Below, in pieces: positions 1 through 64,000 of a DNA stretch of 64,000 bases. A model generated the notes under the pieces. The model saw only the letters and a program-made list of their open reading frames with translations, made no database searches and was not told the origin of the DNA. The stretch spans positions 20,682 through 84,681 of the forward strand of contig PXSA01000040.1 of NCBI GenBank assembly GCA_003023565.1, written 5' to 3'. A program made the position numbers and the translations under genes. Position 1 is the first letter of the stretch; every line of letters starts with the position of its first letter. Origin of the DNA: Halobacteriales archaeon QS_9_68_17. Its GTDB lineage: Archaea; Halobacteriota; Halobacteria; Halobacteriales; Natronoarchaeaceae.

Positions 1-145
1 TCCCTGCGGGGAGACGGCCGAAAAGCGTTGCGTCGTCCGCGGCCGCGGTCCCACTACCGACCCCCATCGCGGCCGGCGACGCGCTGCGTTTCACTTTCGC
101 TTCGCCTTCCAAACCCTCTTGCCCGCCGGGACCCTGGTACCGCTG

Positions 146-2902
146 ATGGATGAGAACGGGGTGCCGGTCGACGAGCGCGATCCGCCGTTCGACCCCGACG
201 ACGCGACGATCACGGACGGGGACGTCCTCGAACTGCTGGAACCCGCCGTGCGGGAGTGGTGGGTCGAGGAGTTCGGCGAGTTCGTCCCCGAGAACGACGG
301 CTTCTTCACGCCGCCGCAGGAGGGGGCGATCCCCCTCGTCCACGAGGGGACGAACGCGCTCATCGCCGCGCCGACGGGGAGCGGGAAAACTCTCGCATCT
401 TTTACATCTATTATCAACGAGCTGTTCCGCCGCGAGAAGGCGGAGGGACTGGAGAACTCCGTCTACTGCCTTTACGTCTCGCCGCTGAAGTCGCTCGCGA
501 ACGACATCCACCGGAACCTGGAGGTGCCGTTAGACGGCATCACCGGGATCATGGAGGATCGCGACGAGTCGGTCGACGAGGTTCGCCACGCCATCCGGCA
601 CGGCGACACCAGCGACAGCGAGCGCCAGAAGATGCTGCGGGAGACGCCGCACATCCTCAACACGACGCCGGAGACGCTGGCGATCCTGCTCAACTCGCCG
701 AAGTTCCGCGAGAAGCTCCGCACCGTCGAGTACGTCGTCGTCGACGAGATACATTCGATCGCCGACGGCAAGCGCGGGACGCACCTCTCGGTCAGCCTCG
801 AACGCCTCGAACGGATCGCCGACTCGTCGCCGACCCGGATCGGCTGTTCCGCGACGATCGAACCGCTCTCGGACGTGGCGGAGTTCCTCGTCGGGCAGGA
901 CGACCCCGGCGGCACTCACAGGGACTACGAGATAGTCGACGCCCGCTTCGCCCGGGAGTTCGACATCGAACTCCACTGCCCCACGGACGACCTCATCAAC
1001 ACGCCGCGGGAGGTGGTCCAGAGCCGCTTCTACGACGAACTGCACGACCTGATACGGGACAACACGAACACGCTCGTGTTCACGAACACGCGCTCGGGCG
1101 CGGAGCGGGTCCTCCAGAACCTCCGCGAGCGCTTCGACGCCTACGACGAGGGCAACTCCGGGTGTCACCACGGCAGCCTCTCGAAGGAGGCCCGGCAGGA
1201 CATCGAGGGGCGGCTGAAAGACGGGACGCTCGACGTGGTCACCTCCTCGACCAGCCTCGAACTCGGCATCGACATGCCCCACGTCGACATGGTGGTGCAG
1301 GTCGGATCGCCGAAAAGCGTCGCCGCCCTGCTCCAGCGGGTCGGTCGCGCGGGCCACCGCGTCGGCCAGACCGTGACGGGCCGCGTGGTCGCGCTCGACC
1401 GCGACGAACTCGTCGAGTGCGCGGTCATGCTGAAGAAGGCCGAGGAGGGGTTCGTCGACAGCGTCTCGATCCCGGAGAACGCGCAGGACGTCGCCACCCA
1501 GCACGTCTACGGCATGGCGATAAACGAGGTGATGCCGGAGCCGGAACTCCGCGGCGTGCTTCAGCGCGCCTACCCGTACCGGAACTACGGCGAGGACCGG
1601 TGGGAACAGCTCATGCGCTACCTGACGGCCGACTACGAGGGGCTGGAGGACAAGAACGTCTACGCGAAGGTCTGGCGCGACGAGAACGACCCACCGGACG
1701 GCGAGCACCACTACGAGGACTTCCCGGTCGGCGAGTTGCTGATCGGTAAACGGGGCCGCCTCGCCCGCGTCATCTACATGACGAACATCGGCACCATCCC
1801 GGACTCGTTCACCTGCGACGTGTACACCCGCGGGAGCAACGAGTGGGTCGGCAACTTGGACGAGAACTACCTCGACACGCTGGAGAAAGGCGACGTGTTC
1901 GTCCTCGGCGGCCGGAACTTCCAGTTCAGCTACCGCCGCGGGTCGAAGGTGTACGTCGACCGGACGAGCGCGCGCCCGACCGTCCCCTCATGGTTCTCCG
2001 AGCGCCTGCCGCTGTCGTACGACCTGGGCAGGGAGATACTGGCGTTCCAGGGCGAACTCGTCGAGCGCCTCGAAGCCGGCGGCGCGCCCGCCGTGCGGCG
2101 CTGGCTCCGGGAGTACCCGCTGGACGACGACAGCGTGCGGGCCATCGCCCGGATGTTCGACCAGCAGACCCGCTACGCAGGCCCCGAGAGCGTCAGCACG
2201 GGCGAGCGCATCGCGGTCGAGGAGGAGAAGGACCGCGACGAGTACGAGCGCCACTACTACGTCCACTCCAACTACGGCCGGCGGTTCAACGACGGCCTCT
2301 CGCGGGTGCTCGCCTACCGGTGTGCGCAGGAGACCAACGCCAACGTCTCCGTCGCCGTCGCGGACAACGGCTTCACGCTCTCGATGCCGCTCAACCGGAA
2401 AGTCGACGTGGCGGGCGTCCTGCGCGACCTGAACGCGGGCGACGTGCGCTCGCTCCTGCGCGAGAGCATCGGGGACACCGAACTGCTCCAGCGGTACTTC
2501 CGGATCAACGCGACGCGCTCGCTGATGATCCTGAAGCGGTACAAGGGGTACGAGAAGTCCGCGCAGGAACAGCAGGTCTCCAGCGAGATGCTGCTCGGCT
2601 TCGCGGAGGACCTCGACGACTTCGCCGTCATCGAGGAGACGTACCGCGAGATCCTGGAGGACAAACTGAACGTCGCCGGCATCGAGGAGGTGGTCGCGGC
2701 CATCGGCGCGGGCGAGGTGACGGTCGCCGAGCGGACGGTCGCGTCGCCGTCGCCGCGCGCGTTCGGCCTCGCGACGCTGATGGCCAGCGACGTGGTGCTC
2801 GCCGACGACGAGAGCGCCGCGCTGCAGGCGTTCCACGAGCGCGTCGTCGACGCCATCGGCGACGAGGTGGAGACGACGAGCGTCCTCGCGGGCGACGAGT
2901 GA
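146..2902 (+). CDS. Lhr-like ATP-dependent DEAD/DEAH-box helicase
   Basis: Long ORF with Walker A (APTGSGKT), DEIH box (VVVDEIHS), SAT motif (GCSATIEPL) and QRVGRAGHR motif VI; Lhr-type C-terminal region. ATG chosen at 146 within the ORF opening at 119. Confidence 0.93.
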   Translation: MDENGVPVDERDPPFDPDDATITDGDVLELLEPAVREWWVEEFGEFVPENDGFFTPPQEGAIPLVHEGTNALIAAPTGSGKTLASFTSIINELFRREKAEGLENSVYCLYVSPLKSLANDIHRNLEVPLDGITGIMEDRDESVDEVRHAIRHGDTSDSERQKMLRETPHILNTTPETLAILLNSPKFREKLRTVEYVVVDEIHSIADGKRGTHLSVSLERLERIADSSPTRIGCSATIEPLSDVAEFLVGQDDPGGTHRDYEIVDARFAREFDIELHCPTDDLINTPREVVQSRFYDELHDLIRDNTNTLVFTNTRSGAERVLQNLRERFDAYDEGNSGCHHGSLSKEARQDIEGRLKDGTLDVVTSSTSLELGIDMPHVDMVVQVGSPKSVAALLQRVGRAGHRVGQTVTGRVVALDRDELVECAVMLKKAEEGFVDSVSIPENAQDVATQHVYGMAINEVMPEPELRGVLQRAYPYRNYGEDRWEQLMRYLTADYEGLEDKNVYAKVWRDENDPPDGEHHYEDFPVGELLIGKRGRLARVIYMTNIGTIPDSFTCDVYTRGSNEWVGNLDENYLDTLEKGDVFVLGGRNFQFSYRRGSKVYVDRTSARPTVPSWFSERLPLSYDLGREILAFQGELVERLEAGGAPAVRRWLREYPLDDDSVRAIARMFDQQTRYAGPESVSTGERIAVEEEKDRDEYERHYYVHSNYGRRFNDGLSRVLAYRCAQETNANVSVAVADNGFTLSMPLNRKVDVAGVLRDLNAGDVRSLLRESIGDTELLQRYFRINATRSLMILKRYKGYEKSAQEQQVSSEMLLGFAEDLDDFAVIEETYREILEDKLNVAGIEEVVAAIGAGEVTVAERTVASPSPRAFGLATLMASDVVLADDESAALQAFHERVVDAIGDEVETTSVLAGDE

Positions 2903-2930
2903 ACGGCCGCCGCCCGCGACCGACTTCTAA

Positions 2931-3674
2931 ATGGCTCGCGCCCCTTGGGAGCGTATGGGACCGTCGCTACTGTCCATGGAATGGCGCGACCTCCTGTTCG
3001 CGCACTACCCGGTCGCGCCGGAGCGCCTCCGCGCGCGACTGCCCGAGCGCGTCTCGGTCGACACCTACGAGGGACAGGCGTGGCTCGGCGTCGTCGCGCT
3101 CACGATGGGCGACGTGCGGCCGCGGTTCGCCCCGTTCGGCCGCACGTTCCCGCAGGTCAACCTCCGCACGTACGTCACGATAGACGGGGACCCGGGCGTC
3201 TACTTCCTCAGCATGGACGCCGACGACCGACTGGCGGTCACCGCCGGTCGCCGAGCGCTCGGCGTCCCGTACTTCGTCGCGGACACGTCTCTCAGTCGGC
3301 GGGGCGCGGAGGTCCGCTTCGAGAGCGAGCGGACCCACGCCGGAGCGGCCGACGCGACGTTCCGCGCCACGTACGGCCCCGACGGGACCCCCGACCCCGT
3401 CCGCTCGGGGACGCTGGAGGAGTTCGCTATCGACCGCTACCGGTTCTACCTCCCCGGTCGAGACGCCATCTACACGGGAGTTCTGGACCACGACCCGTGG
3501 ACGCTCCGGACGGCGTCGGTGACCGTCGACGAGAACACGCTGTTCGCGGCGAGCGACATCGGTCGCCCCGCGGCGGAGCCGCGCTGTCACGTCGCGCCCG
3601 CCAAAGCGGTGACGCTCGGCGACATCGGGCGGCGGGCCGAAGCGGAACCGCGGCAGGAACCGGTCCGGATCTAG
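2931..3674 (+). CDS. DUF2071 (YqjF-like) family protein
   Basis: ORF with MEWRDLLFAHYPVAPERLRARLP...LDTYEGQAWLGVV-type architecture typical of DUF2071. Confidence 0.85.
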   Translation: MARAPWERMGPSLLSMEWRDLLFAHYPVAPERLRARLPERVSVDTYEGQAWLGVVALTMGDVRPRFAPFGRTFPQVNLRTYVTIDGDPGVYFLSMDADDRLAVTAGRRALGVPYFVADTSLSRRGAEVRFESERTHAGAADATFRATYGPDGTPDPVRSGTLEEFAIDRYRFYLPGRDAIYTGVLDHDPWTLRTASVTVDENTLFAASDIGRPAAEPRCHVAPAKAVTLGDIGRRAEAEPRQEPVRI

Positions 3675-6418
3675 GACCGCGCCCACTCGACCATCCGGGC
3701 GTACGCGTCGTCCGTCGCGAGCGCGTCCGCGTCGCCGACGAGCACCAGCGACCGCTTGGCCCGCGTGAGCGCCACGTTCACACGACGGTAATCCTCGAAG
3801 ACCGGGCCGTCGAGGTCGCCGCTGGCGACGAACGAGACGAGTATGACCTCCTTCGAGGAGCCCTGGAACCGGTCCACCGTGTCGACGGTGACCGCGTCGG
3901 GCACCCGTCGGGATATCTCCGCGACCTGCGCGCGGAACGGCGCGATGACGCCGATATCACCCCGTTCGACGCCCGCCGCGGCGAACGCCTCGACCGTCTC
4001 CGCGACCCGCTCGGCCTCGACGGCGTCGGTGTGGCGCGACCCGTCGCCCGGCACGTCGATCATCGTCACGGGGTCCCGCAGGTGGTCCGGGAGCGCGCTC
4101 ACGTCCGCTTCCGGGAGGTCCGAGAGGCGTTGGGCCGCCACCTCGCCGGTCGCGGGCCGGAGTTGGCCGTCGTAGAACTCCCGGGAGGCGTAGGCCTGAA
4201 TCCGCTGGGCCATGCGGTACTGGCGGTCGAGCATGACGCCGGCGTTCGGGTGCTCGTCGATGAGGCGCTCGAACAGCGACTCGGTGAGGTCGTTCTCGGC
4301 GCGGACGACGGGGGGCAACTGCTCGTGGTCGCCGACGAGGACGAACCGGTCGGCGAGGTTGATGGCGGCAAGCGTCTCCGGCTCGGTCAACTGGGCCGCC
4401 TCGTCGACGACGGCCACGTCGAACGACTGCTCGCGCATCACCCGGGACCCGCAGGTGGCCGTCGTCGCGGCGACGACCGGGGCCTCGCGGAGTTCCCGGA
4501 CGCGCTCGCCCGGGTCGCCGCGCTGTTCTAAGCGCACGTCCTGCATGTCCTCGCGGACGCCGGACTCGGTGCCGACTCGGAGAACGGCCTCGAAGTCCCG
4601 GTCCCGAACCGCCTCCAGCGCGTTGTCAACCGCGCGGTTGGTGAACGCCGACAGCAGGACGCGGTCGCCCCGTTCGACGAGCGCCCGGATCGTCCGGGCG
4701 ATGGTGTACGTCTTGCCCGTCCCCGGCGGCCCGTGGACCAGCGCGAACTCCTCCGCGGCGACGGCCGTCGTCACGGCATCGTTCTGCGCCGCGTTGTTGT
4801 CGATGAACGTCTCGCTCACGTCCCCGAACGCCGGGTCAGCCCGGTCGAACAGCACGTCCTTCCGGCGCTCGCTCCCTTTCAACAGGCCGTCGTGGAGCGC
4901 CGTGAGCATGCGGTCGGCGGAGAGCTCCGAGGGGTACACGTCGAGCCGACACAGGTCCACCGGTTCGTCGGCGCTGACGACGACTGCCTCGTCGAGTCGT
5001 TCGACGCGGGCCAGTTCGGCGTGTCCGTCGACGGGGTCGCCGTCGCTGGCCAGTACCACGTCGCCCTCGCGGATCTTCGAGACGGCGTAACCGGACTCCG
5101 TCTCGCTGCCCGACGAGCGTCGCTCGTCGACGTCGTCCGTGCGTTCGGCGCGGAGTTCCCACCGGCCGCCGTCGAGTTGCCGGCGGTCGGTCGGCTCCAG
5201 GTCTACGAGCGCGCGGTCGTCGTCGGCCCGCTCCTCGCCGGTCTGTTCCCACAGTTTCGCGTACTCGCGGTGGGTCTCGCGGCGCTCCTCCTCGATGGCG
5301 CGGTAGAACCGGTCGAAGTACTCGCGCTCCTCAGCGGGGATCGCCCGGCCGATCCGTCCGGCCTTCGACTCCTGGTCGAGGCGGCCCGAGACCACCTGAC
5401 AGGTGTCCTGCTCGAAGCAGTAGTCGCAGGTGGCGTCCGCCTCGTACCCGGTCGGCACGTCCATGTCGTGTTCCATCGCCGCGATCTCGTTGCGCGTGCG
5501 GACGACGAACTTCAGCAGCCCGTCGCCGACGGAGAACTCCTTTGCCGGCGAGAGGTCGCCGGTCGCCTCGGACCGGTCGAGCGCGGAGTTCTTCGTGTAC
5601 AGCAGCGTCCCCGTGTCGGCGGGGACGCCCCGCTCCTGTAACAGGAGCGCGTAGCAGGCCGCCTGGATCTTGTCGTGGAACCGCGGCTCCCGCTTCGTGT
5701 TCTTCCCGGTCTTCAGTTCGACCGGCATCCCGCGACGGACCGCGTCGGCCCGACCCTTGATGCCGAACGTCTCGCTGATGAGCGTCTGCTCGCTGCGCCA
5801 CTCGCTCTCCGCGGGCGCGAACGCCCGCTCCGAGGATTCGTCGGCAGCGGCCGACCTCTCCTGGTCCGTCAGCACGCCCTGGTTCAGCCAGCTCTCGATG
5901 GCCATCGCGTTCCGGCGGACCTCCTCCTCGACCTCCTCGCGCGTCCGCCCGAGCAGGCCCAGTTCCAGCCCCGCCTCCTCGACGCGGTCCGGGATCGACT
6001 CGTCCAGGTCGCGCCCGCGGAGCAGGTCGCCGAACACCTCGTGGACGATGGTCCCCTTGACGACCGGGTACGCAAGCGGGATCCCCGAGAGCTTGTTCAG
6101 GTAGTACATCCGGGGGCACTGCACCCACGAGCGGACGTCGGTCACGTCGACGAGGAAGTCCGGTTCGAGCACGACGTACGAGTCGCCGGTCGTGGCGTAG
6201 CCGCCGTCGTAGTCGTCTCGCTCCGCGTCGGTGACGAGTAGCTCCATCCCCGGTTCGACGAGTTCGGCCGTCGCCGTCCACTTCCCCCACAGCGTTACCG
6301 GCACCGGCTCCGCGCCCGCCGAGAGCCGGACCGGCACCTCCGCGAGGTCGCTCTCGCCGTACTGCGTCGAGACGGTTCGAACCTCGGCCGCGCCCGCGGC
6401 GGTTCCCCGAACGTTCAC
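3671..6418 (-). CDS. Dna2-like fusion: Cas4/RecB-type PD-(D/E)XK nuclease + superfamily 1 helicase
   Basis: N-terminal CPRMYYLNKLSG...PVELKTGK...CDYCFEQDTC (Fe-S type Cys set around nuclease motif); C-terminal [42 protein letters not shown] helicase motifs. Confidence 0.92.
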   Translation of the reverse strand: MNVRGTAAGAAEVRTVSTQYGESDLAEVPVRLSAGAEPVPVTLWGKWTATAELVEPGMELLVTDAERDDYDGGYATTGDSYVVLEPDFLVDVTDVRSWVQCPRMYYLNKLSGIPLAYPVVKGTIVHEVFGDLLRGRDLDESIPDRVEEAGLELGLLGRTREEVEEEVRRNAMAIESWLNQGVLTDQERSAAADESSERAFAPAESEWRSEQTLISETFGIKGRADAVRRGMPVELKTGKNTKREPRFHDKIQAACYALLLQERGVPADTGTLLYTKNSALDRSEATGDLSPAKEFSVGDGLLKFVVRTRNEIAAMEHDMDVPTGYEADATCDYCFEQDTCQVVSGRLDQESKAGRIGRAIPAEEREYFDRFYRAIEEERRETHREYAKLWEQTGEERADDDRALVDLEPTDRRQLDGGRWELRAERTDDVDERRSSGSETESGYAVSKIREGDVVLASDGDPVDGHAELARVERLDEAVVVSADEPVDLCRLDVYPSELSADRMLTALHDGLLKGSERRKDVLFDRADPAFGDVSETFIDNNAAQNDAVTTAVAAEEFALVHGPPGTGKTYTIARTIRALVERGDRVLLSAFTNRAVDNALEAVRDRDFEAVLRVGTESGVREDMQDVRLEQRGDPGERVRELREAPVVAATTATCGSRVMREQSFDVAVVDEAAQLTEPETLAAINLADRFVLVGDHEQLPPVVRAENDLTESLFERLIDEHPNAGVMLDRQYRMAQRIQAYASREFYDGQLRPATGEVAAQRLSDLPEADVSALPDHLRDPVTMIDVPGDGSRHTDAVEAERVAETVEAFAAAGVERGDIGVIAPFRAQVAEISRRVPDAVTVDTVDRFQGSSKEVILVSFVASGDLDGPVFEDYRRVNVALTRAKRSLVLVGDADALATDDAYARMVEWARS

Positions 6419-6558
6419 TATCCCGTCACAGGTCGCCCGGCCCCAAAAGCGCTACTGGTCCGGGTCACCGTTCGGAGCCGCGGACGGACCCGCCCTCCGA
6501 GCCTGCCCGGGTCGCCACGACCGACACGTTCTTTCCGATAGGTTCGCAACGTCCCGAC

Positions 6559-7110
6559 ATGCGGGTTCGCGACTGGGACGACATCGTGGAGGACGTCGTG
6601 GAACAGGACGTCGACCCACAGGGCTGGCGCGCCGTCGCGGGCGACCGCGGGGGCGGCGTCGGCGAGGACCTCTACGTCGGTCACCCGGCCGCGGGCGTCT
6701 ACCAGCTGAAGACGTACGCCAAGAACCCGTTCAACGTGCGAGGGGTCGGCGCGCGCGTCGCCCGGCACCTCGACGACGAGATCGGGTCGTACCTCCCGGC
6801 GGAGTCCGACACCGGACGGTTCGCCGTGCGGTCGCCCCCGGACGACGAGGACGAGGCCGAGGACAGGGCGTCCCACCTCGAAGCGGTGATCGAGGCCCAC
6901 GCCGACGCGCCGACGACGCCCGGCGACCTGTTCGACGACGTGATGGAGGCGCTGGACAGCCCCGCGTTCGGCCCGATGGAGTACGACCAGTACGACCGCC
7001 CCGACGAACTGGACGAACTCTCGTCGACGTTCGAGGAGGCCGAGGAACTGCTCGACGCGGAGTTAGAGGACCTCGTCGACGACGACGGCGTGGGGCGCGG
7101 TTTCCAGTGA
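6559..7110 (+). CDS. conserved acidic haloarchaeal hypothetical protein
   Basis: 183-aa ORF with acidic haloarchaeal composition; no recognised domain. Confidence 0.75.
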   Translation: MRVRDWDDIVEDVVEQDVDPQGWRAVAGDRGGGVGEDLYVGHPAAGVYQLKTYAKNPFNVRGVGARVARHLDDEIGSYLPAESDTGRFAVRSPPDDEDEAEDRASHLEAVIEAHADAPTTPGDLFDDVMEALDSPAFGPMEYDQYDRPDELDELSSTFEEAEELLDAELEDLVDDDGVGRGFQ

Positions 7111-7141
7111 GTACAAACGCGCGGCTCCCGTGTAGTGCGGT

Positions 7142-7534
7142 ATGACCGCCGCCGACACGGTCCGCGAGTACTACGAGTCGCTGCGCCGCGGGGAGCCGCT
7201 GTACCCGTACTTCGTCGAAGACCCCCGGACGGCCAAGTTCGGGGTCTCGGAGTCGCTGCTTGGCTACGACGACGTGGCCGAGGCGCTCCGCGAGCAGAGG
7301 CGCACGACCGAAGCGTGGACGGTCGACTCCCGCCGGCTCAGCGTCGCCGAGCGCGACGGTTATGCCTGGTTCAGCGACGAGGTGGACCTCGGGTGGACCG
7401 ATTCGTCGTCGGGCCGCAGGCGCGCGTATCCGACCCGCTGGAGCGGCACGCTGGAGCGACACGACGGCGAGTGGCTGTTCGCCGAACTGCACGTCAGCGC
7501 GCCGGACGAGTCCCTGGCGGCGGCCGGTGACTGA
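7142..7534 (+). CDS. SnoaL/NTF2-like (DUF4440-type) protein
   Basis: 130-aa ORF with VREYYESLRRGEPLYPYF start and cone-shaped NTF2-like pattern. Confidence 0.75.
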   Translation: MTAADTVREYYESLRRGEPLYPYFVEDPRTAKFGVSESLLGYDDVAEALREQRRTTEAWTVDSRRLSVAERDGYAWFSDEVDLGWTDSSSGRRRAYPTRWSGTLERHDGEWLFAELHVSAPDESLAAAGD

Positions 7535-7535
7535 G

Positions 7536-7739
7536 ATGGTCGGCCCGTCGATCTCGGAGGAGCAGCGAGAGCGGAGTCGAACGCGACTGAAGGCCGGGTT
7601 CGTCCTCCTCGTCGGCGTGTCGGCCGGCATGATCGCGGTCCAGGGGAACGCGTCGCTGCCGAGCGTCCTCGCCGTGGTCGCCGCGGGGCTCGTCCTCGGC
7701 GTCCTCCTCGTGTACTACCTCTCATCGATCGTTCCCTGA
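7536..7739 (+). CDS. small membrane protein (two hydrophobic helices)
   Basis: In-frame ATG 7536: MVGPSISEEQRERSRTRLKAGFVLLVGVSAGMIAVQGNASLPSVLAVVAAGLVLGVLLVYYLSSIVP. Confidence 0.65.
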   Translation: MVGPSISEEQRERSRTRLKAGFVLLVGVSAGMIAVQGNASLPSVLAVVAAGLVLGVLLVYYLSSIVP

Positions 7740-7838
7740 CCGGGGGCGGGCCTGGAATCACCTAACCGAAACCGTCCGCCTACCTCGCGGTCGGCGACGG
7801 TCGCGACGGGTCGCTCTCCGGCGACTCCTCGGACGTTA

Positions 7839-8025
7839 GCCGTCGTGGACGACGTAGAACCGTTCGTCTTCCGGGTCCTCGACCACCGCAGCGTCGCTGT
7901 CGATAGCGACGTCGACAGGATCGCCGAGCGACACCGCCTCCGCCCGGGGAAGCTCGCGGACCGCCGGCGGGAGCGAGACGACGCTTATCCACTCGTCGTG
8001 CTCCGCTCGCGCCGCGTCGAAGGCG
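7839..8025 (-). CDS. short conserved-looking acidic ORF (~62 aa), start uncertain
   Basis: Reverse-strand reading ...ERLAFDAARAEHDEWISVVSLPPAVRELPRAEAVSLGDPVDVAIDSDAAVVEDPEDERFYVVHDG*; no clear ATG, not in supplied track. Confidence 0.4.
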
Positions 8026-8031
8026 AGCCGT

Positions 8032-8988
8032 TCAGGGATCGACGCGGCGGATCCACGACCGCGGCGAATCGACCTCGTCGGGCGTCGGGAGGGTCTCCGG
8101 GCGCTCCCACACCGCGCCGGCGGCGGCCACGCCGCGTTCCTCGGCGACCGTCTCGAAGAACGCCTTGCCGCGTTCGTACTGGCGGCGCTTCAGCCCGAGC
8201 CCGAGCGCGCGGCGGACGAGGTGGGCGAGCGGGCCGCGGCCCTGCCGGCGCTGGTCGAGTTTCCGCCGGAGGTCGGCGTACTCGTCGTCGAACGCGTGGT
8301 CCATCAACAGCTCGGCGTACCCCTCGACGACGGTCATCACGGCGTCGAGTTCCTTGAACGCGTCGCGGTCGAGCGACCCGTCGGCCACCGCGCCGATGCC
8401 GCGTTCCATGTGTTCTTCGAGGTGTTCTGAGAGCCACGGTGCCGCGCCGAACTCGGCCGCGTGTGTCACCTCGTGGAACGCGATCCACCGTCGGAAACGG
8501 GCGTACTCGACGTTCAGCGAGTCGGCGGTGCGGCGGATGTTCGGGCGGACGAAGTAGAGCGCGTGGTCGTCCGGCTCCTCGGCGAGCAACAGCGGGTCGT
8601 ACTGCCCGAGGACGTTGCGGGCGAGAAAGCCGAGCATGAAGCTCGTCGATCCGGTGTTGACGACGCGCGCCGCGCCGGGGAAGAAGTCCGCCGTCTCCTC
8701 CTCCAGCGGCCGCATCAGGCGGCCGAACGTCTCGACGTTGGCGTCGATCCAGTGATGCCGGTTCTGGATCTCGACGGCGCGGGGCACGTCGAACTCCAGG
8801 TCGGCGACCCCGCGGACGCGGCGGCGCGCGTCGCGAACGTCGTCCGCGTAGCCGTCAGCCTCGGCCTCCGAGACGTCGATCGATCCCGCTTCTGTCGACG
8901 CCTTCGCGGCCTCAGCGACCGCGCTCCAGTCTATCGGTCCCTCGCCGGAGGCGGACGTAACGGCCCGGACGCTACGGTAGAGGTTCAC
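8032..8988 (-). CDS. zinc-dependent metalloprotease (DUF2342 / F420-associated hydrolase type)
   Basis: MNLYRSVRAVTSASGEGPIDWSAVAEAAKAST..., HEVTHAAEFG zinc-binding motif. Confidence 0.9.
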   Translation of the reverse strand: MNLYRSVRAVTSASGEGPIDWSAVAEAAKASTEAGSIDVSEAEADGYADDVRDARRRVRGVADLEFDVPRAVEIQNRHHWIDANVETFGRLMRPLEEETADFFPGAARVVNTGSTSFMLGFLARNVLGQYDPLLLAEEPDDHALYFVRPNIRRTADSLNVEYARFRRWIAFHEVTHAAEFGAAPWLSEHLEEHMERGIGAVADGSLDRDAFKELDAVMTVVEGYAELLMDHAFDDEYADLRRKLDQRRQGRGPLAHLVRRALGLGLKRRQYERGKAFFETVAEERGVAAAGAVWERPETLPTPDEVDSPRSWIRRVDP

Positions 8989-9059
8989 GGTGAGTTCAAT
9001 TGCGGCCGAGCGGACAAAACCCTTCTCCCGATGGAGACGAACGCCGCCCGGTTCGGCGG

Positions 9060-9329
9060 TTACGCGGGTTCCTCGACCGTGTATTCGGGTTCGGCGTCGA
9101 ACTCCTCCTCGTCGTCGCCGCCGCGGACCTTGCGGACGACGGCGGCGGTGAGGACGAGCGCGACGAGGCCGATCAGGACCTTGCCGCCGCTGCCCCCGTC
9201 GTCCGCGTCCTCGACCTCGACCGCGGTCCCGCCGTCGGACCGGGAGCGGCCCTCGTCGCCGCTCAGCCAGCTGGGAGAGAACTGCGGGTTGCCATCAACT
9301 TCCACCTTCAACAGGGTAATGTCGACCAT
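9060..9329 (-). CDS. small protein with C-terminal TM helix (hypothetical)
   Basis: MVDITLLKVEVDGNPQFSPSWLSGDEGRS...GGKVLIGLVALVLTAAVVRKVRGG; internal ATG of the 9060-9833 ORF. Confidence 0.65.
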   Translation of the reverse strand: MVDITLLKVEVDGNPQFSPSWLSGDEGRSRSDGGTAVEVEDADDGGSGGKVLIGLVALVLTAAVVRKVRGGDDEEEFDAEPEYTVEEPA

Positions 9330-9437
9330 GTCTCGACGTTCGACGGGCACGGTCTTAGACGTGGGGGGCGGTCCGGGTCGGCACCCGGGGACTTCCGGAA
9401 GGGACAGGGTTTCGTCGCCGCGGTGGCAAGCGGACGC

Positions 9438-10493
9438 ATGGACGATCTCGAACGGGCCTTGCTCGACGACCTGCTCGCGTCTTCGACCCCCTCCGGCTAC
9501 GAGGCACCGGGCCAGCGGGTGTGGGTCGACTACGTGAGCGACTTCGCCGACGAGGTCCGCACCGACGACTACGGCAACGCCGTCGCGGTCGGCGAGGGGA
9601 GCGGCCCCGAGATCGCGGTCGCGGGCCACGCCGACCAGATCGGTCTGCTCGTCCGCGAGGTCGACGACGACGGCCACCTCCACGTCAGCCCGGTCGGCGG
9701 GATGGACGTGACGGTGACCCGCGGCCAGCAGGTGACCGTCCACGCGGGCGACGGCGAGGTGCCCGGCGTCATCGGACAGACCGCGGTCCACGTCCGCGAG
9801 GACGACGACGACGAGGAGCGCGTCGCCGACCAACTCGTCGACGTGGGCGCGGCGGACGGTGAGGCGGCCCGCGACCTCGTCTCCGTCGGCGATCCGATAA
9901 CGATAGACGGCGACGTGACCGACTTACAGGGGTCCCGCGTCGCCGGCCCCGGCATGGACAACCGCGCGGGGATGTGGACAGCGGCGGAGGCGCTCCGCCG
10001 GTCGGTCGCGGCCGGCGTCGACGCGACGGTGTACGCCGTCAGCACCGTCCAGGAGGAGGTCGGCTTGCGGGGCGCGCGGATTGTCGGGTTCGACCTCGAC
10101 CCGGACGCCGTCGTCGCCGTCGACGTCACGCACGCGCTCGACTACCCGGACGCGCCCGATGACCGCGCCAGCGACGTGGCGCTCGGCGACGGCCCGGTGC
10201 TCTCTCGCGGGAGCGCGAACCACCCCGTCCTCGTCGACGCGCTCCGCGCGACGGCCACCGACGCGGGCATCGACGTCCAACTGCAGTCGGCGTCGACGGC
10301 CACCGACACCGACGCCGACGCGTTTTACACGTCCAGAAGCGGGATCCCGTCGACGTATCTCGGGGTCCCGAACCGCTACATGCACACGCCGGTCGAAGTC
10401 GTCGACACGGCGGACCTCTCCGCCGCGGCCGACCTGCTCGCGGCGTTTCTCGCCGGCGCGGGGAGTTACTCCCCCTTCACCGTCGATATCTGA
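9438..10493 (+). CDS. M42 family metallopeptidase (glutamyl aminopeptidase/endoglucanase family)
   Basis: MDDLERALLDDLLASSTPSGYEAPGQ..., GHADQIGLLV, GPGMDNRAGMW, TVQEEVGLRGA, GVPNRYMHTPVEV motifs. Confidence 0.95.
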   Translation: MDDLERALLDDLLASSTPSGYEAPGQRVWVDYVSDFADEVRTDDYGNAVAVGEGSGPEIAVAGHADQIGLLVREVDDDGHLHVSPVGGMDVTVTRGQQVTVHAGDGEVPGVIGQTAVHVREDDDDEERVADQLVDVGAADGEAARDLVSVGDPITIDGDVTDLQGSRVAGPGMDNRAGMWTAAEALRRSVAAGVDATVYAVSTVQEEVGLRGARIVGFDLDPDAVVAVDVTHALDYPDAPDDRASDVALGDGPVLSRGSANHPVLVDALRATATDAGIDVQLQSASTATDTDADAFYTSRSGIPSTYLGVPNRYMHTPVEVVDTADLSAAADLLAAFLAGAGSYSPFTVDI

Positions 10494-10540
10494 CCCGCCT
10501 TTCCGGTACGTTTAAGCACGAGTCGAAAGCCGTTCACGGT

Positions 10541-10732
10541 ATGAGCGAACGTCCGCTCGACGTCCTCGAGGCGTCCGTCGGCGAGGAAGTGACCGTGCGA
10601 CTCAAAGACGGCGAGGAGTACGGGGGCCACCTCACGGGCTACGACCAGCACATGAATCTCGTCCTCGAAGACGCCGAGGGCGAAGACACAACGATTATAC
10701 GCGGCGATAACGTCGTGTCGATCATCCCATGA
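10541..10732 (+). CDS. LSm (Sm-like) RNA-binding protein
   Basis: 63-aa Sm fold: [35 protein letters not shown]...[10 protein letters not shown]. Confidence 0.95.
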
Positions 10733-10902
10733 CCGGTGCAGGAACCCCGAGCCAGGGCAAAAAGAACACCACGACCCACACGAAGTGCCGACGGTGTGGT
10801 GAGAAGTCGTATCACGTCAAGAAAAAGGAGTGTTCGTCGTGCGGTTTCGGCAAGTCGAGCAAGCAGCGCGGCTACGAGTGGCAGTCGAAGGCCGGCGAGT
10901 AA
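10729..10902 (+). CDS. rpl37e: 50S ribosomal protein L37e
   Basis: [61 protein letters not shown] overlap with LSm gene. Not in supplied ORF track. Confidence 0.96.
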
Positions 10903-11159
10903 CCGCTGTCTGACGAACTCTCCAGGCGCTGACGTGGTCTTCTCGAACCCCGACCGCGTAGCGGCCGCTCCGTCTCTAACCGGGGACTCGCGTCCAGTGA
11001 TCGGTCCTTCCGACCGCCCGTACCTGCCGCTCGCGGCCGTGAGAGACGGTAACTCACGATCCGGGATGCGATACAAGAACGTGTATATTCTTCGCTAAAG
11101 AGACGGAGAATAGGGCACGGTTGCGAGGATTTATCCCCGGTGGCTCGCTACGGTCGCGT

Positions 11160-12602
11160 ATGTCAGACGGGCATGCCGAGAGGCAGTCCCGGACGGGACT
11201 GACGGAGAAGTGCGGCGTGGTCGGCGTCTCGCTCTCCGACCGCGACGCCGCGCGCCCCCTCTACTACTCCCTGTACGCGCTCCAGCACCGCGGGCAGGAG
11301 TCGGCGGGCATCGTCACGCACGACGGGTTCCAGCAGCACAGCCACGTCGAGATGGGTCTCGTCGGCGACGTCTTCTCCGAGGACGACATCGAGAGCCTGA
11401 ACGGACCGGCTGGCATCGGCCACGTCCGCTACCCCACCTCCGGGAGCGTCGACTCCTGTTGCGCCCAGCCCTTCTCCGTCTCGTTCAAGAGCGGGTCGCT
11501 GGGGCTCTCGCACAACGGAAACCTCGTCAACGCGGACGAGATCCGGGACGAGCTCGCCGAACTCGGCCACGCCTTCACCTCGGACGGCGACACCGAGGTG
11601 ATCGCTCACGACCTCGCGCGCAACCTGCTGGAGGAGGACCTCGTCCGCGCGGTCAAGCGCACGATGGGGCGCATCCACGGGTCGTACTCGCTGACGATCA
11701 CGCACGACGACACCGTGATGGGCGTCCGCGACCCGCAGGGCAACCGACCGCTCTGCATCGGGACGCTCGACGACGGCTACATCCTCGCCAGCGAGTCCGC
11801 GGCCATCGACACGCTGGACGGCGAACTCGTGCGCGACGTGCGGCCGGGCGAACTCGTCGTCCTGCAGTCCGACGGACAGGGGTTCGACACGTACCAGTTA
11901 GTGGAGCGGGAAAACACCGCGCACTGCTTCTTCGAGCACGTCTACTTCGCCCGCCCCGACAGCGTCATCGACGGCAAGCGCGTCTACGAGGTGCGCCGCG
12001 ACCTCGGCCGCGAACTGTGGGCGGAATCCGGCGTCGACAGCGACGTGGTCCTCCCGGTCCCCGACTCCGGCCGCGCGTTCGCCTCGGGCTACGCCGAGGC
12101 CGCGGACGACGTGGAGTTCGCCGAGGGCCTGATGAAGAACCGCTACGTCGGCCGGACGTTCATCATGCCGACACAGGACGGGCGCGAGCGCGCGGTCCGC
12201 CTGAAACTGAACCCCATCAAAAGCACCATCGAGGGCAAGACCGTCACCATCATCGACGACTCCATCGTCCGCGGGACGACCTCGACCCAACTGGTCGAAC
12301 TCCTCAAAGACGTCGGCGCGGAGGAGGTCCACGTCCGCATCGGCGCGCCGCCTATCGTCGCGCCGTGTTACATGGGCATCGACATGGCCAGTCGCGACGA
12401 ACTGATCGCGGCCGACCGAACGGTCGAGGAGATCGCCGACGAGATAGACGCCGACAGCCTCGCGTACCTCTCGAAAGACGCCGTCGCCGAGGTGCTCGAA
12501 CAGTCCCGCGGCGACCTCTGTATGGGCTGTGTCACCGGCGAGTACCCGTACGACATCGACGGCGAGGGGACCGACCGCCCCGCGGCCCCGAGCGACGACT
12601 GA
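11160..12602 (+). CDS. purF: amidophosphoribosyltransferase
   Basis: Class II glutamine amidotransferase start CGVVGVSL and PRPP motif VTIIDDSIVRGTTS. Confidence 0.96.
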   Translation: MSDGHAERQSRTGLTEKCGVVGVSLSDRDAARPLYYSLYALQHRGQESAGIVTHDGFQQHSHVEMGLVGDVFSEDDIESLNGPAGIGHVRYPTSGSVDSCCAQPFSVSFKSGSLGLSHNGNLVNADEIRDELAELGHAFTSDGDTEVIAHDLARNLLEEDLVRAVKRTMGRIHGSYSLTITHDDTVMGVRDPQGNRPLCIGTLDDGYILASESAAIDTLDGELVRDVRPGELVVLQSDGQGFDTYQLVERENTAHCFFEHVYFARPDSVIDGKRVYEVRRDLGRELWAESGVDSDVVLPVPDSGRAFASGYAEAADDVEFAEGLMKNRYVGRTFIMPTQDGRERAVRLKLNPIKSTIEGKTVTIIDDSIVRGTTSTQLVELLKDVGAEEVHVRIGAPPIVAPCYMGIDMASRDELIAADRTVEEIADEIDADSLAYLSKDAVAEVLEQSRGDLCMGCVTGEYPYDIDGEGTDRPAAPSDD

Positions 12603-12689
12603 TCGGCCCGGCTCCGCCGACCGCAGGCGATCCCGGCACGATAGCACACCACAAACACTGTTTTAGTGTGGCTTGCCCGACACTCTTCC

Positions 12690-13214
12690 ATGACAGGACC
12701 GGCGTTTCTGGAGGGCGAAACGGTATCGCTCCGGACCGTCGAGGAGGAGGACCTGGAGTTCCTCCGCGACGGCGTGAACGACCCCGACGTGTGGCGCACC
12801 ACGCTAATGCACGGACCGAAAAACGTCGAACAGGAGCGGGAGTTCTTCGAGGAAGTCGTTTGCGAGGAGGGGTCGGTCGACCTCGTCGTCGCGGACGGCG
12901 AGGACCCGGTCGGGATGGTCGGACTGAACGGACTGGACGAGGGCAACGGCGTCGCCGAACTCGGCTACTGGATCGCGCCCGACCACTGGGGGAACGGCTA
13001 CGCGACCGACGCCGCGCGGACGGTGACCGAGTACGGCTTCGAGCAGCGACGCCTGCACCGCGTGCAGGCCCGCGTCGTCGGCTTCAACGAGGCCTCGGCG
13101 TGCGTACTGGAGAAGGCCGGCTTCGAGCGCGAGGGCGTCCACCGCGGTGCGGCGTTCGTCGACGGCGAGCACAGGGACGTAGTCCGGTACGCCCGCCTCG
13201 CGACGGACGAGTGA
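12690..13214 (+). CDS. GNAT family N-acetyltransferase (RimJ-like)
   Basis: LRTVEEEDLEFL..., GYWIAPDHWGNGYATDAARTV, RVQARVVGFNEASACVLEKAGFEREG. Confidence 0.92.
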   Translation: MTGPAFLEGETVSLRTVEEEDLEFLRDGVNDPDVWRTTLMHGPKNVEQEREFFEEVVCEEGSVDLVVADGEDPVGMVGLNGLDEGNGVAELGYWIAPDHWGNGYATDAARTVTEYGFEQRRLHRVQARVVGFNEASACVLEKAGFEREGVHRGAAFVDGEHRDVVRYARLATDE

Positions 13215-13235
13215 CCGGCCTCGGACGCCGCCGTG

Positions 13236-13796
13236 TCAGTAAATCACGTACAGCATCGCGTACACTACCTCGCCGAGCGCGAACGAGACCAGCCACAGGG
13301 CGGCCGCGACGCGGCCGACCCGCGCGTGAACCGTCTCCCGGAGTTCGCTCGCCGACCGCGTCCACGCGAGCAGGAGCGCGTAGTAGACGAACGGGAGCGT
13401 CAGGACCGCGAGCGTGATGTGAATCGCCAGAACCGGGAGATAGACGTACGTGTAAACGCCGTCCGGGCCGGGAAACGCGGCCGGCCCCTCCAGCGCGATC
13501 CGGTACAGGTACAGTACGAGGAACGCGACGAACAGGGCGAACGAGGCGAGCATCAGTCGTCGGTGCCGCCCGACGCGACCGCGTCGGATCGCCCGGACGC
13601 CGGCCGATATCGTCCCGATGGCCGCCGCGCTGACGACGGCGTTGGCATGCGGGATCGCTGACAGTACCGCGTCGGGGGCGTGCGGGAGCGCCGCCCCCGG
13701 CACCGCGCCGAGCGCGGCCCCGAACACGAGCGCGAGCGAGACGACGGTGAGCAGGCCCGTGGCCGCGGGGACGTGTTCCCTCATCCGGCGTTGCAT
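13236..13796 (-). CDS. DUF420 family membrane protein
   Basis: Internal ATG (MQRRMREHVPAATG...), multiple TM helices, RRGRVGRHRRLMLASFALFVAFLVLY. Confidence 0.85.
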   Translation of the reverse strand: MQRRMREHVPAATGLLTVVSLALVFGAALGAVPGAALPHAPDAVLSAIPHANAVVSAAAIGTISAGVRAIRRGRVGRHRRLMLASFALFVAFLVLYLYRIALEGPAAFPGPDGVYTYVYLPVLAIHITLAVLTLPFVYYALLLAWTRSASELRETVHARVGRVAAALWLVSFALGEVVYAMLYVIY

Positions 13797-13982
13797 GGTC
13801 AGGGGTTGGGTCCGTGGCCCCAAAGACGTTCCTTTCGCGGACCGCCGGCCGCGTGGACTCGACCGGAGACGACCGTTTCGAGAGCACTGTGGAGTTCTCA
13901 CCACTCGTATGTATAAAAGAAAAAGTACCCCGTGATCTGTTACTACCGTATCCATTTGGGGGTCCGCGCCGATATCGGAAGC

Positions 13983-14688
13983 ATGGAACGCGGGTACCGG
14001 GTCGTGCTGGTCGCCCTCCCCGTGGGGGGCCGCCGGCTGTGCCGGCACCGACCCCAATATCGACGCCGGGTCCGACGACGGGGCGAGCGCGACGACGACC
14101 GCCGCGAGCGGGAACGCCACCGACGGAACGCTCGGGGTCCATCTCATCAGCGTGGGACAGGCCTCCACGATGCTGGTCGTCGGCCCATCCGGCGAGACGA
14201 TACTCGTCGACACCGACGATCACGGCGACGACGGGGAGTACGTCCTCGACTACCTCCGCGACCGGACCGACTACCTGGTGACGACCCACGCCGACGCGGA
14301 CCACACCGGCGGCCACGCGGCCGTCATCGAACACTACGAGACGCAGTCCGGCGGGATCGGCGCGGCGTACGACCCCGGCATCGCGGCCGGCACCGCGACG
14401 TACGACGAGTACCTCGACGCGGTGGAGGACTACGACGTGACGCTGTACGAGACGAGAGCGGGCGACGCGATCCCGATGGAGGGAGCGACTGTCGACGTGC
14501 TCGGTCCTCCCGACCCGTATCCCGACGGTGGCGCGTGCAACGAGAACGATGTCGTCCTCCGCGTCGCGTACGGGAACACGTCCGTCCTCCTGCCGGGCGA
14601 CGCCGAGGACCATCAGGAGACGCATCTCGTCGACACCTACGGTGACGACCTGAACGCGACGCTGCTCGCCGCCAGGCGAGGACGATAA
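13983..14688 (+). pseudogene. MBL-fold (ComEC-like) lipoprotein, frameshifted near the lipobox and 3' truncated
   Basis: MERGYRVVLVALPVG is in one frame; AAGCAGTDPNIDAGSDDG...GVHLISVGQASTMLVV...THADADHTGGHA is in another; shift lies at the G6 run ~14031. C-terminus stops at LNATLLAARRGR*, where an HHGS-type motif is expected. Confidence 0.75.
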
Positions 14689-14701
14689 TCCTTGGCCGCC
14701 C

Positions 14702-14725
14702 AATAATTTCGCCACGGAAATTATT
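14702..14725. repeat. perfect inverted repeat AATAATTTC-GCCACG-GAAATTATT
   Basis: 9-bp arms, 6-nt spacer, read directly. Confidence 0.9.
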
Positions 14726-14727
14726 AG

Positions 14728-14742
14728 TAACGTACTACGTTA
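14728..14742. repeat. perfect inverted repeat TAACGTA-C-TACGTTA
   Basis: 7-bp arms, 1-nt centre, read directly. Confidence 0.9.
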
Positions 14743-14768
14743 ATTTATCCGAATTATTAAGATAAATT
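14742..14768. repeat. perfect inverted repeat AATTTATC-(11 nt)-GATAAATT
   Basis: 8-bp arms, read directly. Confidence 0.85.
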
Positions 14769-14799
14769 CATATTACTATGCGTAGAGGTATGAAGTGCA

Positions 14800-14937
14800 A
14801 TGTCATCCACTAACTCACTCAAGGCATATCTCGCAGACCACCCGCGAATGATCGGCGCGCTGTTTACGATCCTGATGTTGCTGTCGCAAGCCGGTACCGT
14901 GGCAGCCGGTGGCGTGCAAGCCCAACCGGGTCCATGA
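14800..14937 (+). CDS. 45-aa single-TM small peptide, convergent partner of CHAT protease (resembles haloarchaeal DUF7503-type peptides from memory)
   Basis: ATG 14800: MSSTNSLKAYLADHPRMIGALFTILMLLSQAGTVAAGGVQAQPGP*. Not in supplied track (<60 aa). Hydrophobic helix followed by small-residue AGTVAAGG. Confidence 0.75.
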   Translation: MSSTNSLKAYLADHPRMIGALFTILMLLSQAGTVAAGGVQAQPGP

Positions 14938-14938
14938 A

Positions 14939-17047
14939 TTACAGGTCGAGATCGGAGACTGGACCGTTCCACTGAAGTTTCGATCCGAACTTCACCGGGA
15001 ACTGGTGAGAGGAGAGATACTCTTGGAGTTCAGCGCTATTGAGTTCTATCGACTCCGTTTTGCCCGGGAGAAGCACGTTCTCGTCGAAACCTTCTACCGT
15101 CGGAGTTATATAAGATCCTAGCTGGTACTCTCGGGTCGGATACGCCGTGATCTGAAGTTCGAACGTCTCATCATCTGTTGGATTGACGTCACAGACTATC
15201 GCCGCCCCTCCGTCTGACTGAGCCATATCAGCACCGCCGTCGCCGACGATGAGATACTGGTCGCCGATCGAGGTGTGGTCTCGAACGAGCTGCAATGCTC
15301 CGCGAAGCGGAAAACCGACGTGAAGGAGACGCGCCAGTGCCTCGCCGATTTCGACCGCCTGTTCATTAACGACATCGCTTAGCGTGCCGACGCCGCCGGT
15401 CGCACCGCGCTCCGCGAGCGCCTTTGCCTGATTGAACGATCGGCAGGCGTTGAGGAGGAACACATCGATATCGACGGTATTGAGGTCTCTCACGTCCAGT
15501 TTACCGTCGGCACACCGCAATCCATTCGGCGTCGCGTGACCGATGTAGTGAAGAAAGTCGTGGCCGCCATGCTGCAATACATCAGACAACTGTTCTATCG
15601 ACAGTTGAGTGTGCGATTCGACGTTGAATGGGAGTTCCTCGCGACTGCCGTAGACACCGTCAAGCGAATCGAACTCGTCGATCATCCGCTCGTCGTTGCA
15701 GACGACTGTGATGTCGATCCGGCTCGTCCGTTCGTCTCTGGACAGGCGATTTTCGAACGCTTCGACGGTTGCTTTGGTCGCACCCCTGGGAATGTGGTTT
15801 CCGAACCAGGCATGTTCGATGGACTCGTTCGTTGTTTCCGGCTCAACCAGAACATTAGAGTCCGTCGCTTTCTGGGCGTCAGAACGCAACAGCGCTTTCG
15901 AAGCGTCTTGATTACCAGAGTCAGATATGCCTCCGGGCGACCGTGAATACGTCGGCGCGGGCGTCCTGGGTTGAGAGATCCGTGTGCCGCGTGGTTCTCG
16001 AACGATTCCGAGGTCGTTGACCACGAACGGGAGCGGCCGGATACCGTCGGGATTCGACGGGATATGAGCCGTGAGACACCAGTCCGGAACGTACTCAGTC
16101 ACGAGGTCGTACGGAACCTTGAGGTACTGCTGGATTTGCTCTTGCAACGGTCGACCGTGAACTTCCTCCAGATCGAAGGGGAGGTGAGGTTCGACCATCT
16201 GTCGCTCTTGCAGTTCTATCTGGTACATCCCCTCGGTCCGGAGGATGCAATCCAGGAAGAAGATCTGTTTGAGGACGCGGGCAACCTCATCCTCGAACCA
16301 CCGCCGACTCGCGAGTTCCCACTCGAACCCACCGGCGGTTTCGATACGCGGCACCTCGCCGGGCACCACGTCGGCACCGAGGTAAAACGCCAACGACGAG
16401 ACGGTGTAGATGTGCCTGTACTTGGGCGGGACGTAGATCCGGATACCCGTGTTCGGCGTTTCGAGCTCGTCGGGTATGTGGAGCTCCTCGCCGCGTTCGA
16501 GAAGCGGCGGGTGGCCCCTGAGGGTGGGATACGACCGCTCGCACGACGCCGTCTTCAGCGCCGATGGAAGGGCGCTGACGGCGGTCATCAGGTCGTGTGG
16601 GTCGTCGGGAACCGTGATCGTGGCAGCGGGGTTCTTGTGGTACGACCGCGATCCGAAGTCGATCACTGGTGTCCCTCCGAACTCGATGTATAGGTGGTTG
16701 GCCCCGGTCTCGACGGTCATCGAGTCGGCGACCCGAAAGTATATTTTTATCGGTCCGCCCATATCGACGCTGTACGAGCCCGAATCGAACGAATACTGTT
16801 CGTGTGAGTTTATCTTAGAGAGGAAGTCACCGTCCGAATTACGGATGCAAACGCCGTCGAGCCTGTCGAAGTACATCCCATCCGTCTCGAACCGGCAGGC
16901 GTGCGTTACGGGGAAGTTGAACCTGTCCGTGTCGATCCTCGTCGGTTCGACTGGACCCGCGGTCCGAAACGTCAACTGGCGCTGTTCGACGCGGTCGACG
17001 ATCCTGACGCCAGTCGGATCGTCCGTCGCGGAGTAATTGATAGTCAT
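14939..17047 (-). CDS. CHAT-domain (caspase-like, clan CD) protease with long uncharacterised N-terminal region
   Basis: HDFLHYIGHATPNGLRCADGKLDV (His codon 15536-15538, residue 504) and VDIDVFLLNACRSFNQAKALAERGATGGVGTL (Cys codon 15443-15445, residue 535). Confidence 0.88.
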   Translation of the reverse strand: MTINYSATDDPTGVRIVDRVEQRQLTFRTAGPVEPTRIDTDRFNFPVTHACRFETDGMYFDRLDGVCIRNSDGDFLSKINSHEQYSFDSGSYSVDMGGPIKIYFRVADSMTVETGANHLYIEFGGTPVIDFGSRSYHKNPAATITVPDDPHDLMTAVSALPSALKTASCERSYPTLRGHPPLLERGEELHIPDELETPNTGIRIYVPPKYRHIYTVSSLAFYLGADVVPGEVPRIETAGGFEWELASRRWFEDEVARVLKQIFFLDCILRTEGMYQIELQERQMVEPHLPFDLEEVHGRPLQEQIQQYLKVPYDLVTEYVPDWCLTAHIPSNPDGIRPLPFVVNDLGIVREPRGTRISQPRTPAPTYSRSPGGISDSGNQDASKALLRSDAQKATDSNVLVEPETTNESIEHAWFGNHIPRGATKATVEAFENRLSRDERTSRIDITVVCNDERMIDEFDSLDGVYGSREELPFNVESHTQLSIEQLSDVLQHGGHDFLHYIGHATPNGLRCADGKLDVRDLNTVDIDVFLLNACRSFNQAKALAERGATGGVGTLSDVVNEQAVEIGEALARLLHVGFPLRGALQLVRDHTSIGDQYLIVGDGGADMAQSDGGAAIVCDVNPTDDETFELQITAYPTREYQLGSYITPTVEGFDENVLLPGKTESIELNSAELQEYLSSHQFPVKFGSKLQWNGPVSDLDL

Positions 17048-17085
17048 TGCTGATGTACCTGCAGATATATCCCAATTGCAGCCCA

Positions 17086-17094
17086 GCGATAAAA
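17086..17094 (-). promoter_or_regulatory. candidate archaeal TATA box for the CHAT gene
   Basis: Reverse strand CTTTTATCG ~40 nt upstream of the ATG at 17047. Confidence 0.4.
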
Positions 17095-17285
17095 GACTAT
17101 TCCAGACATGAAGGGCCGGTGTCAGAAGCCCTGTCCTATTCGTATCCCCGGCTACCGACCGCGATGGCTCTCATCGAGCCGTTTCGTTAGAAGTTGTGCG
17201 TGGGTGATGTCCGCGAAGGGAGATCACCCGCATCGACTTCGGCGGCAGGGCCGTCAGTTCCGGTGGACTGTGTCCGCCAATGCGA

Positions 17286-17370
<85 letters not shown>

Positions 17371-17529
17371 TCGCGGTGTCTTACTGCGATCTCTCCTATC
17401 CGGGGAAGGAAGTAAAGGGCTTTCGTTTCGCTTGCCGAGATCGACGGGAACGCCGTCCGAGTCCGACCGCTGGTATCATCTATCACGGAAAAGCGGGTGC
17501 TTAAGAACGCCTCGGCGTTAACCCCGAGT

Positions 17530-18042
17530 ATGGCAAAATACTCGACGGGCGGGTCATCGGGCTCCGGCGGCGGCGACGCCTGCGAACTCTGCGGTACAGA
17601 GAGCGAGTCGCTCCGCGGGGCCAACGTCGCCGGGGCGCAACTGCAGGTCTGCCCGGACTGCGCGCCCCACGACGACAACGCCCACAAAGACGAGAAGAAG
17701 CGGACCGGAGGAGACGGCGACGGGGACCGGACGCGGGAGGCGGTCAGCAACGCCGCGAAGGCGAGTCCCGCCTGGAACGACGACTCCGAACACTGGGAGG
17801 AAGAGGGGACGAACTACGACGACGACCAGTTGCCGTATCTGGTGTCGGGCTACGGCGAGGAACTCCAGTCCGCGCGGCAGGACGCGGGGCTCCAGCGGTC
17901 CGAACTCGCCGAGGAACTCGACGCCGACGAGTCCGACCTGCTGGCGATCGAACAGGGTCGCGCGACGCAGGCGGGCGTCGGTGGGAGCCTCGTTCGAGCG
18001 ATCGAGCGACGTCTGGACGTGACGCTGGTCGCGTCGGCGTAG
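17530..18042 (+). CDS. multiprotein bridging factor (MBF1-like) HTH/zinc-ribbon regulator
   Basis: CELCGTES...CPDCAPHD zinc ribbon, C-terminal HTH LQSARQDAGLQRSELAEELDADESDLLAIEQG. Confidence 0.9.
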   Translation: MAKYSTGGSSGSGGGDACELCGTESESLRGANVAGAQLQVCPDCAPHDDNAHKDEKKRTGGDGDGDRTREAVSNAAKASPAWNDDSEHWEEEGTNYDDDQLPYLVSGYGEELQSARQDAGLQRSELAEELDADESDLLAIEQGRATQAGVGGSLVRAIERRLDVTLVASA

Positions 18043-18080
18043 CGGTCGATTTTTCCCCGTCGGGCGTGTGGACCCATCCG

Positions 18081-19286
18081 ATGAGCACGTTAGCGGCCGC
18101 GGAGCCGTACACCACCCGGTTCCAGACGGCGGTCAGTACGGTCGACGGCAGGGACGTGACGCTGGAGACGACGTACTTCTATCCGGAGAGCGGCGGTCAA
18201 CCGGCCGACCGCGGCGAGATCGACGGGATCGACGTCGAACACGTTCGGAAGGAGGGCGAGCGTGTCGTCCACACCCTCTCGACGGCCCCGGCATGGAGCG
18301 CGGGACACCGCGCGCTCTGTGAGGTGGACTGGTCGTTCCGGATGTACTGCATGCGAGCGCACACGGCGAGCCACGCGCTGTACGGCGCGGGCCGCCGCGT
18401 GCTCGACGACCTCGGGTACGGCGGCTTCGGCATCGACGAGGAGAAGGTGCGGATCGACTTCCGAACGTCGACCGATGTCACCGACTCGACGCTCGTGGAA
18501 CTGGAGCGACTGGTGAACGAGGCGGTCTGGGACTCCCGAGACGTCTCCTGGGAGGAGGTCCCGCTGTCGGAGGCCCGCGAACGCGACGACGTGGCGTTCA
18601 ATACGAGGACCGAGGAGGGCGTGTTCGGTGAGGCCGACACGGTGCGGATCGTTACGGTAGAGGAGTGGGACGCGGCCGCCTGCGGCGGGACGCACGCCCG
18701 GAACACGCGCGAGGTCGGTCCCGTGACGCTGCTCGACCGGTCGAACCCCGGCGAGGGTCTCACTCGCGTCGAGTTCGCCGTGGGCGGCGCCGGCATCGAC
18801 CGGCGGGCGACGGAGAAAGCGGCGGCGCTCGACGCGACCACGGCGCTCGGGACGAGCGTTGCCGACCTCCCGGCGGCGGTCGAGCGCCTCCAGGCCGAAC
18901 GGTCCGAGCTGGCGAAAGAGGTCGAACGGCTCCGGTCCGAGGCGCTCGACCACCGGCTAGAGCGACTGTGCAGCGACCCGGTCGAACGGGAGGGACGGAC
19001 CTGGGTCGTAGGTACGGTCGACGGGGTCGGTCCGAACGACGTGGACGACCGTGCGCGAGAACTCGCGGGTCAGCGCGCGGACGTCGTGGCGCTCGTCGGG
19101 AGAGACGACCCTCCGTTCGTGGTAGTGGGTGCTGCGGCGGGCGCTGACGCCATCGTCGACGACGTCACCGCCGCGTTCGGCGGAGGCGGTGGCGGTTCGG
19201 ACCGCGTCGCGCAGGCTGGCGGACTGTCGGGCGACCCGGAGACCATCGCTGCCTACCTGAAGTCGGGCGAGATCCCCGACGGGTGA
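18081..19286 (+). CDS. alaX: alanyl-tRNA editing protein AlaX-L
   Basis: TTYFYPESGGQPADRG, HTASHALYG, CGGTHARNTREVG, C-terminal DHHA1-like tail. Confidence 0.92.
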   Translation: MSTLAAAEPYTTRFQTAVSTVDGRDVTLETTYFYPESGGQPADRGEIDGIDVEHVRKEGERVVHTLSTAPAWSAGHRALCEVDWSFRMYCMRAHTASHALYGAGRRVLDDLGYGGFGIDEEKVRIDFRTSTDVTDSTLVELERLVNEAVWDSRDVSWEEVPLSEARERDDVAFNTRTEEGVFGEADTVRIVTVEEWDAAACGGTHARNTREVGPVTLLDRSNPGEGLTRVEFAVGGAGIDRRATEKAAALDATTALGTSVADLPAAVERLQAERSELAKEVERLRSEALDHRLERLCSDPVEREGRTWVVGTVDGVGPNDVDDRARELAGQRADVVALVGRDDPPFVVVGAAAGADAIVDDVTAAFGGGGGGSDRVAQAGGLSGDPETIAAYLKSGEIPDG

Positions 19287-19517
19287 GGGCCGTTACGGCA
19301 GGGTCGAGCGGCATCGTTGTCACCGCCACACTGCAGAGGCATGACCTGACAGCAATCTTACCTCTTAGTTCTCCCTTCTAAATTTTTATTCTAAGAGCAG
19401 TAAACCTCTCCACAGCCTCCGGAAACAAACGGTAGCGTCGACCACAGTGTGGTTCACGGTAACGTCATACTCATCGGTGAGAGATCGTGGTCTTCGACCG
19501 AACGGAGAGCCGTACCG

Positions 19518-19790
19518 ATGGATAGCCTGTCCTTCGTCGCGGGGTCGACCGCCCGGCGCGAGGTGCTGTCGGTACTCGCTTCCGACCCGGCCACGCGGTG
19601 CTCGATCCGTCGGGGTCGAGCAAGTCGTCGGTGTACGACGCGCTGAACAAGCTAGAGGAAAAGGGGTTCATCTACCAACGCCACGACGTTGCTTGTCCGC
19701 TTCGCGGACTGCGCTGTCGCCCGAAAATCGGAGGGTTGGGATCACGAGGATCTTCGGTTCTCGTACGACTCCTTGAGGGTGGGGCATTGC
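19518..19790 (+). pseudogene. decayed winged-helix transcriptional regulator
   Basis: MDSLSFVAGSTARREVLSVLASDPATR in one frame, GSSKSSVYDALNKLEEKGFIYQRHD in the next; homology ends abruptly afterwards. Confidence 0.65.
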
Positions 19791-19843
19791 CCTGTCTTCC
19801 AGATAACGTTCACCTTTTTTACTCCACCACCGAAGAGGCGAGT

Positions 19844-21016
19844 ATGGAGCTATCCGACGAGCAACGCGCGGTCCGAGACGTGGTGCGGGAGTTCGCGGAG
19901 GAGGAGATCCGCCCGCTGGCGCGCGAAGCGGACGAGACGCAGTCGTTCCCCGAGGAAGCGTGGGACGGCCTCGCCGACCTCGATCTCACCGGCCTGACGG
20001 TTCCCGAGGAGTACGGCGGCTACGACGCCGACCGGCTGACCTACAGCGTGGTGAACGAGCAGGTCGCCTACGGCATGCTCTCGGTCGCCACCGCGCTCTC
20101 GGTCCACTGCCTCGCGACCTCCTGTATCGCGACGTTCGGGAGCGAGGACCAGAAGGCGCGCTGGCTGCCGGAGATGGTCGACGGCCGCCCGGTCGGCGCG
20201 TTCGCGCTCTCGGAACCCGAGGCCGGATCGAACCCGGCCGAGATGACCACCGAGGCTCGCAGAGAGGGCGACGAGTACGTCATCGACGGCGACAAGCAGT
20301 GGATCACGAACGGCGAGCGCGCGGGCGTCGTCATCGTCTTCGCCAAGACCGACCGCGACGACCCGAACAGCGTCACGCAGTTCCTCGTCCCGAAAGACGC
20401 CGCCGAGGAACCCTCGGCGAGCAGCCGGACTGCGTCCGGCGACGCCGACGGACCGCAGGTCGGCAAGAAGGAGGACAAACTCGGCCTGCGCGCCAGCGAC
20501 ACCACGTCGCTCAGCTTCGACGGCGTGCGGATCCCCGTCGAGAACCGCCTGACTGAGGAGGGGAAGGGGATGAGCGCCGCTCTCTCGATCCTCACCGGCG
20601 GCCGGATCGGCATTGCATCGCAGGCCGTCGGTCTCGCCCAGTCGGCGCTCGACGAGGCGGTCGACTACGCCGGCGAGCGCGAGCAGTTCGGCAAGCCGGT
20701 CGGCGACATCCAGACGATCCGGCACAAACTCGCCGACATGGGGACGCAGGTGCGGGCGAGCCGCCTGCTGACGCGGGACGCCGCCGCCCGCGAGGACCGC
20801 GGCGACGACGTGCGCATGGCTGCGAGCATGGCGAAGTACTTCGCCAGCGAGGCCGCGATGGACGTGACCAACGAGGCGGTCCAGATCCACGGCGGCTACG
20901 GCTACGTCACCGAGGGCGACGTCGAGCGGCTCTACCGCGACGCGAAGATCACCACTATCTACGAGGGCACCAGCGAGGTCCAGAAGACGGTGATCGCCCG
21001 CGAAATGCTGGAGTAG
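19844..21016 (+). CDS. acyl-CoA dehydrogenase
   Basis: MELSDEQRAVRDVVREFAEEEIRPLA, ALSEPEAGSNPAEMTTEA, YGYVTEGDVERLYRDAKITTIYEGTSEVQ. Confidence 0.96.
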   Translation: MELSDEQRAVRDVVREFAEEEIRPLAREADETQSFPEEAWDGLADLDLTGLTVPEEYGGYDADRLTYSVVNEQVAYGMLSVATALSVHCLATSCIATFGSEDQKARWLPEMVDGRPVGAFALSEPEAGSNPAEMTTEARREGDEYVIDGDKQWITNGERAGVVIVFAKTDRDDPNSVTQFLVPKDAAEEPSASSRTASGDADGPQVGKKEDKLGLRASDTTSLSFDGVRIPVENRLTEEGKGMSAALSILTGGRIGIASQAVGLAQSALDEAVDYAGEREQFGKPVGDIQTIRHKLADMGTQVRASRLLTRDAAAREDRGDDVRMAASMAKYFASEAAMDVTNEAVQIHGGYGYVTEGDVERLYRDAKITTIYEGTSEVQKTVIAREMLE

Positions 21017-21049
21017 TCGTCGCGGAGCCTCCGCCGAGCGTCGGTCGAC

Positions 21050-21715
21050 CTACTCCGAGACGGGCGACTCGTCGGGGTCGACCGGACCCGTACCGATCCC
21101 GTCGGCCGCGTCCGACTTCTCGTCGACCGATGCAGAGGCGTCGTTCGTCGGGGTCGTCTCGTCGCCGTTCGACTCCGGATCGTCGTCTCCCCCGTCCGAC
21201 TCGTCGCCGCCGACCGGACTGGCGGGGACGCCGACCATCGTCTCGCCCGGGTCGACGTCGTCGACGACGACCGCGCCCGCACCGACCGCCGCCCCCTCCC
21301 CGACGGTGATGTCGCCGACGAGCGTCGCGTTCGCCCCCATGACGACCTCGTCCTCGACGGTCGGGTGGCGCTTCACCGGCCGTGGGTCGTTCCCGCCGAG
21401 CGTACAGCCGTGATGCATGTGCACGTCGTCGCCGACCTCGGCGGTCTCGCCGATGACGACGCCCGCCCCGTGGTCGATGAACAGGCGGCGACCGATCTGG
21501 GCGGCCGGGTGGATCTCGATCCCCGTGAGAAAGCGGCTGAACTGCGAAAGGAGACGCGCCGTCAGGCGGAACCCGCGGTTCCACAGCGCGTGGGCGATCC
21601 GGTGGAACCACACCGCGTGCAGGCCGGCGTAACACAGCGCAACCTCCAGTTTGCTCTTTGCGGCGGGATCGCGCTCAAGCGCGGCGCGCACGTCCTCGCG
21701 AGGGCCTTCAAGCAT
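21050..21715 (-). CDS. cysE: serine O-acetyltransferase with ~60-aa acidic C-terminal tail
   Basis: Left-handed beta-helix hexapeptides, GIEIHPAAQIGRRLFIDHGAGVVIGETAEVGDDVHMHHGCTLGG. Confidence 0.93.
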   Translation of the reverse strand: MLEGPREDVRAALERDPAAKSKLEVALCYAGLHAVWFHRIAHALWNRGFRLTARLLSQFSRFLTGIEIHPAAQIGRRLFIDHGAGVVIGETAEVGDDVHMHHGCTLGGNDPRPVKRHPTVEDEVVMGANATLVGDITVGEGAAVGAGAVVVDDVDPGETMVGVPASPVGGDESDGGDDDPESNGDETTPTNDASASVDEKSDAADGIGTGPVDPDESPVSE

Positions 21716-21949
21716 GTCGCGTCACCCGTCGGGACGACGGCGGTCGGACGCGCGCGGCGGCCGCTTCCCGACCCGACGGGCGGCACCCACAGCGACACCG
21801 GGTCCGGCGAGCGCGCTCGCGGTCGACGGCGGTGCCGACGGTGTGGCTGTGAGACGCCATACGTACGGATCGGCCGCTCGGACCCAAAACCCGTTCGGTT
21901 CGTCCTGTCGACCGCAGTGCATTTGCGCCGGCGGCGCGTACGGCCGGGC

Positions 21950-22477
21950 GTGCCATACGAGGAGTACGACGCCGTCGTGTACGACCTGGACGGAACCCTC
22001 GTCGACCTCGTCGTCGACTGGGGCGCGGTCGCCGCCGACGTGGAGACGGTGTACGAGGACGCGAGCGTCGATCCCGCCGGCCGGAGCCTGTGGGACCTGT
22101 TAGCGGAAGCGCGCGACCACGGCCTGTTCGACGACGTGAACGCGGCGATCGCCGCACACGAGTGCGAGGGCGCGCGGCGGTCGCGTCGCCTGCCGCTCGC
22201 GGACGAACTGTCGTCGCTCGACCGGCCGGCGGCGGTCTGCTCGCTCAACTGCGCCGAGGCCTGCACCGTCGCGCTGGCGGAGCACGGCTTATCCGAGTTC
22301 GTCGAGGCGGTCGTCGGCCGCGACACCGTCGAGACGTGGAAGCCCGACCCGGAGTCGCTGCTGGCCGCCGTCGAAGCGACCGGCGTCGATCCGTCTCGGG
22401 CGGTGTTCGTCGGCGACTCCGAGCGCGACGCGCGGGCGGCCGAACGCGCGGGCGTTGACTTCGTCTACGTGGACTGA
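21950..22477 (+). CDS. HAD superfamily hydrolase
   Basis: YDAVVYDLDGTLVDL, KPDPESLLAAVEATG, VFVGDSERDARAAERAG; GTG start. Confidence 0.9.
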   Translation: MPYEEYDAVVYDLDGTLVDLVVDWGAVAADVETVYEDASVDPAGRSLWDLLAEARDHGLFDDVNAAIAAHECEGARRSRRLPLADELSSLDRPAAVCSLNCAEACTVALAEHGLSEFVEAVVGRDTVETWKPDPESLLAAVEATGVDPSRAVFVGDSERDARAAERAGVDFVYVD

Positions 22478-22731
22478 ACGCGGCGGCGCTCCCGGAGGAA
22501 GATACCGACGCCGGTCACGAGCCAGACGAGCGCGCCGACTCGGACCGCGAACCCCGCGCGGGCGGCCCACGTGGGGAGCGTGGCGAACAGCGACAGGACC
22601 ACCACCAGCGGGACGCCAGCGAGGATGGTCGTCACGAAGGTGAGCTGCATCACTCGCGCGTAGTCGACCTCGTCTGGGGGCGTCCCGTGGGCCGCGTCCT
22701 CGGCGTCCCCGGAGTCGACGCGTTCGGGCAC
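22465..22731 (-). CDS. small two-TM membrane protein (DUF5822-like)
   Basis: 88-aa ORF with two hydrophobic helices. Confidence 0.75.
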   Translation of the reverse strand: MPERVDSGDAEDAAHGTPPDEVDYARVMQLTFVTTILAGVPLVVVLSLFATLPTWAARAGFAVRVGALVWLVTGVGIFLRERRRVQST

Positions 22732-22783
22732 GGGTAGTGGCTAGGAGCGCGCGGTGTAATGCGTGGCGGTTCGGCGCGGCGGT

Positions 22784-23017
22784 TCACAGCATCGGCCGGG
22801 CGAGGATGTACAGGCCGACCGCGACGGCGGCCGCGCCGAAGGCGCGGACGACGCGGGCGTATCTCGCCGGCGGGTTCCAGCCCTGCCCGTACTGGCCGGG
22901 GTCTCTCGGACCGCGGCCGACCGTCTGCAGTCGGAGGAACGCGCCGGGGAACCCTATCAGGAACAGTCCGAGACCGATCGACAACGCGATCGCGAGGAGT
23001 TCGCGGAGGCCGTACAT
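22784..23017 (-). CDS. small membrane protein
   Basis: MYGLRELLAIALSIGLGLFLIGFPGAFLRLQ...ARVVRAFGAAAVAVGLYILARPML. Confidence 0.7.
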   Translation of the reverse strand: MYGLRELLAIALSIGLGLFLIGFPGAFLRLQTVGRGPRDPGQYGQGWNPPARYARVVRAFGAAAVAVGLYILARPML

Positions 23018-23116
23018 ATCGGAGCGCTCGCACGCCCCCACCGAAAAGGTACCTACGGCGGACGGTCACGGCCGAAGACGCTGTCCTTTTATCGTGAGGA
23101 AAGCGAAGGGTCGCGT

Positions 23117-23929
23117 ATGCCAACCGTTCCGGAGGTCCGTGAGCAGGCCGGGTCGGAGCCGATCACGATGATCACCGCGTACGACGCGCCCACGGCGTCG
23201 CTGGTCGACCGGGCGGACATCGACGTCGTTCTCGTGGGAGACAGCATGGGCAACGTCTCGCTGGGCTACGAGTCGACGCTCCCGGTCACGGTCGAGGAGA
23301 TGGCGAGCAGGACCGGGGCGGTCGTCCGCGGCACGGACGAGGCGCTCGTCGTCGCCGACATGCCCTTCCTCTCCGTCGGGGTGAGCCGCGAACGGAGCGT
23401 CGAGAACGCCGGCCGGATGGTCAAAGAGGAGGGCGCGGACGCGGTGAAACTGGAGTGTGGTTCTCACACCGTCGACCTCACCGAGCGCCTCGTCCGGCTC
23501 GGCGTTCCGGTGATGGCTCACCTCGGCCTGACGCCCCAGCAGGTCAATCAGCTCGGCGGGTTCACGCGACAGGGGACCAGCGACGACGCCGCGCGGGAGA
23601 TCATCGACCTGGCGGTCGAGCACGAGGAGGCGGGCGCGTTCTCGCTCGTCCTCGAACACGTCCCGTCGAACCTGGCCGCGGCGGTCACCGACGCCATCGA
23701 CATCCCCACCATCGGCATCGGCGCGGGCCCGGAGACGGACGGGCAGGTGCTCGTGTTCAACGACGTGGTCGGTCTCAGCGAGCGTGCGCCGCCGTTCGCG
23801 GAGCAGTTCGGCGACGTTCGGAGCGAGATCGAGGGCGCGGTCGGCGACTACGCGGAGGCGGTGCGCTCCGGCGAGTACCCCGCCGAGGAGCACAGCCACG
23901 AGACGGAGTACGACGACCTCGGGTACTGA
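23117..23929 (+). CDS. panB: 3-methyl-2-oxobutanoate hydroxymethyltransferase
   Basis: MITAYDAPTASLVDRADIDVVLVGDSMGNVSLGYESTLPVTVEEM, VPVMAHLGLTPQ, IGIGAGPETDGQVLVFNDVVGL. Confidence 0.97.
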   Translation: MPTVPEVREQAGSEPITMITAYDAPTASLVDRADIDVVLVGDSMGNVSLGYESTLPVTVEEMASRTGAVVRGTDEALVVADMPFLSVGVSRERSVENAGRMVKEEGADAVKLECGSHTVDLTERLVRLGVPVMAHLGLTPQQVNQLGGFTRQGTSDDAAREIIDLAVEHEEAGAFSLVLEHVPSNLAAAVTDAIDIPTIGIGAGPETDGQVLVFNDVVGLSERAPPFAEQFGDVRSEIEGAVGDYAEAVRSGEYPAEEHSHETEYDDLGY

Positions 23930-23936
23930 GCCCCGG

Positions 23937-24710
23937 CTACTCCAGTCCGCTCAGGAAGTTCCCGACCGCCGCGTTGAACGACCCCGGCCGCTCCAGCATC
24001 GCGAGGTGCGCGGCGTCGTCGATGACCGCGAGCGCCGCGTCCGGCAGTTCGTCCGCGAGGTACTCGTGGAACCACGGCGGCGTCAGGCGGTCGTTCTCGC
24101 CGACGGCGGCGAGGGCCGGCACGGCTATCTCGCCGACCCGGTCCCGGACGTCGAACCCGTGGCAGGTCCGGAAGTCCCGCGCCGTCACCTCCCGGCCGCA
24201 CTCGCGCATGGCGGCCTCGGAGAGTTCCACGAGGTCGTCGTCCGGGTCGTCGAACAGCGTCCCGGGCTCGTGGAGGAACTCGACCGCGCGGTCGAAGTCG
24301 TCCGCGAGCCAGCCGAGCAGGTCCTCGTTGACGGAGAGCCGCGCGCCCGTGCCCGCGAGGACGAGCGCCTCGGGGTCGAAGTCGCGCTCCAGCGCGACGT
24401 GCATGACGACGGCTCCGCCGAGCGAGTTGCCGACGAGGACCGCCGCGTCGGTCGCCTCCGCGACCGCGATCACGTCGTCCGCGTACGCGGAGAGGGTGCT
24501 GTACCCCTCCTCCGCGTCGATGTCGTCGGAGTCGCCGTGGCCGGAGAGGTCCATCGCGACGACCGGGCGGTCGTCCGCCAGACGGAACTGCGACTTCCAG
24601 ACCCCTTTGTTGCCGCCGCTGCCGTGGACACACAGGAGCGGCGCGCCGTCGCCGCCCCTGTCGGAGCGCCGGTAGGCCGTCTCGCGGCCCCGGTGCGTGA
24701 CGGTTTCCAT
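23937..24710 (-). CDS. alpha/beta hydrolase
   Basis: LLCVHGSGGNKGVW, VGNSLGGAV nucleophile elbow, C-terminal DDAAHLAMLERP. Confidence 0.93.
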   Translation of the reverse strand: METVTHRGRETAYRRSDRGGDGAPLLCVHGSGGNKGVWKSQFRLADDRPVVAMDLSGHGDSDDIDAEEGYSTLSAYADDVIAVAEATDAAVLVGNSLGGAVVMHVALERDFDPEALVLAGTGARLSVNEDLLGWLADDFDRAVEFLHEPGTLFDDPDDDLVELSEAAMRECGREVTARDFRTCHGFDVRDRVGEIAVPALAAVGENDRLTPPWFHEYLADELPDAALAVIDDAAHLAMLERPGSFNAAVGNFLSGLE

Positions 24711-24866
24711 ACCGTCGGTTCGGCGGGAAACCCCTTAAAACTCGACGCGCCCGTCGGTATCGATCGCTGTGAACCGCAATTCATCCGGAACGCCTTCTGG
24801 CCGTTGCGTGTGGGGATCGTCAACGAAAAGTATAAATACTATTGGAGCTAACTTCGGGTTAGTCAC

Positions 24867-25121
24867 ATGAACATCGACCAGTTCGCGGAGGAGGACGGGC
24901 GGGTCGTCCGCGAGTACGGCTACGGCGACGACGTAGTGATCGCGGCCGACCTCGGTCCGTCGGTTGCCGACGCCGACGTCGACGTGCTGGCGGACACGGC
25001 TATCGTCGTCACCGGCGCGGGCGAGGACGAACCGCGGATCGAACTCGATCTCCCGGAGGGGGACGCGGAAGTGTTTATCAAAAACGGCGTCCTCACTATC
25101 GAACTGAAGGAGGAAGCATGA
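24867..25121 (+). CDS. Hsp20/alpha-crystallin-like small protein preceding CDC48
   Basis: 84 aa, beta-rich VVIAADLGP...[20 protein letters not shown] overlap with the CDC48 start. Confidence 0.75.
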
Positions 25122-27382
25122 AGCTCACTGTCAAACCACTCAAACAGAAGGACGCGGGGCGGGGACTGGCGGCCATCGACCGGGCTACGATGCAGGAGCT
25201 CGGTCTCGAAAACGGCGACTACATCCTCATCGGGGCCGGCGAGGACCGCGCGGTCGCGCGGGTCTGGCCGGGCTACCCGGAGGACGAGGGCAAGGGCATC
25301 GTCCGCATCGACGGGCGTCTCCGTCAGGAGGCGGACGTCGGCATCGACGACCGCGTGGCCGTCGAGACGGCGGACGTCAGCCCGGCGACCAGCGTGACGG
25401 TCGCGCTCCCCCAGAACCTCCGTATCCGGGGCAACATCGGCCCTCTCGTCCGCGATAAGCTCTCCGGACAGGCCGTCACCGAGGGCCAGACGGTGCCGTT
25501 CCCGCTCTCGTTCGGCCCCATGTCCAGCAGCGGGCAGTCCGTCCCGCTGAAGATCGCGTCGACCGAGCCCGGCGGCACGGTCGTCATTACTGACTCCACC
25601 GACATCCAGATCAGCGAGAAGCCCGCCGAGCAGATCTCCGGCGCGGCGGCGGGTGCCGGCGGCGGCGACACCCCCAGCGTCACCTACGAGGACATCGGCG
25701 GCCTCGACGACGAGCTGGAACAGGTCCGCGAGATGATCGAGTTGCCGATGCGCCACCCCGAGCTGTTCCAGCAGCTCGGCATCGAGCCGCCGAAGGGCGT
25801 CCTCCTACACGGCCCGCCGGGCACCGGGAAGACGCTCATGGCGAAGGCCGTCGCCAACGAGATCGACGCCCACTTCGACACCATCTCCGGCCCGGAGATC
25901 ATGTCGAAGTACTACGGCGAGAGCGAGGAGCAGCTCCGCGAGGTGTTCGAGGAGGCCGAGGACAACGCCCCCGCGATCATCTTCATCGACGAGCTCGACT
26001 CCATCGCCCCCAAGCGCGAGGAGGCGGGCGGCGACGTCGAACGGCGCGTCGTCGCGCAGCTGCTCAGCCTGATGGACGGTCTCGACGAGCGCGGCGAGAT
26101 CATCGTCATCGGCGCGACGAACCGGGTCGACGCCATCGACCCCGCGCTCCGCCGCGGCGGTCGCTTCGACCGCGAGATCGAGATCGGCGTCCCCGACAAG
26201 GAGGGCCGCCGCGAGATCCTGCAGGTCCACACGCGCGGCATGCCGCTGGTCGACGGCATCGACCTCGAGCAGTACGCCGAGAACACCCACGGCTTCGTCG
26301 GCGCGGACCTCGAGTCACTGACGAAGGAAACCGCGATGAACGCGCTCCGGCGCATCCGCCCGGAACTCGACCTCGAGTCCGAGCAGATCGACGCCGACGT
26401 CCTCGACGAGCTACAGGTCACGCAGGAGGACTTCCGCGAGGCGCTGAAGGGGATCGAACCCTCGGCCCTGCGCGAGGTGTTCGTCGAGGTCCCCGACGTC
26501 ACGTGGGAGCAGGTCGGCGGACTGGAAGACACCAAGGAACGCCTCCGTGAGACCGTCCAGTGGCCGCTCGACTATCCCGAGGTGTTCGAGCAGATGGACA
26601 TAGAGGCCGCGAAGGGCGTGCTGATGTACGGCCCCCCGGGCACCGGGAAGACGCTCATGGCGAAGGCCGTCGCCAACGAGAGCCAGAGCAACTTCATCTC
26701 CATCAAGGGTCCCGAACTGCTGAACAAGTTCGTCGGCGAGTCCGAGAAGGGCGTCCGCGACATCTTCAGCAAGGCCCGCGAGAACGCCCCCACGGTGGTG
26801 TTCTTCGACGAGATCGACTCCATCGCGGGCGAGCGCGGCCGCGGTACCGGCGGCGGCAGCGAGGTCGGCGAGCGCGTCGTCTCGCAACTGCTGACCGAAC
26901 TCGACGGCCTCGAAGAACTGGAGGACGTGGTCGTCATCGCGACGACCAACCGCCCGGACCTCATCGACAACGCCCTGCTCCGGCCGGGTCGCCTGGACCG
27001 GCACGTCCACGTGCCCGTCCCCGACGAGGAGGCGCGCGAGAAGATCTTCGAGGTCCACACCCGGAGCAAGCCCCTGGCCGACGACGTCGACCTGGAGTGG
27101 CTCGCCGGCGAAACCGAGGGCTTCGTCGGGGCCGACATCGAAGCGCTCGTCCGCGAGGCCTCGATGACGGCGTCCCGCGAGTTCATCAACTCGGTCGACC
27201 CGGACGAGGTCGGCGACAGCGTCGGGAACGTCCGGGTCAGTCGCGAGCACTTCGAACAGGCGCTCGACGAGGTAACTCCCAGCGTCACCGAGGAGATCCG
27301 CGAGCAGTACGAGGAGATCGAAGAGCAGTTCGACCGGACCGAGGTCGAACCCGAGGAACAGGTCAGCCGGACGTTCCAGTAA
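25118..27382 (+). CDS. CDC48/VCP family AAA+ ATPase
   Basis: N-domain plus two AAA modules (two [18 protein letters not shown] / [18 protein letters not shown]). Confidence 0.98.
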
Positions 27383-27456
27383 GACGGGCGGCGACCGTCG
27401 TCACACCGTTTTACCCTCCCGCTCCTTTTTTGAGTCTCCGATACAGAGCATAGAAC

Positions 27457-27933
27457 ATGGCCAGTTCGACCACCAACACCCTCCTGAAAGCCCTCGGCGC
27501 GGCAGTCCTCGTGATGGTCCTCCTGAGCGTCGTGGGGACCATCGTCTCCATCGTGATGGGCGTCGTCGCCACCGTCGTCTCGCTGGTCCTGTCGTTGCTG
27601 GTTCTCGGCGTCGTCGCGTGGGCCGTTCTCGGCCTGGTCTCCTTTCTCGGTGATGACTCCACCGCGGCGACCGGACGCCGCGGGAAGCCGTGGGACGACG
27701 CGGTGACCGAGAGCCGGGGATGGCGCAAGCACCTCCCCGGCGGCGGGGACACGACCGGGACCCGACGCGACGACCCCGCGGACCGACTTCGCGAGCGGTA
27801 CGTCGCCGGCGAGATCGACGAGGCCGAGTTCGAACGGCGCATGGACCGACTGCTGGATCGCGACTCGACCGACAGAACGGGCGGACGGAACGGGACCGGT
27901 CGGAGCAGCCGCGACCGGAACTGGGAGCGGTAA
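27457..27933 (+). CDS. SHOCT-domain membrane protein
   Basis: N-terminal TM stretch, C-terminal DRLRERYVAGEIDEAEFERRMDRLL. Confidence 0.88.
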   Translation: MASSTTNTLLKALGAAVLVMVLLSVVGTIVSIVMGVVATVVSLVLSLLVLGVVAWAVLGLVSFLGDDSTAATGRRGKPWDDAVTESRGWRKHLPGGGDTTGTRRDDPADRLRERYVAGEIDEAEFERRMDRLLDRDSTDRTGGRNGTGRSSRDRNWER

Positions 27934-27939
27934 CCGTCG

Positions 27940-28160
27940 CCCGGAGCAGCCGCGACCTCCAGGTCCGAGAGGATCCCTTCGGCGTGATCCTCCGGTGAGA
28001 CGCCCTCGTGCGCGCGTCGTATCGCTCCGTCCGGCCCGATGACGTACGTGTTCCGGAACACGCCGTCGAAGGCGTCGCCGAACGTCTGCTTCTCGCCGTC
28101 TGAGTCGTACGGCGTCGCCACCTCGCCGAACTCGTCCGAGAGGGGGGTGTACGGGATCTT
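27940..28160 (-). pseudogene. C-terminal remnant of a peroxiredoxin (peroxidatic Cys half missing)
   Basis: LKIPYTPLSDEFGEVATPYDSDGEKQTFGDAFDGVFRNTYVIGPDGAIRRAHEGVSPEDHAEGILSDLE without upstream thioredoxin-fold half. Confidence 0.75.
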
Positions 28161-29152
28161 CAGTCGAGGCGCTTTGCGGCGTCGCGCTGGACTAGCGGTT
28201 CGACGTTCTGTTCGGGGAGCGTGACGACGTCCTCGGCGGTGAGGTCGTACTCCCGCTCGTCGACGCCGAGGATCTGCCCGACGTCCTGCGTGATCCGGAC
28301 CGTGACGCGGTCGGTGTCCGCGGCGACTTCGGACGCGGCCGCGTCGGCCGGTCCGGCGGAAGACGCGCCCTCGCCGACCCACTCGCCGTCGGCGACCGTC
28401 TCGTCGCCCGCCGAGTCCCGTCTCGGCGCGTCGGTGTCGGCAGTGCCGGCGGGATCAGGGGCCATCGCCGGACCCGATGCGGTCGGGGCGTCCGCCGGCG
28501 TCCTGGCGTCGCTCGGATCCGCGTCTACCGCTCCCGGGTCGGCTTCGTCCGGGCCGTCCGCCGAGGCGCGCTGTCGCTCCGCCTCTGCGACTGGGTCCGG
28601 AACGCCGTTTCCCGGCTCCGGCGGTGACTCCGGATCGCTCGCTCCGTCCGCAACGTCCGGGTCGTCGCCCATCAGGTCGGCGGCGCTGACGCCGCCGTCG
28701 TCGGCCGTCGAGGGGTCGGGAGTCGGGTCGTCGGGGGCGGGTTCGGCGTCGCCGGACGCCGCGTCCTCGCCGGCCAGCACGTCCAGCACGCGGCCCTTGT
28801 TCGCCTCGATGCGGTCGACGATGTCTGCGAACAGCTCCTTCTCCTCGGTCGTCAGCCCCTCTTCGTCGGACGGCATCCCGGCCGCCGCGAAGCTGGCTCG
28901 CTTGACGATCTTGCCCATCCGCCGCTCGTACACCGCCTCCACGACCTCCTCGGCGGTCTCTATCTCGTCGGTAAGCCGACCCACTTCGGGGTTCGAGAAC
29001 GGGTCGTCGGCCTCCTCGGCCGCGCGGTCCCGCTGGGCCTTGAGGCCGGCGACGTACTGGCCTACGTCCTCGTAGAACGAGTCGCGGAGACGCTGCAGGC
29101 TGTCCTTCCGGCGTTCCTTGTTCTGGACAGACCGCAGTTCGTCTAAGTTCAT
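28160..29152 (-). CDS. archaeal GINS complex protein (Gins51-type)
   Basis: MNLDELRSVQNKERRKDSLQRLRDSFYEDVGQYV..., adjacent to priS; Asp/Ala/Pro-rich linker then conserved C-terminal RVTQDVGQILGVDEREYDLTAEDVVTLPEQNVEPLVQRDAAKRLD. Confidence 0.85.
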   Translation of the reverse strand: MNLDELRSVQNKERRKDSLQRLRDSFYEDVGQYVAGLKAQRDRAAEEADDPFSNPEVGRLTDEIETAEEVVEAVYERRMGKIVKRASFAAAGMPSDEEGLTTEEKELFADIVDRIEANKGRVLDVLAGEDAASGDAEPAPDDPTPDPSTADDGGVSAADLMGDDPDVADGASDPESPPEPGNGVPDPVAEAERQRASADGPDEADPGAVDADPSDARTPADAPTASGPAMAPDPAGTADTDAPRRDSAGDETVADGEWVGEGASSAGPADAAASEVAADTDRVTVRITQDVGQILGVDEREYDLTAEDVVTLPEQNVEPLVQRDAAKRLD

Positions 29153-30357
29153 TCTTCACCTTTCTCCGCGTCGCCGCGGGCCATCAGGAAGACGCCCACG
29201 TGCTCCGGTAGTGTCTGTGCACCGTCCGAAACCGTAAAGGTATGGTCACCGAGAGAGACGTCGCCGTAATCGGGGTTGCCGACCGGCGGCAGGCCCGTCA
29301 CGTCGGTCACGTCGACGTTGATCGAGTTCCCGCGGAACGTCTCCGGGACGGCGTCGACGAGCGGGTCGAAGTCGTCGAGGTCGTCGCGGTCGAGCCGCTG
29401 GACCTCCAGTCCGCTCCCGCCGTGGAGGCTCCCCGGCAGGCGGATGAGGCGGTTGGTGTCGGTCGTGACCGGTTCGTCGATGGGTGCACTCTCCGTTTCG
29501 AGCACGTCCTCGGCGAGCGTCCGCGCCAGCTGGAAGAAGGCGGGATGAACGTCGACGTTCCCCCCTCGGATCCGGTCGGCGTTCGACCGGGCGGCGGTGA
29601 GCACCGCTTCGGACCGCTCCGCGCCGATGCCGTCGAACTCCTGTAGGCGCTCCAGCGCGTCGTCCTCGTCCAGCCCGAGCAACTCGTCGACGAACGCGTA
29701 GATCCGGTCGTTGACGCGCTTGCTCCACCCGCCCGACGGGTCGAGCGTCCGTTTCTGCGCCGGCGTCTCGCGGCCCATGCCCGCGACGGCCTCCGTGTCG
29801 ACGAGGTCCTCGAAATCGACGTCGATGCCGCGGACGTAGTCGACGACCTCGCGGCGGCGCTCGCTGTCGAGCGCCCGGACGCCCTCGTCGCGGACGTGGA
29901 CGTGGTAGCCCCGCCCGCCGGAGAAGACGACCGTCAGGTCCTCGACGCCGAAGTCGTCTTCGAGGAAGTCGAGCAGGCGCAGGAGCGCGTCCTTGCAGGC
30001 CGCCAGCATCTCGGGGTAGCCGGCCTCTTCGGGGTCGACGCTGGGCAGGTGGTCGGCGTCCAGGTCGAAGACGAGGTCGGCGGAGCGCCACCCCTTCTCG
30101 CCCATCGAGTTCGCGCTCGGTTCCTCGTAGCGCCCGGCGGAGAAGTAGACGTGTCGCGGGCGCTTTCGTTGGAGGAAGTCATCGAGTGAGCCGACGTCGA
30201 ACAGCGACCGGTGTCGGACCATCGTCGTCCCCGGCCCTTTCGTCCACGGGATAAATCCCCACTCGCGGTCGGGGGCGTCCGGCGGGGGCGTGATCGACGT
30301 GCGGCGGTAGTGGTCGCGGAACCGGCCGCGGAGATACCCCCGAGTGCGCTCCTCCAT
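29149..30357 (-). CDS. priS: DNA primase small subunit
   Basis: ADLVFDLDADHLP, VVFSGGRGYHVHV, DTNRLIRLPGSLHGGSG. Confidence 0.96.
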   Translation of the reverse strand: MEERTRGYLRGRFRDHYRRTSITPPPDAPDREWGFIPWTKGPGTTMVRHRSLFDVGSLDDFLQRKRPRHVYFSAGRYEEPSANSMGEKGWRSADLVFDLDADHLPSVDPEEAGYPEMLAACKDALLRLLDFLEDDFGVEDLTVVFSGGRGYHVHVRDEGVRALDSERRREVVDYVRGIDVDFEDLVDTEAVAGMGRETPAQKRTLDPSGGWSKRVNDRIYAFVDELLGLDEDDALERLQEFDGIGAERSEAVLTAARSNADRIRGGNVDVHPAFFQLARTLAEDVLETESAPIDEPVTTDTNRLIRLPGSLHGGSGLEVQRLDRDDLDDFDPLVDAVPETFRGNSINVDVTDVTGLPPVGNPDYGDVSLGDHTFTVSDGAQTLPEHVGVFLMARGDAEKGEE

Positions 30358-30448
30358 GTCGTCACCTCGGTTAACGGGGCGGCGATAAAACAGTGCCGAA
30401 CCGGGTCGTCGAACGGGCCGCCCGCGAGGTGGTCTCCCGAGTGGGTCG

Positions 30449-30961
30449 CTACCCGCGGATGATGTCGGAGAGCCGTTCCGCGATCCCGGCGTCGGTACCG
30501 AGTTTCAGGTAGTACGCGTCGCCGCCGTCCTCGTAGTAGTTGTCGATACGGCGTTTGATCTCGAAGCCGAGATGCTCGTAGAACTCCAGCGCGTTCTCGT
30601 TGGTCGTCCGGGCGTGACAGGTGACGGTCGCGTGGTCGTCGACAACGCGCGCGACGAGTTGCTCGCCGAGACCATCCCCGCGATGCTCGGGCGCGACGGC
30701 GAGAAAGAGGATGTAACCGTCGCGGCGGGCCGCGACGAAGCCGACTAGCTCGTCGTCCACGAAAGCGACGTGGACCGTCGAGCGGCGGTAGGCGTCGGTG
30801 AAGAAGCCGCGGCGTTGCTTGAGCACGCCGTCGCGGGTCCGGATCTGCTCTTTCAGGTCCCACGCGTCCTCGACGTACCCGTCGCTGCCGGCCCCGACGA
30901 CCCGGATGTCGACCTTGACGCTCACTGTGTCTTCGTTGTGGATCGGCGAATATAACTCCAC
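30449..30961 (-). CDS. GNAT family N-acetyltransferase
   Basis: LFLAVAPEHRGDGLGEQLVARV, NENALEFYEHLGFEIKRRIDNYY; true start may be GTG at ~30925. Confidence 0.92.
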   Translation of the reverse strand: MELYSPIHNEDTVSVKVDIRVVGAGSDGYVEDAWDLKEQIRTRDGVLKQRRGFFTDAYRRSTVHVAFVDDELVGFVAARRDGYILFLAVAPEHRGDGLGEQLVARVVDDHATVTCHARTTNENALEFYEHLGFEIKRRIDNYYEDGGDAYYLKLGTDAGIAERLSDIIRG

Positions 30962-31029
30962 CGGCCCCCTCTATCGACCGGAACGACGCGGTCCGAAACC
31001 ACAAGCGGACGGCACGGCAACGGGCACCC

Positions 31030-31487
31030 ATGCCGTACGAACTCCGCGACCACACCGCGGACGTCGCAGTCGCCGCCACGGGCGAGACACTCGGCGGAGT
31101 CTTTGCCGCCGTCGCCGACGGACTGGCGGCGGCGATGGCCGACGAGGTACCGGCGGACGGCGAGCGCTTCGACGTGACCGTCGCCGCGGAGAACCGCGAG
31201 GCGCTGCTGTTCGACTACCTCGACGACCTCATCTACCAGCGCGACGTGCGGGGCGTCCTCCCGGTCGCCCACGAGGCGACCGTCGAGCGCGTCGGGGACG
31301 CCTCTGCGGACGGGGGCGGAACAGCGACCCGAGAGACGACGCCGACCGCTGGTCGCTCTCGGGGAGTGCCCGCGGTGTGCCCCTCTCCGAGCTCCACGCT
31401 CGCGAGGTGAAAGCCGTTACCTACTCCGGGATGGACCTCGCGCGCATCGACGAGGGCTGGCGCGCGTACGTCGTCTTCGACGTGTGA
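31030..31487 (+). pseudogene. archease, interrupted by a 1-nt frameshift
   Basis: MPYELRDHTADVAVAATGETLGGVFAAVADGLAAAM...FDYLDDLIYQRDV in frame 1; ...NSDPRDDADRWSLSGSARGVPLSELHAREVKAVTYSGMDLARIDEGWRAYVVFDV* in the alternate frame; switch at ~31311-31320 (GACGGGGGCGGAAC). Confidence 0.85.
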
Positions 31488-31548
31488 GTCAGTGCGTCCA
31501 CCCCGTGGAGACGAAACCTATTCCCGGGTTCCGGCGCGACTGTCGCCT

Positions 31549-33006
31549 ATGACCACGTACGACGCGAACGGCATCACCCTGCACAAGGTGCGGGACTACG
31601 TCTGGGAGATCCCGCAGGAAGGCGGGATGCGAGCGCCGGCGCGCGTGTTGGCGAGCGAGGCGCTGCTGGACGAGATCGGCGACGACAAGACGCTCCAGCA
31701 GATCAAAAACACGACCCATCTCCCCGGCAGCACGAAGTACGCCGTCTGTATGCCCGACGGCCATCAGGGGTACGGCTTCCCCGTCGGCGGCGTCGGCGCA
31801 CTGGACGCCGAGAACGGCTGTATCTCTCCGGGAGCGGTCGGCTACGACATCAACTGCGGCGTCCGGATGATGACGACGAACCTCACCTACGACGACGTGC
31901 GTGGGAAAGAGGAGGAACTCGTCGACTCCCTGTTCGCCGACGTCCCTTCGGGCCTCGGCGGCGGCGGCATCGTCGAGGGCGACGCCGACGCTGTCGAACA
32001 GATCCTCGCCCGCGGCGTGGAGTGGGCCGTCGAGGAGGGGTACGGCGTCGAGGACGACCTCCGCGCCTGCGAGGACGAGGGTCGGCGGCCGGACGCCGAC
32101 CCCTCGGCGGTGTCCCGGAAGGCGAAGGACCGCGGCCGAAACCAGATCGGGAGCCTCGGCAGCGGGAACCACTTCCTGGAGGTCCAGCGCGTCACCGACG
32201 TGTTCCGCGAGGACGTCGGCGCGGCGTTCGGCCTCGAAGCGGCCCGGATCGTCGTGCTGATCCACTGCGGGAGCCGCGGGCTGGGCCATCAGGTGTGCAA
32301 CGACTACCTGCGGCAGATCGAGCGGGAACACGGCGACCTGCTCGCGCGGTTGCCCGACAAGGAACTCGCCGCCGCGCCCGCCGGCTCCGACCTCGCCGAG
32401 GACTACTACGGCGCGATGTGCGCCGCGATCAACTTCGCGTGGGTGAACCGCCAGCTAATCATGCACCGCACCCGGCGGGTGTTCGAGCGTGTCTTCGACC
32501 GGACGTGGGAGCAGATGGAGATGGAACTGCTGTACGACGTGGCGCACAACATCGCGAAAAAGGAGACGCACAGCGTCGGCGGCGAGGACCGCGAACTGTA
32601 CGTCCATCGTAAGGGCGCAACGCGGGCGTTCCCCGCCGGGCGACCCGAAGTCCCCGCGGCGTACCGCGACGTGGGTCAGCCCATCATCATCCCCGGGAGC
32701 ATGGGCGCGGGGAGTTACGTCCTCCGCGGCGGCGAGGAGTCGGTGGACCTCACGTTCGGGTCGACGGCCCACGGTGCCGGCCGGCTGATGAGCCGCACGC
32801 AGGCGAAGCAGGACTACTGGGGCGACGACGTGCAGGACGACCTCGAACAGCGGGGCGTCTACGTGAAGGCCCGGAGCGGCGCGACGGTCGCCGAAGAGGC
32901 CCCCGGCGTCTACAAGGACGTGGACGAGGTCGTTCGCGTCTCGGACGCCCTCGGTATCGGTGACAGGGTGGCGCGGACGTTCCCGGTCTGTAACGTCAAG
33001 GGTTAG
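31549..33006 (+). CDS. rtcB: RNA-splicing ligase RtcB
   Basis: MPDGHQGYGFPVGGVGALDAENGCISPGAVGYDINCGVR, GSGNHFLEVQ, HCGSRGLGHQV, SMGAGSYVLRG. Confidence 0.97.
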   Translation: MTTYDANGITLHKVRDYVWEIPQEGGMRAPARVLASEALLDEIGDDKTLQQIKNTTHLPGSTKYAVCMPDGHQGYGFPVGGVGALDAENGCISPGAVGYDINCGVRMMTTNLTYDDVRGKEEELVDSLFADVPSGLGGGGIVEGDADAVEQILARGVEWAVEEGYGVEDDLRACEDEGRRPDADPSAVSRKAKDRGRNQIGSLGSGNHFLEVQRVTDVFREDVGAAFGLEAARIVVLIHCGSRGLGHQVCNDYLRQIEREHGDLLARLPDKELAAAPAGSDLAEDYYGAMCAAINFAWVNRQLIMHRTRRVFERVFDRTWEQMEMELLYDVAHNIAKKETHSVGGEDRELYVHRKGATRAFPAGRPEVPAAYRDVGQPIIIPGSMGAGSYVLRGGEESVDLTFGSTAHGAGRLMSRTQAKQDYWGDDVQDDLEQRGVYVKARSGATVAEEAPGVYKDVDEVVRVSDALGIGDRVARTFPVCNVKG

Positions 33007-33212
33007 CCGGTCCGGAACTCGCTGACGCCGTCGTCGCCATCGTCGTCTTCTTCGAAGAGTTTCCGTGCGGTGAGCGTCACCGTCGCCTCCGGCGAGTCGT
33101 CGTCCTCCCAGGGGCTCTCGTAGACGGATATCTCGGCCTCGGTGACGTCCCAGCCGGCGTCTTCGAGTAACGATACGAGTTCGCGCTGTTCGTCGAGTGC
33201 GTCGTCGTTCAT
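33003..33212 (-). CDS. small acidic hypothetical protein (69 aa)
   Basis: Overlaps stop/start with the upstream ORF at 33209-33212. Confidence 0.65.
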   Translation of the reverse strand: MNDDALDEQRELVSLLEDAGWDVTEAEISVYESPWEDDDSPEATVTLTARKLFEEDDDGDDGVSEFRTG

Positions 33213-33550
33213 GGGTTGAAGTCGAACCGCGGCGTGTCTTCGAGCGACGGGCCGTCGTCGACCTCGCGCCCGTCCTCGTACTTGACGTAGTTCAGGTAGA
33301 AGGTCCGTCCGCAGCCGTCGTCAGAGTCGGGCGAGCCGATCTCATCGGACGACGTCCGACCGCCCGGAACGCTCTGCGTTCCGATGCAGACGAACTCGAT
33401 GCCGTCGGCGTCCTCGTACTCGCCGGTCGTCGCGGCGTACTCCCGGTCGCCCTGTGGCTCTTTCGTGACGGACTTGTCCCGCAGGTACGGGTCCCGGTCG
33501 ATGGAGACGACGGCGTCGCAGTACGGACAGGTGTACGTGACGGAAACCAC
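33209..33550 (-). CDS. hypothetical protein with potential zinc-binding Cys pairs
   Basis: TCPYCDAVVSIDRDPYLRD...FVCIGTQ...DDGCGRTFYLNYVKY. Confidence 0.65.
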   Translation of the reverse strand: MVSVTYTCPYCDAVVSIDRDPYLRDKSVTKEPQGDREYAATTGEYEDADGIEFVCIGTQSVPGGRTSSDEIGSPDSDDGCGRTFYLNYVKYEDGREVDDGPSLEDTPRFDFNP

Positions 33551-33769
33551 GACGACCCGTACGGGCCGCGCGAAGTTATCTCCGACGGGTCGGACGCCGA
33601 GACGCAGGCCGCACTAACGGATAGCGAACAGACGGCCTGCGAGTCCGCGAGGGGGATCGCCGTACGCCCGCCTCGTCCGCCCTCGCGGCGATTCGTCAGT
33701 TCACGTCGGGTCTGGTCCCGGGTTGGGTGATAAACCTTCGGCTGCCAGTTGCCTACAGTAACCGACCGG

Positions 33770-34045
33770 CCGCGCTCGGATGCGCGACCGAAGTGAGCGC
33801 TCCGAGCGGACACCGGAAGACGCTTCGCGCCTTCCGAGCTGCTTGCAAACGCGAAGCGTTTGCAGCATCACGAAACGGCTTCGCCGTTTCGGTCGACCTC
33901 CTTCGCTTCGCTCGGGAGGACGGGGAAGGGCAGGCGCTAGGAGCGTGCCTCGGCGACCGCCGAGGCTCGCGCAAACTGGCGGCCCTGGTGTCTTCGCGAA
34001 CGAAGTGAGCGAAGGCTCGGAGCGGCGAAGCCGCTCCGGTGGACA
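33770..34045. repeat. cluster of short perfect hairpins and direct repeats in non-coding sequence
   Basis: TGCAAACGC-GAA-GCGTTTGCA (33844-33864), CGAAACGGC-TTC-GCCGTTTCG (33871-33891), GCCTCGGCG-AC-CGCCGAGGC (~33947-33966), CGGAGCGGC-GAA-GCCGCTCCG (34018-34038); CGAAGTGAGCG at 33787-33797 and 34001-34011. Confidence 0.85.
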
Positions 34046-34130
34046 TTGAAACGGCGACGAGATCGCTGCCAAGCGATTTCGAGGGCTTTCTTGGGCAAGG
34101 GCTTTGTCGGGCGGGAGTCAGGATCACGGT

Positions 34131-34982
34131 ATGATCGACGAGACGGTCGAGGAGATCGAGGAGATGCAGACTCACAGCTCCTCCGTCGTCGCGGTTAAGG
34201 CGACGCGCGCGCTGGGGGAACTGCTCGACCGGGAGTTCGCGACGGTCGAGGAGTTCCACCGCGACCTGGAGCGCAACAGCAGCACGCTCCGCCGGGCGAA
34301 CCCCTCGCACGCCTCGCTGCAGAACGCCCTCCGCGAGGTCGAGGAGTCGGCGCTGGAGGCGGACGACGCCTCCGTCGACGCGGCGAAAGAGCGCCTCGGC
34401 GACGTGATCGAGCGGGTCGTCGACGACGTGGAGTCCGGCAAGCGGCAGGCGGCGGCAAACGCCGCGTCGATGCTGCAGGACGGAACGACGCTTTTGACCC
34501 ACGCCTACTCGTCGACGTTCCTCGAAGCGCTCGAACTCGCCGTGCAGGAGGGCAAGTACTTCGAGGTGTACGTGACGGAGGCCCGGCCGCGCTATCTCGG
34601 CCGGAAGACGGTGCGGACGCTCGCGGCGATGGACCGGGTCGACCCGACGCTCGTCACCGACGCCGCGAGCGGGCACGTCATCGAAAAGGTCGACCGCGTC
34701 GTAACCGGGATGACTTGCATCGCGGACGGGAAACTGTACAACAGGGTCGGCACGCTCCCCGTCGCGGCGACGGCGGCGCAGGTCGGCGTACCGATGACCG
34801 CAGTCGGCTCCGGCGCGAAGATCATCGAGGAGGGGTTCGTCTTCGAGAACGAGTTCCGCTCCGGCAGCGAGGTGATGCGCGAACCCCCCGAAGGGTTCGA
34901 CATCGAGAACCCGAGCTACGACGCGACGCCGGTCGACCTGCTCGACGTGGTCGTCACCGATACCGGGCGACGGGAGCTCTGA
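34131..34982 (+). CDS. eIF-2B alpha/beta/delta family protein (translation initiation factor 2B-like / ribose-1,5-bisphosphate isomerase-like)
   Basis: LLTHAYSSTFLEALELA, VTEARPRYLGRKTVRTLA, VDRVVTGMTCIADGKLYNRVGTLPVAATAA. Confidence 0.9.
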   Translation: MIDETVEEIEEMQTHSSSVVAVKATRALGELLDREFATVEEFHRDLERNSSTLRRANPSHASLQNALREVEESALEADDASVDAAKERLGDVIERVVDDVESGKRQAAANAASMLQDGTTLLTHAYSSTFLEALELAVQEGKYFEVYVTEARPRYLGRKTVRTLAAMDRVDPTLVTDAASGHVIEKVDRVVTGMTCIADGKLYNRVGTLPVAATAAQVGVPMTAVGSGAKIIEEGFVFENEFRSGSEVMREPPEGFDIENPSYDATPVDLLDVVVTDTGRREL

Positions 34983-35023
34983 GCCCCCGGGAGTTTTTCC
35001 GAGGCCGAACGTAGACCCAGGCG

Positions 35024-35962
35024 ATGAGCGACGCACTCGCACGGACGGCCTGGTCCCACGAACACGTCGCGGTCAACGGGGTGCGCCTCCACTACGTCGC
35101 CGCGGGTCCGGCATCGGGGCCGACGGTGGTGCTGCTTCACGGGTTCCCGGAGTTCTGGTACTCCTGGCGTCACCAGATCGAAGCGCTCGCCGACGCCGGC
35201 TATCGCGTCGTCGCGCCGGACCTGCGGGGCTACAACGTCTCGGAGAAGCCCTGCGGCGTAAGCGCCTACCGGGTCGGGACGCTGGCCCAGGACGTGGCGT
35301 CGCTGGTCGAGCGCGTCGCCGGCGGCGAGGCCCACCTCGTCGGTCACGACTGGGGCGGCGTCGTCGCCTGGGAGACGGCTGTCCGCTACCCCCGTACGGT
35401 CTCGTCCCTCACGGCGATGAACGCGCCCCATCCCGGTCCTTTCCTGCGGGAGCTCCGTCGCCCGGAGCAGGCGAAGCGGTCGTGGTACACGTTCTACTTC
35501 CAGCTACCGCGCCTACCGGAGGCGGGCTTTCGCGCGGGGGACTTCCGCGTCCTGGACAAGATGTTCCGCGAGGACCCCGCCCGCCCCGACGCGTTCACCG
35601 ACGAGGACGTGCGCCGCTACAAGCGAGCGCTGACCCGTCCCGGCGCGCTGACGGCCGCGCTGAACTACTACCGCGCCCTCGGCCGCGGGATGCTCCGACA
35701 GGCGGCCAGAGAGGTCGTGTACGGCGACGGCGGCGTGACGGAGGCGACGCTGTCGCCCGTGCGGGTCGACCAGCCGTCGCTGGTGCTGTGGGGGATGGAG
35801 GACACGGCGCTGTCCCCGCGCTTGCTCGACGACCTCGAAGAGTGGGTCCCGAACGCCAGGGTCCAGCGGCTAGTCGATGCGAGCCACTGGGTGCAAAACG
35901 ACGCGCCGGCGGAGGTGAACGACCACCTCGTCTCGTTCCTCGCCGGCGAGAGCGAGCGGTAG
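35024..35962 (+). CDS. alpha/beta hydrolase, epoxide hydrolase-like
   Basis: LHGFPEFWYSWRHQIEALADAGYRVVAPDLRGYN, VGHDWGGVVAW, DASHWVQNDAPAEVN. Confidence 0.94.
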   Translation: MSDALARTAWSHEHVAVNGVRLHYVAAGPASGPTVVLLHGFPEFWYSWRHQIEALADAGYRVVAPDLRGYNVSEKPCGVSAYRVGTLAQDVASLVERVAGGEAHLVGHDWGGVVAWETAVRYPRTVSSLTAMNAPHPGPFLRELRRPEQAKRSWYTFYFQLPRLPEAGFRAGDFRVLDKMFREDPARPDAFTDEDVRRYKRALTRPGALTAALNYYRALGRGMLRQAAREVVYGDGGVTEATLSPVRVDQPSLVLWGMEDTALSPRLLDDLEEWVPNARVQRLVDASHWVQNDAPAEVNDHLVSFLAGESER

Positions 35963-36032
35963 GCTGTCGCGACCCAGCGCGGCCTCGACCCGTTCTCCGC
36001 TCTCACCCGCCCGGGAGCGGTGCGGTCGCCGT

Positions 36033-37184
36033 TCAGGCGACCTCGACCCACTCCCCGGACTCATCGCTCCGTGCGATGGCGTCCAACACCTCCTGAGCGG
36101 CGTAGCCCTCCTCGAAACCGGGCGTGAACTCGCCGTCGTTCTCTCCGGCGGTTGCGTCGCTTTCGCTTCGGGACGCCGTCGGCGTCTCGCCTGCCACCGC
36201 CGAGAGGAACTCGTAGTTCTCGTGGACGAACGTGTGCTCCCAGCCGATGACGTGGCCCGGCGGCCACCAGTGGTCGACGTAGGGGTCGTTCTCCTCGGTG
36301 ACGAGGACCGTCTCGTAGCCGCGGTCGCCCTCCCGGTGGAGTTCGAGTTCGTTCAGTCGCTCCAGCGAGAACCGGAGGCTCCCCTCGGAGCCGTGGATCC
36401 CGATCCGGTTGTCGTTCTTGTGGCCGGTCGCGAACCGCGAGGCCTCGAACGTCCCCATCGCGCCGTTCTCGAACTCCGCCTGCGCGCTGTAGGCGTCGTC
36501 GACGGTCACCGGGCGTGTCTCGTTTTCCCCCTCGACGGGCCGCTCGTCGACGAACGTCTCCAGGTGGCCGGACACGCGCTCGATATCGCCGATGAGAAAG
36601 CGGGCGAGGTCGACCGTGTGCGACCCGAGGTCGCCGAGCGCGCCGCTGCCGGCCATCCCCTCGTCGTTGCGCCACGACCACGGTGCGTCGGGGTCGACGA
36701 GCCAGTCCTGCAGGTAGGTGCCGCGGAAGTGCCGTATCTCGCCGAGTTCGCCGGCGTCGATCAGGTTCCTCGCGTACCGGATCGCGGGGACGAAACGGTA
36801 GTTGAACGCACAGCCGGCGGGAACGCCGGCGTCGCGGGCGGCGTCGCGCATCTCGCGGGCCGACTCCAGCGTCGGCGCGAGCGGTTTCTCGCAGAACACG
36901 GGCGTGCCGGTGTCGAGCGCGGCGATAGCGGGTTCGGCGTGGACGTGGTTCGGCCCGAGGTTGTAGAAGACGTCGACCTCCTCGATCACGTCGCGCCAGT
37001 CCGTCGCCGTCCGGGAGAAGCCGAGGCGGTCCGCGGCGTCCGCGAGGGCGTCCTCGTCGCGGCCGACGATCACGTCGCGCTCGACGTCCGGCGCGTCCGG
37101 GAAGAACATCGGCAGGCGCGCCAGCGCGTTCGCGTGGGCCTTGCCCATGAACCGATACCCGAGTACGCCGACCTGTAGGCTCAT
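36033..37184 (-). CDS. Gfo/Idh/MocA family oxidoreductase
   Basis: MSLQVGVLGYRFMGKAHANAL, VFCEKPLAPTLESAREM, GDLGSHTVDLARFLIG. Confidence 0.95.
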   Translation of the reverse strand: MSLQVGVLGYRFMGKAHANALARLPMFFPDAPDVERDVIVGRDEDALADAADRLGFSRTATDWRDVIEEVDVFYNLGPNHVHAEPAIAALDTGTPVFCEKPLAPTLESAREMRDAARDAGVPAGCAFNYRFVPAIRYARNLIDAGELGEIRHFRGTYLQDWLVDPDAPWSWRNDEGMAGSGALGDLGSHTVDLARFLIGDIERVSGHLETFVDERPVEGENETRPVTVDDAYSAQAEFENGAMGTFEASRFATGHKNDNRIGIHGSEGSLRFSLERLNELELHREGDRGYETVLVTEENDPYVDHWWPPGHVIGWEHTFVHENYEFLSAVAGETPTASRSESDATAGENDGEFTPGFEEGYAAQEVLDAIARSDESGEWVEVA

Positions 37185-37199
37185 GGCCGTTGGTTCGGC

Positions 37200-37548
37200 A
37201 GGGCGGTCTTTCAGTGTTTCCCGACCGCTGCGGGGCCGTCGTTTCGACCGGCGCGTCCGGCGTCGGGGAGGACCGGAGCGAGGCGGTGACCCTCCGGCTG
37301 CGGCGCGAGGCGGCGGTCGACGTGGACGCGGTCCGGCGGGCGATCCACCGGACGCGCCACGCGGAGTGGACCTCCGTCGGGTCCGTTCCGACGTGGAGCG
37401 ACGGGACCGCGTCCGACTCAACACGCTGGAGGACGTGGTCGACGTCGCTGTCGACGGCGACGGGCGGGTCGTCCACGACGAGCGGTGGGACCTCTTCGCC
37501 GTGTTCGACGGGGACGTGGTCTACCACTACTGTCGGACCGGCGAGTGA
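37200..37548 (+). pseudogene. possible frameshifted small hypothetical gene
   Basis: STGASGVGEDRSEAVTLRLRREAAVDVDAVRRAIHRTRHAEWTSV (frame of 37190) joins RVRLNTLEDVVDVAVDGDGRVVHDERWDLFAVFDGDVVYHYCRTGE* (frame of 37141). Confidence 0.4.
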
Positions 37549-37741
37549 GAGGAGATAGCGTGCCCGAGCGTCGGCCCGACGGACGGCGTCTCGGGGTCCC
37601 CGGCCGGTGGGCCGCAGGGGATCGGCGGAGACGGCGACCCCTGACGGCGTCTCACCCGTCGACGAGGGTGGGAACGGGCGTGAAAACAGCGCCGGAACGC
37701 GGCCTGCGGTGCGGACGCGGGGCCGTCGGTCGGTGTCTCGA

Positions 37742-38713
37742 CTACTCCGCCCAGTACGCGTCGCCGGGCTGGGACTCGAAGACGGCCCGTCGGAGCACGT
37801 CGACGGCCTTCTCTAACCCCTCTGTCGAACTGGTGAGCGAGTCCTCGTGTTCGATCGAGAGCGCGCCGTCGTAGTCGACCATCCGGAGCGTCGAGACGAC
37901 GTCCTTCCAGTGGCTCTCGCCGTGCCCGTAGCCGATAGAGCGGAACAGCCAGGAGCGGTTCGGCTCGTCGGTGTACGACGTCGTGTCGAGCACCCCCTTC
38001 TCGCGGGCGTTCGCGTCGTACACCTTCGTGTCCTTGGCGTGGAAGTGGTGGATAGCGTCCTCCTCGCCGAGCAGGCGGATCGCGTCGGTCACCTCGATCC
38101 CCTGCCAGTAGAGGTGGGACGGGTCGAAGTTCGCGCCGATGCGCTCGTTCGTCGCTTCCCGCAGGCGCAGCATGCCGTGCGGTTCGTACACCAGCATGTT
38201 CGGGTGCATCTCGATGGCGACGTCGACCCCGCGGTCGGCGGCGTGCTCGGCGACTTCCTCCCAGTAAGGGATGGCGACGTCCTCCCACTGGTACTCGTGG
38301 GCGTCGGCGTGCTCGCTCGGCCACGGCGCGGTGATCCAGTTGGGCACCTCGTCGTCCGGGCCGCCGGCGGGCAGACCGGAGAAGGTCGTGACCGTGTTCA
38401 CGTCCAGTTCCGCGGCGAGGTCGATCGCTTCCCGCAGTTCGCGGTCCGCATCGCTCGCCGTCTCCTCGTCGGGGTGGATGGGGTTGTTGTGGGTCGCGAG
38501 CGCGCTGACCCGCATGTCGTGCTGGGAGAGCAGGGCGTGCAGGTCCGTCCGGGCGTCCTCGTCACCGAGGTGCTCGTCGCGCGGCAGGTGGTCGTCGCCC
38601 GGATAGCCGCCGCAGCCGAGTTCGACGGCGTTGACGCCGATATCGTCCAGATACTCCAGCGCGTCGTCGAGGTCGCGACCGCCCAGCGGGACGGTCAGTA
38701 CGCCGATGTCCAT
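37742..38713 (-). CDS. sugar phosphate isomerase/epimerase (xylose isomerase-like TIM barrel)
   Basis: MDIGVLTVPLGGRDLDDALEYLDDIGVNAVELGCGGYPG, VAIEMHPNMLVY, GANFDPSHLYWQG, HFHAKDTKV. Confidence 0.95.
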   Translation of the reverse strand: MDIGVLTVPLGGRDLDDALEYLDDIGVNAVELGCGGYPGDDHLPRDEHLGDEDARTDLHALLSQHDMRVSALATHNNPIHPDEETASDADRELREAIDLAAELDVNTVTTFSGLPAGGPDDEVPNWITAPWPSEHADAHEYQWEDVAIPYWEEVAEHAADRGVDVAIEMHPNMLVYEPHGMLRLREATNERIGANFDPSHLYWQGIEVTDAIRLLGEEDAIHHFHAKDTKVYDANAREKGVLDTTSYTDEPNRSWLFRSIGYGHGESHWKDVVSTLRMVDYDGALSIEHEDSLTSSTEGLEKAVDVLRRAVFESQPGDAYWAE

Positions 38714-38839
38714 GTGTGTTCGTACCGACCGCGCCGGGCAAAAATCAGGGGGGTGCCGCAACGGGACCGCGTGACCGACCCCCGCTCACGGACGCTCGTC
38801 GGGGTCCGGGCGGACGCCGGGTCTCACGGAGGCAGTCGT

Positions 38840-39928
38840 TCAGTCGAGCTGTACTTCGTTCGCCGTCCGCAACTGGACGGCGCGGTTCTCCTCGCTGGAT
38901 CGGTAGATGGCGTCGATGACACGCTGGACGGTCAGAGCCTGCTCCATCGTGTTGCGGTCGGGCGCTTCGCCGGCCTCGACGGCCGCGAGGAACGACTCCT
39001 GCTCGGCATGATGCGCGTCGTTGGGACGGGTCTCGACCTGCGTGTCGGTCAGGTGGTCCGTCCCGACGCCGCTGGACCCGTAGATGGTGAGGTCGCCGTT
39101 GGCCTTATCGAACTTCGCGCCGGCCTCGGTCCCGCGGATGATGAAGTCCTGGTTGTTCTCGCGGTTCGTCGCCCACGCGGACTCGAGCGAGACCGTCGCC
39201 CCGTTCGCACAGCGGATGAACGCGCTGGCGGAGTCGTCGACGTTGAACCCCTCGGGACCGATGTCCTCGCCCCACATCTCGATGAAGGAGTACTCCTCGC
39301 GGTCCCCGAACTGTGCGCGGGTCTGGCCCGACACCTCGACGACCTCGGGGAAGTCGAGGAAGTACAGCGCGAGGTCGATGGCGTGGACGCCGATGTCGAT
39401 CAGCGACCCGCCGCCCGCGACCTCCTTCGAGGTGAACCACGACCCGCGGCCGGGGATCCCCCGGCGACGGATGTAGTTCGCCTCGACGTGCCGGACGTCG
39501 CCGAACCGACCGTCGGCCTGATGGGCCTTGACGACTTCGACGGGGTTGGCGAACCGGTTGTTGAATCCGGCCATACAGAACGCGTCGGCATCCTTGGCGG
39601 CGGCCGCGATGCGCTCGGCGCTCTCCACCGAGTGCGCGAGCGGCTTCTCCAGCAGCACGTCGATCCCGGTTTCGAGCGCGTCGGTCGCGTACTCCTCGTG
39701 GAACTTGTTCGGGGTGGTGATGATGACCGCGTCAGACACCTCGAACAGCTCGTGATGGTCGTCGTACGCGGCGATCCCGTACGTCGCCGTGAACCGCTCG
39801 CGGGCCTCGGCGTCGATATCCATGCCGCCGACCACGTTCGCACCGAGCTCGCGAAGCCGGTCGACGTGGTACTGACCGATGTTCCCCAGCCCGATGATCC
39901 CGACCCGGGCCGACGTGTTCTCGCTCAT
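38840..39928 (-). CDS. Gfo/Idh/MocA family oxidoreductase
   Basis: VGIIGLGNIGQYHVDRL, VLLEKPLAHSVESAERI, GGSLIDIGVHAIDLALYFL. Confidence 0.96.
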   Translation of the reverse strand: MSENTSARVGIIGLGNIGQYHVDRLRELGANVVGGMDIDAEARERFTATYGIAAYDDHHELFEVSDAVIITTPNKFHEEYATDALETGIDVLLEKPLAHSVESAERIAAAAKDADAFCMAGFNNRFANPVEVVKAHQADGRFGDVRHVEANYIRRRGIPGRGSWFTSKEVAGGGSLIDIGVHAIDLALYFLDFPEVVEVSGQTRAQFGDREEYSFIEMWGEDIGPEGFNVDDSASAFIRCANGATVSLESAWATNRENNQDFIIRGTEAGAKFDKANGDLTIYGSSGVGTDHLTDTQVETRPNDAHHAEQESFLAAVEAGEAPDRNTMEQALTVQRVIDAIYRSSEENRAVQLRTANEVQLD

Positions 39929-40015
39929 AGTTATACTTCACCGATCGTCGCGTTTAACTCTTTCACGTCGCCTCGTAGCGTCATACGTCGGTCCTGATAG
40001 GTCTTCGTCGATATC

Positions 40016-40219
40016 TCAGTACAGTTGGCGCTCCTGCTCCTCTCGCTCTTCCTCCTGCTCCGCCTGCTGCTTGAGTCGCCGCCGACCTCGCCGGTACTGG
40101 CGGATGCCCGGGACGATCTTGTTTTTCAGGTCTAGGAAAAACGACACGATGCCGTAGATCCAGAAGAAAAACAGGACCGTTCCGCCGCCGAAGTAGACGA
40201 GTTCGGCGGTGCCGACCAT
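40016..40219 (-). CDS. small membrane protein downstream of ABC ATPase
   Basis: MVGTAELVYFGGGTVLFFFWIYGIVSFFLDLKNKIVPG...RRLKQQAEQEEEREEQERQLY. Confidence 0.75.
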   Translation of the reverse strand: MVGTAELVYFGGGTVLFFFWIYGIVSFFLDLKNKIVPGIRQYRRGRRRLKQQAEQEEEREEQERQLY

Positions 40220-40220
40220 C

Positions 40221-41414
40221 TCAGACGTCACCTCCGGTCTCGCCGGTCTCCCGCCCGGTGCGTTCCCCGGCGACCTGCCGCGAGGGCATGCCGTGGAGGA
40301 TCGCCTCGCCGCTGCTGGAGTCGAACAGGTGGATCTTCGACCGGTCGAGGACGACCTCGATGGTTTCTTCGCCCCGGATGTCGGAGTCCGGGTCGACGCT
40401 CATCAGCAGCTGGCCTGCGCCGCGGCCCTCCATGTCCATCGACGCCTCGCCGTCGCCGAGCAGCAGATAGACGAATATCTCGTCGCCCATCGGTTCGAGG
40501 ACGTCGGTGGTCGCACCGATCCGCTTCGTCGGCTCCGGGAGCGCCCCCGCGGTCTCGACCGGGTACACGTCCTCCGGGCGGATCCCCATCGTGACGTTCT
40601 GGCCGGTCGCGACGCTGTCGACGGTCGCGGGGTCGAAATCGAGGTCGAAGTACTCCGTCTCCAGCCCCGACTCAGTGATCGAACCGCTCATGAAGTTCAT
40701 CGAGGGCGACCCGATGAACCCGGCGACGAAGAGGTTCGACGGCTCGTTGTAGCAGGTCAGCGGCGGGTCGATCTGCTGCAGTTCGCCGGCGTCGAGCACC
40801 GCGATGCGGTCGGCCATGGTCATCGCCTCCGCCTGGTCGTGGGTGACGTAGATGATCGTCGTGTCCAGTTCCTTGTGGAGGCGCTGCAGTTCCGTCCGCA
40901 TGTGGACGCGGAGCTTCGCGTCGAGGTTGGCGAGCGGTTCGTCCATGAGGAACACGTCCGGTTCCCGGACGATGGCGCGGGCGATGGCGACGCGCTGTCG
41001 CTGGCCGCCCGACATCTCGTCCGGCATCCGGTCGAGCATCCCCTCTAGCTGGACGATGTCGGACGCCTTCTCCACCCGGCGGTCGGTCTCCTCCTTATCG
41101 TAGTCGCGGAGCTGGAGGCCGAAGCTGATGTTGTCGTACACGTCCATGTGGGGAAACAGCGCGATGTTCTGGAACACCATCGCCACGCCCCGGTCTTTCG
41201 GCGGCAGCGTCGTCACGTCGCGGTCGCCGATGTGCACCGTCCCCTCGGAGGGTTTGGTCAGTCCGGCGACCATCTCCATCGTCGTTGATTTCCCGCAGCC
41301 GGACGGGCCGACGAGACAGATGAACTCGCCGTCTTGCAGGTCGAGGTTTATGTCGTCGACGGCCGTGACGTCCTCGTAGCGTTTCGTGATGTGTTCGAGT
41401 TTGACTTGTGCCAT
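40221..41414 (-). CDS. sugar ABC transporter ATP-binding protein (UgpC/MsmK-like)
   Basis: GPSGCGKSTTMEMVAGL, MSGGQRQRVAIARAIV, VFLMDEPLANLDAKLR, TOBE-like C-terminus. Confidence 0.97.
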   Translation of the reverse strand: MAQVKLEHITKRYEDVTAVDDINLDLQDGEFICLVGPSGCGKSTTMEMVAGLTKPSEGTVHIGDRDVTTLPPKDRGVAMVFQNIALFPHMDVYDNISFGLQLRDYDKEETDRRVEKASDIVQLEGMLDRMPDEMSGGQRQRVAIARAIVREPDVFLMDEPLANLDAKLRVHMRTELQRLHKELDTTIIYVTHDQAEAMTMADRIAVLDAGELQQIDPPLTCYNEPSNLFVAGFIGSPSMNFMSGSITESGLETEYFDLDFDPATVDSVATGQNVTMGIRPEDVYPVETAGALPEPTKRIGATTDVLEPMGDEIFVYLLLGDGEASMDMEGRGAGQLLMSVDPDSDIRGEETIEVVLDRSKIHLFDSSSGEAILHGMPSRQVAGERTGRETGETGGDV

Positions 41415-41420
41415 TGTGTA

Positions 41421-42380
41421 TCACTCCTTGAGTGCGCCTGCAGTGAGGCCGCTGACGATGCGTTCCTGCGCGACGACGACGAGGATGACGACGGGGAGCA
41501 CCCCGATGATGCTCGCCGCGGCCATCAGATGGAAGTCGGTGGTGTACTGACTCTGGTAGCTCAGGATCCCGCCGACCAGCGGCGACCACTGCGCGGCCTG
41601 GTTGTCCAGCGCCATGATCGACGAGAAGAAGTACTCGTTGTACACGGCGATGAACGTCAGCACCGCGGCGGTCGCGACGCCCGGCGCGGACAGCGGGATG
41701 ATGACCCGGAACAGCGCGCCGAGCCGCGTCGTCCCCTCGACCCTGGCCGCGTCCTCCAGCCCGTCGGGGATCTGGCTGTAGAACGTCGTCAGGATGAAGA
41801 TGGCGAGCGGCAGGAACAGCGCGCTGAACGGCAGCACCATCGCCGTCGGCGTGTTGACGAGTCGGGGTGCCTGGAACAACTCGACGCCGAGGAACGGCAC
41901 CGCGACGGCGTTCCCGGTGAACGCGTCGAACAGCGGCACCAGAAACGCCGCGGGCGGGAAGTACGAGATCGCGAGGATCCCGAGCATCAACGCGCCCCGT
42001 CCCGGGAACTCCAGCCGTCCGAAGACGTAGCCGGCGAGGCTGGCGATGAACAGCACGATGATCGTCGTGACGATCGCCAGCACGAAGCTGTTGAAGACGT
42101 AGAGGTGGAACGGTATCTGCTGGAACACGTCGCCGAACGCCGCCCAGTTCGCCTGTCCCTGCGGGCGGAGCAACGGGAGGTCCCACTCCCCGCCGAGGAT
42201 GAGGCGACTCGGCGTCAGCGCCAGCACCAGCAGCCAGTAGAAGGGGAACAGCGTCGTCACCAGGAAAAACACCGTGACGATGTAGAACAGCGCCCTGTAG
42301 AGGCGCTTTCGCTGCTCGTCGTCGTGAATCACGCCCTGCGTCCATCGGGCAAGCGCCCCGTCTGAAGACTCTGATGACAT
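41421..42380 (-). CDS. carbohydrate ABC transporter permease
   Basis: Multi-TM protein with EDAARVEGTTRLGALFRVIIPLSAPGVATA EAA loop. Confidence 0.95.
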   Translation of the reverse strand: MSSESSDGALARWTQGVIHDDEQRKRLYRALFYIVTVFFLVTTLFPFYWLLVLALTPSRLILGGEWDLPLLRPQGQANWAAFGDVFQQIPFHLYVFNSFVLAIVTTIIVLFIASLAGYVFGRLEFPGRGALMLGILAISYFPPAAFLVPLFDAFTGNAVAVPFLGVELFQAPRLVNTPTAMVLPFSALFLPLAIFILTTFYSQIPDGLEDAARVEGTTRLGALFRVIIPLSAPGVATAAVLTFIAVYNEYFFSSIMALDNQAAQWSPLVGGILSYQSQYTTDFHLMAAASIIGVLPVVILVVVAQERIVSGLTAGALKE

Positions 42381-42381
42381 G

Positions 42382-43401
42382 TTAGAACCCCTCCCTGTAC
42401 TGCTGGTAGATCACGCCGGCGACCGCTATCGCGATCACTCCGGCGGTGACGAACGCGACCGCGGCCGAGAGGCCCCGCGCCGTGATGAACGTCGAGACGA
42501 CCATACAGGACAGCGACGGGACGACGGTGCAGTCCGACGTGATGTCGATCAGCCCGTAGATCCGCATCGCTTGGATGGTCCGAAACAGGATCGCGACGCC
42601 GAGCGTCGGCAGGATCAGCGGGAACGTGATCATCCGGAACTGCTGCCAGCGCGTCGCGCCGGCGACCTTCGCCACGTCGTAGAGGCTCCGGTCGATGCTC
42701 TGTAGCCCCGCCAGTATCAGCAGCGCCATGAACGCCGACGTCTTCCAGATGTCGGCGACGATCACGATGAGCAGTGCGCTCGACGGGTCGTTGAGCGTGT
42801 TCCGTGCGGCGACGACGCCGAGGGGCGCGAGCACCTGCGTCGCGAACCCGGCGCTCGGGTGGAACATCAGGTGGAAGATCATCCCCTGAATGACGATGGG
42901 GATGGCCCACGGGATGATGATGGCGACCCGCACCCATCGGCGTCCGTAGAAGTCCTGGTCCAGCACTAGCGCCTGTCCGAGGCCGATGAGCGTCTCGAAG
43001 AAGACGCTCACACCGGTGAAGATGAGCGTCACCGCGAGCGCGCTACGCAGGAGCCCCTCGACGTGGACGAACGGGAACGATCCGTCGACGACCACCTCTC
43101 CCCACAGGAACCGGGGACCACCGAACAGCCTGTCGGCCTGTCCGGTGAAGAGGTCGACGTAGTGTTGGAAGCCGACCCACTCGGGGTCGCCCGTTCCCAC
43201 GATGCCCGTGTACAGCGACAGCTCGAACGTCCGGATCAGCGGGTACAACGCGACAGCGCCGAGCAGGAGAAACACCGGCGTCAACAGCAGGTAGGCGAAC
43301 CCCGTCTCGCCGAGGTTCTCCATCCAGCGCACCAGGGTCACGTGCGGCCCCGACCGCCGGGATTCCCTCGCCGGACTTCCCTGTGGTTCTTCGGCGCTCA
43401 T
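42382..43401 (-). CDS. sugar ABC transporter permease
   Basis: Multi-TM protein with YDVAKVAGATRWQQFRMITFPLILPTLGV EAA loop. Confidence 0.95.
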   Translation of the reverse strand: MSAEEPQGSPARESRRSGPHVTLVRWMENLGETGFAYLLLTPVFLLLGAVALYPLIRTFELSLYTGIVGTGDPEWVGFQHYVDLFTGQADRLFGGPRFLWGEVVVDGSFPFVHVEGLLRSALAVTLIFTGVSVFFETLIGLGQALVLDQDFYGRRWVRVAIIIPWAIPIVIQGMIFHLMFHPSAGFATQVLAPLGVVAARNTLNDPSSALLIVIVADIWKTSAFMALLILAGLQSIDRSLYDVAKVAGATRWQQFRMITFPLILPTLGVAILFRTIQAMRIYGLIDITSDCTVVPSLSCMVVSTFITARGLSAAVAFVTAGVIAIAVAGVIYQQYREGF

Positions 43402-43404
43402 CGG

Positions 43405-44859
43405 TCACCCTTCTTCGGTGTCTTCCAGGTCGCCCTGGAGGTCCGCCATCGCCTGATCGGGTGCTTTGGACCCGGCGACGGTGCTGTTCGCCTCGCGGGC
43501 GATGAAGCTGGACTGAGTGGACCACACGGTGGTCACCGGCCGCGGCATCACGTTCTCGCCGGCGACCTGCAGCGTGTCCATGTAGTTGCCGATGGGCTCG
43601 ATCTCCTGCGCCTGGTCCGACCCGAACAGCGCCGGCTTGGGCGGTAGCCATCCCCAGATGTCGAGCATGCCGAGGTACACCTCGTCCTGCATCGCCGTCC
43701 GGAGGATCTCCATCGCGGCGTCCTTGCTCTCGGAGTTCGGGTTGAGGACGACGTGCCAGCCGCCGAGCGCGGAGGTCGTCCCGCCGGTACCGGGCTGGGT
43801 CGCTTCGTCCTCGGAGACGGCGTACGGGATCGGCATCGCGCCGTACGCGTCGGTCCCGAGTTCGCCCGCGTTCAGCGTGATGGCGTAGGGCCAGTTGCGC
43901 TGCATGACCGCCTCGCCGTTGAGGATCGCCTCGCGGGCGTCCTCCTCCTGCCAGGACGTGATCTCCGAGGGAGCGATGTCGCTGGCGTAGTTCCCGAAGT
44001 TCTCGTCGACGCCCTCCGTGAACGTGCGCATCATCCGCAGCGAGTCGATCACCTCGGACTCGTTGACCGTGACCGGGCGCTCGCCCATCGGACCGAACAG
44101 GTTGTCGCGGCCGCCGAAGTACGCGCCGCCCCACGAGGACATGACCTCGTTGAACGTACAGCAGGAGGTGCCGCCGTAGTTCGCCCACTGCGTGGCGAAG
44201 CCGAACTGGGCGTCGGAGGCCTCCGTGATCTCCGCGGTGATCTGGGACCACTCCTCCCAGGTCATCGGCTCCGTCGCCCACTGCTCGAAGTCGGAGTCGT
44301 CGTAGCCGGCTTCCCGGGCGTAGTCCTTCCGGTACTGCATCGTGGGGAAGTCCGGGAAGTACGGGAGACCGTAGAGGTCGCCGCTCTCGGGGTCCCGCGC
44401 CGTCGACGTGAACCCCTCGAAGAACTCGTCCTCGATGGTCTGGAGTTCGCTCTCGTCGAGCTCCTCGCTCATGTTGGCGATGAGCCCGCGCTGGATGAAC
44501 GTGTTGACCCAGCCGTTGTCCATCAGCATGAGGTCGGGTTCCGTCTCCCCGGCGTTGAGCAGTTCCGTGTAGTTGTCCCGGCGGTCCCCGGTGTTGTTCG
44601 CGCCGCCGCGGAACTCGATCTCGATGTCGTCGCTGAGGCCGTTGTCGTGATACAGCTCCTTGATCTCGTCCGCGGCCTCCTGACTCGCGGTCGGGTCGTA
44701 TCCCCAGACGACGGTGTTCCCGTTGTCGCTGCCGTCGCCACCGTAGATACACCCGGCGAGCCCCGTTGCGACGCCTGATGCCCCTGCCGCTTTCACGAAC
44801 GTGCGTCGGGAGACGCCGCTGCGTCGCCCCGTTTTCTCGCTATTGCCAGCCATTGCCAT
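43405..44859 (-). CDS. sugar ABC transporter substrate-binding lipoprotein
   Basis: Tat/lipobox SRRTFVKAAGASGVATGLAGC; extracellular solute-binding fold; internal start of the 43405-46197 ORF. Confidence 0.95.
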   Translation of the reverse strand: MAMAGNSEKTGRRSGVSRRTFVKAAGASGVATGLAGCIYGGDGSDNGNTVVWGYDPTASQEAADEIKELYHDNGLSDDIEIEFRGGANNTGDRRDNYTELLNAGETEPDLMLMDNGWVNTFIQRGLIANMSEELDESELQTIEDEFFEGFTSTARDPESGDLYGLPYFPDFPTMQYRKDYAREAGYDDSDFEQWATEPMTWEEWSQITAEITEASDAQFGFATQWANYGGTSCCTFNEVMSSWGGAYFGGRDNLFGPMGERPVTVNESEVIDSLRMMRTFTEGVDENFGNYASDIAPSEITSWQEEDAREAILNGEAVMQRNWPYAITLNAGELGTDAYGAMPIPYAVSEDEATQPGTGGTTSALGGWHVVLNPNSESKDAAMEILRTAMQDEVYLGMLDIWGWLPPKPALFGSDQAQEIEPIGNYMDTLQVAGENVMPRPVTTVWSTQSSFIAREANSTVAGSKAPDQAMADLQGDLEDTEEG

Positions 44860-45089
44860 GGAAGTATGTGATACATTGATACTTATAATTAATGGAGCGG
44901 ATACTACAGGTGTTGTTAAAATCTCCAGTCGATCGGCGGCGACCGGGCGACGGAAGCGATATCCAGCGCGTCGGAGTCGGGGAATATCCGCGGTCGACGC
45001 GCCGGGGAGAGCGGTCGCTCGGTGGCGGGATATCGGAGAACGGACAGACGCTCGTCGGCCCGGCCCGCTTCGGCCGCGTACGCGGCGTC

Positions 45090-46169
45090 TCAGTCCGCGA
45101 TCCCGGACACGGTGATCCGAACCGCCTCGACCGCTTCCAGCATCGCCCCCCAGCCGCCCACGACCCACTCGCGGTCGCCCGTGTCCACGACGAGGTGGAC
45201 CTGCCCCGCGACCTGCGAGAGGGGCGGTTCCGTCGCATCGGCCGACGAGACGCCGGCGTACTCCGTCTCGACGATCCGGCCCGATAGCTGGACGCGCTCG
45301 TCGGTCGCCGTCTCGTACCCCTCCACGGTTACGTCGACCGTCGCCCCGTCGTCCAGCAGGGGTTCGACGTCCTGGACGCACTGCCGGATGTCGACGTAGG
45401 TCATCGGCGGCTCGTCGGGATCGACGGCGTACAGCGGCTCCCAGACCTCCCACAGGCAGGTGAGGAAGTACCAGTGGAACACGTAAGTGTGCGTCCTGTC
45501 GTCGACGAGGATGCCGTACTCGTTGACCGAGCGGGCGTGCGGCGTGAAACACGTCCAGGTCCGGTCGACGAGCGCGACGAACGGCGACGGTAACTGCCTG
45601 TGTCGCGCCTCGGTACAGGTCTCGGCCAGTTCCGCCCGCCCCGGGAGGTCGCCGTCCGACCCGTCCGGCGTGTACAGCGAGAGCTTCACGTCGACGCCGT
45701 TGTCCAGCGCCGTCCGGAGGGCGGGGGCCAGCCGCTCGTACTGCTGGGGGTCCGTCGATAGCTGGACCTGGTTCTCCGCCGTCTCGATCAGCGACTCGGC
45801 GTGGTCGAGCACGGTTTCGAACCGCTTGACGATGCTCACGCGGTGGTTCTCCATCGCCGGCTGGTTCCACCGCTCCTCTATCTCCTCGGCGGCCGACGAG
45901 AACCGCTCCGCGCGGGTCTGGAGGTCGTCCAGCACGTCGGCGGGACTGTGCGCCCGCGCGTGGAGGCTCCCCTGTTCGTACGTCTCGATGTACCTCTTCC
46001 GCTCGAGGTCGCGCAACACGTCGTAGATCCGCGGGTCCGGGACGGAACTCGCCTCCGCGATGTCGGTCGCGGGCGACGCGCCCAGTTCCAGCACTGCGAC
46101 GTACGCGTCGGCCTGATACGGCGAGAGGCCGGCGTCTTCGAGGATCTCGGTGAGTTCGTCGCTGTCCAT
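45090..46169 (-). CDS. TrmB family transcriptional regulator
   Basis: N-terminal wHTH LTEILEDAGLSPYQADAYVAVLELGASPATDIAEASSVPDPRIYDVLRDLERKRYIETYEQ plus TrmB effector domain. Confidence 0.95.
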   Translation of the reverse strand: MDSDELTEILEDAGLSPYQADAYVAVLELGASPATDIAEASSVPDPRIYDVLRDLERKRYIETYEQGSLHARAHSPADVLDDLQTRAERFSSAAEEIEERWNQPAMENHRVSIVKRFETVLDHAESLIETAENQVQLSTDPQQYERLAPALRTALDNGVDVKLSLYTPDGSDGDLPGRAELAETCTEARHRQLPSPFVALVDRTWTCFTPHARSVNEYGILVDDRTHTYVFHWYFLTCLWEVWEPLYAVDPDEPPMTYVDIRQCVQDVEPLLDDGATVDVTVEGYETATDERVQLSGRIVETEYAGVSSADATEPPLSQVAGQVHLVVDTGDREWVVGGWGAMLEAVEAVRITVSGIAD

Positions 46170-46221
46170 TACCGTTATTTTTCCGGCCTTTCCCCATTCA
46201 AATATCTGATAGTTTCCCGCA

Positions 46222-47196
46222 TTAGTCCTTCCCCTCGGCGGGCCACGACGGCCGTTTCGGCCCCTCGATCCGCGCGATTTCCTCGTCGGAGAGGTCGACG
46301 TCGACCGCCGCGACGTTCTCTTCGAGGTGGTCGATCGTTCGCGGGCCGATGATCGGCGCGTCGACGACCGGCTTGTGCAACAGCCACGCGAGGCTCACCT
46401 GCGCCGGCGAGGCGTCCCTCTCGTCCGCGATGGCGCGGACCTCGTCAAGCACGTCCCAGTTCTCCTCGGTGAAGCGGTTCCGGGTGTACTCGTCGGCGTC
46501 GGCCCGCAGGCCCTCTTCCGGGTCCGTATCGCGCTCGTACTTGCCCGTCAGGAAGCCGCCGGCCAGCGGCGACCACGGGATGACGCCCACCCCCTCCTCC
46601 TCGCAGACCGGCAGGAGGTTCGCCTCCTCGTGGCGGTCGACCGCGTTGTACTCCGGCTGCATGCAGACGAACCGCTCGTAGTTCTCCACGTCCGCGGTGT
46701 ACAGCGCCCGTTGGAACTTCCAGTTCGGCATCGTGCTCGCGCCGACGTACCGGACCTTCCCCTCGTTTACGAGGTGATCGAGCGCCGACAGCGTCTCCTC
46801 GATCGGCGTGTTCTCGTCCCAGCGGTGGGTCTGGTAGAGGTCGATGTAGTCGGTGCCGAGTCGGTCGAGGCTCCTCTCGGCCTGCTCCAGAACGTGCTTG
46901 CGCGAGAGCCCTTGCCCGTTCGGCCCCTCGCGCATCGGCCCGTACACCTTCGTCGCGACCACGAGTTCGTCCCGCCGGCCCTCTATCGCCTCGCCGACTA
47001 TCCCCTCGCTTTCCCCCTGCGAGTAGACGTTCGCGGTGTCGAGGAAGTTGATCCCGAGGTCGATCGCTCGGTCGAGTATCTCCTTGCTCTGTTCCCTGTC
47101 GCCGATCATCCACGGCTCGCCGGACCCGAAGTTCATGCATCCGAGACAGAACCGCGACACCTCCAGACCCGTGTCGCCGAGGTACGTGTACTCCAT
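46222..47196 (-). CDS. aldo/keto reductase
   Basis: MEYTYLGDTGLEVSRFCLGCMNFG, TDYIDLYQTHRWDENTPIEETLSALDHL, VIPWSPLAGGFLTGKY. Confidence 0.96.
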   Translation of the reverse strand: MEYTYLGDTGLEVSRFCLGCMNFGSGEPWMIGDREQSKEILDRAIDLGINFLDTANVYSQGESEGIVGEAIEGRRDELVVATKVYGPMREGPNGQGLSRKHVLEQAERSLDRLGTDYIDLYQTHRWDENTPIEETLSALDHLVNEGKVRYVGASTMPNWKFQRALYTADVENYERFVCMQPEYNAVDRHEEANLLPVCEEEGVGVIPWSPLAGGFLTGKYERDTDPEEGLRADADEYTRNRFTEENWDVLDEVRAIADERDASPAQVSLAWLLHKPVVDAPIIGPRTIDHLEENVAAVDVDLSDEEIARIEGPKRPSWPAEGKD

Positions 47197-47316
47197 GGCA
47201 GACTCTTGCACGAGATCAGGTACCACAGCCGTGATTAAAAACTCCGGTGACTGATAATCGGGGCGGACCCTCCGCCGCCGGAACGCTGAAAACGCCGGAC
47301 TAACAAGTGGGAGGGC

Positions 47317-47973
47317 ATGGCGACGCTACTCGACGCCGTCCGTCGACCCGAATACACCGGCGAACGGCGGTGCTGGCCCTGTACGACCGTTAACGCGGCT
47401 CTCGTTGCGCTCGCGAGCGCCGCCACCGTCGCCGTCTCCGTTCCCGCGGCGGTCGTCGTCGCGGCGCTCGGGTCCGCGGGCATCGCCCTGCGCGGCTACG
47501 TCGTGCCGTACACGCCGCGGTTCGCGCCCCGGATCGCGGCGGTTCTCCCCGGCGACCTGTTTCACGACGAACCCGGCCCGAGCGACTCGCTCGGCGCGGC
47601 GGCCGACGGCGAGGGCGTTCTCGCCGCTCTGACCGACGCCGGCGTCGTCGTTCCGGAGGGCGAGACGCTGTTTCTCGACGACGGTTTCCGGGCGACGTGG
47701 CGCGAGGAGGTCGCCGCGCTCCGCGAGATGGACGACGACGCGCTCGCGGCGGCCGTCGACGACGCGGCCGTCAGGACCGCCGGCGCGCGCGTCGACCGCC
47801 TCCTCGTCAGTCTCGACGGTCAGCCCCGCGACTTCCTCGCTGGCCTCGAACGCGATGTCGACGACTCTCCCCTTCACGAGACGCGACTCTGCGGCGGGCC
47901 GTCGAACCCGCGCGAGGGGCCGCAGGACGTGCTCGCCTGCGCGGACTGCGGCGAGCGGTTACACACGTTCTGA
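47317..47973 (+). CDS. membrane/zinc-ribbon hypothetical protein carrying an in-frame 33-codon insert of antisense TrmB sequence (chimeric ORF)
   Basis: MATLLDAVRRPEYTGERRCWPCTTVNAALVALA...; residues [33 protein letters not shown] are encoded by the 99-bp repeat; C-terminal CGGPSNPREGPQDVLACADCGERLHTF. Confidence 0.7.
   Translation: MATLLDAVRRPEYTGERRCWPCTTVNAALVALASAATVAVSVPAAVVVAALGSAGIALRGYVVPYTPRFAPRIAAVLPGDLFHDEPGPSDSLGAAADGEGVLAALTDAGVVVPEGETLFLDDGFRATWREEVAALREMDDDALAAAVDDAAVRTAGARVDRLLVSLDGQPRDFLAGLERDVDDSPLHETRLCGGPSNPREGPQDVLACADCGERLHTF
47791..47889. repeat. 99-bp exact direct repeat, copy A (inside the 47317-47973 ORF)
   Basis: gtcgaccgcctcctcgtcag...ttcacgagacgcgactc identical to 48121-48219. 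Confidence 0.93.
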
Positions 47974-48033
47974 GCAGGCGGATCCGCACTCGGACGACGG
48001 GGATCGCACTCGGACGGTACTCGTTTTCAGTCC

Positions 48034-49095
48034 TCAGGGCTCGTACTCGGGCGGTTCGTCGCGCCCGATCCGGATCTCGTGAGCCTCCACGTCCTCGAAG
48101 GCGGCGACCTGCCCGCCGATGTCGACCGCCTCCTCGTCAGTCTCGACGGTCAGCCCCGCGACTTCCTCGCTGGCCTCGAACGCGATGTCGACGACTCTCC
48201 CCTTCACGAGACGCGACTCGCCGGTCTCGACGTCCCGGCCCTGGATCGTCGCGTAGAACTCGCCGCCGGACTCGATGAGGTGTTTCACGCACCGCCGAAT
48301 AGAGGCGTAGCGCCGGGGGAACGGGCGGTCGCTCCCGTCCGTGGCGAGCGTCTCCTGTGCCGTCGTCCAGAGGACGGTGCCGAAGAAGCCGCTGACGAGG
48401 AAGCCGAGCGCGGATCGGTTGAAGATGACGCCGTAACGGTCCTGGTCGTCGCGCAGCGCGTCCTGCGTCGCGTAGATCGAGTACTCGCCGTCCGCGACGA
48501 CGATGACCGGCGTCGTGATCCCCCGGCGAGCGCGGGCGGTCGTACAGACCCGGAGGTAGTCGAACTCCTCGGGGTCCGGCGCGGTCGCCGCGGGCGTCAT
48601 CAGGAGTTCGACGCTCACGCCCCTGCGATGTGCGGCCGCGAGGTCGTCCTCGAACCGCTCCAGCAGCTCCGGCGTCAGCGAGAGCGATAGTTCGTACTCC
48701 GCCTCCTCGATGACCTCCTCCAGATACCGGAGGATCGTGGAACGGGACTTCACGAGCGAGACGGCCTCGGTGTCGCGGGCGGGGGCGGTGTAGCGGGACT
48801 CGAGTTCGGACACCATCTCCGACAGCGAGGTCTGGACGTCCGCGTAGGCGTCGTCCGGGTTCACCGCGATGATCTTCATCGGGCGGGACTCCCGGAGTTC
48901 GACGAGGCCGCGGTCGCTCAGGCTCCGCACCGTGTCGTACACCCGGGGCTGTGGGATCTCGGTCCGATCGGCGATCTCGCTCGCGGTCAACTGCCCGTGT
49001 TCCAACACCGTCAGATATGCCTCTATCTCGTACTCCCCGAGGTTGAACCGCTCCCCGACCCGCTCCATCGTCGTCCGGAGGTCGTTCGTGGCCAT
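48034..49095 (-). CDS. TrmB family transcriptional regulator
   Basis: [62 protein letters not shown] and TrmB C-terminal domain. Confidence 0.94.
48121..48219. repeat. 99-bp exact direct repeat, copy B (inside trmB, antisense)
   Basis: Identical to 47791-47889, offset 330 bp. Confidence 0.93.
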
Positions 49096-49498
49096 GTGGC
49101 ACTCACCGTGTTCCCCCGTTAAATGATTTATCGAAGTCCGAGTAGCACGCGATTTCGAAAACGAGTTTGTTTGGCCCGTGAGGGTACATGAACGTCCGGT
49201 CTTCCGGGCGGTCGTCCGCTGCCCTATCGCGTCGCTCGGAGAGGCCGGCGTAGTACTGCTTCACGCGGTCGGCGAACGCTCGAAAGGGACCGGTGTCGAA
49301 CTGCGGGTCGTGGACCTCGCCGGGGATAGTCGACGTCGTTTGCTGGCTCCGGACGGGCGTGAATTCGATAGTCAGCGAGTCCGTTGAAGCTCCAATAATA
49401 CCGTCGCGGAGGCCTCGCCGGCGCGTTCGACGCCCGCGTTGTCCAAGGGCGTGCCACACGGACAGCGGTTAAACGACTGGCACGCTTATCCCGCCGAC

Positions 49499-49738
49499 AT
49501 GGAGACGCGAACGACGCCGGAGGGTGAAACGGTACACGTCGACCGAGAGGAAGCCGAACGCGGGTCGGAGGGTCCCTTCTTCGTCGCCTATCTGACGCCG
49601 GAGCGCGAGCGCAGGTACGGCTGGTTCTGTGCCAACTGCGAGACGTTCGACAACGCGATGGACTCGATGGGTCGCATCGAATGCAACGTCTGCGGGAACT
49701 TCCGGAAGCCGACCGAGTGGGACGCCGCCCACGAGTGA
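49499..49738 (+). CDS. DUF5816-like small zinc-ribbon protein
   Basis: 79 aa, YGWFCANCETFDNAMDSMGRIECNVCGNFRKPTEWDAAHE. Confidence 0.8.
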   Translation: METRTTPEGETVHVDREEAERGSEGPFFVAYLTPERERRYGWFCANCETFDNAMDSMGRIECNVCGNFRKPTEWDAAHE

Positions 49739-49888
49739 GAGGAGCTACCGCACCTGTAGGGGCGTTCGGCGACCCGGACCGCCGGAATACCGAAACGACT
49801 CGTCGCGGTCCGCGTGACAGCCGGCGGATGCTTTCGACAGCTGTCGTGTGAGAAAACTTATTACCCGGGCCGTGGTACCGAGTACCGA

Positions 49889-50209
49889 ATGGGACCTGTT
49901 GCCACGCCCCTCGACGAACAGGCCAGATCGATCTTCAACGACCTGGGGTACACCGTCACCGGCGACGGGGAGGAGTTCCGCGCCGAGCGAGCGTGGAAGT
50001 CGGTGCAAGTGACGGTCACCGAGGAGCCGGACGAAACGCCGGACTCCGGACGACTCCGCTGTTTCGTAACCTACCGTGAACAGGCCCCGCGGCTCCGCGA
50101 CCGACTCCAGCGCTCGGAGCCGGAGTACGAGTGGGCGATCATCTGCGTCGAGGAGGACGACGAATACGAGGTCGTCCGTGCGCCGCCCTGCCGCGACGCC
50201 GCGCTTTAG
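49889..50209 (+). CDS. hypothetical protein (DUF7116-like)
   Basis: 106-aa acidic ORF; ATG at 49889. Confidence 0.7.
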   Translation: MGPVATPLDEQARSIFNDLGYTVTGDGEEFRAERAWKSVQVTVTEEPDETPDSGRLRCFVTYREQAPRLRDRLQRSEPEYEWAIICVEEDDEYEVVRAPPCRDAAL

Positions 50210-50488
50210 CCGAGGCGGTCGCTCGTCGCGGACAGGCCGGCGTCAGCGTCCATGCCCTTGCTGTCGAGCACGTCACCCGACGCGCTCATGAGAAACTCGC
50301 TCGGACCGGGTCCCATCGGCGTCCTGGCGGTGCGAGTTCGCCGACCTCCGGCGGGTCGTCGGAGTTCCGAACCACGGTACCACGTGTGTCGGGACCCGTC
50401 AGAAACCCTCGTCTCTCGGAAACGAGGGCGCGGTGCCGTATCCTCCGCGCCACTGACAGTTAACAGCGTGGCCGGTGACACGTCCGGT

Positions 50489-51064
50489 ATGGCCATCGCT
50501 CAGACCGCCGGCGAGACGGCGGGCATCGTGGAGCAGGCGATCGAACGGTTCGTCGGCGACATCGCGGCCGCGCTCCCCCGCCTCATCGCCGGTCTCGTCT
50601 TTCTCCTGCTGGCCGTGGTCGGCTTGAAAGCGGTCATGGTCGTCGTTCGCGCGCTCCTGGGACGAGCGTTCGCCGACGAACACCCCGTGTACCGCCGGTT
50701 CCTCGGCCGCCTCGTCGGACTCCTCCTGTGGTTCGCGGTCGCGCTCGCGTTCCTCTCGGTGCTCGGCCTCAGCCGGATCGCCGCGGCGCTCGGGACCGCG
50801 AGCGGGTTCGTCGCGCTCGGTATCGCGTACGCGCTCTCCGGGATGATCGAGGACGCCGTCGCGGGCATCTACCTCCTCCGCGACCCGGATTTCATGCCCG
50901 GCGACACTGTCACGTCCGGCGAGAAGACGGGCGAGGTGAAAACGATCGAACTCCGCAAGACCCGACTGGAGGTCGACGGCGACACGCTGGTACGGGCGAA
51001 CGGAAAGATAGAGTCGGAGTGGACGAAACACGAGGGCGAACGGACGGGCGACCCGGCGCACTGA
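50489..51064 (+). CDS. mechanosensitive ion channel (MscS-like) family protein
   Basis: Three TM helices then GIAYALSGMIEDAVAGIYLLRDPDFMPGDTVTSGEKTGEVKTIELRKTRLEVDGDTLVRANGKI. Confidence 0.9.
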   Translation: MAIAQTAGETAGIVEQAIERFVGDIAAALPRLIAGLVFLLLAVVGLKAVMVVVRALLGRAFADEHPVYRRFLGRLVGLLLWFAVALAFLSVLGLSRIAAALGTASGFVALGIAYALSGMIEDAVAGIYLLRDPDFMPGDTVTSGEKTGEVKTIELRKTRLEVDGDTLVRANGKIESEWTKHEGERTGDPAH

Positions 51065-51141
51065 TCGCCCGAGAGAGAGGGTAACGCGCGGTATCAGGTC
51101 ACCGAGGCACTTATGCGTGGGCGCGCTCAACTCCGGGCATC

Positions 51142-52152
51142 GTGATGGTCGGCCACGCGCTGCTCGCGTTCGCCCTCGTCGCCGGGGCGCTGTCCCTGAC
51201 GGGGTACGCCCGCGAGCGGGCGCTGACGGTCGGCCTCGTCGCCGGCGGGTTCGCCGCCGTTCCGGACGCGGACATGGCGTACGCGCTCGTCGGCCTCCTC
51301 GGCGCGGACTACGGGAGCGTTCTCGCCGTCACCGAGTCGTTCTGGGCGACGAGCACCGTCGTCCACCGCTCGGTGACGCACTCGCTGGTCGTCGCGGTGC
51401 CTGCGGCCGCCGCCGTCGCGCTGTGGACGGCGGACGCGTCGTCCCCGCTCGCGGCCTCGCAGAGCGCGTCCGACCGCCTCGACCGGGGAACCGCGCTCCG
51501 TGCCGTCGGTGTCGCCTTCGCCGTCGGCCTCGTCGCCGCGGCACTGTGGGTCACCGGGCCGCTCGCCGCCGTCGTGATGGCGGTGTTCCTCCTCGCGGGG
51601 CTTCTCGTCGCGACGCTCGCCGACGCGTACGGCGACCTCGGCCCGCGCGCGGTGTTCGGCGCGGCGCTCGTCGGCCTCTGGTCGCACCCGTGGGGCGACC
51701 TCCTCACCGGCGAACCGCCGCTGATGCTGTACCCGCTCTCTGACGCGGTGCTCGTGGAACGCCTCGCGCTGTCGGCGGACCCGACGGTCCACCTGCTCGG
51801 CGCGTTCGGCTTCGAACTCGCGACGGTCTGGCTGGCCGCCGCGGTCTACTGCCGTCTCTCGGGGCGCTCGCTCCCCGCGTACGTCCGTCGTCGGGCGGCG
51901 CTCGGCGCGGCCTACGGCGCGGCGGCCCCCGTCGGTGTCGCCGTCGCGGCGCCGTACCGCTGGCCCCGCTCGCCGCTGTCGCGGGTCCGCCGCGAGAACT
52001 GGGTGACGGACACGGACGGGCTCCGCGCCAGCCTCCACCCGGCCGCGTGGCCCGCGAGCGCGGACGACGCGCTCGCCGCCGGGCTGACCGGACTCGCGGG
52101 ACTCAGCGCCGCACTGCTCGCGTACGCCGCGGCGTACGGGCTGTTCGCGTAA
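51142..52152 (+). CDS. metal-dependent membrane hydrolase (DUF457/YdjM-like)
   Basis: MMVGHALLAFALVAG...VPDADMAYALVG...TVVHRSVTHSLVVAVP, multi-TM. Confidence 0.85.
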   Translation: MMVGHALLAFALVAGALSLTGYARERALTVGLVAGGFAAVPDADMAYALVGLLGADYGSVLAVTESFWATSTVVHRSVTHSLVVAVPAAAAVALWTADASSPLAASQSASDRLDRGTALRAVGVAFAVGLVAAALWVTGPLAAVVMAVFLLAGLLVATLADAYGDLGPRAVFGAALVGLWSHPWGDLLTGEPPLMLYPLSDAVLVERLALSADPTVHLLGAFGFELATVWLAAAVYCRLSGRSLPAYVRRRAALGAAYGAAAPVGVAVAAPYRWPRSPLSRVRRENWVTDTDGLRASLHPAAWPASADDALAAGLTGLAGLSAALLAYAAAYGLFA

Positions 52153-52732
52153 CCGGGACGCACCGCTGGCCCCGTCCTCGCCGCCGGCGGTTTCGAGCCG
52201 AACCATCCGTTATCGTAGGTATCGAATAACCAACCTTTCACGCCGATCCGCGCTATGAGGGCGTACGGGTACGGACATCGAGAAACCGTTTCGCGACCGC
52301 CAGCCACGCGCCGGGCGTGGGTTCTCGTCGGCTTTCTCGGCCTCGTTATGGTCGAGGAGGCCGTCGCCGGCGAACTCCTCTAGACCGGGTTCGCCGGGGC
52401 CGTTTGCCCGCTCTCGCCGCTTCGGGTCGTTGCGTACCGCGACTCCGAGGTGACTCCCCTGGGAGGTCGTCGAGTTCGCCATCGCGGAGATAGCGCTCGC
52501 GACGGGTGCGCCGCGCGTGCTCATCCAACATAGCTTCGGGAATACGGTGAAGGACCTGCTTTTCGACCTGATCGACGGCGCGGCCGTCGCGGCCCGGGGA
52601 ACCGCTCACCTCACAGACGTAGTCAGCGCCATCGAGAGCCGTCCAGACGCCCGAGCCGGGACCGAGTGACCGTTCTGATTCGCACGCATCGGCAAGGAAA
52701 CAATCAAATAGCGTCCTGCGTTCCCTTAGTCT

Positions 52733-54443
52733 ATGGACGGATGCGGAGCTCTCAGTAGACGGGAGATGCTCGCCGGTCTCGGCACGGCGTCCGCTGCGGG
52801 CACCGCGGGGTGCGTGTCGGAGCTGTGGGCCAGTTCCACCCGAGACGCTCCGCAACAGATATCGCTGAACGTGAAGACCCTCCCGGCCGACGCCGATACG
52901 GCAAGCGGAGTCGGAGCTGCTTCAGGACGTTCTCATCAACCACGAGTTCGACATCTTCGTCACTCGTCACCCCGGCATCGACAACCCCGACGAGCTGTAC
53001 TCCCTGCTACACTCCGTGTTCGTGGAGGAGCAGGGCTGGCAGAACCCGTTCGGGGTCACCAATGTCACCCTCGACGAGCGGCTCAAGCAGCAGCGGACGT
53101 CGGAAGGTAATACGCGCCGGGTGGCTGTCGCGAGCATCCTCCGGAGCGCCGTCTCGGTGCAGCCGTTCTCGGTCGTCGCCTATCCGGAGTTTCTCACGGC
53201 GGTGGACGTGGAGTTCGGCTCCGAATGGACCGTCACGCCGCTCCAGAGGAAGCTCGATTACCTGCGCCTCAGGCCGGAGGACCCGGCCGTCGAGGACCGC
53301 GGGGAGCTGAGCGTCGCCATCATGAACGCCGACATCACGGCGAACCGGAACCCCATCGCCGTCGAGTACCACGACCGCGACCAGTTCATCGGCATGCTGT
53401 ACGACCAGCTCGCGGAGCGGGTCGACGGCGAAGTGGTCCCGTGGCTCGCCGAGGACTGGCGGTGGCTGGACGGGGAGAGCGACACCTCGACGGCCGTCGT
53501 CACGCTCCGTGAGGACCTGCAGTGGCACGACGGCGAGTCGATCACCGCGGACGACGTCGCCTTCACGTTCGAGTTCCTCTCGGACACGTCGATGGGGAAC
53601 GCGAACGGGACGGTGCCCGCGCCGAAGTACCGGTCGCAGTCGGATCTCGTCTCGGAGGCGTCCGCGCTCGGCGCCCGCGAGTGTCGTATCGATCTCGCGG
53701 CATCGAGTCTGGAGGTGGCCGCTTCGGCGTTTACCGTCCCGCTGCTCCCGGAGCACGTCTGGACGGAGCAGACGGAACTGGTACGGGAGTACCTGACCCG
53801 TGCGATGATCTGGGAGAACCGCCAACCCGTCGGGAGCGGGCCGTTCGTCTTCGAAAGCGCCACTCGGGGCGAGTCGGTAACGCTCCAGCGGTTCGACGAC
53901 CACTTCCTCCGGCGGGAGAGCGACGCGGAGTTCGACGACCCGGTTTCGCAGTTCGCGGGCGCGCCGCGGTACGAGTCGCTCAGCTTCACCGTGACGCCGT
54001 CCAGCGCGGCGGCGATCGAACTGGTCGAAGAGGGCGATATGGACATCGTCGGGTCGACGCTCGAATCGGACGAGGCACCGCGGGCGAACCGCTCCGACTC
54101 GGTTCGCCTGCTCGTCGGCGACCCGCGGGAGTTCTACATCGTGGGCTTCAATACGCGCCGGACGCCCCTGACGAACCCCCGTTTCCGACAGGCTCTCGGC
54201 CGGCTGTTCGACCGCGAGGCCATCGCGCAGGAGATATTCGACGGCTACGCGTTCCCCTCCGACACGCCGCTCTACGATGGGAAGTACGTGCCCGACGACC
54301 TGACGTGGGACGGGACGAGCGCCGTCGGTGCGTTCCCGGGTGAGGAGGGAGAACTGGACGCGACGGCCGCGAAACAGACGTTCAAGGACGCCGGCTACCG
54401 ATACAGCAGCGAGGGCGAACTGCTGAGCCAGGGGCAATCGTGA
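52733..54443 (+). pseudogene. ABC transporter (SBP_bac_5) substrate-binding lipoprotein, frameshifted near the N-terminus
   Basis: SRREMLAGLGTASAAGTAGC signal in one frame; AESELLQDVLINHEFDIFVTRHPGIDNPDELYSLLHSVFVEEQGWQNPFGVTN...ESITADDVAFTFEFLSD continues in another; switch ~52905. Confidence 0.8.
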
Positions 54444-54498
54444 CCCGGGACCGCATCACGACCACCGTTCTTAACCGGTCTCGGGCGAACTGAAAGGT

Positions 54499-55350
54499 AT
54501 GGGCTTGGCAGACGTCGTGATGCGGCTCACGGTGATGGTCGCGATCCTCCTGAGCGTCACTGCGGCCGTTATCGTCGGCCCTCGCCGCGTTTTCCGTGCA
54601 GTCGGGGACTACCGCTGGCGGCTCGCGGAGATCGGACCGTACCTCACGGTCCTGCTCATCGTGCTCGGTGTCCGGAAACTGACGATGGACTACACCGGAC
54701 TCCTCTCGTGGGCGCTCGACTGGAACATCACCCAGACCATCTACAGTCTGGAGGGGGCGCTCGTCGCCGACGTTCAGTCGCTACGCGCGCCGCTGCTGAC
54801 GGACTACTTCGTGTTCATCTACCTCTACGGCTACGTGTTCCTCCTCCTGTTCCCGTTCGTCGCGTACTTCGTCCGTAGCGATATGACCTCGATGAAGGAG
54901 CTGATCGTCGCGTACACGTTCAACTACGGCGTCGGCCTGGTCTGTTACGTCCTCTTTATCGCCTACGGTCCCCGGAACCTCATCCCCGACATCGTCGACT
55001 CGCTTTTGTACGTCACGTACCCGCAGTCGCAACTGCTCACCGGCGAGGTCAACCACAACACCAACGTCTTCCCCTCGCTGCACGCCTCGCTGTCCATGAC
55101 GACTTTCTTCCTGGCGTGGCGGACCAAGGAGGAGTACCCCCTGTGGGTCCCCGTCTCGCTGGTCCTCGGCGTCAGCGTGGCGATATCGACGATGTATCTC
55201 GGCATCCACTGGGCGACGGACGTCGTCGCCGGCACGGCGCTCGCGGGGCTAAGCATCTTCGTCACCGAGTACATCGTCGACCGCGATCTGCTGGCGGAGT
55301 GGGGACCGTTCGGCAGGGAGTGGGACCTGTTCGACAAGGCCCGGCGGTAG
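54499..55350 (+). CDS. PAP2 superfamily phosphatase/inositolphosphotransferase-like membrane protein
   Basis: NVFPSLHASLSMTTFF, GIHWATDVVAGTALAGLSIF. Confidence 0.93.
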   Translation: MGLADVVMRLTVMVAILLSVTAAVIVGPRRVFRAVGDYRWRLAEIGPYLTVLLIVLGVRKLTMDYTGLLSWALDWNITQTIYSLEGALVADVQSLRAPLLTDYFVFIYLYGYVFLLLFPFVAYFVRSDMTSMKELIVAYTFNYGVGLVCYVLFIAYGPRNLIPDIVDSLLYVTYPQSQLLTGEVNHNTNVFPSLHASLSMTTFFLAWRTKEEYPLWVPVSLVLGVSVAISTMYLGIHWATDVVAGTALAGLSIFVTEYIVDRDLLAEWGPFGREWDLFDKARR

Positions 55351-55351
55351 G

Positions 55352-55837
55352 TCACGCGCCGTCGACGCCGTCGCGACCGTCCGCGTCGCCCCCCGCAGCG
55401 GCCCGCTCTCGGTGCTCTGCCTTGCGTCGCTGGTACTCGTCGTCCTCGCGGACCCGGTCGAGGTACTCCTTGTAAACGAGCGACGCCTCCCGCTTCTCCT
55501 CGTCGTACCACCGCTGTGGCTCACGCTCCTCGCCGTCGTCGCTGCGCTTTCGCCCGCCCGGGTACTTCGCGTACCGGAGGCTCCGCGTCCACCCCATCTG
55601 GAGGTACTTGCGCGCCATGTCCATGCCGACGAAGTCCCCGTCGGCCCGGTACTCCCGGTAGCGCTCGAATATCGCCTCCGCCGCCTCCTCGGCCTCCGAT
55701 AACGACTTGATCCCCCACAACGGCAGGAGCTCGTTCTTGTACGGTTGGACTTTGAACACCCCTCGCTCGCCGCGTCCGATCTCGTACTCCTCGGGGCGTT
55801 CGCGGAAGTCCACGTCGTACGCTGGGTCTTCGCTCAT
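55352..55837 (-). CDS. DUF4385 family protein
   Basis: YDVDFRERPEEYEIGRGERGVFKVQPYKNELLPLWGIKSLSEAEEAAEAIFERYREYRADGDFVGMDMARKYLQMGWTRSLRYA. Confidence 0.9.
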   Translation of the reverse strand: MSEDPAYDVDFRERPEEYEIGRGERGVFKVQPYKNELLPLWGIKSLSEAEEAAEAIFERYREYRADGDFVGMDMARKYLQMGWTRSLRYAKYPGGRKRSDDGEEREPQRWYDEEKREASLVYKEYLDRVREDDEYQRRKAEHRERAAAGGDADGRDGVDGA

Positions 55838-55954
55838 ATCCGACCGTTCGGACCGAAGGCGTTTAGGAGGACCGGGAAACGCGCTCGCTCGCGGCGGACG
55901 GGGGGCGCTCAGCCCCCGCTATTAACAGGGGCGACGACGAAGTGAGACCCGTCT

Positions 55955-56155
55955 ATGGTCTTCAAGAAGATCACGCTCATCGGTACGAGCCCCGAGAGTT
56001 TCGACGCCGCGGCCGACGACGCCATCGACCGCGCGGAGGACACCCTCCAGAACATCCAGTGGATCGAGGTCGACGAACTCGGCGTCGAACTGGCGAGCAC
56101 CGAGGACCGCGAGTATCAGGCGGAAGTGACCGTCGCGTTCCGACTGGAGGACTGA
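55955..56155 (+). CDS. dodecin (flavin-binding)
   Basis: [46 protein letters not shown]. Confidence 0.95.
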
Positions 56156-56377
56156 CAGTCCGGTAGCGGTCGGTTACCGGTTCTCGCCGACGAACTGCCG
56201 AACCGTTCGATCGCGGACGCAGTACGTCCACGACGGCGGCGTCCCGCGGTCGTTCGACAGCGTGTTCTGCCCCGCGACGGAAGGACCGACTATGCTTGCA
56301 GTCGCTGGCGGCGACCCGTCGAGCGCCGTCGCCGCGAGGAGTCGCGCGTCGGGCGGGTGCCGACCGAACGGGAAGCG

Positions 56378-56985
56378 ATGAGTATGGACGGCAGCGAGAA
56401 CGGCGATACCGACGGCGACGGGAACGACGGCGGACGCGCCGTCGTCCTCGCGGTCATCGCCTGCACCTGCTTCGTCGGATTCGGCGGCGGCGTCGTGTTC
56501 CCATCCTCCCGAACCTCGGGGCCGTCCTCGGCATCTCGCCGTTCACCGTCGGCCTGGTCCTCAGCGCGAACCGGTTCACGCGCCTGGTCGTCAACGCGCC
56601 GTCCGGCGCGCTGGTCGACAGGGTCGGGACGCGGACGCCGTTCGTCGTCGGCCTGTTCGTCGAGGGCGTCGCGACGCTGGGGGACAACGTCGCCATCGCG
56701 TCGAGCGCGCCCGAGGCGTGGTTCCTCCTCGCCCGGATCGCGTGGGGCGTCGGCAGCGCGCTCGTGTTCGCGACGGCGTACACCATCACCGCCGACGTGA
56801 GCGATGCCGGGTCCCGCGGCACGAGCATGGGGCGGGCTCGGGACGATGGTCTCGCTGCCCGCCGTCGAAGCCGTCGGCCCCGTCTACGCTGCCTGCGCGC
56901 TGGTCCCGGCCGCCGCGGGGCTGGTGCTGCTGGCGGGCGTCTACTCGCACACGGGGACGCTGAATCCGGGGGTAGAAGGAGAGCC
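56378..56985 (+). pseudogene. MFS transporter remnant with two frame changes and a large internal deletion
   Basis: MSMDGSENGDTDGDGNDGGRAVVLAVIACTCFVGFGGGVVFP / ILPNLGAVLGISPFTVGLVLSANRFTRLVVNAPSGALVDRVGTR... / GLGTMVSLPAVEAVGPVYAACALVPAAAGLVLLAGVYS. Confidence 0.8.
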
Positions 56986-56991
56986 GGCCGA

Positions 56992-57340
56992 CTACGTTCG
57001 GAACGACTCGCCGCAGCCGCACTCGCTGACGACGTTCGGGTTCTCGACGTCGAACCCCTCGCCCTGCAGGCCCGTCTCGTAGTCCAGCACGCTCCCCTCG
57101 ATGTAGTTCATGCTGGCGGGGTCGACGAACACCTGCAGCCCGTGGTGCTCGTAGATGGTGTCGTCCTCCTCTGCCTCGTCGTCGAAGCGCATCCCGTAGG
57201 AGAGGCCGGCACAGCCGCCCTGCTGGACGAACAGGCGGAGGCTCCTCCTGCCCGAGCAGTTCCAGCGCCCGCTCGGCGGCCTGTTCCGTGACGGTGATCT
57301 CGGGGCGGGTCTGCCCTTCCCCCGCGGCGTCCGTGCTCAT
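56992..57340 (-). pseudogene. HesB/IscA-type iron-sulfur assembly protein with 1-nt frameshift
   Basis: MSTDAAGEGQTRPEITVTEQAAERALELLGQE (frame 1) + SLRLFVQQGGCAGLSYGMRFDDEAEEDDTIYEHHGLQVFVDPASMNYIEGSVLDYETGLQGEGFDVENPNVVSECGCGESFRT* (other frame); switch ~57241-57250. Confidence 0.82.
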
Positions 57341-57390
57341 ACGCTGTATGACGTAGCCGAACGTGTTAACCCTGACGCCGGTGCGAAACA

Positions 57391-58083
57391 TCGTGTTTAG
57401 TTTAGCGAGTTCCACCAGACGGCGAACGCTTGCAGCCACGTTTCAGCGATTGCTGGATCGACGTGACTGAAGCTATTGCTGAACGAGGACGTACGCTGTT
57501 TTACCTCTCTAAAGACACGTTCGACGGCATTCCGATTTCTGTGGCGGACAGCCTGAAATCGAAGCCCTGACCGACGCAACGCTGCCGTGAGGTGCTTCGC
57601 GTGATCGACGAGAAACACGGCATCTTCGACGTCGTGTTTCTCGCGGAGTTCCCGGAGAAACCGCTCGGTCAATGCGGTCGTAGTCGTCGTATACAGCCGT
57701 AGATGCAGGAATCTGTTCGTCTCGGGATCGACGGCGGCGTACAGCCAGAACTGCTTCCCGTTGATGCGGATCACCGTTTCGTCAACGGCGACGTGATCCG
57801 GACTCGCGTCGTTGGCGGGCTGTAGATCAGCTTTCTGCACCCAATCGTGGATAGCTTTCCGCGACCGTTCGACACCGAAATTCTCAATTTCCGAGACGGT
57901 ATTCGAAAGCGATAGTCCAGCGAGATGGAGCCGAATACACAGCTTCATCAGCTGTCGCGGTGTCCGCTCTCGCTCCACAAAGTCTAATTCGATCCAGTCG
58001 CTACAACCACTGAGGCGGGCGATTTTCGCCATAGACCAGCTGAAAATCTCCCCGCCTCATCCTTCAGCGTTAACTAAACACGA
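57391..58083. mobile_element. IS6-family insertion sequence (ISH14/ISH15-like type)
   Basis: TIRs TCGTGTTTAGTT...AACTAAACACGA enclosing a DDE transposase ORF; no 8-bp target duplication (gcgaaaca vs ccaagata). Confidence 0.85.
57397..58032 (-). CDS. IS6 family transposase
   Basis: HVAVDETVIRINGKQFWLYAAVDPETNRFLHLRLYTT...FLVDHAKHLTAALRRSGLRFQAVRHRNRNAVERVFREVKQRT. Confidence 0.95.
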   Translation of the reverse strand: MAKIARLSGCSDWIELDFVERERTPRQLMKLCIRLHLAGLSLSNTVSEIENFGVERSRKAIHDWVQKADLQPANDASPDHVAVDETVIRINGKQFWLYAAVDPETNRFLHLRLYTTTTTALTERFLRELREKHDVEDAVFLVDHAKHLTAALRRSGLRFQAVRHRNRNAVERVFREVKQRTSSFSNSFSHVDPAIAETWLQAFAVWWNSLN

Positions 58084-58089
58084 CCAAGA

Positions 58090-58470
58090 TACCGAATTGC
58101 ACTTGGGAGCTAGGTTACGAGGCTGACAATTAAAGGTCCCAGAAAGAGGGTAGCAGATGGAACTCAATACCTGGGTTACAACCCTGTCCTCTCTGTCGTC
58201 CTCACGTGGAGGCATGGAACACTGCTCCTCAATCAAGTCTGGTCCAGCATCACGCAAATAGGTTTGCTCCGAGCCGCATCCTCAATGATGCACACTCTTG
58301 GGTCGTCCCTCTCGGGTTGACCGCCACGTAATACGTCCCCTCTCGCTTGCACTTGTATTCGAGTAGCGAGAGGAACGTTCGCCACGCAGCAGAGGCGGTA
58401 TTGCGACTATTCGACAGCGATTCCATCATTCCCTTCACGTTCAGGCCTTCGACCACCACAAACTCACTGG
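58090..58470 (-). pseudogene. IS200/IS605-type TnpB (RNA-guided nuclease) C-terminal remnant
   Basis: MVVEGLNVKGMMESLSNSRNTASAAWRTFLSLLEYKCKREGTYYVAVNPRGTTQECA matches the TnpB RuvC-II/zinc-finger region pattern; N-terminal half absent and downstream frame broken. Confidence 0.8.
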
Positions 58471-58534
58471 AGTCTAAGTGGAAACAACATCTCGTGAATC
58501 GTTCTATTGAAGTTTCAGACCTGAAGGGAGTGGC

Positions 58535-58753
58535 TTAGATTGTTAAACCGGTCGTCGAATAGGACGCCCTCGGAAAAAACCTGTCATGAAAATCCGTCGC
58601 TAGCTTTTCTCGCATAGATTCTCGCCGCAACTGGCGTGCGCGGTCCTCGGAGAGGTAGTTCCGGAGGACGACCTCGGGGTCGCTGCTACCCTGCTCGGCG
58701 GCGATGTCTTTCAGGCCCGCGATGACTTCTTCGAGCGTATCTGTCGGACCGTG
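58535..58753 (-). pseudogene. 5'-truncated ORF remnant of unknown family
   Basis: Open frame SHGPTDTLEEVIAGLKDIAAEQGSSDPEVVLRNYLSEDRARQLRRESMREKLATDFHDRFFPRASYSTTGLTI* with no credible start. Confidence 0.35.
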
Positions 58754-58784
58754 GCTCTATTTCTGCTCGCTGGGGTAATGTTGG

Positions 58785-59915
58785 TTACCAGGTGTAGGAT
58801 TGGAGCGTGGTGTTGCGTGCGTCAATGAAGAGGAGTGAATCGGGAGTGACACAGAGTGGGGAGCCGACTCCGTTGCCTAATCGTTGCCATCGTTCGTCGC
58901 CGGTGGGTGAGTATGCGATGAGGCCACGGTTCATGGTGCCGACGAGGACTGTGTTGGGGCTGGCGACTGGTGGGGCGAGTGTTGGGCCGGTCTCGGCGGT
59001 CCATCGTTTGGTTCCGTCTTCGAGTGTTCGGGCGACGAAGTGGTCGGTGTTCCCGCTGGCGACGTAGATGGTGTCGTTTGCGATGGCGGGGGTTGGTGCT
59101 CTGGTGTTTGGTGCTGGTTGTGACCAGAGTTTGGTTCCGGTGTTTGCGTTGAGGGCGATGATTGTGCCGGCGGATGTGATGGTGATGAGTTTGTTGTTAG
59201 CGGTGACTGGTTGGCAGAGTGGTTTGCCATTAAGATCGGTGGTCCATTGTGTTTCGCCAGTGGTGCTGTTGATGGCATAGGCTGTGCCGGTTTCGTTGTC
59301 GCCGGCCACCGCGTATATTGTTTTATCAGTGCGACAGATACCGCGTTGGGTGAGGTCTGATTCGGAGAACGACCAGTTGATGGAGCCATCGTGGAGTGAC
59401 CCGTGGTAGACAGTCTTTGAAGCGCAGACGGTGTAGGTTTGATTGCCGGGGAGGATGGGTGAGTGGATGGCGCCGAGTTGGTTTGTCCAGCGTTGTGTAC
59501 CGGTGTCGGGCTTGACTGCGATGACTGCGTCGAGGGTAGGGTAGAGGGCTGTTTGACAGCTGAATGCTGGGGTGTGTTCTACGGGAGTCCCTGTGTTGAC
59601 GGTCCAGTTTTTTCGTCCAGCTTGAGTGTAGGATGCGGCGGTGCCAGCTCCGAGATAGACGGTGTCGGTGGTGGTGACGATGCCGCCATCGCGGTCTCCG
59701 ACATCGAGCGCCCAATTGGGTTCTGGGGGGGTGGCGAGTTGGTGGGTGGTGCTACCGGAGTTTTGTGGATCGGACTGAAAGGACGTCCAGGTGGTCGCTT
59801 CGGTTGATTGGGTGCAGTCGCGGGGTCGGGTCTCTGTGGAGGGTTGTCCCAGCGTTGTACAGCCGGCGAGGAGTGGGACTGAGGCGAGGATCGTTCGTCG
59901 TGGGAGGCGGCGCAT
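58785..59915 (-). CDS. PQQ-like beta-propeller repeat lipoprotein
   Basis: Lipobox MRRLPRRTILASVPLLAGC; repeated GxxxW blade motifs (TGTQRWTNQLG, TGETQWTTDLNG, TGTKLWSQPAP, DGTKRWTAETG). Confidence 0.88.
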   Translation of the reverse strand: MRRLPRRTILASVPLLAGCTTLGQPSTETRPRDCTQSTEATTWTSFQSDPQNSGSTTHQLATPPEPNWALDVGDRDGGIVTTTDTVYLGAGTAASYTQAGRKNWTVNTGTPVEHTPAFSCQTALYPTLDAVIAVKPDTGTQRWTNQLGAIHSPILPGNQTYTVCASKTVYHGSLHDGSINWSFSESDLTQRGICRTDKTIYAVAGDNETGTAYAINSTTGETQWTTDLNGKPLCQPVTANNKLITITSAGTIIALNANTGTKLWSQPAPNTRAPTPAIANDTIYVASGNTDHFVARTLEDGTKRWTAETGPTLAPPVASPNTVLVGTMNRGLIAYSPTGDERWQRLGNGVGSPLCVTPDSLLFIDARNTTLQSYTW

Positions 59916-59959
59916 GGAATCTGTGTACTGAAAGAGGGGGGTTGTTGGTTGGTGGGGTG

Positions 59960-60583
59960 TTATTCCATGTGGAATTCGTTCCACAAGGTGAAGGAGTTGG
60001 CGTCGTAGCCCCAGTTGTCTCGGAAAGTATGTTCTTCGAAGTGATCCATGATTTTATCACCGGTACTCATGGCGGTGTCGAACTCGCATTCAGAGCCGAC
60101 CCTGAATTGGTTGGTTTCGAGCATGTCGCCTTCCCAGTCGAATTCCCATCGGGCTTGGTCGGTGACGGTGTTGTCGTGGCGGACTACTTTTGGTTGGTAG
60201 TAGGTCCAGCCGATACTGACACCACCGGTTCCGATTTCGACACTGGCACTGCTGACGCGACCGCTTTTGCCGCCACTGGGAGCGTGTGAGGTGACTGTGG
60301 GGCCGGAGGGGTCGCCGTTGTCCCATTGGTGTTTGATCGCTTGGGTGTATTCGTTCCGCCAGTCGTTGTCACACTCATCGATATTGTCACCGGGAATCAT
60401 GGTGAAGTCCTGTTGTATGGACCAGATATATCGATCAGGGTCTTCGGTGAACTGGTAGAGGTCACTGGCACTGATGATTGCCCCTTCGTTACAGGCTTGG
60501 AAGTCGACGCTGCCGCCGGTGTTGTATTCGTAGCCGCCGTCTGAACTCAGGTTCTTGTCGGGTGCATCACTGAGGCTCGTCAT
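59960..60583 (-). CDS. uncharacterised 207-aa protein, translationally coupled to the upstream Tat-signal ORF
   Basis: ATGA overlap at 60580-60583; no recognisable domain. Confidence 0.65.
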   Translation of the reverse strand: MTSLSDAPDKNLSSDGGYEYNTGGSVDFQACNEGAIISASDLYQFTEDPDRYIWSIQQDFTMIPGDNIDECDNDWRNEYTQAIKHQWDNGDPSGPTVTSHAPSGGKSGRVSSASVEIGTGGVSIGWTYYQPKVVRHDNTVTDQARWEFDWEGDMLETNQFRVGSECEFDTAMSTGDKIMDHFEEHTFRDNWGYDANSFTLWNEFHME

Positions 60584-61040
60584 GCTCGATCCTCCGCGAT
60601 TTGGGCGGCGACATTTTGTGGCTCTGCTGCGTCAGCGACTAGGTTCTGGAATTCACGGGTGCGCTGTTTGACGTCCCGGATGGATTTTTTCGATGCGTCT
60701 GTCGGGACAACGCCGGCGTAGTATTGACTTTTGGCGTTGGGGTAGACTTTGATTGCGTACGAGACCATTTTGGCGCCGTTTTGGATTTTTGGGCCGACGA
60801 CGACTTTCTCATCGGTTCCCTGTTGTATTCGATGTTGCTCAGCTGCCCTTTTTGTAACGTCCGCATTTCTGAGTATCTAATTGGATTGTCCTTTCGACGG
60901 TATTCTGAGACCTGTAGGCCGGGGTTTCCTTCTGCATTCACAGTCGGGACGATTCCGGACGCTGCCAGTGCTATACCGCTAGTTTTGAGAATATCTCTTC
61001 GCTTTAGGTTCCCTGGGAGCTTGTCAGTTCGATCCGACAT
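60580..61040 (-). pseudogene. Tat-signal secreted protein interrupted by a 1-nt frameshift
   Basis: MSDRTDKLPGNLKRRDILKTSGIALAASGIVPTVNAEGNPGLQVSEYRRKDNPIRYSEMRTLQKGQLSNIE / QQGTDEKVVVGPKIQNGAKMVSYAIKVYPNAKSQYYAGVVPTDASKKSIRDVKQRTREFQNLVADAAEPQNVAAQIAEDRA*; switch ~60820-60826. Confidence 0.65.
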
Positions 61041-61078
61041 GCGACTGCATCGAGACGGGTTGTAATCAGATAGTTTTC

Positions 61079-61279
61079 CTAGTTTGAATTGATACTTTCT
61101 CCATCAGAATCGTGTTCAACGGTGACTGTCATCAACCACTCTTCAGTATCGTCGCTCTGTAACAGGACATCAACTGGCTTCTGTTCCTCACCCCTCATAC
61201 AGCCGCTGACGATACTCGATGCGCCGAGAGCACAGCTGGAGAGAACACGACATCTGGAGGGCATGACCGAAGGAAACAT
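61079..61279 (-). CDS. short putative lipoprotein (66 aa), possibly truncated
   Basis: SSCALGASSIVSGCMRGEEQKPVDVLLQSDDTEEWLMTVTVEHDSDGESINSN*. Confidence 0.5.
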   Translation of the reverse strand: MFPSVMPSRCRVLSSCALGASSIVSGCMRGEEQKPVDVLLQSDDTEEWLMTVTVEHDSDGESINSN

Positions 61280-61506
61280 CTCGAAGTGACAAATAATTTG
61301 TTTATCCCCGATAGGTTCGCGTTCTCATTCTAACGGCTGTTTCATCGATGTGACGTCCAAGGATACGTCGGGGTTTGGAGACACCGGAAATCAGAACTGG
61401 TAGATACAGACGCCACCCATATCACACAGGTAACGTTTCTTTTTATCGACGGTGTCGTGCGAAAGGGCCGCCGGTTCCGCCCCGCCGGGCTCGTCCGTCG
61501 CTCCTC

Positions 61507-61731
61507 TCACGAGCGGCCGCAGTCTCGGGAGCAGCCACGGCCCGGCATCCGCGCGTAAAGCAGGCCGCCGCCGGCGAGACCGGCGGCTACCGCGACGACG
61601 CCGGGCACCGTCCCGACGAGCGGGACCGTCAGCGGCTCGGGTGAGAGCAGCGTTCCGACGCTGAACCCGACGACGACGGCGAGGAGTTTCCCGGTCGTCG
61701 GAGCGGTCAGTCGCTTGCGAACCGATCCCAC
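61507..61731 (-). CDS. small membrane protein
   Basis: MGSVRKRLTAPTTGKLLAVVVGFSVGTLLSPEPLTVPLVGTVPGVVAVAAGLAGGGLLYARMPGRGCSRDCGRS. Confidence 0.65.
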   Translation of the reverse strand: MGSVRKRLTAPTTGKLLAVVVGFSVGTLLSPEPLTVPLVGTVPGVVAVAAGLAGGGLLYARMPGRGCSRDCGRS

Positions 61732-61806
61732 GCGTAGATGTTTTCCTCCTCCCGTACATCAAGTTCTATGGAATGGGAGAGGAAGACGACTGGCGCGGTC
61801 CGGTCG

Positions 61807-62262
61807 CTACCGATCCTCGGCTCTGTGGCACTCTACCGCGAGCAATGCACCGGCGACGAGCGCGTACGCGACGCCGACCGCGAGCACGCGCGGTGCCGGG
61901 GGGTCTCGAAACAACCGTACCGCACCGGACGTGTACCCGAAACCGAGCAGCGCGCCGGTCGCGGTTCGGACGGGGTTCGCGCCGTCGACCGTAGAGAACG
62001 CCGTTACAGTCCAGTCGACGAGTGCGAACGCGGGCAGGACGGCGATCAGTACCGGCGGTGCCGTCCACTCGCCGACGACGGCGACGCCGAGTCCGACCGC
62101 GATACCGGGGTAGATCCCGGTACAGCGAGCGCAGAGCCGAACGGTTCGGCCCCGCACGCCGACCGCGTAGCACCGGTCGTGTTCGTCGGCCTCGTGGTGC
62201 GAGAGGAGAAACGGCGCGGTTCGTCGGAGCCCCACCGCGAGTCCCTCCCGGAGCGATCCCAT
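61807..62262 (-). CDS. DUF2085 family membrane protein
   Basis: LSHHEADEHDRCYAVGVRGRTVRLCARCTGIYPG followed by TM segments. Confidence 0.88.
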   Translation of the reverse strand: MGSLREGLAVGLRRTAPFLLSHHEADEHDRCYAVGVRGRTVRLCARCTGIYPGIAVGLGVAVVGEWTAPPVLIAVLPAFALVDWTVTAFSTVDGANPVRTATGALLGFGYTSGAVRLFRDPPAPRVLAVGVAYALVAGALLAVECHRAEDR

Positions 62263-62263
62263 C

Positions 62264-62683
62264 TCAGTTGACGTACTGCGCCTGGAACTCCGCGTCGGAC
62301 TTCGTGAGGTAGATGATCCCTTCGACCAGCGCGACGAGGCCGGGGATGAGCGTCCACGAGAAACAGAGGTACAGCAGCCCCAACTTCGTATCACCCATGT
62401 AGAACTTGTGCGCGCCCAACGCGCCGAGCAGGAGCGCGAGGACGGCGGCAGGCACTCGCTCGACGTCGTTGCTCGCACTCACCTGCCTGACGCCACATTC
62501 CGGACAGATCTCCGCCGCCTCGTCGATCTGGTCGCCGCAGTTCGAGCAGAACTTCTTCCCGACTGCCCCGCCGCCCGCCGCGCCACCGGCGGTCGGCTGT
62601 TCCACCCCGCACTCGACGCACACGTCGGCGTCGGGGGCCATCTCCTCACCGCAGGAGTAACAGTAAGCCGTGTCTGAACTCAT
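62264..62683 (-). CDS. double zinc-ribbon TM2-domain protein
   Basis: CYSCGEEMAPDADVCVECG, CSNCGDQIDEAAEICPECG, LLLGALGAHKFYMGDTKLGLLYL. Confidence 0.92.
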   Translation of the reverse strand: MSSDTAYCYSCGEEMAPDADVCVECGVEQPTAGGAAGGGAVGKKFCSNCGDQIDEAAEICPECGVRQVSASNDVERVPAAVLALLLGALGAHKFYMGDTKLGLLYLCFSWTLIPGLVALVEGIIYLTKSDAEFQAQYVN

Positions 62684-62795
62684 ACCGGCCCAACTGACTG
62701 AGCAGTGATAAGTTTTGTTCACGAGAACCGGGACCGGGACCTCTCCGGTCGGCCCCGGTCGGCAGATCCGTCCTCGCGGAACGTGATTCGACTCG

Positions 62796-64000
62796 CTACC
62801 GCTCGCCGAACCGCTCGCGCACGCTCTCGGCGTGAGCTTCGAGGCCCTCGGCCTCCGCGAGCGCCGTGACGGTGTCCCGGAGGTCGCCGAGCGAGTCCTT
62901 CGAGAGGCGCTGGACGGTCGTCGAGCGCAGGAACGTGTCGACCGAGAGGCCGCCGTGGCGCTTCGCGCCGCCGTTGGTCGGAAGGACGTGGTTGGTGCCG
63001 CTGGCGTAGTCGCCCGCGGCGACGGGCGTGTGCGGGCCGAGGAAGACGCTGCCCGCGCTGTCGATCCGCTCCAGCACGGACTCGTCGTCCTCGGCCTGGA
63101 TCGAGAGGTGCTCGGCGGCGTACTCCTCGGCGAACAGTATCGCCTCGCTCATCGACCGGGCGCGGAACACCCCGCTCGCGTCGTTGTCGAGGGCGGCGCG
63201 AACGGTCTCCGCGCGCTCGCGGCCGTCGACGCGCGCCTCGACGGCCTCGGCGATGGCGTCGGCGGTCGCCTCGTCGTCCGTGACGGCGACGGCGGAGGCG
63301 TTCTCGTCGTGTTCGGCCTGCGCGACGAGGTCCGCGGCCACGTACTCGGGGTTTGCCGTCCCGTCGGCGACGACGAGGACCTCGCTCGGCCCGGCGAGGA
63401 CGTCGATGTCGACGTCGCCGCGCACCTCGGCCTTCGCGGCGGTGACCCAGCGGTTCCCCGGGCCGACGACCGTCTGGACGCGGTGGACCGTCTCGGTGCC
63501 GTAGGCAAGCGCCGCGACGGCCTGCGCGCCGCCGACGCTGTACACCGTGTCCGCGCCGGCGGCGTGGATCGCCGCGAGCGTGACGGGGTTCATCTCCTCG
63601 GCGGGCGGGGTGGCGACCGCGACCTGCTCGACGCCCGCGACTTTCGCCGGAATCGCGCCCATCAGCGCGCTGGAGGGGTAGGCCGCGGCCCCGCCGGGGA
63701 CGTAGACGCCGACTCGTTCGAGCGGTCGGAAGCGTCGGCCGAGTTCGCGGCCCTCGGAGAACTCGCGCGTCCAGTCCTCCGGGCGTTGGGCCTCGTGGAA
63801 CTCCCGGACGTTCTCCGCGGCGTCCTCGATGGCCTCGCGGGTCTCGTCGTCGATTGCCTCGTAGGCGCGCTCTGCCTCGTCGGTGATGTCGAGGTTGCCG
63901 ACCGAGACGCCGTCGAACTCCTCGCAGAACTCTCGGACGGCCACGTCGCCCTCCTCGCGTACGCGTGAAACGATATCTCGGACGTCGTCGCGGACGGCCT
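62796..64000 (-). CDS. hisD: histidinol dehydrogenase (5' end beyond window)
   Basis: LERVGVYVPGGAAAYPSSALMGAIPAKVAGVEQ, VVGPGNRWVTAAKAEV, GPSEVLVVAD; frame open to the window edge. Confidence 0.96.
   Translation of the reverse strand, partial: AVRDDVRDIVSRVREEGDVAVREFCEEFDGVSVGNLDITDEAERAYEAIDDETREAIEDAAENVREFHEAQRPEDWTREFSEGRELGRRFRPLERVGVYVPGGAAAYPSSALMGAIPAKVAGVEQVAVATPPAEEMNPVTLAAIHAAGADTVYSVGGAQAVAALAYGTETVHRVQTVVGPGNRWVTAAKAEVRGDVDIDVLAGPSEVLVVADGTANPEYVAADLVAQAEHDENASAVAVTDDEATADAIAEAVEARVDGRERAETVRAALDNDASGVFRARSMSEAILFAEEYAAEHLSIQAEDDESVLERIDSAGSVFLGPHTPVAAGDYASGTNHVLPTNGGAKRHGGLSVDTFLRSTTVQRLSKDSLGDLRDTVTALAEAEGLEAHAESVRERFGER

Follow-up and report, generated by a model that had tools for sequence, protein, structure and literature searches.

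What does a 45-residue hydrophobic peptide do beside a large cysteine protease whose gene ends one base away from its own, and are the two products partners? The question is raised by a locus in the window, the whole stretch of 64,000 nucleotides of haloarchaeal DNA that was analysed. The peptide gene (14800..14937, forward strand) encodes MSSTNSLKAYLADHPRMIGALFTILMLLSQAGTVAAGGVQAQPGP and stops with TGA at 14935-14937; the protease gene (14939..17047, reverse strand) encodes 702 residues and has its stop at 14939-14941, so that the genes are convergent and only base 14938 separates the stops. Both open reading frames are present in the sequence as an earlier, sequence-only reading of this DNA had described them, a 45-residue peptide and a 702-residue protease with stops one nucleotide apart. 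To the left of the pair is an open reading frame with a metallo-beta-lactamase fold and partial ComEC-like similarity (14152-14688, forward strand), and to the right an HVO_2718-like transcription regulator related to aMBF1 (PF24250; 17497-18042, forward strand); neither neighbour is conserved.

Searches of Pfam, NCBIfam and PADLOC give no match for the protease, and profile searching against PDB sequences likewise yielded no domain; PF12770, the Pfam CHAT model, does not match the window protease, and the best relative scores 12.6 bits against a cut-off of 24. An AlphaFold2 model built from 90 homologues (pLDDT 90.5, pTM 0.90) nevertheless permits an assignment. On the evidence of Foldseek and the modelled secondary structure, a caspase-like CHAT domain is placed at about residues 400-606 (15230..15850, reverse strand, with approximate boundaries), and its best Foldseek match is SAVED-CHAT (8tl0, E 8.8e-8, about 20% identity), with separase (5fby, E 1.2e-6; also 5fc2, E about 1e-6) and gingipain RgpB likewise matched, all three at E 1.6e-5 or better, and Craspase (8d9g) at a weaker E of 1.2e-3. 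His504, within IGHATPNG (codon 15536..15538, reverse strand), and Cys535, within LLNACRSF (15443..15445, reverse strand), are conserved, each in 88 of 90 non-redundant relatives, in the contexts H-Y-I-G-H and L-N-A-C respectively, and the CHAT-type dyad proposed earlier for these residues is thus borne out by conservation and by the caspase/CHAT fold of the model. We file the protein by structure and dyad, not by PF12770 membership, because the Pfam model is not reached; on the predicted structure it is a CHAT/caspase-family protein with a caspase-like fold and a His-Cys dyad, and given the conservation of the dyad it is likely to be an active enzyme.

The N-terminal half of the protease (residues 1-365; 15953..17047, reverse strand), delimited from the model and the alignment, has no domain match. 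It is well folded in the model, with a beta-rich part (1-146), an alpha/beta part (150-345) that carries the nearly invariant motif RSYPTLRGHPP, and a disordered linker (366-391) following it, and searches of Pfam, NCBIfam and PADLOC identified no known sensor domain there. The protease has no visible signal peptide and is described as soluble. No relative was found among IMG/VR viral contigs; the protease is carried by 27 haloarchaeal plasmids, so the gene can sit on plasmids.

The peptide is a full-length member of PF24335 (DUF7503), matching positions 1-42 of the 42 in the profile with 77.4 bits against a cut-off of 27 (hmmscan E 6.2e-22), and the likeness to DUF7503 that the sequence-only reading had suggested proves correct. 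One proline is invariant in all 173 unique sequences of the family and is followed by Arg or Lys in 170. After these comes a short hydrophobic stretch, which in the window peptide covers residues 17-36 (14848..14907, forward strand), reaches a peak Kyte-Doolittle hydropathy of 1.78, and ends in V34-A35-A36, a signal-peptidase-like A-x-A site. Position -3 is V or A in 168 of the 173 and position -1 is A or G in every one, with a freer -2; this is the classic signal-peptidase-like pattern, and we predict that DUF7503 is an export- or membrane-type peptide. Beyond the site is a variable tail of 6-9 residues, the least conserved part of the peptide (GGVQAQPGP in the window; 14908..14934, forward strand), which terminates in Gly-Pro directly at the stop codon in 163 unique members and without it in ten.

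Fifteen of the 16 synonymous GGN-CCN hexamers are in use for the Gly-Pro end, and the constraint therefore acts on the protein; a DNA-level constraint is ruled out as its cause. Gene overlap is also ruled out, since the same Gly-Pro end is present over the whole range of gaps, which extends from overlapping genes to distances above 100 nt. Across the peptide family pN/pS is 0.26 over 290 close pairs, which are not independent of each other, indicating purifying selection, with separate values of 0.21 for the body and 0.36 for the tail, again from non-independent close pairs. The full-length PF24335 match and the purifying selection together rule out a chance open reading frame, and the protein-level conservation that the sequence-only reading had named as a check is found. 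An AT-rich box 27-45 nt 5' of the peptide start (TTATTAAGATAAATTCATATTA in the window; 14754..14775, forward strand) is conserved in a comparison of 131 family members that covered upstream regions of peptide genes only, and its spacing suggests that the peptide gene may have its own leaderless transcript. At five loci (L027-L031) and their relatives an inverted repeat resembling CCATTGG...CCAATGG is situated between the box and the start codon of DUF7503, and is perhaps a putative operator.

DUF7503 is present in 343 of 400 Halobacteria genomes (86%), usually in one copy but in two to six copies in 82, and the 243 genomes examined from the phylum's other classes yielded none; a protease homologue is present in 374 of the 400, a count that includes a related subfamily in which no partner was found. 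All 77 near pairs recognised from printed coordinates are convergent, as are DUF7503 and CHAT in 99 of 100 cases among the fetched loci (those remaining of the best 150, and additional loci) and at 61 of the 62 DUF7503 places in an unselected set of 46 genomes. Overall, 175 of 177 distinct DUF7503 open reading frames are tail-to-tail with CHAT, every linked pair being convergent, with a median stop-to-stop distance of 7 nt and an overlap of exactly 4 nt in 23 pairs. The exceptions have the CHAT gene about 32 kb from DUF7503 on the same contig (L102), and about 1.3 kb downstream of DUF7503 on the same strand (L179). In two genomes of one genus a single fetched locus contains two complete pairs (L107, L139), and in genome G376 two DUF7503 copies of equal score are found, one beside an intact CHAT gene and the other beside a broken, frameshifted one (L063 and L064).

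As a control, the neighbours were compared across 48 genera, each represented by one locus. CHAT is beside DUF7503 in all of them, and neighbour families other than DUF7504 occur in 12 of the 48 or fewer, the remaining larger neighbour clusters being shadow open reading frames inside CHAT. Simple regional synteny is ruled out as the cause of the linkage by this control: the other neighbours vary while the pair stays, and the comparison thus shows the two genes to be kept together by selection across Halobacteria. We consider the CHAT protease and the small peptide to be very probably partners. The earlier proposal of a two-component module, for which the association was to be counted across genomes, gains support from the near-universal pairing together with the protein-level conservation.

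DUF7504 (PF24336) is the only other frequent neighbour: in 42 of 106 pairs its gene immediately precedes CHAT in the same orientation (for example L124:3112-3846). Its model, from an alignment that left out three plasmid-derived rows, has a pLDDT of 90.8 and is similar to the N-terminal domain of KaiC. The DUF7504 consensus shows no Walker A motif, and as modelled the protein is a degenerate RecA/KaiC-like one. The window pair has no adjoining DUF7504, and five DUF7504 genes score over the cut-off elsewhere in the same genome.

Natural variants of the partner help to show which part of it matters. In six genomes of one genus (g43) DUF7503 is absent, and a soluble repeat protein occupies the same place with a 4-nt overlap with CHAT. 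An example is MSERDSGTVTAADETRQSTTADGNGGGISGP(YTADGNGGGISGP)n, the proteins having 4-13 units in total; the near-identical 13-residue units correspond to the tail (..ADGNGGGISGP), and their number varies between species (4, 5, 7, 7, 10 and 13; L151 and L163-L167). Within any one protein the core ADGNxxGISGP does not vary, one first unit excepted, and it is written with differing codons. The repeat form has a maximum hydropathy of -0.26 and no signal peptide; its N-terminus resembles that of the ordinary DUF7503 of sister genomes, which starts MSETDSGTVA. CHATs of this genus with membrane-type and repeat-type partners are about 83% identical, and no specially diverged or remodelled region was found between them. 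Two genomes of a second genus (g74) have a different hydrophobic peptide facing CHAT, ending PGP or SGP, and in a third (g53) each genome has some 12 CHAT-like matches (G129, G354), a lineage-specific expansion in which several paralogues each face their own diverged hydrophobic peptide (loci L194, L197, L203, L205 and L209-L212); most of these peptides end in Gly-Pro, and two have it slightly internal. In one genome both CHATs are without the dyad, with the Gly-Pro peptide intact beside them. The genome of the window itself has a second, divergent CHAT-fold gene (L218; G000:C32:112169-113971) with 35% identity and an intact dyad, and no peptide partner was recognised for its subfamily. The scaffold is changed or lost in these variants and the Gly-Pro tail is mostly kept, which points to the tail as the functional element they have in common and away from membrane insertion. 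The comparison shows a short Gly-Pro-ended tail as the constant feature of most partner forms, with a hydrophobic scaffold that can be changed or lost.

The reading that we favour, at a probability of about 0.4, is that the peptide is a dedicated substrate or ligand of CHAT, recognised through its tail, and for this we infer the following mechanism. In most species the partner would be made as an export- or membrane-type precursor with its hydrophobic segment and A-x-A site; some stress would activate CHAT, with DUF7504, where adjacent, perhaps relaying activation in some species; and active CHAT would recognise the tail of the partner and cut or process it around this tail, so that the partner is changed or released. 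The repeat form would offer 4-13 near-identical tail units per molecule. In Craspase, TPR-CHAT (Csx29) cuts Csx30, the partner dedicated to it, close to the C-terminus, and the position of the cut is unconserved between orthologues (PMC11106740); a variable cut region in DUF7503 is therefore no objection. Covariation between the tail and the active-site region (481-570) is weak, with a partial r of 0.16 compared to 0.03 +/- 0.05 for random column sets, of which the maximum in 200 is 0.18, and an N-terminal control region has peaks of similar size elsewhere; this signal is not relied on in support of the reading. There are several further points against it. The A-x-A site and the preceding Arg/Lys predict a tail outside the cell, away from the protease; ten of the 173 partners have no Gly-Pro end; dyad-less CHATs beside an intact Gly-Pro peptide are more readily explained if the partner binds CHAT than if it is cut by it; and a protein-level partnership needs no conserved convergent orientation, although descent could explain the orientation. 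The earlier suggestion of a pro-peptide or a substrate or regulator of the protease is supported in general terms only.

Several other explanations are less probable. A possible though unlikely one is that the peptide acts like securin, as an inhibitor or membrane tether and not as a substrate, its Gly-Pro tail docking on CHAT and holding it inactive or at the membrane until stress releases it. The conserved free C-terminus, the near-universal paired gene with its own conserved promoter box, the replacement by a soluble multivalent form in one genus, and the retention of the partner beside dyad-less CHATs are all consistent with this role, but the predicted topology again puts the tail outside the cell, the internal Gly-Pro units of the repeat form would need processing to acquire a free C-terminus, and in Craspase, the prokaryotic example cited here of CHAT with a dedicated partner, that partner is a substrate (PMC11106740). 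Another explanation is an exported signal, in which signal peptidase frees a peptide of 6-9 residues (GGVQAQPGP in the window) and CHAT is the protein that responds once the peptide is taken up, an arrangement like that of Gram-positive receptor/peptide gene pairs. The -3, -2 and -1 preferences described above, a least-conserved tail with a fixed Gly-Pro end, and repeats reminiscent of multi-copy pheromone precursors point this way, although the repeat form has no signal peptide and CHAT is unlike any known peptide receptor, and we regard this explanation as distinctly unlikely. Very doubtful is its extension to a near-universal haloarchaeal signalling circuit in which a caspase-fold protease has the variable, Gly-Pro-ended exported peptide as its cognate ligand; were it true, it would be a caspase-linked peptide signal in Archaea, tandemly multiplied in one genus.

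Caspase-fold proteases are associated with cell death, and a small hydrophobic peptide adjoining one could be a membrane-active toxin that the protease releases or activates, in the manner of a gasdermin-like executioner. This had been one suggestion of the sequence-only reading, and as a general function it is unsupported because a soluble repeat protein replaces the peptide in six genomes, with CHATs that are retained at about 83% identity; furthermore the peptide is far too small for a gasdermin, there is no PADLOC match, and a gene found in 86% of Halobacteria, usually in one copy, departs from the patchy distribution of defence and toxin genes. We judge a toxin to be improbable. A further explanation is control at the level of RNA, in which a strongly promoted peptide transcript extends into the 3' end of the CHAT gene and represses this gene through antisense or transcriptional interference, and the peptide is secondary. 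The uniform convergence of the 175 linked pairs, their median gap of 7 nt with 23 exact 4-nt overlaps, and the promoter box conserved among the upstream regions of peptide genes agree with such control. However, the pN/pS of 0.26, the free choice of Gly-Pro codons and the differing codons for the same repeat core reflect constraint on the protein and therefore argue against a role for the RNA only, and the orientation may be inherited; this explanation is the most improbable of those considered.

No described function was found for either the CHAT protease or the peptide. The PF24335 entry in Pfam gives none, and a literature search, with subscription papers and preprints outside its scope, found no paper on DUF7503 or on a CHAT domain with Haloferax or halophilic archaea, and no description of the Gly-Pro tail or of the pairing with CHAT. 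A caspase-fold protease missed by Pfam, with a dedicated peptide partner, proves to be near-core throughout an archaeal class, and two linked families without known function, DUF7503 and DUF7504, acquire a testable role. The exchange of a membrane-type partner for soluble tail repeats is a natural experiment indicating which part of the partner is important. Caspase-like activity has been measured in Haloferax volcanii on substrates cut after Asp (LEVD, VEID, IETD) with the gene unnamed (PMC3615174). H. volcanii carries DUF7503, and we hypothesize a link between the haloarchaeal CHAT and this orphan activity, for which CHAT would be a concrete candidate gene.

Other proteases with a dedicated partner are known, and the haloarchaeal pair can be compared with several described systems. 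Gasdermin executioner modules differ in that the partner here has 45 residues and is a soluble repeat protein in six genomes, and the -3/-1 pattern of secreted peptide pheromones is present in DUF7503 and absent from the repeat form. The CHAT domain has its best structural match in SAVED-CHAT (8tl0), but family searches found no SAVED domain and no CBASS or CRISPR genes, and the N-terminal half is unmatched. No TPR or SAVED sensor was found in that half, and no CRISPR or CBASS partner appears as a constant gene over the 48 genera. Separase and securin are similar in being a caspase-fold protease and its dedicated partner, with a structural match by Foldseek but no sequence match, and whereas securin is an unstructured pseudo-substrate, the haloarchaeal partner is predicted to be an export- or membrane-type peptide. 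Craspase of type III-E CRISPR systems, with Csx30 (PMC11106740), also combines a CHAT protease with a dedicated partner; no Craspase or Csx30 domain was found here, the haloarchaeal partner of 45 residues having no Csx30 match in family searches and no gRAMP/Cas7-11, TPR array or CRISPR context being found with the pair. The two also differ in distribution, Craspase being encoded at rare loci whereas the haloarchaeal pair is near-core in Halobacteria.
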